Below are positions 1-27,976 of a stretch of DNA of 27,976 nt, piece after piece; position 1 is the first letter of the stretch, and the number at the start of each line of letters is the position of its first letter. The notes beneath the pieces were generated by a model. The model was not told the origin of the DNA, did no database searches, and was given only the letters and a program-made list of their open reading frames with translations. Source of the stretch: a virus. A program made the position numbers and the translations under genes. Where the stretch lies: the IMG/VR virus record IMGVR_UViG_3300034117_000591, positions 1 through 27,976 of that record; one strand, 5' to 3'.

Positions 1-108
1 AGGTTTAGGTGTGCATACATGTCCATCACTCCATTTGATTCCTGGAGGTGGTGTTGTTTCTGGTGAGCTGTACTTGGTACCACACTCACTACATTCAAAT
101 TTGTTCAT
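1..108 (-). CDS. Rubredoxin-like small metal-binding protein (C-terminus cut by window edge)
   Basis: The reading frame starts at the ATG complementary to 106-108 and stays open to the edge, giving 36 residues. It begins MNKFECSECGTKY, followed by a Pro-rich stretch (TTPPPGIKWSDGHVC). A CxxCG knuckle, a tyrosine shortly after it, a PPG turn and a further Cys is the rubredoxin order, in which two CxxC knuckles bind one iron or zinc; the last Cys would lie past the edge. The role is unknown: a small metal-binding or electron-transfer protein, or a zinc ribbon. The start lies 14 bases inside the preceding gene, whose stop is at 95-97, so the two are probably translationally coupled. Identification is by motif only. 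Confidence 0.6.
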   Translation of the reverse strand, partial: MNKFECSECGTKYSSPETTPPPGIKWSDGHVCTPKP

Positions 109-265
109 TGTCTTTTTCTTTTATTATTTTTTCAAAAAAATTTCCATGAAAAGTGGTATGTGCTTCCACATTTATTTGTTTCTTGATTCCATTTGATTCA
201 TATTTACAAATGCTTCTCCAAATTACAATACCATCTTGTGTTCTTTTAAAATGTTCAAGTGTCAT
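95..265 (-). CDS. Hypothetical 56-residue protein
   Basis: The frame starts at the ATG complementary to 263-265 and ends with TGA at 95-97 inside the next gene. The product begins MTLEHFKRTQDG and is basic, with Lys-rich stretches and no membrane segment. I do not recognise the family. The start is supported by the junction sequence AAAAACAAATAAGATATG, which recurs before five other genes of this arm and places the ATG three bases after the stop of the upstream gene (269-493). It reads as part of a tightly packed leftward operon with the rubredoxin-like gene. Confidence 0.6.
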   Translation of the reverse strand: MTLEHFKRTQDGIVIWRSICKYESNGIKKQINVEAHTTFHGNFFEKIIKEKDNEQI

Positions 266-268
266 ATC

Positions 269-493
269 TTATTTGTTTTTAAGTCCTTGTAAAAATATAC
301 GACCAATAGCTGTAGGTTGAAATCTTCTTTTATTCCATCCTTCAAAAGTAGTACTAACTAATGGATTCCATTGACTTTCCCATACATGTCCTGTTGTATC
401 TTTAAGGTGATCGTGTATTGTAATACAATCTTCTGCATCTTGTTTATACTCTGTTTTCAATTGCAATTGCAATCTATCCATTAATTTGCCCAT
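269..493 (-). CDS. Hypothetical 74-residue protein
   Basis: The product begins MGKLMDRLQLQLKTEYK and ends GLKNK. It is soluble, with an N-terminal amphipathic helix, a middle rich in His, Asp and Trp, and a basic C-terminus. The terminal KNK is encoded by the recurring junction sequence that also holds the leader of the next gene. It is the first gene after the terminator hairpin at 515-547, so it probably begins its own transcript; a possible -7 element (TATATTTA, complement of 512-519) lies just upstream but deviates from the consensus at its last base. Function unknown. Confidence 0.6.
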   Translation of the reverse strand: MGKLMDRLQLQLKTEYKQDAEDCITIHDHLKDTTGHVWESQWNPLVSTTFEGWNKRRFQPTAIGRIFLQGLKNK

Positions 494-514
494 AGTATTT
501 ATGTTTTAAATTAA

Positions 515-547
515 ATATAAGAAATAAGGGCTCCACTACAGAGCCCT
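515..547 (-). terminator. Rho-independent terminator (leftward)
   Basis: Read leftward, a 7-bp stem (AGGGCTC/GAGCCCT) with a 7-base loop is followed by a T-rich stretch (TTATTTCTTATATTT). It lies just after the stop of the gene at 560-706. Confidence 0.75.
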
Positions 548-559
548 CTATTTCCCTCC

Positions 560-706
560 CTAATAACCCAACTTTTCAAGTTGGTCTATACTGGCCTCTA
601 CAATATACACACCATGTGTCATTGTACATCCGAATGCAAGACTAATTGCAAACGCTAATTTTCTGAAGTGGTAGAACTCTGTTGGTTCCATTTTGATTTT
701 TTTCAT
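560..706 (-). CDS. Small 48-residue protein with a hydrophobic segment
   Basis: I start this gene at the ATG complementary to 704-706 (MKKIKMEPTEFYHF), not at the upstream in-frame ATG, because the longer frame runs through the terminator hairpin at 739-772 and because this ATG follows the leader CCTTAATAATTAAAAACATG, a variant of the recurring CCTTAATAAC leader. The middle (LAFAISLAFGC) is hydrophobic but short for a membrane span. The rest is polar and ends DQLEKLGY. It sits alone between two terminators. Function unknown. Confidence 0.6.
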   Translation of the reverse strand: MKKIKMEPTEFYHFRKLAFAISLAFGCTMTHGVYIVEASIDQLEKLGY

Positions 707-738
707 GTTTTTAATTATTAAGGATTGATAAATACAAA

Positions 739-772
739 TAAAAAACCCTACACACTTGAGACATGTGTAGGG
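739..772 (-). terminator. Rho-independent terminator (leftward)
   Basis: A perfect 9-bp stem (CCCTACACA/TGTGTAGGG, 746-754 and 764-772) is followed on the leftward strand by at least six T residues. It ends the transcript carrying the HNH endonuclease gene. Confidence 0.85.
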
Positions 773-810
773 AATGGTAAAAGTTATGTACAATGCGAAA
801 ATACATAACT

Positions 811-829
811 AGTGGAGGCGGAGAGATTC
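811..829 (-). repeat. Partial copy of the tmRNA 3' end
   Basis: AGTGGAGGCG at 811-820 is identical to 1455-1464, the acceptor end of the tmRNA, and the next nine bases match in six places (sharing GATTC), so 16 of 19 positions agree in the same orientation. No full tRNA-like domain surrounds this copy. It lies 18 bases downstream of the HNH stop, so the two copies flank the HNH gene. Confidence 0.5.
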
Positions 830-846
830 TCATTTATATAAACGAA

Positions 847-1377
847 CTATACTCCTAATTTTAATATTGTTAATAGTTTAAACATATCTTCATCAGACAT
901 ATCTGCTTTCATATGGTTCATAGCAATGCTTATGAACTGTACATTATCTTTTATATATCCTAACGAAGAATCTATTCTATCTACACTTGCTGTGTATATA
1001 TGAGAATTAGATCCTGCTGTAGGATGTATAAGTTGAACTTTAGAATAAACACAAAGACCATTTTGTTTATCCCACTGATCTTTTAAATCTTGTAAAGATA
1101 AGTCAAAAGATTTGTTTCTTCTACTAGCTCTTCTTAGATGTTCTCTAAAGTCACTAAACTCATCTCTTCTATTAGAAGGATTTAGATGTGTAGTATCTTT
1201 AGGATTAATTTTATTCAAATGTTCTATGTTAGAAGGAATACTTTTTGAACACTTCATTGAACAATAATTTAATCTACCTACTTTTAAACTTCTCTTTATC
1301 TCAGATACATCTTTGTTAAAGATTGTTTTACAATAACAACATTGCACTTCTTCTTGTTTTCTTTTATATTTTTTCAT
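847..1377 (-). CDS. HNH endonuclease (free-standing, homing type)
   Basis: The 176-residue product starts MKKYKRKQEEVQCCYC. The N-terminus has a zinc-ribbon pattern (CCYC about residues 13-16, then NYCSMKC about 37-43). The middle is basic and DNA-binding in character (FREHLRRASRRNKSF). The C-terminal half carries the HNH nuclease fold: NGLCVYSK, then ASVDRIDSSLGYIKDNVQF with its conserved Asp, and ending AMNHMKADMS with Asn and His. Such enzymes cut DNA and often spread their own gene in phage genomes; they may also serve packaging or exclude competing phages. It has its own Bacteroidetes-type promoter (1399-1429) and terminator (739-772) and lies directly after the tmRNA gene, with a partial copy of the tmRNA 3' end on its far side. 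This looks like a self-contained mobile unit. Confidence 0.85.
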   Translation of the reverse strand: MKKYKRKQEEVQCCYCKTIFNKDVSEIKRSLKVGRLNYCSMKCSKSIPSNIEHLNKINPKDTTHLNPSNRRDEFSDFREHLRRASRRNKSFDLSLQDLKDQWDKQNGLCVYSKVQLIHPTAGSNSHIYTASVDRIDSSLGYIKDNVQFISIAMNHMKADMSDEDMFKLLTILKLGV

Positions 1378-1398
1378 AGTTGTATTAATTTAATAATA

Positions 1399-1429
1399 CA
1401 AATATAATAAATATATTTGGAATAACAAT
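1399..1429 (-). promoter_or_regulatory. Bacteroidetes-type promoter for the HNH gene
   Basis: On the leftward strand the -7 box TATATTTG (complement of 1399-1406) matches TAnnTTTG exactly. Nineteen bases upstream lies ATTG (complement of 1426-1429), one base off the -33 TTTG. The predicted start is near 1392, leaving a leader of about 15 bases before the HNH ATG. Confidence 0.65.
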
Positions 1430-1456
1430 GAAAGTGCACAGTTATTTTTGTGGAAG

Positions 1457-1826
1457 TGGAGGCGTTGGGATTCGAACCCAAGTGTTGCTTACTTCGATAA
1501 TACAATTTTATACAGCTTTGTGCAGATTCTAATGTTTTTTACTTCCTAATAATCTACTAAATTTGGGAAGGAGATCGACTGTAAACAGTCAAAACCACCA
1601 CTCTGTTTAATCTAACAGAGAAATCTTTGAATGTTTAGGCTGCTACAGCAACTTCTTCTCTCAATAAAGAGAATACTTTGTTCATGTTAGCTTCGATTTG
1701 TGCGTTGTCTCCTAGAGATACTACACGTGTGTTTGTATTGCCATTTAATTAATTCATCTTAGTTTACAGTTATCTCTCTGGCTGAATTGTAAGACCTATA
1801 ATAACCAGTCAATTCCAGTCGCCCCC
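1457..1826 (-). ncRNA. ssrA: Transfer-messenger RNA (tmRNA, ssrA)
   Basis: Read leftward, the gene starts GGGGGCGACTGGAATTGAC and ends GGGTTCGAATCCC then CGCCTCCA. The 5' GGGGGCG pairs with the 3' CGCCTCC over all seven positions (one G-T), the reduced D-arm CTGGAATTGAC fits the tmRNA pattern, and the T-arm (TTGGG/CCCAA around TTCGAAT) is intact. A P2-like helix forms between TACAATT near the 5' end and AATTGTA near the 3' end. The tag frame ends VAVAA then TAA at 1635-1637; it is open back to GGC at 1740-1742, up to 35 residues. After the stop come hairpins CTCTGTT/AACAGAG and GACTG/CAGTC, where tmRNAs carry pseudoknots. CCA is not encoded. tmRNA frees stalled ribosomes and tags the nascent chain for proteolysis. 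Confidence 0.92.
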
Positions 1827-1974
1827 AATTTACTAGTCTTTCCTAGCTGTCACTCGTTAGATTATGCTCTCTGGACTTTATGAGTTAAGCCCTGTTAACC
1901 GTAAGCATTTCGGTTCGTCTGCAACTAAATGTAAACCTGTGACGAATTTTCCTTATCGTTTACACCTTGCTAAG
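1827..1974 (-). other. Non-coding spacer with hairpins between tRNA and tmRNA
   Basis: No convincing reading frame. Read leftward it can form several short stems: TGTAAAC/GTTTACA, AACCG/CGGTT around an AAATGCTTA loop, GGGCTT/AAGTCC around an eight-base loop, and CTAG/CTAG just before the tmRNA 5' end. These could be processing signals between the two RNAs. I tested it by eye for group I intron core elements and found only a weak resemblance. Confidence 0.35.
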
Positions 1975-2056
1975 TAGTCAGGACAGGATTCGAACCTATA
2001 ACATAACAATCGCTTTCAACCTTCTAGTTAGCGTCTACCAATTCCGCCACCTGACT
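1975..2056 (-). tRNA. tRNA-Leu-like gene with irregular anticodon arm
   Basis: The acceptor stem is perfect (AGTCAGG/CCTGACT, discriminator A). The D-arm TGGCGGAATTGGTAGACGC is typical of tRNA-Leu. The T-arm (ATAGG, TTCGAAT, CCTGT) is intact, and the variable region is long, as in type II tRNAs. The anticodon arm is odd: the best stem is CTAAC/GTTGA (four pairs) around a six-base loop TAGAAG, one base short. UAG read from that loop would be Leu, but U33 is then missing. It is either a tRNA-Leu(UAG) with a deletion, a tRNA decayed in the anticodon arm, or a tRNA-like RNA. No CCA is encoded. Confidence 0.7.
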
Positions 2057-2461
2057 ATTTAATCTACTTTTTACAGAAGTTAATTAGTATAACTGTTGCT
2101 TATTTCTAAGCATTTGTAAAGTGTTTAGCACCCTCTTTCTTATTAGTGTGTAGAATTCTAACACCATACTTCTCTCTGATAAGAGTAGGGTCACGTAGCT
2201 TGCATTTATCTATTTAAAGATTTACAAATTTAAATACTCCATCAATGTGGAGTTACTACTTGCTGAGAACTCATTATGTAAGTGTGGCACTATTTATTCC
2301 TCCACATGTTTTAAGTGTTGCTTTCTCAAGGCAACTCACATTCTACCATTACTGATAGTATCTTTATATAAATTATAAACTGTACGCTTCCACAGCAGTT
2401 ATAGTTTCATCCACTAACATTTAAGTTAGCAACCATTTGGTGCTTCTTTTATTATAATTTA
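2057..2461 (-). other. Hairpin-rich non-coding stretch upstream of the tRNA and tmRNA
   Basis: No gene with a normal start is visible in 405 bases. Leftward, successive stem-loops can be drawn: CTAAC/GTTAG, TATAACTG/CAGTTTATA, GTTGC/GCAAC, ACTCCA/TGGAGT around CATTGA, and a stem near 2145-2165. This looks like structured RNA or the long leader of the tRNA-tmRNA transcript. One frame (2106-2213) reads protein-like (LRDPTLIREKYGVRILHT...) but lacks a start codon. Confidence 0.4.
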
Positions 2462-2469
2462 CAAAGGTA
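2462..2469 (-). promoter_or_regulatory. Possible -7 box of a promoter for the RNA island
   Basis: TACCTTTG on the leftward strand matches TAnnTTTG exactly and lies between the lipoprotein stop and the hairpin region. I cannot see a matching -33 TTTG at the usual spacing, so the call is tentative. Confidence 0.35.
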
Positions 2470-2492
2470 TTCAATGTTTAACCTTATATTTT

Positions 2493-3296
2493 TTAGTTAA
2501 CTGTCTTAACAAATGGTAATGAACCACCAGAATATGTTGTTGGTAACTTACCATTCCATTTGTTGATTGCTTTCTCTTGCAATAACTGAGGAGTGATACC
2601 AGCACTTCTAATCTTGTTTTGTTCAGTCTTTAATGCTTCTAGTTCATTTCTCTTTCTTTGCTCAGCAATCTGTTGATCTAATACAGAAATGTTTGTGTTC
2701 ACTTCATTACGACTATCGATCTTTGCTTTCACTTTCTTAGAGAAGTCTAAGTTAAGACTGAAGCTGATTAATTCTAATCCTGATTTCTCAAACTCTTTCT
2801 TAACTATAGCTTGAACATACTGCTCAAATTTCAATGAACCACCATTAGCCATTAATGAATCTGTTGTATAAGCTCTTGATGCTTCTTTAATGATGTCATA
2901 AATACGAGGCTCTAATACATTATCTTGTAAAGCTTTCATGAAATCATCACCTGAACCAAGTCTAGCATTCTGGAAGACAACATCAACCACTTTAGCTGGA
3001 ATCACTTTATATGAATACAATGGTTTAGATGAGAAGGCAGTGTTATCTGCAGCTTTAATGCTTAATGTTCTCTCTGTTCCTTCTTCATCAGTGAACACAC
3101 CTCTTTGTTCCCATGCTGGTACTTGAAATAATTCTGTACCTGCTGATAATGTACTCACTCTACCTTGTTGTTTAGAATAGTCATCTTTACCATTCTTACC
3201 GTAGTTTTCCATTAATACACCATAATAGTTTGGTGCAACACGCTCACATGATGTCAATAACATCAAACCTAATAATAATCCTAATACTTTTTTCAT
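2493..3296 (-). CDS. SPFH/prohibitin-like lipoprotein
   Basis: The 267-residue product opens with a lipoprotein signal: MKKVLG, a hydrophobic LLLGLMLL, then TSC with Cys at about residue 17 for lipidation. The following 150 residues look like an SPFH (Band 7) domain, with ELFQVPAWEQRGVFT, a YSYKVIPAKV strand and KEFEKSGLELISFSLNLDFSKKVKAKI. A basic-acidic coiled coil follows (DQQIAEQRKRNELEALKTEQNKI). SPFH proteins assemble into large membrane rings or cages. A phage copy could reshape the membrane, control host proteases or exclude superinfecting phages; that is inference. It overlaps the small membrane gene at 3293-3457 by ATGA and shares its promoter. No hairpin terminator follows, so transcription may continue into the RNA island. 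Confidence 0.75.
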   Translation of the reverse strand: MKKVLGLLLGLMLLTSCERVAPNYYGVLMENYGKNGKDDYSKQQGRVSTLSAGTELFQVPAWEQRGVFTDEEGTERTLSIKAADNTAFSSKPLYSYKVIPAKVVDVVFQNARLGSGDDFMKALQDNVLEPRIYDIIKEASRAYTTDSLMANGGSLKFEQYVQAIVKKEFEKSGLELISFSLNLDFSKKVKAKIDSRNEVNTNISVLDQQIAEQRKRNELEALKTEQNKIRSAGITPQLLQEKAINKWNGKLPTTYSGGSLPFVKTVN

Positions 3297-3457
3297 TTTT
3301 TCTGTTGGTTTTTAAATTTGTTTTCTAAATAATAAATTGAGGTTGCAACTCCTCCAATTGCAATTGCTATTCCTACCCACGAATTAAAATGGTTAAATAA
3401 GAATGATGCTAAAAATATCCATACTAGGAAAATTAGCAATGTTAATAAAATTTTCAT
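3293..3457 (-). CDS. Two-helix small membrane protein (54 residues)
   Basis: The frame starts at the ATG complementary to 3455-3457 and ends with a TGA overlapping the ATG of the SPFH lipoprotein gene (ATGA). The product starts MKILLTLLIFLVWIFLASF, a first membrane segment, then a short HFNSW link, then a second segment (VGIAIAIGGVATSIYYL) and a Lys/Gln-rich tail ending NQQKK. The overlap and shared promoter suggest it works with the lipoprotein at the host membrane. A holin-like role is possible from its shape, but no lysis gene lies next to it. Confidence 0.7.
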   Translation of the reverse strand: MKILLTLLIFLVWIFLASFLFNHFNSWVGIAIAIGGVATSIYYLENKFKNQQKK

Positions 3458-3471
3458 CGATATTGGTTTTA

Positions 3472-3509
3472 ATTAATAAAAATCCCTGCAAATATACTTC
3501 ACAGGGATT
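3472..3509 (-). terminator. Rho-independent terminator after the VWA gene
   Basis: An 8-bp perfect stem (AATCCCTG/CAGGGATT, 3481-3488 and 3502-3509) is followed leftward by TTTTTATTAATT. It lies 15 bases after the VWA-gene stop. The loop contains the -7 box of the next promoter. Confidence 0.8.
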
Positions 3510-3520
3510 AATAAAACAAA
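3489..3520 (-). promoter_or_regulatory. Bacteroidetes-type promoter overlapping the terminator
   Basis: On the leftward strand TTTG (complement of 3517-3520) and TATATTTG (complement of 3489-3496) match both consensus boxes exactly with a 20-base spacer. The -7 box sits in the terminator loop. The predicted start near 3482 precedes the small membrane gene by about 25 bases. Confidence 0.75.
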
Positions 3521-3523
3521 CAA

Positions 3524-4924
3524 TTAACTTTTAATCTGTTGCTTTCCTACATCTTTAGAATAAGCAAACGTTTCAAGATCATATGTAATCTCAATTTGTT
3601 TACCTTCTGTAGCAAGACAAAGATCTTTTAGCTCTTCACTGAATGACATCAATGAAATAGCATTCACCTTGTAAGGAAACTCATCAGTACCCACTCTATC
3701 TTCACCATCATTGATGATTAATATCTCAGGTTTCTCTTCAGATAGATTTACATCTAGATTATGTAATTTACCACTGTGCACTTGATCAGCAACATATTCT
3801 ACTATGTCACCAATTGCTGTACCACCACCATTAGGCTCATTAGAGAATGTCTGCCAGAACTTAATCACATCATCTCTATCCTTGATGTGTTGGAAATTAA
3901 GTTCATCACAATCCTCAACAAAGTAACTAAAATACACCTCAGCTTCTCCTTTCATTACATATCTGAACCTGTCGATTAATATAGCATTTACCCATATTTG
4001 TTTCTCATCTTCAGACATACTTCCTGAGTAATCTAGAAGAATAATAATCTTCTGAATCTGCTCTTTTCTATCAACAGGTACACTAACAGTTAAGTCTTTA
4101 GTTAAGAACTTACTTCTGAAGTTTGGATATACCTTTTGCATTAGATTCATCATATGAATCTGAGAATAGTCTCTCATAATCATAGTAGAATACTGATCAG
4201 AATTAGCAACTATCTTCTCAGAGATTTCTTTCTCCACTTTGAACTCACTACCAAATTGACCTACAAGAGATAGGTGATTCATAATCTCCATCTTTCTTTG
4301 TTTACTAAGCTCATTAAGATCTAATTGTTCATTGATTGTTGGATCAAAATACAATTCTCTATCAAAGTCAAGTCTTTTAGTCATGTCTATCTCTTTGTCT
4401 TCACCATTATCATCTTCATCTCTTTCTTCTCTAGTTGTTTGACCTTTCAGTTTCAAATAAATAGATACAGCTTGTTCTAATGGTGAGAATCCAGGAATGA
4501 ATTGTTCAAATATACTATCGTACAAAGCTTTCTTTTGTTGATACTCACCTTGTTCAGATTCTGATAGCTTATCATAGTCTGCATACTTCTCAGCAACATA
4601 TTCTCTTTCATCAATCATCTTGAAATAACATATACGTGCTAGTTCTTTGATTGTATCAATAGATGTTTGCTTTGGTGCATGTACTTTCTTTCTGATCTCT
4701 GCAGCTGTTGGTGTTAGATAGTTAACTGGATCTTTAACAAACAGATCATCGTTATTATCAGTATCACCATAGTCCCAAGAGTAAGAGAATGATGACCAGC
4801 TTGATTTTGACCAACCACCTCCACCATATTTACTCTTCCAACCACCCTTGCTCTTTTTAGGAGCATAGGTGGGTGTGTAATAATCACCATCATAGTAATC
4901 ATCCCACAAGCTTGATTGTGCCAT
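3524..4924 (-). CDS. VWA-domain protein, partner of the MoxR-type ATPase
   Basis: The 466-residue product has a low-complexity start rich in Tyr, Gly, Ser and Trp (residues about 10-55), a helical middle with an acidic stretch (about 165-180), and a C-terminal von Willebrand factor A domain. The metal-binding MIDAS motif is complete: ILLDYSGSM puts D298, S300 and S302 in place, T369 lies in GGGTAIGD, and D406 in IINDGED. MoxR-VWA pairs act as chaperone-like machines in which the ATPase remodels a target presented by the VWA protein (for example RavA-ViaA). Its start overlaps the stop of the ATPase gene (TAATG), so the two are translationally coupled. The target is unknown. Confidence 0.85.
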   Translation of the reverse strand: MAQSSLWDDYYDGDYYTPTYAPKKSKGGWKSKYGGGGWSKSSWSSFSYSWDYGDTDNNDDLFVKDPVNYLTPTAAEIRKKVHAPKQTSIDTIKELARICYFKMIDEREYVAEKYADYDKLSESEQGEYQQKKALYDSIFEQFIPGFSPLEQAVSIYLKLKGQTTREERDEDDNGEDKEIDMTKRLDFDRELYFDPTINEQLDLNELSKQRKMEIMNHLSLVGQFGSEFKVEKEISEKIVANSDQYSTMIMRDYSQIHMMNLMQKVYPNFRSKFLTKDLTVSVPVDRKEQIQKIIILLDYSGSMSEDEKQIWVNAILIDRFRYVMKGEAEVYFSYFVEDCDELNFQHIKDRDDVIKFWQTFSNEPNGGGTAIGDIVEYVADQVHSGKLHNLDVNLSEEKPEILIINDGEDRVGTDEFPYKVNAISLMSFSEELKDLCLATEGKQIEITYDLETFAYSKDVGKQQIKS

Positions 4925-6258
4925 TAGATGAATGAAGCAATGGTTAAGTTCTTCTCAAACTTCTCAAGAGCAGATGTACCTGCTTTAACAAGCTGTGAGT
5001 GTACATGTACAACATCATCACCCACTACTAATCCTTTGATATCAGACAATTGTTTCTTAAGGTCTGAAATAGCAGTTTTGTACATTTTCTCATCTTCTCT
5101 AGATACCAATGGTAGAGTTGTTAGAGTTTCGATGCTAAATGTAATAGCTGCAGACAAATCTCTAAACTTGATTGTTGATTCAAACTTCTTGATTGCTTCA
5201 GAGATCAAAGATGGTTTCTTAGCAAACTCTGCAATAAATGATAATGATTCTGGACCACATTCATCATACACTTGATATGCTGTAACAGCAACACGAGGTG
5301 AAATAGTAATACCATTCTTAGCATACTCTTGTAATAAGTATGGAATCACTGGATCCACTTCTCCTTCACCAAATTTACTCTCAAGCAACTTGTTGTAGCT
5401 GATTTCTGTATAGTTATCCCATATTACATTAAGCTCAAGAGGAAAACGCTCCATCAATGCTTTCAATGACATATTCTTAGAGAATTCATCACGAGTTCTG
5501 TTAGTACAACAGATGATGAATTTAGTGTTGATAGGAAATATCTGTGTACCATTTCTGAATACACCACTAGATAGAATGTCCTTCAACTGCTCTAAGATGA
5601 AATCAGGTGCATCGAATAACTCTTCGAAGATAACATATTCATGATTCATGAATGAATTGTGTACTAAATACTCAATCTTACCTGTTGTTTCGAATGTAGG
5701 AATGTCAAGACCACCAAACAATCTGTCTGTAGTCATACCTGTACCCATAGTTTGGATAAAAGGATCAATACCTTTAGCTTTTAAGAAATCTAATGTAATC
5801 TCTGATTTACCATGACCACCTGGACCATATAAAATAACATTCTTAGCTGTAGAAAATCCTACGTTTAAGATACTAACTGTTTTATCCATGAATACAAACT
5901 TCTCTGCTACTGGATTCTTTACTGCGTTCTTAGTTTTTCCCATTTTTTCTTTTGTTTTTAAGGAGTTTTGATTTAATTGTTTTACTTGTTCTATTACTTC
6001 TGTAATGTCTACTATTTCTTCTTCTTTAAGAATGTAATCATCTGGTTCGAATGTCCAACTATCCATGATAAATGATTTACCTTGGTCCATTTTTGAATTA
6101 AATGTATCAGGAATAACCATTCCTATATATTTATTCATTTCACCATCTTCACACCAACCATTTGGATAACCACCATCAGGATGATTACAATATCCATCTT
6201 CTGTCCAAAGATCGTCTTCTTTAAATTCTTCTATTGTCTTGAATCTATATTTACTCAT
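4924..6258 (-). CDS. MoxR-type AAA+ ATPase with an extra N-terminal domain
   Basis: The product has 444 residues. Walker A is GPGGHGKS (145-152), Walker B is EYVIFEEL (about 207-214), and sensor 1 is FIICCTN (about 247-253), with MERF at about 269-272 as a possible arginine-finger region. The order and the VWA partner gene place it in the MoxR group. Residues 1-105 form a separate Asp-, Tyr- and Trp-rich module (YRFKTIEEF ... PNGWCEDGEMNKYIGMVIPD ... DDYILKEEE) not usual for MoxR, which I recall as a stand-alone domain in phages. Met106 (ATG complementary to 5941-5943) follows ACTCCTTAAAAACAAAAG, a match to the recurring gene leader, so a 339-residue ATPase without the extra domain may also be made. 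Confidence 0.85.
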   Translation of the reverse strand: MSKYRFKTIEEFKEDDLWTEDGYCNHPDGGYPNGWCEDGEMNKYIGMVIPDTFNSKMDQGKSFIMDSWTFEPDDYILKEEEIVDITEVIEQVKQLNQNSLKTKEKMGKTKNAVKNPVAEKFVFMDKTVSILNVGFSTAKNVILYGPGGHGKSEITLDFLKAKGIDPFIQTMGTGMTTDRLFGGLDIPTFETTGKIEYLVHNSFMNHEYVIFEELFDAPDFILEQLKDILSSGVFRNGTQIFPINTKFIICCTNRTRDEFSKNMSLKALMERFPLELNVIWDNYTEISYNKLLESKFGEGEVDPVIPYLLQEYAKNGITISPRVAVTAYQVYDECGPESLSFIAEFAKKPSLISEAIKKFESTIKFRDLSAAITFSIETLTTLPLVSREDEKMYKTAISDLKKQLSDIKGLVVGDDVVHVHSQLVKAGTSALEKFEKNLTIASFI

Positions 6259-6267
6259 AGCTTTAAT

Positions 6268-6295
6268 GTAAAAGGAGAGCCATTACAGCTCTCCT
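6268..6295 (-). terminator. Rho-independent terminator (leftward)
   Basis: An 8-bp stem (AGGAGAGC/GCTCTCCT) is followed leftward by TTTTACATT. It lies between the 86-residue gene and the ATPase gene and probably lowers rather than fully stops read-through, since no clear promoter precedes the ATPase gene. Confidence 0.7.
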
Positions 6296-6300
6296 GTTGA

Positions 6301-6561
6301 TTAAAATTCATACATAGGATTAGAATCTTCTTCTTCTTCTTTTTCTCCACACATGATGTCAAATTGATCACCTATTGTTCTCAATGTCTTTCCTAATTGT
6401 ATAGCAAGATTCTTTACTGCCTCAGGTGTTAGACTATCTAACCACTCCTGTTGCTTTTCTTCTGTACAATCTTCAAAACATGTAGGTTGTCTTCTTTCAT
6501 CACCTGGTAATGTATCAAATATGAACACACCAGATAGACTTCTACGTGTTGGATTAGTCAT
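6301..6561 (-). CDS. Acidic 86-residue protein
   Basis: I start at the ATG complementary to 6559-6561 (MTNPTRRSLSGVFIFD), which overlaps the end of the upstream gene by eight bases; an in-frame ATG three codons earlier is also possible. The product has LPGDERRQPTCFEDC, a helical middle (TPEAVKNLAIQLGKTLRTIGDQFDIM) and an acidic tail EKEEEEDSN. I do not recognise the family. Its position before the MoxR-VWA pair suggests an accessory or substrate role. Confidence 0.65.
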   Translation of the reverse strand: MTNPTRRSLSGVFIFDTLPGDERRQPTCFEDCTEEKQQEWLDSLTPEAVKNLAIQLGKTLRTIGDQFDIMCGEKEEEEDSNPMYEF

Positions 6562-7027
6562 CATCTCCATCACCTTCTTGTTTATCAACAATACTATCAA
6601 GAAAGTCTTTCAGCTCTTGTGGAAGATTATTACCATCTATAAGACCACCTGTTTTACCTTCTCTTGCCATTCTAATAAGCATTTCTTTGATGTGATCTGG
6701 AATATCATCACTATCTATAGCAATTTTCTTCACTATGCTTTTCATTTTATCTTTCATCATTTCAGTGAAGCCATCTAACTTTTCTTGTAAGAAGAATGAT
6801 GCCATTACAACCAATTGGCTATAACTAAATTGATGAAGACATGCTTCTACTAACATACTTGGTGATATGTCATCTTTCACATCTTTATTTTCATCGAATA
6901 GAGTGTCTTTTAATACATCTCTAACTTGATCTTGAAGATCATTTAAGAACTCTTCTGATACACCTATTGCATTGTGCATCTTCTTTTGACCGTGGTCAAA
7001 ACTAAAAATACTTGTTGTTGTACTCAT
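6554..7027 (-). CDS. 157-residue helical acidic protein
   Basis: The start is the ATG complementary to 7025-7027 (MSTTTSIFSFDHGQKK), which follows AATCCTTAATAACAAACAAA, the recurring leader; the longer frame would need a TTG start inside that leader. The product is mostly helical, with Asp/Glu-rich stretches and an Asp-rich tail (DKQEGDGDDD). LVVMASFFLQEKL is a hydrophobic helix but not a clear membrane span. The C-terminal coding sequence overlaps the start of the 86-residue gene. Function unknown; context suggests a member of the MoxR-VWA unit. Confidence 0.65.
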   Translation of the reverse strand: MSTTTSIFSFDHGQKKMHNAIGVSEEFLNDLQDQVRDVLKDTLFDENKDVKDDISPSMLVEACLHQFSYSQLVVMASFFLQEKLDGFTEMMKDKMKSIVKKIAIDSDDIPDHIKEMLIRMAREGKTGGLIDGNNLPQELKDFLDSIVDKQEGDGDDD

Positions 7028-7046
7028 TTTGTTTGTTATTAAGGAT

Positions 7047-7202
7047 TTATTGTTCAATTCTTTCTCGAACGTCTATAATACGTTCTTTTACAATTCCATT
7101 TCTGAAGTTGTATAACACTTCAACGATTAAACGTCTAGACTTAATGCGATTTAAAGGATTAGTTGAACCAACTAATGTTCCTTTTAATATCCTAGGTCTC
7201 AT
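7047..7202 (-). CDS. Basic 51-residue protein
   Basis: The frame runs from the ATG complementary to 7200-7202 to TAA at 7047-7049. The product (MRPRILKGTLVGSTNPLNRI...) is rich in Arg and Lys (RIKSRRLIVEV, VKERIIDVRERIEQ) and predicted beta-helical. It could bind nucleic acid, but no known motif is visible. Its stop is followed directly by the CCTTAATAAC leader of the next gene. Confidence 0.55.
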   Translation of the reverse strand: MRPRILKGTLVGSTNPLNRIKSRRLIVEVLYNFRNGIVKERIIDVRERIEQ

Positions 7203-7206
7203 TGTA

Positions 7207-7455
7207 TTATAATAATAAGCGTATTATATTCATAACAGCTACAATTGCAAATAAAACTGCTGAGATGATTAGAGATCTTGTTAATCTCTTGTTCTCTGTT
7301 TTATAGAATTCTGTTTCTTCTTCACATAATTCTATAAGTCTACTCTTCATATCAAGTAGTTCATCAGCCATTTCTAATGCTTTCTGCTGATTGATTACTA
7401 GATCTTCTAGTTTTTCTACTTTGTAGTAGAATGATTCTTGTGTTTCTTTTGCCAT
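7207..7455 (-). CDS. C-tail-anchored coiled-coil protein (82 residues)
   Basis: The product starts MAKETQESFYYKVEKLEDL, continues as a charged heptad-like coiled coil to about residue 60 (ALEMADELLDMKSRLIELCEEETEFYKTENKR), and ends with one membrane segment (SLIISAVLFAIVAVMNIIRLLL). The layout resembles tail-anchored envelope proteins and some phage spanins or superinfection-exclusion proteins; there is no lipobox or signal peptide. It begins a run of small membrane genes to its left in transcription order. Function unknown. Confidence 0.65.
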   Translation of the reverse strand: MAKETQESFYYKVEKLEDLVINQQKALEMADELLDMKSRLIELCEEETEFYKTENKRLTRSLIISAVLFAIVAVMNIIRLLL

Positions 7456-7474
7456 GTTGATTAAAATTTAATTG

Positions 7475-7573
7475 TTAGTCTTTAAATATATTCTTGCCAA
7501 AGTATAAGAACACTCTAGCAACTAGTAGCCACAAGACAAAACTTATGACTACCTGTGCTATAAATGTCATCAT
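7475..7573 (-). CDS. Single-span mini membrane protein (32 residues)
   Basis: The ATG complementary to 7571-7573 overlaps the stop of the upstream gene (TGATG), and the frame ends with TAA at 7475-7477. The product is one membrane helix (FIAQVVISFVLWLLVARVFLYF) with a Lys/Asp tail. The coupling to the upstream membrane gene supports it as real. Confidence 0.5.
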   Translation of the reverse strand: MMTFIAQVVISFVLWLLVARVFLYFGKNIFKD

Positions 7574-7743
7574 TCTTTCTTCTCTGCTATTTCCATTCCT
7601 ATAATAACAGGAAATGTTATTGGACTCAATAACCATATGAACCAAGCTTCTGTTGGTACATCGTTATTCTTTGTGAATGATTGGATCAACATACCTAGCA
7701 TAATTAAGTATGTGACCATTATGTATAATAATATCATTATCAT
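7570..7743 (-). CDS. Two-span small membrane protein (57 residues)
   Basis: The start is the ATG complementary to 7741-7743, preceded by AATAAGATT, a variant of the recurring AAATAAGAT leader, two bases after the stop of the gene at 7748-7969. A second ATG two codons in is possible. The product has MIMILLYIMVTYLIMLGMLI, then SFTKNNDVPTEAW, then FIWLLSPITFPVIIGM, and a charged tail. Function unknown. Confidence 0.55.
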   Translation of the reverse strand: MIMILLYIMVTYLIMLGMLIQSFTKNNDVPTEAWFIWLLSPITFPVIIGMEIAEKKE

Positions 7744-7747
7744 AATC

Positions 7748-7969
7748 TTATTCGTTAAAAGTTTCGTTATAATATTCCTCAGCTCCTTTTGGAATATGTG
7801 AGCTTACTGAAAAGCTTTTTCTCATAGTTTCAATTCCAGAACCATAAGCATTCTTAACATTTTGCTTTTCTATTTCTTTGGCTTGATTGATTTCATCTTC
7901 AAATATTGCTTTTAAATGATTGGTTTGTAATACTTTATCTATTAACCATTCTACTGCTGTTTGTTTCAT
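7748..7969 (-). CDS. Small protein, TAVEWL family copy 2 (73 residues)
   Basis: The product starts MKQTAVEWLIDKVLQ and ends AEEYYNETFNE. It shares the N-terminal TAVE(W/F)L, the central (Q/K)AKE(I/M)EKQ and the C-terminal YY(N/E)ETFN with the next gene upstream (7972-8196), so the two are tandem paralogues. The families are soluble and helical, with no motif that gives a function. Small proteins with this shape are common in Bacteroidetes phages, by my recollection. Confidence 0.65.
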   Translation of the reverse strand: MKQTAVEWLIDKVLQTNHLKAIFEDEINQAKEIEKQNVKNAYGSGIETMRKSFSVSSHIPKGAEEYYNETFNE

Positions 7970-7971
7970 AA

Positions 7972-8196
7972 TTATCCTTTGTTAAATGTTTCTTCGTAAT
8001 ATTGTTGTGCTAATTCTTTAACTCCAAACAATGATATTTTACAATCTAACGCCTCAGCTGTTCTAAAACTACCATTTACATCAGCATCAATAATCTGTTG
8101 CTTTTCCATTTCTTTGGCTTTTTTCAAATCATTTGTAGTTATAATTCCGAATGTATCTCTCATTCTTTCTAAAAATTCTACTGCTGTTTTTTCCAT
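7972..8196 (-). CDS. Small protein, TAVEWL family copy 1 (74 residues)
   Basis: Paralogue of the gene at 7748-7969: MEKTAVEFLERM at the start, KAKEMEKQQI in the middle and AQQYYEETFNKG at the end. The ATG follows AAAACAAATAAGATATG, and the stop of the upstream gene lies three bases before it. Function unknown. Confidence 0.65.
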   Translation of the reverse strand: MEKTAVEFLERMRDTFGIITTNDLKKAKEMEKQQIIDADVNGSFRTAEALDCKISLFGVKELAQQYYEETFNKG

Positions 8197-8199
8197 ATC

Positions 8200-8655
8200 T
8201 TATTTGTTTTTTAATTGTTCAATCCATTTTTTTAAGACCTCTGTTGGAGTGGTTCCTTTTTTCTCAAACAATGACTTTGAACCTTCGGATCTATAAAGTT
8301 CGCCAAACTTAACTGCTTTCATTATATCTTCCTCACTAAACTTATTCTTATCTTGTTCTTGTTGCCATTTTGGTTGTTCAACATAATTGCCATAGTGTTT
8401 TTTCTCCCATTCTTCAAATGTTAGTTTTTCATTATACATAGCTGTAGCAAAAGAATATATACATTCTCTTTTTATTTTATGAAATTGAACGTTTAAGTCA
8501 TAATTATCATCTAAAATATTTTCAAGGATTTTAGCTTCTTTGTTATCTTGCTCTTGTTGCCATTTAGCACCATCAATAAAGGCAAATTCTTCTTTTCTTT
8601 TAGTAAAATTATTAAAATAATTTTCAGCAGCTTCTTCAAGTGTTTCTTGTTCCAT
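8200..8655 (-). CDS. KWQQEQD-repeat protein (151 residues)
   Basis: The product starts MEQETLEEAAENYF and contains two copies of a short module: GAKWQQEQDNKEAK at about residues 29-42 and QPKWQQEQDKNKFSEEDIMKAV at about 94-115. A related module (GAKWQQEQDKKMYSEEEV) occurs in the neighbour at 8764-9105. It is acidic, helical and soluble. The ETLEEA start is also shared with an internal segment of that neighbour. The end KNK is encoded within the junction sequence to the next gene. The GAKWQ...YSEE module recurs widely in phages of Bacteroidetes as I recall it, but its function is not known to me. Confidence 0.65.
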   Translation of the reverse strand: MEQETLEEAAENYFNNFTKRKEEFAFIDGAKWQQEQDNKEAKILENILDDNYDLNVQFHKIKRECIYSFATAMYNEKLTFEEWEKKHYGNYVEQPKWQQEQDKNKFSEEDIMKAVKFGELYRSEGSKSLFEKKGTTPTEVLKKWIEQLKNK

Positions 8656-8922
8656 ATCTTATTTGTTTTTAAATTTATCTGATTGTGTCCATAGTGTTAA
8701 AACTACAATACTTCCTATAAAAAACCCTGTTAATATACCAAAAATAAATGCTTCTGCCATATCTTATTTTTTTTTAAATTGTTCAAACCATTTATTTTGT
8801 TTTCTTGTCCACTCAAAAGAATTTCCAATGTCTTGTTCCAACCCTAAATTAGCGCCATAATCAATAGCATTTCTAACTTCTTCCTCACTATACATTTTCT
8901 TGTCTTGTTCTTGTTGCCATTT
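8351..8922. repeat. Three copies of a 20-base repeat encoding KWQQEQDK
   Basis: TCTTGTTCTTGTTGCCATTT at 8351-8370 is repeated exactly at 8903-8922 and with one change at 8546-8565. Each copy encodes the KWQQEQD module in the genes at 8200-8655 and 8764-9105. Near identity at the DNA level suggests recent duplication or recombination. Confidence 0.7.
8659..8760 (-). CDS. Mini membrane protein (33 residues)
   Basis: The frame starts at the ATG complementary to 8758-8760 after TTTAAAAAAAAATAAGATATG-like leader sequence and ends with TAA at 8659-8661, three bases before the next ATG. The product MAEAFIFGILTGFFIGSIVV is a Gly-rich membrane helix followed by LTLWTQSDKFKNK. Both junctions fit the recurring pattern, which argues that this very short frame is real. 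Confidence 0.55.
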   Translation of the reverse strand: MAEAFIFGILTGFFIGSIVVLTLWTQSDKFKNK

Positions 8923-9105
8923 AGCACCAAATTCAGCACATTGTAAAAAATCAATATAAACTGATTGGTCTAACAACATTGTTCTTACAAACTTATTTAA
9001 AGCTTCTTCAAGCGTTTCTTGTTTATCAAAATTAATAAACTCATAAGCATTACTTCTATTAGCCAATACTTCTTCTTTTGGTATTATTTTAAATTCGTGT
9101 TTCAT
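8764..9105 (-). CDS. KWQQEQD-module protein (113 residues)
   Basis: The product starts MKHEFKIIPKEEVLANRSNAYEF. An internal QETLEEALNKF matches the start of the gene at 8200-8655, and EFGAKWQQEQDKKMYSEEEVRNAIDYG carries one copy of the shared module. The C-terminus is basic and aromatic (EWTRKQNKWFEQFKKK). It is soluble and of unknown function, probably a duplicate of its neighbour with a different N-terminus. Confidence 0.65.
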   Translation of the reverse strand: MKHEFKIIPKEEVLANRSNAYEFINFDKQETLEEALNKFVRTMLLDQSVYIDFLQCAEFGAKWQQEQDKKMYSEEEVRNAIDYGANLGLEQDIGNSFEWTRKQNKWFEQFKKK

Positions 9106-9108
9106 ATC

Positions 9109-9303
9109 TTATTGGTTTTTATAAGGTTCAATATTTTTAATAAAAACAGATAAAAGATATAAAAATTCCAATATAATAAAAATAACAAAAACACATATAA
9201 TACCTACTAATACTAATCTTAAATCTTCTAATAATAGTTTATTATCTTTTCTTATTTGTTCTTTTTTTGATAAATCCCACTTATAATTATTATTATTTTC
9301 CAT
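9109..9303 (-). CDS. Single-span membrane protein (64 residues)
   Basis: The product has a charged N-terminus (MENNNNYKWDLSKKEQIRKD) and one long hydrophobic segment (LVLVGIICVFVIFIILEFLYLLSVFI), ending NIEPYKNQ. The start follows AAAAACAAATAAGATATG. Function unknown; probably inserted in the inner membrane. Confidence 0.6.
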   Translation of the reverse strand: MENNNNYKWDLSKKEQIRKDNKLLLEDLRLVLVGIICVFVIFIILEFLYLLSVFIKNIEPYKNQ

Positions 9304-9316
9304 ATCTTATTTGTTT

Positions 9317-9532
9317 TTATTGTTTAAATCCAATGTAAATACTATCAGAGACAGAAGACACATATAATGTATCTCCTGCTCTTACAGCTTGTATTTCTTC
9401 TGGATATGAAATTGGTTTTGTTTTGCTCTCAGTGAGCTCATCATTAATGTAAACAGCAAAATAGCTAAATACATAAAGAATACATATAGTGAACACTATA
9501 ATAAATGCATTGTTTACTAATTGATTTCTCAT
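9317..9532 (-). CDS. Membrane-anchored small protein (71 residues)
   Basis: One N-terminal membrane segment (NAFIIVFTICILYVFSYFAVYI) is followed by an exported or cytoplasmic polar part with a beta-like end (DTLYVSSVSDSIYIGFKQ). The start overlaps the previous stop (ATGA) within the repeated junction ATAGGATTATGAG. Function unknown. Confidence 0.6.
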   Translation of the reverse strand: MRNQLVNNAFIIVFTICILYVFSYFAVYINDELTESKTKPISYPEEIQAVRAGDTLYVSSVSDSIYIGFKQ

Positions 9533-9720
9533 AATCCTATAAGATTATCGAAACAACTCTCTAACAATTCTGTTAGAGATTGTCTCTCGGTTAATAATGA
9601 ATTGATTTGTTCTTCAACAATATGTATGTTTACATCATCGTGAGAATCTTTAAGACTATCTAATGAACGTATTTCATTAGTTATGTCTTGTATTTGTTGT
9701 TCAATGATTTCTGTTCTCAT
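9529..9720 (-). CDS. Coiled-coil protein (63 residues)
   Basis: The product starts MRTEIIEQQIQDITNEI and is predicted helical along its whole length (IVEEQINSLLTERQSLTELL), ending NLIGL. The start overlaps the previous stop as ATGA. Its end IGL comes from the same junction sequence as the end of the upstream protein. Function unknown. Confidence 0.6.
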   Translation of the reverse strand: MRTEIIEQQIQDITNEIRSLDSLKDSHDDVNIHIVEEQINSLLTERQSLTELLESCFDNLIGL

Positions 9721-9923
9721 AATCCTATAATTTGCATGTTAGTGATACTACACTCTTCTTTGGTTAGTTCGTGTATATTTGATGACTCTTCTTTTGTCCA
9801 GTCAAAGAACTCATCCACAATAGAACTCTTTCTCTTGAATATAGAATAAGTCTTTCTTTTTGTTCTATTGCCTGCATTTTCATTACCTAAGTAAGTGAAA
9901 TGAAATATTACTACTCTTTTCAT
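9717..9923 (-). CDS. Small basic-acidic protein (68 residues)
   Basis: The product starts MKRVVIFHFTYLGNENAGNR, has a basic middle (RTKRKTYSIFKRKSS) and an acidic second half (DEFFDWTKEESS, ELTKEECS), and ends IIGL. The leader is CTCCTTAATAACAAATAAC, a member of the CCTTAATAAC class. Function unknown. Confidence 0.6.
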   Translation of the reverse strand: MKRVVIFHFTYLGNENAGNRTKRKTYSIFKRKSSIVDEFFDWTKEESSNIHELTKEECSITNMQIIGL

Positions 9924-9924
9924 G

Positions 9925-10284
9925 TTATTTGTTATTAAGGAGATTATTTAATTCTTTCATTTTAGAGAGTATATCATCTATACTCTTCAATTGTGGATTG
10001 TAATTATCAGCTAATTCTTCAAACTCTTCCATAGGCATAATATTAAGATCATCATCTTGATCATCATCTAAGGTATCTATATAGAATCCTATGCGAAGAT
10101 CATCATCAACATTTTCCCAATACTTTAGATATTGATCTTCTTCATCATCCATGTAGTTAAATCCAAGTTCTACGTCTTTCCAAATAGGAAGCTCATACTT
10201 CTCACATATATCTCTTAGCTTATCACAGTCTGATTGATCATAGACTTGTACAGCAGCTTTAAATATTTGATGTTGCGTATCCAT
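9925..10284 (-). CDS. Acidic 119-residue protein
   Basis: I start at the ATG complementary to 10282-10284 (MDTQHQIFKAAVQVYDQ), which overlaps the stop of the upstream gene (TGATG). The product is very acidic in the middle (YMDDEEDQYL, DTLDDDQDDDLN) and helical at the end (LSKMKELNNLLNNK). Strong acidity is seen in DNA-mimic and host-takeover proteins, but nothing specific is visible. Confidence 0.6.
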   Translation of the reverse strand: MDTQHQIFKAAVQVYDQSDCDKLRDICEKYELPIWKDVELGFNYMDDEEDQYLKYWENVDDDLRIGFYIDTLDDDQDDDLNIMPMEEFEELADNYNPQLKSIDDILSKMKELNNLLNNK

Positions 10285-10484
10285 CACTCAAGATATTTAT
10301 CTAGATCAGCACCAACTATTATAAATGGTATCCAACCAATTAAGAACATAAGCATTATTGTTGCAGTATGTGTCATACAATCTCTGTATGATAGATCAGA
10401 TAACATCCAACCTATTAGTCCCATTACACACCATGTAATAAGAATTGTAGCTATTACAGCTAACATAATTTTTGTTGATTTCAT
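10284..10484 (-). CDS. Two-span membrane protein (66 residues)
   Basis: Two hydrophobic segments (IMLAVIATILITWCVMGLIGWML and ATIMLMFLIGWIPFIIVG) are joined by LSDLSYRDCMTHT; the end is DLDKYLE. The leader is TTCCTTAATAACAAATG. Function unknown; probably an inner-membrane protein. Confidence 0.6.
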   Translation of the reverse strand: MKSTKIMLAVIATILITWCVMGLIGWMLSDLSYRDCMTHTATIMLMFLIGWIPFIIVGADLDKYLE

Positions 10485-10490
10485 TTGTTA

Positions 10491-10859
10491 TTAAGGAATT
10501 AGTTCATCTAAACTGTCTTCAAGCATTTCACCGAAATATGTACCACCATTGTAAAACTGTCCAATGAATGATATACTACCATCATCATGTTTTGTAAGAT
10601 GCATGAAATAATCATTGTCTTCTGATTCAACATGATCTTTTACAAGATATAAAGAACATTTATGAATGAAATACTCTGGTCTGTTGTGTCTTTTAGCACT
10701 CCATTCACCAAATTCATCCATAAACTCTTCTTGCCAATCATCAGCTTGTGTAGCTAATGTAATATTATGTTCAAATGCAATGTCTATACATTTCTCTTCT
10801 AATGTTGTGTCTATTTGTACAGGAACTAATCTGCCTGTATGAAATTCTACTCTACTCAT
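10491..10859 (-). CDS. Hypothetical 122-residue protein
   Basis: The product starts MSRVEFHTGRLVPVQIDTTL and ends EDSLDELIP. It is acidic and soluble, with WQEEFMDEFGEWSAKRHNRPEYF and a beta-like YFMHLTKHDDGSISFIGQFYNGGTYFGEM. The end LIP is encoded by the recurring ATTCCTTAATAAC leader of the next gene. Family not recognised. Confidence 0.65.
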   Translation of the reverse strand: MSRVEFHTGRLVPVQIDTTLEEKCIDIAFEHNITLATQADDWQEEFMDEFGEWSAKRHNRPEYFIHKCSLYLVKDHVESEDNDYFMHLTKHDDGSISFIGQFYNGGTYFGEMLEDSLDELIP

Positions 10860-10873
10860 TGTTATTAAGGAAT

Positions 10874-11104
10874 TTAACGTGATTCTACTTTAATCTTATA
10901 TATTTTATCTGACATGCCAGAAGCATCTAACATATCTCTTAACTCTTTAGCAACAGTTTCATGATTGCCACCAAATACTTCAATGATATACTTTGCTTTA
11001 CCTTCTTTACTTCCACCAGGAACAAAATATTCTCTAGATGGTTCTGTTGTTCTTCTAATCTTATTATCAGAGGATGAAACATAAAATGTTGTTGTTGTGC
11101 TCAT
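10874..11104 (-). CDS. Hypothetical 76-residue protein
   Basis: The product starts MSTTTTFYVSSSDNKIRRTTE, similar in its first residues to the start of the 157-residue protein at 6554-7027. The second half (KYIIEVFGGNHETVAKELRDML) looks alpha-beta. It ends KVESR, followed by the CCTTAATAAC leader, here outside the coding sequence. Function unknown. Confidence 0.6.
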   Translation of the reverse strand: MSTTTTFYVSSSDNKIRRTTEPSREYFVPGGSKEGKAKYIIEVFGGNHETVAKELRDMLDASGMSDKIYKIKVESR

Positions 11105-11108
11105 GCTA

Positions 11109-11387
11109 TTAAGGAATTAGTTTTAGTTCTTTTGCTCTACGTATCACTTCCTGTGTGATTTCATTATCAAAATCAACTCTTGGATATAATGAACCAGATA
11201 AATAGTTTCCAGGTTTATCACCATAAACTGTAGCATTAGATATATCACCATCTTGAAAGATTACTAATCCAAGATCATAGTTATCTCCTTCATCATCAGT
11301 GAATGGACCTAAATAGATGCAATAGTTCCACATCCATTCTTTAGCACTTGGATAATACAGAGGTGCACTGTTTAATAAATTGTTCAT
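11109..11387 (-). CDS. Hypothetical 92-residue protein
   Basis: The product starts MNNLLNSAPLYYPSAKEWMWN. The middle (IYLGPFTDDEGDNYDLGLVIFQDGDISNATVYGD) is beta-rich and acidic. It ends RRAKELKLIP, with LIP encoded by the junction sequence. Soluble; family not recognised. Confidence 0.6.
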   Translation of the reverse strand: MNNLLNSAPLYYPSAKEWMWNYCIYLGPFTDDEGDNYDLGLVIFQDGDISNATVYGDKPGNYLSGSLYPRVDFDNEITQEVIRRAKELKLIP

Positions 11388-11392
11388 TGGTA

Positions 11393-11617
11393 TTAAGGAA
11401 TTAGTTCTTGTTCAGTGATTGTACATTTTTGCTCTATATAATACCATTCAGGATTAGCAAGCTCAAATGCTCTATGTTTATCATGTAATTCTTCCATCTT
11501 ATTGACAGCAGATTCATATGACCCATATATACCTTCTATAGATTCAGTTCTATATGAAGCATAGTGCATAGGCTCCATATCATTTATTGTTGTGACAGTT
11601 AAAATGTATATTTTCAT
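11393..11617 (-). CDS. Small DUF7336-like protein (75 residues)
   Basis: I start at the ATG complementary to 11615-11617 (MKIYILTVTTIND), which follows AATCCTTAATAACA; the longer frame would translate the leader and non-coding region. The pattern of a short beta strand, a variable loop and then IEGIYGSYESAVNKMEELHDK recalls small phage proteins in which GVYSSEEKA follows a similar strand. It ends EQELIP. Role unknown. Confidence 0.6.
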   Translation of the reverse strand: MKIYILTVTTINDMEPMHYASYRTESIEGIYGSYESAVNKMEELHDKHRAFELANPEWYYIEQKCTITEQELIP

Positions 11618-11639
11618 TGTTATTAAGGATTTGCGGCTG

Positions 11640-12005
11640 AAGAGCCAATTAAAATATAAGATCATCTGCTCCCTGTTTTATATGAACAGCTTGCTTTGTT
11701 ACCTCGTTAACTTAGGTGCATTCATCCTCTCAGATGATCTATATTAAGCAAGTTGTTATACAACGTAATTGCTCATTGATACTAGCTGTTTATTGGACCA
11801 CGATGGGTAAGCTAATAACATTTATACGTTGCATCTTTCTCCACACCAAGTCAGTGACTATACAGTGGCTGGTTTTTAACACAATATAGATGTGAAAGAA
11901 TATTCTCTACATTGTGTACTAGTATTATTAAATGTGTGAGAAGCTTTATTTGATTTCTCTACTCTCTATTGCTGTATACACGAGCAAATGTATACACTCA
12001 CACAT
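11640..12005 (-). ncRNA. Candidate structured RNA or long leader
   Basis: About 366 bases without a plausible gene lie between two leftward genes. Read leftward it can fold into several sizeable helices: AATGTGTGAG/CTCACACATT (10 bp), TGTATACA/TGTATACA around eight bases, an 11-bp helix ACACAATGTAG/CTATATTGTGT, CAACGTA/TACGTTG, and AATATAGATCATCTG with CAGATGATCTTATATT (about 15 bp with one bulge) enclosing a CTGTT/AACAG hairpin. No known riboswitch core could be matched by eye. It may be a long structured leader for the operon starting at 11617 or a separate RNA. Confidence 0.45.
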
Positions 12006-12009
12006 TATA

Positions 12010-12183
12010 TTATTCTTCTTCTTTAAAGAAAGATAATAGATATAATAGAACATCTTTCTTACCACGTAAGTATTCATATTCTAATTCATATGAACTGTCT
12101 TCTTCAAATGTCATAACTAATGTATCTAATAAGTCAAACTTATATAGAACATCTTCTAGTTCTCTTTCTATTATTTCTTTCAT
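12010..12183 (-). CDS. Small acidic helical protein (57 residues)
   Basis: The frame runs from the ATG complementary to 12181-12183 to TAA at 12010-12012. The product starts MKEIIERELEDVLYKFDLLD and ends LLYLLSFFKEEE. Its size, acidity and end resemble the neighbour at 12223-12420 (YLLSIYKEE), so the two may be distant paralogues. A terminator hairpin lies between them. Confidence 0.6.
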   Translation of the reverse strand: MKEIIERELEDVLYKFDLLDTLVMTFEEDSSYELEYEYLRGKKDVLLYLLSFFKEEE

Positions 12184-12194
12184 AATGTATATGT

Positions 12195-12221
12195 ATTTAA
12201 AAGACTCGTGTGAAAGAGCCT
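12195..12221 (-). terminator. Rho-independent terminator (leftward)
   Basis: A 6-bp stem AGGCTC/GAGTCT (one G-T) around TTTCACAC is followed leftward by TTTTAAATAC, directly after the stop at 12223. Confidence 0.6.
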
Positions 12222-12222
12222 A

Positions 12223-12420
12223 TTATTCTTCTTTATATATAGATAAAAGATATTCTTGTAAACCTGAATGACCATATAATGTATCAATAACCTTTTGATC
12301 AACATCTTCTCCTTGTTCTTTATATAATCTAAGAGCAACAAGTTTATATTCTAATAGAATGATAAGATCTTCTATATCTATAATAGCTTCTTTTGTACCT
12401 TTGTTTATTGTTATATCCAT
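12223..12420 (-). CDS. Small helical protein (65 residues)
   Basis: The product starts MDITINKGTKEAIIDIEDLI, with a helix IILLEYKLVALRLYKEQGEDV and an end QEYLLSIYKEE. Soluble and acidic. Similar in end and size to the gene at 12010-12183. Function unknown. Confidence 0.6.
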   Translation of the reverse strand: MDITINKGTKEAIIDIEDLIILLEYKLVALRLYKEQGEDVDQKVIDTLYGHSGLQEYLLSIYKEE

Positions 12421-12673
12421 GTTATTGCTATATATATTTCGTTATTTAGTGTTGTTTGTTGTTTGTTAGTTAGACATATTTTATGTGCCTATGTGTACAC
12501 GTTGATATCATTACACTCACAAAAAAGTTATGCAAAAATAAATTATTGCTGATTATCAGACAGTTATGAAAGAAAAAGTTTTTTTCTCCCTCGTAAAAAG
12601 TTTTTATACATTATATATATAGGAGATAAATGTTTTTTTAATAGCCCAACCCTGAACAAGTTCTTCCCACCCT
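12421..12673. other. Non-coding AT-rich spacer with a possible leftward promoter
   Basis: No gene is visible. Leftward, TATTTTTG (complement of 12533-12540) matches the -7 consensus TAnnTTTG, but no good -33 box is found at the usual distance. Two short palindromes of the form AAAAAGTTTTT occur at about 12573-12610. The rest is A/T runs. Confidence 0.35.
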
Positions 12674-12720
12674 TATATATAATAACATTGGGCCCACGTT
12701 AATGAGCCCAATGTGTTATT
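12674..12720 (-). terminator. Rho-independent terminator (leftward)
   Basis: A 9-bp stem (ACATTGGGC/GCCCAATGT) extended by AATAAC/GTTATT, overlapping the stop of the 171-residue gene by two bases, is followed leftward by a T/A-rich stretch. Confidence 0.75.
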
Positions 12721-13234
12721 ACATTGCAATAAGGTCTTCAATGTTAATTGCAATTGATTCAAGTTTTCTGTTAAGCATGTCTTCTGTGATTTTAACACGA
12801 GTGTTAGACATGTCTTGTCCGCCTTGATTAGAGATTGTGTAGATTACAAGAGGTTTTAATTCTCCTGTTTCTTCGTCTGTTACCATAACAGGCTTACCAA
12901 AGTTTGGTGATGTTTCATCACTTTCTATTTGTGGTAACTCAAGGATTGGTAATGATGCAAGATCTTCAAGTTTACTACTCAATTCTGCCTCACTCTTTGA
13001 AGCACGTAAACTTTCACTCAATGGACCTGAACAATTAACGTAAACTCTTTGTCCCTTTGCATTATAGATTGCAATAGTAACACGACTTAATTTACCTGTC
13101 TTTTCATTAACAGTTCCTTTGAAGTTCTTCTTGCTTGATAGTTCGTGGTAACCATTAACTCCTGCAAATTCTGCAACTGTACCAATAGTTTTTAATGTGC
13201 TCTCTGTTTGAGCAACGTCTTTGAATTGTAACAT
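12719..13234 (-). CDS. Hypothetical 171-residue protein at the head of the left arm
   Basis: The product starts MLQFKDVAQTESTLKTIGTV and shows a beta-rich part (SRVTIAIYNAKGQRVYVNCSG), a helical linker (LRASKSEAELSSKLEDLASL), then LPQIESDETSPNFGKPVMVTDEETG and an end with LNRKLESIAINIEDLIAM. The beta-strand part with aromatic and basic residues could form an OB-like nucleic-acid-binding domain, but that is a guess. It stands alone between its own strong terminator and the divergent control region, and its base use is less AT-biased than its neighbours, which suggests high expression early in infection. Confidence 0.65.
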   Translation of the reverse strand: MLQFKDVAQTESTLKTIGTVAEFAGVNGYHELSSKKNFKGTVNEKTGKLSRVTIAIYNAKGQRVYVNCSGPLSESLRASKSEAELSSKLEDLASLPILELPQIESDETSPNFGKPVMVTDEETGELKPLVIYTISNQGGQDMSNTRVKITEDMLNRKLESIAINIEDLIAM

Positions 13235-13643
13235 AATGTTTCTGTTTTTAATTAATTAATTTATAATGAGTTATTTACTCCGAATGTAAGAAGGGTTTTG
13301 GGATGGAATATTATTTGTTAACAAACCAATATGACACAACGATTTAGCAAGTGATGTGTCACAAGCTGGGGGGATACCCCAACCTCTCAAATTGTATGGG
13401 GGGTTTTGATATGGAGTGGTCAACACCCCCACACACATAACAGGTTTCCAAGTTTTGAAAAAAATTTTGGAAAAAAAATTTGGTGCATATTATTTTTTTG
13501 TACTACCTTTGGCTGGGTGGGTGGGTATGTCTATATAGATATTTTTTCTATAATATAGCATAGGAGTGAAAATATTTGTCTGTAAAGTGTTGATTGTGAA
13601 TATTTATTTTCTATCTTTGTCCATAGAATGTCAAAACTAAATT
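13235..13643. promoter_or_regulatory. Divergent control region between the two arms
   Basis: No gene lies in 409 bases. It holds an inverted repeat TGACACA (13332-13338)/TGTGTCA (13355-13361) that could be an operator; a compact GGGG-GGATA-CCCC hairpin near 13367-13380; a longer hairpin pairing 13399-13408 with 13421-13430 in nine of ten positions; A-tracts in a near-tandem repeat about 13456-13485; and closely spaced G-tracts at 13511-13525. The GC-rich hairpins stand out in an AT-rich genome. It may combine promoters with a replication or regulatory site. Confidence 0.55.
13589..13619 (+). promoter_or_regulatory. Bacteroidetes-type promoter for the rightward arm
   Basis: The -7 box TATCTTTG (13612-13619) fits TAnnTTTG exactly. 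GTTG at 13589-13592, 19 bases upstream, is one base off the -33 TTTG. The predicted start near 13626 leaves a leader of less than 20 bases before the ATG at 13644. Confidence 0.7.
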
Positions 13644-14048
13644 ATGGAACCAACTAAAATTATAGTACAAAGACTAAAGAAAGAAGTAGATAGTGACATG
13701 GAATTAGCTATGTTATACTATTCTACTCTATCTTCTATAAACAATCTAAACCTAACTGTAAGAGAAATACAACTGATATCCTTTACAGCTATAAAAGGAA
13801 ACATTACATATGCTAATGTAAGAGAAGAATTCTGTAAGACATATAATAGTACATCTCCTTCTATTAATAATATCATTTCTAAACTTAAGAGAATTGGTAT
13901 ATTTGTTAAGGAGAATGGTAAGGTGAAGGTCAATCCAATTATTGTTATTGATTTCAGTAAAGATTTAACGTTAGAAATAAAACTAGTACATGGAGAAACC
14001 AATATCAATGTCAGTGAAGGAGTGGATCATCAAGAAGATGTCCATTAA
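13644..14048 (+). CDS. Winged-helix DNA-binding regulator (putative)
   Basis: The 134-residue product starts MEPTKIIVQRLKKEVDSDME. Residues about 35-90 (LTVREIQLISFTAI, NVREEFCKTYNSTSPSINNIISKLKRIGIFVKENGKVKVN) fit a winged helix: helices, a recognition helix with SPSINNIISKLKR, and a KENGKVKVN wing. The C-terminus is acidic with beta character. As the first gene behind the rightward promoter it probably regulates the structural arm or binds DNA during packaging. Its last 59 bases overlap the IHF-like gene in another frame. Confidence 0.65.
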   Translation: MEPTKIIVQRLKKEVDSDMELAMLYYSTLSSINNLNLTVREIQLISFTAIKGNITYANVREEFCKTYNSTSPSINNIISKLKRIGIFVKENGKVKVNPIIVIDFSKDLTLEIKLVHGETNINVSEGVDHQEDVH

Positions 14049-14352
14049 TATGGTGATATCAGAGAAGACACTTGATGCTGTTGTAACACACCAATTTGAT
14101 TCAGCAAACGATGCTCTTAATATTAATAAGAGTGTTGAGCTATCTGGGTTTGGTAAATTCTATTTCAATAAGAAGAAAGCTCTTACACAATATAATAAGT
14201 TATTAGCTATTAAGAAAGCATATGAAAACATGTTATTAGATGAAAAGACATCTGATGTTAAAAGAAACGCTGTAGAACTTAAGTTACAGATAATTGAAAC
14301 CAGTATTAAAACATTAAAACCAAAAATCGATGAGCCTGGGACAAATATATGA
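13990..14352 (+). CDS. IHF/HU-like DNA-binding protein
   Basis: The 120-residue product has MSVKEWIIKKMSINMVISEKTLDAVVTHQF, then DALNINKSVELSGFGKFYFNKKKA: helix-helix followed by the VE(L/I)SGFGKF signature of the HU/IHF family, which bends DNA. The beta-arm is short and replaced by a basic helix (TQYNKLLAIKKAYENML). IHF-like subunits are a regular part of crAss-like genomes. A start at ATG 14008 (MSVKEW) is equally plausible. It overlaps genes at both ends (59 and 23 bases), so coupled translation is likely. Confidence 0.7.
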   Translation: MEKPISMSVKEWIIKKMSINMVISEKTLDAVVTHQFDSANDALNINKSVELSGFGKFYFNKKKALTQYNKLLAIKKAYENMLLDEKTSDVKRNAVELKLQIIETSIKTLKPKIDEPGTNI

Positions 14353-14611
14353 GGGATGGAAGAATCATTTTCTTCCTGAAGAAAGAATGAAAGCTTTCAT
14401 AGAACATACAAGTCAAGAAAGACTTGCTATATGTCAAGTTTGTGAAGAGCATTCTTCTAATAAGAAAGAATATAAGACATTGAGAAGAGATGCACATTGC
14501 ACAGATTGTGGATGTACATTGTCTGCTAAGACTAAATGTTTAACGTGTGATTGTCCATTGAAGAAATGGATGGCTACAGAAATGCCTATAGAGAATGTTG
14601 ACATTACATAA
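14330..14611 (+). CDS. Zinc-ribbon protein (93 residues)
   Basis: After a helical start (MSLGQIYEGWKNHFLPEERM) there are four CxxC-like knuckles: CQVC, CTDCGC, CLTC and a final DCPL. The pattern ICQVCEEHS ... HCTDCGCTLSAKTKCLTCDCPLKKW fits two zinc ribbons. The function is unknown; such proteins occur in this gene position in crAss-like phages as I recall. Overlaps both neighbours. Confidence 0.65.
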   Translation: MSLGQIYEGWKNHFLPEERMKAFIEHTSQERLAICQVCEEHSSNKKEYKTLRRDAHCTDCGCTLSAKTKCLTCDCPLKKWMATEMPIENVDIT

Positions 14612-14882
14612 AATACCTTTAGATACGCTCATTGCTATTCTTCAAGATTTGTGGGACACTGGAGCAGATTTTGTTGATATATCAGGAGAAAATAGTAAAG
14701 AAGGCGAACAGCTTAAAGACACTATTAAGATAACAATAAAACCTGAATACTTGAGTGATCATAATGAAGAAGATGTAATGGAATTAGAACAAGAAATAGA
14801 AATGGATTATTCAGGAGAAGATGATGATGTTGATTCTTCTACAACAGGTTTATCTGAAGAGGACATAAATGATTTGATATGA
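14595..14882 (+). CDS. Acidic 95-residue protein
   Basis: The product starts MLTLHKIPLDTLIAILQDLWD, has a beta-like part (KDTIKITIKPEYL) and then a very acidic second half (EEDVMELEQEIEMDYSGEDDDVDSS). It overlaps the zinc-ribbon gene by 17 bases and the next gene by four (ATGA). Function unknown. Confidence 0.6.
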   Translation: MLTLHKIPLDTLIAILQDLWDTGADFVDISGENSKEGEQLKDTIKITIKPEYLSDHNEEDVMELEQEIEMDYSGEDDDVDSSTTGLSEEDINDLI

Positions 14883-15145
14883 AAATAATAAACTACCATC
14901 GTAAGATTATACAAATACTAGAGCGATTACATAAAGCTCATCCCACTTATAATGTAGGAAAACACTTATCTACAGCATTAGATGGCTCTGATATGTGGGG
15001 CATTTCTGATAAAGAAATATTTATGTCTTTACAGAAGTATGAGATAGAACTTAATATGGATGTTGAACATGAAGAGGATGTAGAAGACATCATAAAAGAT
15101 GGTATGAATTTGGAGAGAACATTGTTCGAAGAGGAGGAAGACTAA
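14879..15145 (+). CDS. Acidic 88-residue protein
   Basis: The product starts MKIINYHRKIIQILERLHKAHP. A conserved-looking middle, TYNVGKHLSTALDGSDMWGISDKEIF, is followed by an acidic tail (NMDVEHEEDVEDIIKD, FEEEED). The start overlaps the previous stop (ATGA). Family not recognised beyond its constant place before the terminase genes. Confidence 0.6.
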   Translation: MKIINYHRKIIQILERLHKAHPTYNVGKHLSTALDGSDMWGISDKEIFMSLQKYEIELNMDVEHEEDVEDIIKDGMNLERTLFEEEED

Positions 15146-15156
15146 AAACAAATACA

Positions 15157-15489
15157 ATGGCAATAAAGAAAACTACATACATAAATACAGAACTTGATTG
15201 GGCTGAGGAACAATTATCAAGCTGGAAACAATACGTTGATGCTAATCCATTACATATGTTAAAGGATAGGATTGAGTGGAAACCAACAGCTAAAGGAGGT
15301 ACAATGCCTATGGTGATTGCATCTATTGAAGCACAAGGAAAGTTTGTTCAAGAGACAATGAAAAACTATCTAGCTCTGTTAGAGCAAGTTGAGAAATTAC
15401 GTGAGAAAGAAGAAGCAAAGGTGGTGCCTGTAAGAGGTGGTGTTGAATTAGGAAGCATGGCAGAGGATTTCTTAAAAGGACGTAAATAA
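15157..15489 (+). CDS. Putative small terminase subunit (TerS)
   Basis: The 110-residue product starts MAIKKTTYINTELDWAEEQLSSWKQYVDANPLH and is mostly helical, with a long helix (EAQGKFVQETMKNYLALLEQVEKLREKEEAK). It is directly before TerL, sharing one base with it (TAATG), the usual place of TerS, which recognises phage DNA for packaging. No clear helix-turn-helix is visible, so the assignment rests on size, helicity and position. Confidence 0.5.
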   Translation: MAIKKTTYINTELDWAEEQLSSWKQYVDANPLHMLKDRIEWKPTAKGGTMPMVIASIEAQGKFVQETMKNYLALLEQVEKLREKEEAKVVPVRGGVELGSMAEDFLKGRK

Positions 15490-17513
15490 TGGATGGATTA
15501 CAAAGCATTGACTATAAAGACTGGTTTATCAATCAGAAAAGAGTTCCTCAGAAAGATTCAGAGGAATACAGAGAGTTTTATGCTTTTCATAAACAACTGT
15601 GCATTGATGGTTGTACAATGGGAGGAGTTTATATCAATCCTTTTCTATATTGGCATTTAAACTTCTGGAACACAGAAGTAGATGTTATAGATGACCGTGG
15701 TAGAATATCACAAAAATATGCCAATCCTTATCTACGTGATAATGAATGGATTATAACAAACGAAATAGATAGAGCACATACGGAAAAGAAAGGTCTAGTC
15801 ATACTAGGTATTCGTCGTTTGGCTAAGTCAGTAATTGAGAGCTCCTACATAGGTCATGGGGCAACGTTCGATGAGAACTCCCAGAACATTATTGCAGGAT
15901 TGAATGCTCCCGATATAAAGCTTATTACAGATAAGATTGACAAAGGACTCAACTTCTTGCCAGAAGCGTGGAGATGGCAGAGAGTAGAAGACAATTGGAA
16001 AAACCAAGTTACATTAGGGATTAAGACAAAAGCAGGAGAGAGAATCCCCTTTTCTCAAATCCTTATTCGTAACTTAGATGGTGGTAACAATGAAGAGGCA
16101 ATTGCAGGTACAAAGCCTAGAAGGCTTATTATTGATGAGATAGGTAAGGGTAACTTCTTACGTGGATTACAAGCTGCTACACCAGGTTTTACAACACCAT
16201 TTGGTTGGGGTTGTAGTCCTATTCTAACTGGTACAGGTGGAGATATGCAGAACTTCATGGACGCAAAGAGTCTTATGTTTGATGTGCAGAATTTCAACTT
16301 CTTAGAATACAATAGTGCTAAGGATGAACAAAGAATCCATGGATTATTTATTTCACATAAGTATAGAATGGAAGCTAAAGAAGATTCTACATTAGGAGCT
16401 TTCTTAGAACAGCCTGCAGATTCTGAATTACATAATGTAAAGATGTTAGTCTCTAATCAAGAAATAGCAGATAAGATTACAAATGACAATCTTGATAGAT
16501 TAAAGAAAGCTGGTGATAGACTAGCTTATTTAAAAGAGAAGATGTATTACCCACAAGAAGTGGATGATATATTCTTGAATGAAGATACAAATATATTTGA
16601 TATTGAAGCAGCTAAACGTCAGAAATCCAGACTGTTAGCTCAAGAAAGAACAGGTACACCTGTTTATTTATATGATGATGGACAAGGAGTGAAACATGAA
16701 TTTACAGACAAGCTTCCTATATCAAACTTTCCATTAAAGAATTCAGATGCAAAAGATGCTCCTGTAGTGATATATGAGTTTCCAGTAGCAGATCCTCCGT
16801 ATGGATTATATGTAGCAGGAGTTGACCCTTACAGACAAGGTAAGTCTGCATATTCAAGTTCATTAGGATCTGTATACATATACAAACGTATGCACGCTAT
16901 ATCAGGAGAGAAGTATCAAGATATGTTTGTTGCCAGTTATTGTGCTAGACCAGACAAAAAAGAAACATGGGAAGAACAAGCTCGCTACCTCATTAAGTAT
17001 TACAATGCTAGAACGTTATGTGAGAATGATGAAATTTCTTTTATAGACTATATGATAGCCAAAGGTGATTCTCATTATCTAGAAAGACAACCAGATTGGT
17101 TAAAAGAAATAGTTCCAAACACTACAGTGAGAAGGGATTTTGGAATACATAGATCTTCTGAGAAAATACGAGACTTCCTACATGGATGTCTTAAGAAATA
17201 TACAGAAGAAGCTATACATATAGAGAAAGATGCTGATGGAAACATTGTATCAGAAATAAAAGGAATGTCAAAGATATTTGATCCTGTCTTATTAGAGGAG
17301 ATGATCCAGTATAATGAGCAAGGTAACTTTGATAGAATCATTGCTGCAGAGTTAGCTGTAGCATTAGCTATGAAATTAGATCCTATTATGGGAAAAATAG
17401 GTGGAGAGGAAGACTCAAGAGTCAAATCAATGTTCACAAAGAACAAGAAAAATACTCTGTTTACAGAAAGCAGAACAATGTTTAACACACCAAAAAATAA
17501 ATTGTTTAGATAA
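15489..17513 (+). CDS. terL: Large terminase subunit (TerL)
   Basis: The 674-residue packaging motor and nuclease. The ATPase half has the Walker A-like GIRRLAKS at 107-114 in VILGIRRLAKSVIESS and Walker B RRLIIDEIG at 211-219 with D216 and E217; LTGTGGD near 246-252 fits the coupling motif. The RNase H-like nuclease half begins at YVAGVDPYRQG, with D446 as the first metal ligand, and has further acidic candidates at CENDEISFIDY (about 511-521). The protein drives DNA into the prohead through the portal and cuts the concatemer. There is no intron or inserted endonuclease. The stop is one base before the portal ATG. Confidence 0.92.
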   Translation: MDGLQSIDYKDWFINQKRVPQKDSEEYREFYAFHKQLCIDGCTMGGVYINPFLYWHLNFWNTEVDVIDDRGRISQKYANPYLRDNEWIITNEIDRAHTEKKGLVILGIRRLAKSVIESSYIGHGATFDENSQNIIAGLNAPDIKLITDKIDKGLNFLPEAWRWQRVEDNWKNQVTLGIKTKAGERIPFSQILIRNLDGGNNEEAIAGTKPRRLIIDEIGKGNFLRGLQAATPGFTTPFGWGCSPILTGTGGDMQNFMDAKSLMFDVQNFNFLEYNSAKDEQRIHGLFISHKYRMEAKEDSTLGAFLEQPADSELHNVKMLVSNQEIADKITNDNLDRLKKAGDRLAYLKEKMYYPQEVDDIFLNEDTNIFDIEAAKRQKSRLLAQERTGTPVYLYDDGQGVKHEFTDKLPISNFPLKNSDAKDAPVVIYEFPVADPPYGLYVAGVDPYRQGKSAYSSSLGSVYIYKRMHAISGEKYQDMFVASYCARPDKKETWEEQARYLIKYYNARTLCENDEISFIDYMIAKGDSHYLERQPDWLKEIVPNTTVRRDFGIHRSSEKIRDFLHGCLKKYTEEAIHIEKDADGNIVSEIKGMSKIFDPVLLEEMIQYNEQGNFDRIIAAELAVALAMKLDPIMGKIGGEEDSRVKSMFTKNKKNTLFTESRTMFNTPKNKLFR

Positions 17514-17514
17514 C

Positions 17515-20100
17515 ATGGCAATAATTAGATATACAAAAGACGCTACCATTAGGTATGCATACTTAAACATCTTCCCTGATCAGTTTAAGACAGAGAAGGA
17601 AAAACAAGATGAGAGTTGGATCAAGAATACTATGGATTATTTCTCCAACAAAGCATATGCTGAGTATGTAAAGAATAGAGATACATTTGTTAAGAATTAC
17701 GATCTTATGAAAGGAATCTTACGTATGGAAGATTTCTATCAAGAACCAGAGGTGAGAAGCTTTACAGATGTGCTTACAGCAGATCTTGAACTTCCTGCTT
17801 ATGTAAAGATGTATTCTATTGTTACCACTCCTGTTAATGAGTTGGTAGGAGAAATATCTAAACGTCCTGATACTTACAGAGTTAAGGCATTTGATGATGA
17901 CAGTAAAGCAGAAGAATTACAGTTTAAGACTGACACATTACAAAACTTTGTAATGAGTCAAGCTAGACAACAAATTTTGGCAAAAGCTGCAATGGAAGGA
18001 GTTGAAATCCCTGATGAAGAATTAGAACAAATGACAATGGGGCAAGTTCAAGATGAGTTAGATAGTTACACATCTGTTGCTGAGAAATGGGCTAACCATA
18101 TCCTTACATGTCAAAAAGCTGAGTTTAATTTAAAAGAAAAATCTGAAGATGCGTTCAGAGATTTATTGATATCTGCAAGAGAATTTTACCATATATATGA
18201 AGACAACTCGAAACTTGGTTTCAACATCGAAGTGGCTAACCCAAAGAACACTTGGTTTCTTACCACTCCTGATAGAAAGTGGATTTCAGATCCCACAGGG
18301 AGAGCTCAGGGAGCCTATGCTGCTGGTACAGTACAAGTTATGGAGCTATCGGAGATCATTGAAAGTATTCCAGATCTTACTAAAGAGGAAATTGATCACT
18401 TACGAAGCTCTCTCCAAGACTACGGATTAATCAATGTTAGAGAATCTAACCTTGGTAACCCAGATGCTATTCCTGGACAAGATTCTGTAATGTATGACAC
18501 ATTTGACCCATTAGTGTTACAGACACGTATGATCATTGAGTCAGAAATGAAAGAGAATAACGATGGATTAAAAGACTTTTTAGGGCTTACTAATAACGTT
18601 AGTTCATTTGGTTATAAATATGTTGTTGTACGTAGTTATTGGATCTCTAAAAGAAAGATAGGTAAGCTTATCTATATTGATGAGATGGGTAATGAACAAT
18701 CAATGTTAGTTGATGAAACTTACAAATCAGGAACTATACCTACACAACAATCATTAGAATGGGGATGGATCAATGAATGGTACCAAGGAACTAAAATTGG
18801 TCCAGACATCTATCACATCAAACCATATAAATTATTAAACTACTGTCCTATTATAGGAACAACGTATGAGGTGAAGAATACAGAGGCTAAATCTCTTGTA
18901 GATCTTATGAAACCTTTTCAAGTGTTATACAATGTATGTATGAACCAATTATACAAGCTTCTTGAGAAAGAGGTTGGTAAGGTTCAGTTAATGTCATTAA
19001 GACACATTCCTATTCCTAAAGATGGAGATGCACAAGATGCTCTTGACATATGGGAAATGGAAGCACGTAACAGAGGAGTGGTGTTCATTGATGATTCTCC
19101 AGAGAATTTAAAAGCTCCTAGTTCATTCAATCAATTTACAGCTCTTGATCTTACACGTACGCAAGAAATACAATCTAGATATACATTAGCACAACAACTT
19201 AAAGCTGAATGTTGGGAACTTGTTGGTATGTCTAAACAACGTATGGGATCTGTAGCAGCATCAGAAAGTGCTACAGGTGTGAATACAGCAGTGCAACAAA
19301 GTTATTCTCAAACAGAACCTTTATTCATAGCACACGAATATGTTATGGGACAATTATATCAAGCTATTATTGATGCTGCATTATATGTAGAGAGTTCTAA
19401 ACCTGAATCTACGCTATCATACATTACATCTGAGGGACAATCTGCATTTGTACAAGTAAATGGATCAGATCTTAAATTCCGTGACTTAAAAGTGTTCTTA
19501 ACTAATAGACCTGAAGATACTCAAATGTTTAATGAAATTAGAGCTCTTTCTCAAGCACTTATTCAAAATGGTGGCACGCTTTATGATGTAGTTGAACTAT
19601 ACACTACTAAGTCTATGAGAGATATGAAAAAAACATTCAAAGATCTTAGAGATAGACAAATTGCTCAACAAGATCAAGCTCAACAACTTGAACAACAAAA
19701 ACTTGAACAACAAGCTCAACAATCACAAGCTGCATTACAACAAGCTGCTCAAATGGCTCAAGAGAAACAAGCTAATGATGATTATCAAAAAGAACTTGAC
19801 AGACAATCTAAAGAAAAGATTGCTATTATTCAAGCTACAGGATTTGGTAAAGTGGAATCAGAAGATGTTAATGAAAATACTGTTCCTGATGTATTAGAGA
19901 TGAGTAGACTTACTCAAGATCAAGATAAAGCATCTAAAGATTACCAAACTAAAATGGCTGACATCCAGTCTAAGAATAAACAAGCTTCTGACAAAATGGC
20001 TATAGAGAAAGAAAAAATTGCTGTAGCTAGAGAGAACATGGCAAATGATTTAGCAGTGGCTAAAGAAAATGCTAAGGGCAGAAATAACAAAAAAGGTTAA
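17515..20100 (+). CDS. Portal protein
   Basis: I start at ATG 17515 (MAIIRYTKDATIRYAYLN), one base after the TerL stop, giving 861 residues; the longer frame would extend into TerL. The protein follows TerL and precedes the scaffold-like and capsid genes, the place of the portal. Portal-like features include TTPVNELVGEISKRPDTYRVKAFDD, a core with WELVGMSKQRMGSVAASESATGVNTAVQQSYSQ, and a long C-terminal Gln/Ala-rich coiled coil (QQDQAQQLEQQKLEQQAQQS) ending in a Lys/Asn tail. It forms the dodecameric ring for DNA entry and tail attachment. The large size fits crAss-like portals. Confidence 0.85.
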   Translation: MAIIRYTKDATIRYAYLNIFPDQFKTEKEKQDESWIKNTMDYFSNKAYAEYVKNRDTFVKNYDLMKGILRMEDFYQEPEVRSFTDVLTADLELPAYVKMYSIVTTPVNELVGEISKRPDTYRVKAFDDDSKAEELQFKTDTLQNFVMSQARQQILAKAAMEGVEIPDEELEQMTMGQVQDELDSYTSVAEKWANHILTCQKAEFNLKEKSEDAFRDLLISAREFYHIYEDNSKLGFNIEVANPKNTWFLTTPDRKWISDPTGRAQGAYAAGTVQVMELSEIIESIPDLTKEEIDHLRSSLQDYGLINVRESNLGNPDAIPGQDSVMYDTFDPLVLQTRMIIESEMKENNDGLKDFLGLTNNVSSFGYKYVVVRSYWISKRKIGKLIYIDEMGNEQSMLVDETYKSGTIPTQQSLEWGWINEWYQGTKIGPDIYHIKPYKLLNYCPIIGTTYEVKNTEAKSLVDLMKPFQVLYNVCMNQLYKLLEKEVGKVQLMSLRHIPIPKDGDAQDALDIWEMEARNRGVVFIDDSPENLKAPSSFNQFTALDLTRTQEIQSRYTLAQQLKAECWELVGMSKQRMGSVAASESATGVNTAVQQSYSQTEPLFIAHEYVMGQLYQAIIDAALYVESSKPESTLSYITSEGQSAFVQVNGSDLKFRDLKVFLTNRPEDTQMFNEIRALSQALIQNGGTLYDVVELYTTKSMRDMKKTFKDLRDRQIAQQDQAQQLEQQKLEQQAQQSQAALQQAAQMAQEKQANDDYQKELDRQSKEKIAIIQATGFGKVESEDVNENTVPDVLEMSRLTQDQDKASKDYQTKMADIQSKNKQASDKMAIEKEKIAVARENMANDLAVAKENAKGRNNKKG

Positions 20101-20105
20101 AAAAC

Positions 20106-20125
20106 TTCTCCTCTTCGGAGGAGAA
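20106..20125 (+). other. UUCG-tetraloop hairpin after the portal gene
   Basis: An 8-bp stem (TTCTCCTC/GAGGAGAA) closes a TTCG loop, a very stable RNA fold, five bases after the portal stop. Rightward it is followed by A, not T, so a classic terminator is not supported. It may protect the 3' end of an mRNA or serve as a processing site. A second stem AACACT/AGTGTT at about 20176-20199, before a T-rich stretch, may be a weak terminator. Confidence 0.6.
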
Positions 20126-20213
20126 AAAAATATTAATGCTATATTATCTGAAAAATTGAGCCACATTGGTTCATAACACTTTGATATTAAATAGTGTTGT
20201 TATACTTTTACAT

Positions 20214-20243
20214 TAAATAAACCAAACATAAATACAACTACAT
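20214..20243 (+). promoter_or_regulatory. Shared structural-gene leader, copy 1
   Basis: AAATAAACCAAACATAAATACAACTACAT directly before the ATG at 20244 resembles the sequence before the ATG at 23410 (AAATAAACCAAATATT ... AACTACATT). It is an A-rich translation leader of the Bacteroidetes kind or part of a late promoter. Confidence 0.4.
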
Positions 20244-21524
20244 ATGGCTGATAATTTAGAAACTATGGGTAACTTTAGTATTCAAGATACTATGGAAATG
20301 GGCATGGGTAATCAAGAACTATTAAATGACTTGTTTTCTCCTGAGACATCAACTTCTAATCCAGAAGATGTTACACCTATTATTAAAGACGCTAATGCTC
20401 CTGCTGCTCCTGTAGCACCAGAAGTTAAAAAAGGTAAGGACATTGTTCCTCCTAAAAGCGTTGATGGTAAAACAGATGATGAGAAACTAGATGGACAATC
20501 AATGATTGCTGATTTCTTAAGTGATTCTGATGATGATGATGATTCAGATGACACTACACCTGCTCCAGCAGCAAAACCTGCAAAACCTGCAGATGCTGAT
20601 ACAGAAGATATAGATGACGCTGAAGATGGTGCTCCTGAGGGAACACAATTTAGTGCTCTTGCAAATGATCTTTATAAATTAGGGGTATTCACTTCTGAAG
20701 ATGATGAAGATCAACAACCAATCTCTACTGCAGAAGAATTCTTAGAAAGATTTAATGAAGAGAAGAGAAAAGGTGCAATTGAAACAGTAAACAATTTCAT
20801 AGGACAATTTGGAGAAGATTACCAAGAAGCTTTTGAAGCCATATTTGTGAAAGGAGTTAATCCTAAAGAGTATTTTGGTGTTTACAATCAAGTAGTTAGC
20901 TTTGCTGAAATGGATCTTTCTAGTGAAGATAATCAAGTGAAGGTAGTTAGACAAGCATTAATAGATCAAGGGTTTGAACCTGAAGATGTTGAGTCTGAAA
21001 TTGAAAGATTTAAAAATTACGGTGACTTAGAAAACGTTGCAACAAAACACCACAAAGTGTTAGTTAAAAAAGAAGCATCTAAGTTACAACAAATGGAATC
21101 TAAAGCTGAACAAGAGTTACAACAAAAACAAGCTATTAGAAACCAATATATAAATAACGTGCAAACCATCTTACAAGATAAGGTGAAAGCAAAAGAGTTT
21201 GATGGTATTCCTATCAATCCAAAATTAGCATCAGAACTACAAGACTTCTTATTAGTTGATAAATGGAAGACTGCATCTGGAGAAAATCTTACAGATTTTG
21301 ATCGTGTTATTCTGGATATGAAAAGACCTGAAAACCATGCAATGAAAGTTAAGGTGGGGCTTCTTTTAAAGATGTTAGAAAAAGATCCTACATTATCAAC
21401 CATACAAAAAACAGGTGTGACTAAAAAGTCTAATCAATTATTTGGAGAAGTTGCAAGACAAGTAGAAAAAGCTAAGATTGGTGGATCTACTTCTGGTACT
21501 AAACCTAATTCATGGTTCTTATAA
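20244..21524 (+). CDS. Scaffold-like prohead protein (putative)
   Basis: The 426-residue product lies between portal and capsid genes. The first 140 residues are low-complexity and acidic, rich in Asp, Ala and Pro (SDSDDDDDSDD, APAAKPAKPADADTEDIDDAEDG). The rest is helical: a globular part (FLERFNEEKRKGAIETVNNFIGQFGEDYQEAF), a coiled coil (KKEASKLQQMESKAEQELQQKQ) and a C-terminal DRVILDMKRPENHAMKVKVGLLLKML, ending TSGTKPNSWFL. Charge, helicity and position fit a scaffolding protein, which templates capsid assembly and is then removed. No protease motif is visible. Confidence 0.65.
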   Translation: MADNLETMGNFSIQDTMEMGMGNQELLNDLFSPETSTSNPEDVTPIIKDANAPAAPVAPEVKKGKDIVPPKSVDGKTDDEKLDGQSMIADFLSDSDDDDDSDDTTPAPAAKPAKPADADTEDIDDAEDGAPEGTQFSALANDLYKLGVFTSEDDEDQQPISTAEEFLERFNEEKRKGAIETVNNFIGQFGEDYQEAFEAIFVKGVNPKEYFGVYNQVVSFAEMDLSSEDNQVKVVRQALIDQGFEPEDVESEIERFKNYGDLENVATKHHKVLVKKEASKLQQMESKAEQELQQKQAIRNQYINNVQTILQDKVKAKEFDGIPINPKLASELQDFLLVDKWKTASGENLTDFDRVILDMKRPENHAMKVKVGLLLKMLEKDPTLSTIQKTGVTKKSNQLFGEVARQVEKAKIGGSTSGTKPNSWFL

Positions 21525-21560
21525 CAAAACAAATTAATAATTAACAAAAACGAATAACAA

Positions 21561-23123
21561 ATGGCAATTCAAACAATTCCTGGGTTAACTGGTTTTACTT
21601 ATGCTCGTGTAGCGTCTATGGACAAACGTGCTGTAGGAAAACTAACAGACTCTAACCACTTAGAGAGTTTTCACTCTACTGAGCCTGCAGATTATGATAA
21701 AAAGATCATCTCTTTATATACTCAGAGCTCACTTTACAGTAATGACTTCTTGGACATGATTAACAAGAGCACTCCTTATTATATTGATAATAACAGTGAT
21801 GCTTGGAAATGGCAAGTAGCAGTTCCTTACAAATTCCCAAAAATTATTGACATTCCTTCTTCTACACAAGATTTAATTGATCTTGGTAAAACAGGTATTG
21901 ATGGTCAAGAATTCCAATTAGTGTTAGATACTAATGAGTTTTCTAAAAACGCTATCATCTCTGTAGGTACACGTCAATATGGACCTAGATTCTACGTAAT
22001 CAAAGATCCTATGCCTTGGAATATGGGATTCTTGTACACATTTACATTAGTAACTGACAACCCACAAGTTGATTTCGTAAATCCTATCTTCTTACAATAT
22101 GGTGTTGAATTAGAATTAGTTGATGCTGCTATTGGTGAATTTGACCAAGACTTATTAGGTCTTCCAAGATTAGGTGAACAAATCACTATGTTCGAATCTT
22201 TAGGTTCTGCATATGGATATGAGCACAAAATCACTGAATGGGCTGATGACAAAATGATGAGAGATGCTTCTGGTAAACCATTAGATATCTTAGTATATGC
22301 TCCACAAAGAAGAAACCAATTACCTTTAACTCGTAATGATGTTAAATGGGAACCGTTTATCGAATTCTGGATGCGTAAATCAATGTTAGAATTGAAAGTT
22401 AAACGTATGATTTGGGCTAAACCAGGTACAGTTAAAACTGGCGGTGGTAAACAAGAATTAAAACGTACATCTGCTGGTGTTTACCACAGAATGAGAAACA
22501 ATGGTAACTTAGTACAATACAACAGAGGTGAGTTCTCTGCTAACTTAATCCGTTCTGTATTTGGAGATTTATTCTACAGACGTGTGGATGTTAAAGATAG
22601 AAGTGTTAAAATGTATACTAATGAAGCTGGATTCGATGTATTCCAACAAGCTTTAAAAACAGATGCATTGAACTCTGGATTAACTTTCATGGCAGATTCT
22701 GGAAACAGATATATGCAAGGTGAAGGACAACACATCACTTACAACTTTGCATTTGATGCAATGGTAACTCGTGAGACTGGACGTGTTGAATTAATTCACT
22801 TAAAAGAATTAGATTTACCACAATCTAACTTAGAGTTTGGACAAAACAAAAAATCTACTCCAGTATTTATGGTGTTTGATGTTTCTCCAATGTCTGATGG
22901 ATCAATGGTAAACAACATCCGTGAAGTACGTATGAAGGGTGCACCTTCTATGACTTGGGGTTATATTGATGGTACTCGTCACCACTTAGGTTTTGCTAAA
23001 TCTCAAGGTATGAGTTCTGCTAATAAATTCCCAGGATACGAAATCTGGATGAAAGATAGATGTGATGTCTTCATTGAAGATTTATCAAGAACTGTGTTGA
23101 TTGAGGAAATGCCACAATTCTAA
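21561..23123 (+). CDS. Major capsid protein
   Basis: The 520-residue product (MAIQTIPGLTGFTYARVASMDKR...) follows the scaffold-like gene at the usual capsid position. It is a globular alpha-beta protein without low-complexity parts, as expected of an HK97-fold shell protein; TYNFAFDAMVTRETGRVELIHLKELDL and RHHLGFAKSQGMSSANKFPGYEIWMKD are likely conserved parts of the family, from memory. Its base use is less AT-biased and more codon-uniform (many CGT Arg, AAC Asn, TTA Leu) than that of its neighbours, as in highly expressed genes. The call rests on position, size and codon use. Confidence 0.75.
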   Translation: MAIQTIPGLTGFTYARVASMDKRAVGKLTDSNHLESFHSTEPADYDKKIISLYTQSSLYSNDFLDMINKSTPYYIDNNSDAWKWQVAVPYKFPKIIDIPSSTQDLIDLGKTGIDGQEFQLVLDTNEFSKNAIISVGTRQYGPRFYVIKDPMPWNMGFLYTFTLVTDNPQVDFVNPIFLQYGVELELVDAAIGEFDQDLLGLPRLGEQITMFESLGSAYGYEHKITEWADDKMMRDASGKPLDILVYAPQRRNQLPLTRNDVKWEPFIEFWMRKSMLELKVKRMIWAKPGTVKTGGGKQELKRTSAGVYHRMRNNGNLVQYNRGEFSANLIRSVFGDLFYRRVDVKDRSVKMYTNEAGFDVFQQALKTDALNSGLTFMADSGNRYMQGEGQHITYNFAFDAMVTRETGRVELIHLKELDLPQSNLEFGQNKKSTPVFMVFDVSPMSDGSMVNNIREVRMKGAPSMTWGYIDGTRHHLGFAKSQGMSSANKFPGYEIWMKDRCDVFIEDLSRTVLIEEMPQF

Positions 23124-23300
23124 TAACAAAATTCCGAGAAGATTCCCCTCGCCTCCTCTCCCACCTAAGAGGGGATGATTCTCAAACCTAGTGCCCAACT
23201 AAGCATTTGCCTTAGCACCTGCACTTAAAAAAATAAACAAGAGTGTTTGATATGGATAGTATCCATGATCAGGTTCCTTCAATGGGACCACTCTACAAAT
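23124..23300 (+). other. Hairpin-rich spacer after the capsid gene
   Basis: Four stem-loops follow one another: a long one at 23136-23183 (GAGAA and TCCCCTC pairing with GAGGGGA and TTCTC), 23191-23224 (GTGC/GCAC enclosing CTAAG/CTTAG), 23252-23266 (ATGGAT/ATCCAT), and 23272-23289 (GGTTCC/GGGACC). None is followed by a T-run. They precede the tRNA and may be processing sites that release it and stabilise capsid mRNA. Confidence 0.5.
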
Positions 23301-23374
23301 CGTGTGGTAGAGCAGTTGGTTAGCTTGCTGGACTCATAATCCAGAGGTCGAAGGTTCGAGTCCTTCCCACGCAA
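23301..23374 (+). tRNA. tRNA-Met (CAT), initiator-like
   Basis: The cloverleaf is complete: acceptor CGTGTGG/CCACGCA with a C1-A72 mismatch and one G-T, D-arm GAGCAGTTGGTTAGCTTG, anticodon arm CTGGA-CTCATAA-TCCAG, variable loop AGGTC, T-arm GAAGG-TTCGAGT-CCTTC, discriminator A. A 1-72 mismatch is the hallmark of bacterial initiator tRNA, and the D- and anticodon-loop sequences resemble fMet tRNA. Only two of the usual three G-C pairs at the base of the anticodon stem are present. CCA is not encoded. It sits within the structural transcript and must be cut out of it. Confidence 0.92.
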
Positions 23375-23377
23375 CTA

Positions 23378-23409
23378 AAATAAACCAAATATTATTAAAT
23401 AACTACATT
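23378..23409 (+). promoter_or_regulatory. Shared structural-gene leader, copy 2
   Basis: AAATAAACCAAATATT and AACTACATT before the ATG at 23410 match the leader before the gene at 20244 in most positions. Confidence 0.4.
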
Positions 23410-24378
23410 ATGGGTAAAACAGGCAAAATTTCTACTATTAAGAGAGAATATAACAATTCTCAATTACAAACTATGGATAGTGGATTATCGCAAAAAGGAA
23501 TGACAAGAATCCCTGGAACAGGTGTATTCAAATATCCTTATAAAGAATTGGATGGAAAATATAGAACAGGCTTAGATGAGACTGCTGCTTACATTAAAAG
23601 AATCCAAGATCCTTTAGAAAGAGAATTAGAAATTGAAAGAGTTAGAGCTCTTAGAACAAAACTTGAGAACGAAATAGGTGATATTGATTTAGGACCTCGT
23701 TCATCATTTTGGAACTATGGCTTATCATTATCAACAGATGACCAAACACACGTTCAGTCAGTTAAGTTGTTAGATGGTGATAACTATTTTGATTTATCAG
23801 TTCCTTTTCAAGAAATAGCCTTTTCATGGTTGAGAGTACATCCAACTATTGCATCTTCATACCAAGCTTGGGAAAGAGGAGAATATGCTGCAGATACACA
23901 ATTCTACGTTGTAGATGATGAGATTGAAAATGCAGTGATCTTCAAGAAAAAACAATTAATCAATAAAGCAATTGTTAAGTTTGATAGTATGACTCCTGAG
24001 AAGAAACGTAAAGTTGCAAGACTTTTAGGACTTCCAGTTACAGAGGATACAAAAGAAGAAGTTGTGTACAACCAAGTAGATAACGTATTGAAACAAACAG
24101 AATTCAAGAATGGTAAGTATTCAGGATTGAATCCAGTTGAAGTGTTCAATAGATTTGCTGACATGAAAGAAGATTTACTCCATATTAAAGATTTAGTAAA
24201 ACAAGCAACTGCTCACTCAATATATAGAATTAAACCAAATGGTAAAATCTATGAAGGTGAATTTGAAATAGCTAAAGATGAAGAAGATTTAATTAGATTC
24301 TTAGCTGATGATGATAATCAAGATGAGTTGTTGATATTAGAAGGCAAATTAAAAACTAAAAAACTAGCTTCTATTTAA
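23410..24378 (+). CDS. Conserved virion-block protein (322 residues)
   Basis: The product starts MGKTGKISTIKREYNNSQLQTMD and contains GTGVFKYPYKELDGKYRTGLDETAAYIKRI, a helical DPLERELEIERVRALRTKLENEI, and a C-terminal part with KFDSMTPEKKRKVARLLGLPV, a helical SAP-like or bundle segment, and IKPNGKIYEGEFEIAKDEEDL. It follows the capsid gene in a block whose neighbours are head and connector proteins, so a head-completion or connector role is plausible. I do not recognise a named family. Confidence 0.65.
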   Translation: MGKTGKISTIKREYNNSQLQTMDSGLSQKGMTRIPGTGVFKYPYKELDGKYRTGLDETAAYIKRIQDPLERELEIERVRALRTKLENEIGDIDLGPRSSFWNYGLSLSTDDQTHVQSVKLLDGDNYFDLSVPFQEIAFSWLRVHPTIASSYQAWERGEYAADTQFYVVDDEIENAVIFKKKQLINKAIVKFDSMTPEKKRKVARLLGLPVTEDTKEEVVYNQVDNVLKQTEFKNGKYSGLNPVEVFNRFADMKEDLLHIKDLVKQATAHSIYRIKPNGKIYEGEFEIAKDEEDLIRFLADDDNQDELLILEGKLKTKKLASI

Positions 24379-24395
24379 GAGGCTAGTTTTAAAAA
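24360..24395 (+). terminator. Terminator overlapping the gene end
   Basis: A 9-bp stem (AAAACTAGC, 24360-24368; GCTAGTTTT, 24382-24390) encloses the stop codon and is itself followed by A/T-rich sequence. The T residues lie in the second arm, so termination may be partial. Confidence 0.55.
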
Positions 24396-24406
24396 TATAA
24401 AAGAAT

Positions 24407-25138
24407 ATGATACCAGTAGATAGTTTATTATACAAGATCGATCAGAAACTAAATAAACTATCAACTAATGAGCACCAACAGATTCAGTTAGAAGACAAGA
24501 TCTTAGCTTTGAATGAGGCTCAGATTAAGTTGATAAAACAAAAAATTGATGGTATTAGTGTAGCTAGTCAATTAGGTCAAGATTCATTTAAAAAACGTTA
24601 TGAAGATTTACAAAGTCTTATAATGAATTATAATCATCAACCTTTAGATCTTACATTAAAGAATCCTGAATTGAATCAATGGTGTACATATGTACATAAT
24701 CTTACTCCACAGTATATGTTCTATGTAGATTCATATTTGTTGGCAGATAAAGGAAGATGTAAAGATAGAAAGATTTGGATCAATAGAGATCTTGCAAAGC
24801 ATGGTGATCTTCAGTTTATATTAAACAATGATCATTATAAACCAAGTTTTGAATATCAAGAAACATTCAACTCTTTATCATCAGATGAGATAAGTTACTT
24901 TACAGATGGTACATTTATCCCAACTAAAGTTTACATAATGTACATGAGATATCCTAAATATATAAACAAAGCAGGATATATTATGTTAGATGGGCAACCA
25001 TCATTTGATCAAGATTGTGAACTTGAATTATATTTAGAAGACGAACTGTTAGATCTTACAGTACAGAATCTAGCAATGTATACTGAAAATGCTTCTGCAG
25101 CTCAGAGTGCTCAGTTCAGAATACAAACAAACGAATAA
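24407..25138 (+). CDS. Conserved virion-block protein with N-terminal coiled coil (243 residues)
   Basis: The product starts MIPVDSLLYKIDQKLNKLSTNEHQQIQLEDKILALNEAQIKL, a coiled coil of about 50 residues. A globular part follows (PLDLTLKNPELNQWCTYVHNLTPQYMFYVDSYLLADKGRCKDRKIW) with a beta-rich end (GTFIPTKVYIMYMRYPKY, GQPSFDQDCELELYLEDELLD). The position after capsid genes suggests a head-tail connector or adaptor. Family known to me only as conserved in Bacteroidetes phages. Confidence 0.65.
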   Translation: MIPVDSLLYKIDQKLNKLSTNEHQQIQLEDKILALNEAQIKLIKQKIDGISVASQLGQDSFKKRYEDLQSLIMNYNHQPLDLTLKNPELNQWCTYVHNLTPQYMFYVDSYLLADKGRCKDRKIWINRDLAKHGDLQFILNNDHYKPSFEYQETFNSLSSDEISYFTDGTFIPTKVYIMYMRYPKYINKAGYIMLDGQPSFDQDCELELYLEDELLDLTVQNLAMYTENASAAQSAQFRIQTNE

Positions 25139-25165
25139 ACTTTATTAACATTTAAATAAATTAAA

Positions 25166-26332
25166 ATGGCTGATTTTTCATTAACCACGTTATTCGTGGT
25201 TCCAGTAGGGCAAACTGCACTCCCTAGCTCTGGTTCAACACAAAACTTGACTGCAGGACAAGTAGGTATCTTTAAAAGTAATTATGATGTAGCTACTGCT
25301 CTTAATATTGCAGCAGCACCATACTTCTATGTTGCTCAAGGTAGAGTAAATACTTATTTACAAGGATCTAAAAGATCTGATAGAATTTCTGGTAAAAACA
25401 ATGCTGGTTCAGGACAAAACGTAACTGAATGGTACAAAGTATCTGGATGTCCAACTGCTGCTAACCAAATTACTGATGTAACTAATTTCACTGTACAATG
25501 TGGAGAAGTTATCACGTTAACTTTACGTGCTCACTCTTCTTATATTGATACATTGTATTTCAATGGTTTCACTCGTTCAGTAACTATTCAAGCTCCTTGT
25601 TGTAACTGTGACGATAATCCATGTGCTGATGTAAGTGCTAACACTATCATCAATGAATTGATTTATCAATTAGAATTAAAAGCTCCAGGAAACAATCCTG
25701 ACAACATTTCTTTCTCTACATTCTATACATTTGAAAATGTAGGTGGAACTATCTTACGTATTACAGGAAAACCATTAACTAAATATGGACAACCTTGTGA
25801 TGTAGCAGCGTTCCCTTTTGAATATGACAGAATGTCTTTCAGAACATTTGTATATGCTGGTCCAGCTACTACTGCTGACTTTATCGTAGCAGATGCTTGT
25901 AACTTTGTTGCTCAACCAATTATCACTCAACGTGCTTCTTATGCTTCTGGTCAATCTGCAGAAATTATCCAATTAGAGAAAAACTTCTACAGCTACCAAG
26001 CAGGTTATTTGAAACACCTTTACAGAATGGTTGGATACAATGAGAACTTTGAGTCTTGGGTATCTGATGGTGTAACTTATGATACGTATTATATCAAATT
26101 CAACGAATATGATAAATCTGCATATCAATGGGGTGATTATATCATGGAAGATAGCACAGTGATTATTGCTGCTCCAAACTCTGTAACAAGTGGTATTGCT
26201 GCTGCAATTGAAACTGTATTAGAAGCTGCTTTAGGAACTGTATTAGATGACAATGCTTGTATCACAACTACAACTACTACATCTAGTGCTCCTGCATCTA
26301 CTACTACAACTACTTCTACTCTTATCCCTTAA
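25166..26332 (+). CDS. Virion protein with poly-Thr C-terminal tail (388 residues)
   Basis: The product starts MADFSLTTLFVVPVGQTALPS and is beta-rich, with capsid-like base use (AAC, CGT, GGT). A Cys cluster CCNCDDNPC lies near residue 147 and ACNFV and NACIT later. The last 25 residues are almost all Thr, Ser and Ala (TTTTTTSSAPASTTTTTSTLIP). Codon use close to that of the capsid gene and its own strong terminator point to an abundant virion part, such as a capsid decoration or tail protein. The Thr tail may be a flexible anchor or a glycosylation site. Confidence 0.6.
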   Translation: MADFSLTTLFVVPVGQTALPSSGSTQNLTAGQVGIFKSNYDVATALNIAAAPYFYVAQGRVNTYLQGSKRSDRISGKNNAGSGQNVTEWYKVSGCPTAANQITDVTNFTVQCGEVITLTLRAHSSYIDTLYFNGFTRSVTIQAPCCNCDDNPCADVSANTIINELIYQLELKAPGNNPDNISFSTFYTFENVGGTILRITGKPLTKYGQPCDVAAFPFEYDRMSFRTFVYAGPATTADFIVADACNFVAQPIITQRASYASGQSAEIIQLEKNFYSYQAGYLKHLYRMVGYNENFESWVSDGVTYDTYYIKFNEYDKSAYQWGDYIMEDSTVIIAAPNSVTSGIAAAIETVLEAALGTVLDDNACITTTTTTSSAPASTTTTTSTLIP

Positions 26333-26365
26333 GACTAGAAATAGAAATAATATTTAATAATAACC

Positions 26366-26412
26366 TATGCCAGAGGGAAGAGGATAACTCAAATTCCTCT
26401 GGCATATTTATT
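26366..26412 (+). terminator. Strong Rho-independent terminator
   Basis: A perfect 11-bp stem (TATGCCAGAGG, 26366-26376; CCTCTGGCATA, 26396-26406) is followed by TTTATTT. It separates the highly expressed 388-residue virion gene from the next gene. Confidence 0.8.
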
Positions 26413-26421
26413 TAAAAAAAC

Positions 26422-26985
26422 ATGGCAAACTTACAATTAGATATATTAGTAGTTCCTACTTACGATGTTAATACTCTTGGTGTTGCAGATGCTTCTGTAT
26501 ATCCTACAAATCCTCCAGTGGTGTCAGCACCATCTGTTGAAATTGAAATACCAGGATTTGGAACTAAAATTTTACCATTTGTTCCCAACCAATTAAATGT
26601 ATTCACATCTTCTAATTTAGGAATAACAGAACCTGGTTGTAATCAACCACTTCCTGATGGAGTATATAGAATTAAATATTCAGTTGCTCCTGCATATGCA
26701 AATTATGTAGAGAAGACAATATTACGTGTTGAAAAACTTCAAGAGAAGTTTGACAATGCTTTCCTTCAATTAAACATGATGGAATGTGACAGAGCTCTTA
26801 AAACTCAGTCTAGTGTACAATTAAATACAATCAACTTCTTTATTCAAGGAGCTATTGCTGCAGCTAATAACTGTGCAGAATATGAATCAAACACATTATA
26901 TGCTCAAGCAGATAATATGTTAAACAACTTTTTAAAATCTAACTGTGGTTGTTCTGGTAACAATTACCAATTAAACTTTTATTAA
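26422..26985 (+). CDS. Conserved structural protein with helical Cys-containing C-terminus (187 residues)
   Basis: The product starts MANLQLDILVVPTYDVNTLGVADASVYPTNPP: a beta-rich N-terminal domain (VEIEIPGFGTKILPFVP, LPDGVYRIKYSVAP) followed by a helical part with NMMECDRALKTQSSVQLNTINFFIQGAIAAANNCAEYES and an end NCGCSGNNYQLNFY. I recall this two-part protein as common in uncultured phages of Bacteroidetes, next to the Cys-rich proteins that follow here. A tail or baseplate role is likely; the exact one is unknown. Confidence 0.65.
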   Translation: MANLQLDILVVPTYDVNTLGVADASVYPTNPPVVSAPSVEIEIPGFGTKILPFVPNQLNVFTSSNLGITEPGCNQPLPDGVYRIKYSVAPAYANYVEKTILRVEKLQEKFDNAFLQLNMMECDRALKTQSSVQLNTINFFIQGAIAAANNCAEYESNTLYAQADNMLNNFLKSNCGCSGNNYQLNFY

Positions 26986-26987
26986 TT

Positions 26988-27083
26988 ATGGCACAATGTT
27001 CAAGCTGTGGAGCTAAAGTGGGGTGTGGTTGTCAATTAACCAATGGGCTATGTGCACATTGTGCAGCTAATCCAAATAAATAA
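26988..27083 (+). CDS. Cys-rich mini-protein (31 residues)
   Basis: The ATG is three bases after the previous stop and the frame ends with TAA at 27081-27083. MAQCSSCGAKVGCGCQL followed by TNGLCAHCAANPNK has two CxxC knuckles and a CGC, fitting a tiny zinc ribbon. It belongs with the Cys-rich neighbours on both sides, which may form metal-bound or disulfide-linked parts of the tail. Confidence 0.6.
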   Translation: MAQCSSCGAKVGCGCQLTNGLCAHCAANPNK

Positions 27084-27092
27084 AAATTAATT

Positions 27093-27458
27093 ATGTTATC
27101 ACCAAGACTAACTAATTGCCCAGAATGTGCAAACATTCCTTCTTTACTTAGAAAAATAGATTGCAAGTTAGCAGAACTTGGCAACAACTTATACAACAAT
27201 ATTTCATATATGTTGAATAAACCTGTGCCTGGTGGTGACATACTTCAATTAATAGGATATAGAAGAATATTACAATATAAATATATAAACCCAAACTACG
27301 CTCATAAATACTCAGTAAATATGATTGCTAGTAGAGTGATAAGACTTACTGCAGGATGTGTAAGTAGATGTAATGAACCAGCACCTTGTTTAGAAGTTCC
27401 TTGTGATATTACAATTGTACCAAATCCTACAACAACTAGTACAACAACAATAGCTTAA
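27093..27458 (+). CDS. Conserved Cys-containing protein with poly-Thr tail (121 residues)
   Basis: The product starts MLSPRLTNCPECANIPSLLRKIDCKLAELG, then helical NNLYNNISYMLNKPVPGGDILQLIGYRRILQYKYINPNYA and MIASRVIRLTAGCVSRCNEPAPCLEVPC. It ends NPTTTSTTTIA, a short version of the Thr tail at 26263-26332. Type and order of these genes recur in Bacteroidetes phages, from memory. Probably tail-associated. Confidence 0.6.
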   Translation: MLSPRLTNCPECANIPSLLRKIDCKLAELGNNLYNNISYMLNKPVPGGDILQLIGYRRILQYKYINPNYAHKYSVNMIASRVIRLTAGCVSRCNEPAPCLEVPCDITIVPNPTTTSTTTIA

Positions 27459-27477
27459 ATCTTTTAAAATAAATAAT

Positions 27478-27976
27478 ATGTCCAATTGCTCAAATTGTTA
27501 TAACGGATGTACAGAGATTGTCTCTGACAGATGTGTTAAATATACAGGAATAGATGTTCCTGTCCTAGGAATACAAACAGGTGATTCTTTATCATTTGTA
27601 GAACAAGCATTGATTACATTCCTTACATCTACATTAGATGGTACAGGAATTAAAATTAATCTTGGTGATACAGTGGTGTGTACTCTTGTACAACAATATC
27701 TTCCTACATGTGGAGATCTTACTATTGTAGATATATCAAAAGCTCTTATACAAGCTGCTTGTGATCTTCAAGAACAAGTTGATGCAATTGATGCAGATCT
27801 TGCTACATTGAATGCTAATTATACAATTGGATGTTTGACAGGTGTTACAGCATCTTCAGATACACATGCTATTGTACAAGCTGTTATAAATAAACTATGT
27901 CAAGTACAAGTTGATTTAACAGCATTAGCTTTAGACTTATCTACTAATTATTCTAGTAATGGTGCTGAGTTAAATG
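27478..27976 (+). CDS. Cys-rich tail-associated protein, cut by window edge
   Basis: The frame starts at ATG 27478 and is open to the edge (166 codons seen). MSNCSNCYNGCTEIVSDRCVKYTGIDVPVLGIQTGDSLSF shows a Cys-rich head followed by the SDRCVKYTG-IDVP-LGI-GDSL pattern, which I recall from tail or fibre proteins of Bacteroidetes phages. The rest alternates helices and strands (QEQVDAIDADLATLNANY, AIVQAVINKLCQVQVDLTALALDL), as in the start of a trimeric fibre or baseplate protein. Confidence 0.65.
   Translation, partial: MSNCSNCYNGCTEIVSDRCVKYTGIDVPVLGIQTGDSLSFVEQALITFLTSTLDGTGIKINLGDTVVCTLVQQYLPTCGDLTIVDISKALIQAACDLQEQVDAIDADLATLNANYTIGCLTGVTASSDTHAIVQAVINKLCQVQVDLTALALDLSTNYSSNGAELN

Follow-up and report, generated by a model that had tools for sequence, protein, structure and literature searches.

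The stretch of DNA analysed here (the window) is an IMG/VR virus record of 27,976 bases that carries a one-piece tmRNA gene on its minus strand (Table 1). A first-pass annotation made from the letters alone had proposed a phage-encoded tmRNA with a complete tRNA-like half and a seven-pair acceptor stem; its coordinates and frame proved right, the strand not having been given. The Rfam tmRNA model RF00023 matches over its full length (model positions 1-374 of 374) with 50.8 bits against a gathering score of 47 (E 1.9e-17), and both the acceptor stem GGGGGCG/CGCCTCC, with seven pairs including G3-U70, and a complete T arm (TTGGG-TTCGAAT-CCCAA) are present. ARAGORN, which had been named as a further check, gives no tmRNA call at this gene. 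The RF00023 threshold is also passed by the tmRNAs of the cultured phages Fpv1, Calle_1 and phi38:1 and by 14 of a sample of 20 further loci of the family described below, not by every diverged member.

A G-U pair at 3-70 was found in 25/25 tmRNAs of the window's subfamily, with compensatory changes in stem pairs 4-6. It is retained in 79/79 distinct complete genes of the whole family, as collected by a script that sought well-paired ends and so leans towards pairing, the G-U itself not being a requirement. At the 3' end (window 1457-1454, and across the family) A73-C74 is encoded in nearly all members and the next bases are not CA, so that the host has to complete the CCA.

The window can be assigned to a crAss-like phage, since Pfam gives a match to Crass_capsid (E 2.7e-27) for its major capsid protein and to P22_portal for its portal protein, and several of its structural proteins have relatives in Flavobacterium phage Fpv1. 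A tRNA (1975-2056, minus strand; Rfam 41.1 bits) that ARAGORN misses lies a short way upstream of the tmRNA. Beside the tmRNA, positions 2493-6258 (minus strand) encode a Band_7/SPFH protein, a MoxR-type ATPase (bpMoxR) and, at 3524-4924, an ORF that has no Pfam match but resembles a von Willebrand A protein, a trio that is unusual company in a phage.

Table 1. Features of the tmRNA gene, in window coordinates.
Feature	Positions	Strand	Remarks
tmRNA gene	1454-1826	minus	5' end at 1826; full-length match to Rfam RF00023
Acceptor stem, 5' strand (GGGGGCG)	1820-1826	minus	pairs with 1464-1458; G3-U70 kept
pk1-region core CCAGAGAGATAACTGTAAACTAAGATGAA	1753-1781	minus	signature of the phage family, based on pattern scans of viral and prokaryote DNA
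Tag reading frame, 35 codons	1635-1742	minus	resume codon GGC 1742-1740; stop TAA 1637-1635; conserved TAAAT just 5' of resume codon
RNA hairpin GTGTAGTATCTC/GAGACAACGCAC	1700-1726	minus	covarying pair 114/124: UA 16, GC 9
Motif codons Q-I-E-A-N-M-N-K-V (tag residues 15-23)	1674-1700	minus	QxxANM in 80/81 tags; 1 non-synonymous against 40 third-position changes
Second RNA hairpin, TCTCTTT/GAGAGAA region	1654-1672	minus	covarying pairs 164/173 and 165/172
C-terminal VAA codons	1638-1646	minus	putative Clp-type degron; AA ends 75/81 tags among the matches listed
T arm (1481-1465), acceptor 3' strand (1464-1458), discriminator A (1457)	1457-1481	minus	CCA not encoded

The tag encoded in the window is GNTNTRVVSLGDNAQIEANMNKVFSLLREEVAVAA. 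Tags usually have about ten residues, and the unusual length of 35 claimed for this one is borne out: the frame is open back to the predicted resume codon, upstream of which the codons read AAT, TTA and TAA, as had been described, and this far upstream resume site is conserved among relatives. Neither of the two outcomes named beforehand as fatal to the idea, a failure to match the tmRNA model or a resume codon near the stop, was thus observed. The sequence TAA[AT][TC] stands immediately 5' of the far codon in 113/114 loci among the matches listed (GAAAT in the remaining one), and within the same set the tag always begins with [GD][KN]. Every one of the family's 93 distinct tag DNAs keeps this frame open, whereas none of the 93 is open in the +1 or +2 frame across that span. 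A full tag junction in phi38:1 or phi14:2 would read Ala-GNNTNAVNAQIEANM... or Ala-GNDTDN... The published range of tag lengths is 8-35 residues, with 35 at its top (PMC8012679); the relatives reach 49 residues and thus exceed it.

These relatives were collected with a pattern, CAGAGAGATAACTGN{2,10}ACTAAG, that describes the pk1-region core, sits 5' of the tag and is blind to it. (An earlier pattern with the 5' end GGGGGCGACTGG had given matches in which ARAGORN found no tmRNA.) On viral contigs more than 119 stretches carry the core pattern, which is a lower bound; among 84,980 prokaryote genomes it has no genuine match. The sole prokaryote stretch that fits it, in a Rhodoluna MAG (L272), has neither tag nor tmRNA and was rejected as a chance match. 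Among the matches listed, 114 have complete frames, and all of these are long, with 24-49 residues and 81 distinct sequences, of which 75 end in AA; all parsed loci together comprise 86 distinct peptides and 93 distinct DNAs. To allow for the non-independence of IMG/VR contigs, counts were made on distinct sequences or on a tree. An ordinary short tag, with about 8-15 residues and no extra conserved module, is not what this family carries; its 24-49 residues include a conserved Q-x-x-A-N-M module. Long tags bearing the motif also occur in members with a diverged core, which were found through the motif itself and hence are not independent. The window tmRNA is one member of a large and apparently undescribed family of phage tmRNAs: in the literature searched, which included few subscription journals, we found no paper describing a long conserved phage tag or such a family.

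Phage tmRNAs without the core (L452, L474, L405, L453, L376, L490, L482, L304 and L330) also often have long tags, of 18-32 residues. Several of these share an FGF- or NFG-like motif (for example GINKALSNFFGFAEEMPLAA, GNKNRVRAFGFKSRELALAA and AKESNVVYADFGFNTRTANALAA) and perhaps represent a second family of tag modules.

The family is present in cultured phages, namely Flavobacterium phage Fpv1 and its kin, the Cellulophaga phages phi38:1 and Calle_1, and the crAss-like Cellulophaga phage phi14:2. With blastn, 29 phage records from Flavobacterium and nine from Cellulophaga proved to hold related DNA. In each of the 29 the 35-residue tag is encoded, at 77% identity, and no feature is annotated at the tmRNA site; many of them lack any annotation. 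The tags are GNTNNSVVSLEDNAQVEANMNMAFSLIREDVAVAA in Fpv1, GNNTNAVNAQIEANMEAVNAILNLEVAVGV in phi38:1 and Calle_1, and GNDTDNTQLKANMTVVHNILNGSDALIGSSVQKLAMVA in phi14:2. The Calle_1 record annotates one tmRNA, which the literature mentions without describing its tag (PMC8776804). The tmRNAs of phi14:2 (L094, 1462-1931), phi38:1 (L095, 1501-1862) and Fpv1 (L002, 2501-2915) are unannotated in their records; in those of phi14:2 and phi38:1 a short hypothetical CDS overlies the gene, with no tmRNA feature in the stretch read. The uncultured crAss-like phage cr128_1 (L096, 1599-1868) carries a group I intron (86.1 bits) beside a weak chance match.

Among the matches listed, 80 of the 81 distinct core-selected tags contain Q-x-x-A-N-M, which is followed by x-x-V in all tags but the Fpv1 type, where Ala replaces Val. 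The sole exception is also the longest tag, GNIDNDAQEVVDINYTFSTPMMVVHKGERKSVSPSQDLSWGTRQVAIAA with 49 residues (L132, 2431-2793, minus strand). On a tree built from the RNA outside the tag only, with 77 distinct complete genes that have the motif, the codons for Q, A, N, M and V have undergone 1 change at first and second positions combined against 40 at third positions. Forty third-position changes against one amino-acid change in five motif residues demonstrate, at the level of these sequences, that selection acts on the peptide. The comparison of the window and Fpv1 tag DNAs likewise gives third-position differences of 18/26, with pS 0.68 and pN 0.12. AlphaFold2 predicts for 25 tags one helix over residues 10-34 (mean pLDDT about 90 over residues 11-30), and the predicted helix is amphipathic in 96% of the distinct tags. 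Searches of the tag against known protein families and solved structures returned nothing significant. The suggestion of the first-pass annotation that a long tag might do more than mark for decay becomes plausible through the peptide-level conservation of the internal helix; the function itself, together with a putative receptor and the degradation of tagged products, we infer. In core-selected tags among the matches listed, 7-19 residues precede the M of the motif and 15-31 follow it. An arrest peptide acting at a fixed distance from the stop was rejected on account of the latter range.

Part of the tag frame has a second role. RNAalifold, applied to the 25 tmRNAs of the window's subfamily, placed two hairpins inside it, with compensatory changes at pair 114/124 (U-A to G-C in 9 sequences) and at pairs 164/173 and 165/172 (in 4 each), counts that exceed those of shuffled and slid controls. 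Because of these changes we regard VVSLGD and part of FSLLREE as at least partly RNA-driven, and the coupled peptide change S9/D12 to A9/A12 is accounted for by the base-pair swap in the first hairpin. The long frame that had first been noticed is real, but in the window's subfamily part of its length serves the RNA, as the covarying hairpins indicate; neither this nor the large family had been foreseen. One could go further and ascribe the length mainly to RNA architecture, as by-product of an enlarged helix-5-like hairpin domain, with the peptide degraded in the ordinary way via its last residues. The hairpins would fit, as would the shortest subfamily members, which lost the downstream structure yet keep the tag. 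We nevertheless consider this unlikely, for the motif does not vary at the protein level whereas its codons differ freely at the wobble position, also where the hairpins were not found. In the other subfamilies tested they were absent, so that the motif as a whole is not explicable by them.

We propose instead that the tag is a bipartite degron, composed of an internal docking helix and a C-terminal Clp-type signal, that works with SmpB and a protease of the host, and that it is made by a functional, alanine-accepting tmRNA, for which the G3-U70 half, pk1, the resume site and the open tag frame speak. We give this joint reading a probability of about 0.5. On a stalled ribosome the phage tmRNA would work with host SmpB, since SmpB was found in 0/32 carrier records, and would add Ala plus the 35-residue tag to the stalled product. 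The amphipathic helix, Q-x-x-A-N-M-x-x-V-x-x-[LI]-[LI], would then dock a host factor, which may be a protease adaptor or an AAA+ protease (ClpX, ClpA, ClpC or Lon), and the hydrophobic-Ala-Ala terminus would act as the entry signal for the unfoldase; in the window's subfamily the lengthened frame would also form part of an RNA domain of hairpins. The sequences contain both the internal motif and the separate C-terminal hydrophobic-Ala-Ala, and a docking site is favoured by the variable position of the motif relative to both tag ends. Through the extra length, tagged proteins probably gain a second binding signal. Against the proposal stand the one member (L132) that lacks the motif and the RNA hairpins, which account for part of the tag sequence in the window's subfamily. 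A host partner is the more likely one, given that no ClpP scored above the cut-off in the 32 carrier records and that phmmer (E 1e-4) found no protein common to Fpv1, Calle_1 and phi14:2, more diverged partners being below its reach. More tentatively, a tmRNA whose tag docks one conserved host protein may have been retained by, or passed between, unrelated Bacteroidota phages, so that during infection rescue products would be re-routed off the host-tag pathway; an as yet unnamed adaptor or receptor would then exist in Bacteroidota hosts.

The same helix could also serve a non-degradative purpose, by binding or sequestering tagged proteins, by sending them to a particular place, or by being released as a peptide. 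Its roughly 20 conserved residues exceed what a ClpX-type C-terminal signal needs, but nearly all members retain the hydrophobic-Ala-Ala ending of ordinary degrons, and we judge such a role improbable.

On the family loci, ARAGORN called 68 tmRNAs and missed 46; it reported the full tag in 9, all of at most 33 residues, and only a C-terminal part in 59. That the real resume codon lies further downstream and the tag is of ordinary length, as the shorter pieces given for 59/68 called members might suggest, is very hard to uphold, for ARAGORN gives no full tag longer than 33 residues and chose the same far codon in 9/12 tags within that limit, and both the sequence before this codon and the start of the tag are conserved as described above. 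We think it equally far-fetched that the RNA is a decoy titrating host SmpB or tmRNA function: mycobacteriophage DS6A does have little beyond the tRNA-like domain, and a molecule of this kind acts as an inhibitor of tmRNA (PMC4131195), but here the mRNA-like part is complete and purifying selection acts on the tag peptide.

Since ARAGORN reports no full tag above 33 residues, shortens most tags and misses many genes, long phage tags are probably under-reported. The 2014 update of the tmRNA database named ssrA in ten phages (PMC4131195), and a later ARAGORN survey found tmRNAs in 402 (PMC9004378). With a phage-specific family, a tag selected as protein, a small invariant motif and cultured members, the role of a phage tmRNA becomes directly testable; the motif may lead to a Bacteroidota protease adaptor new to science, and it could be used as a portable degron.

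Phage-borne ssrA is known from Bxz1-type mycobacteriophages, phage G, the OM43 phage Melnitz and Cellulophaga phage Calle_1 (PMC4131195; PMC9004378; PMC8776804). The Calle_1 tmRNA belongs to the long-tag family of the window, whereas that of Melnitz is two-piece, unlike the window gene; a Bxz1 tag used as query gave no tblastn match. That a long tag can be linked to a particular protease has a precedent in Mesoplasma florum, whose ssrA tag is longer than that of E. coli and is read by Lon (PMC9382460; PMC3985003). There, however, ClpXP is absent and the tag has an altered end, NYAFA, whereas the phage family keeps the C-terminal Ala-Ala and adds an internal helix. A bipartite logic is also found in the E. 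coli ssrA tag, in which a short SspB site adjoins the ClpX signal. The phage tag would resemble it in combining a putative adaptor-binding part with a C-terminal unfoldase signal, but its motif is helical and lies 15-31 residues before the tag end, with a receptor that is only postulated. With bacterial one-piece tmRNAs in general (ssrA, RF00023) the phage RNA shares the G3-U70 acceptor stem, T arm, H2, pk1, resume site and hydrophobic-Ala-Ala tag end; it differs from them in a pk1 core not found in the prokaryote genomes scanned, in the tag-frame hairpins of the window's subfamily and, among the matches listed, in a tag of 24-49 residues with an internal helix motif.
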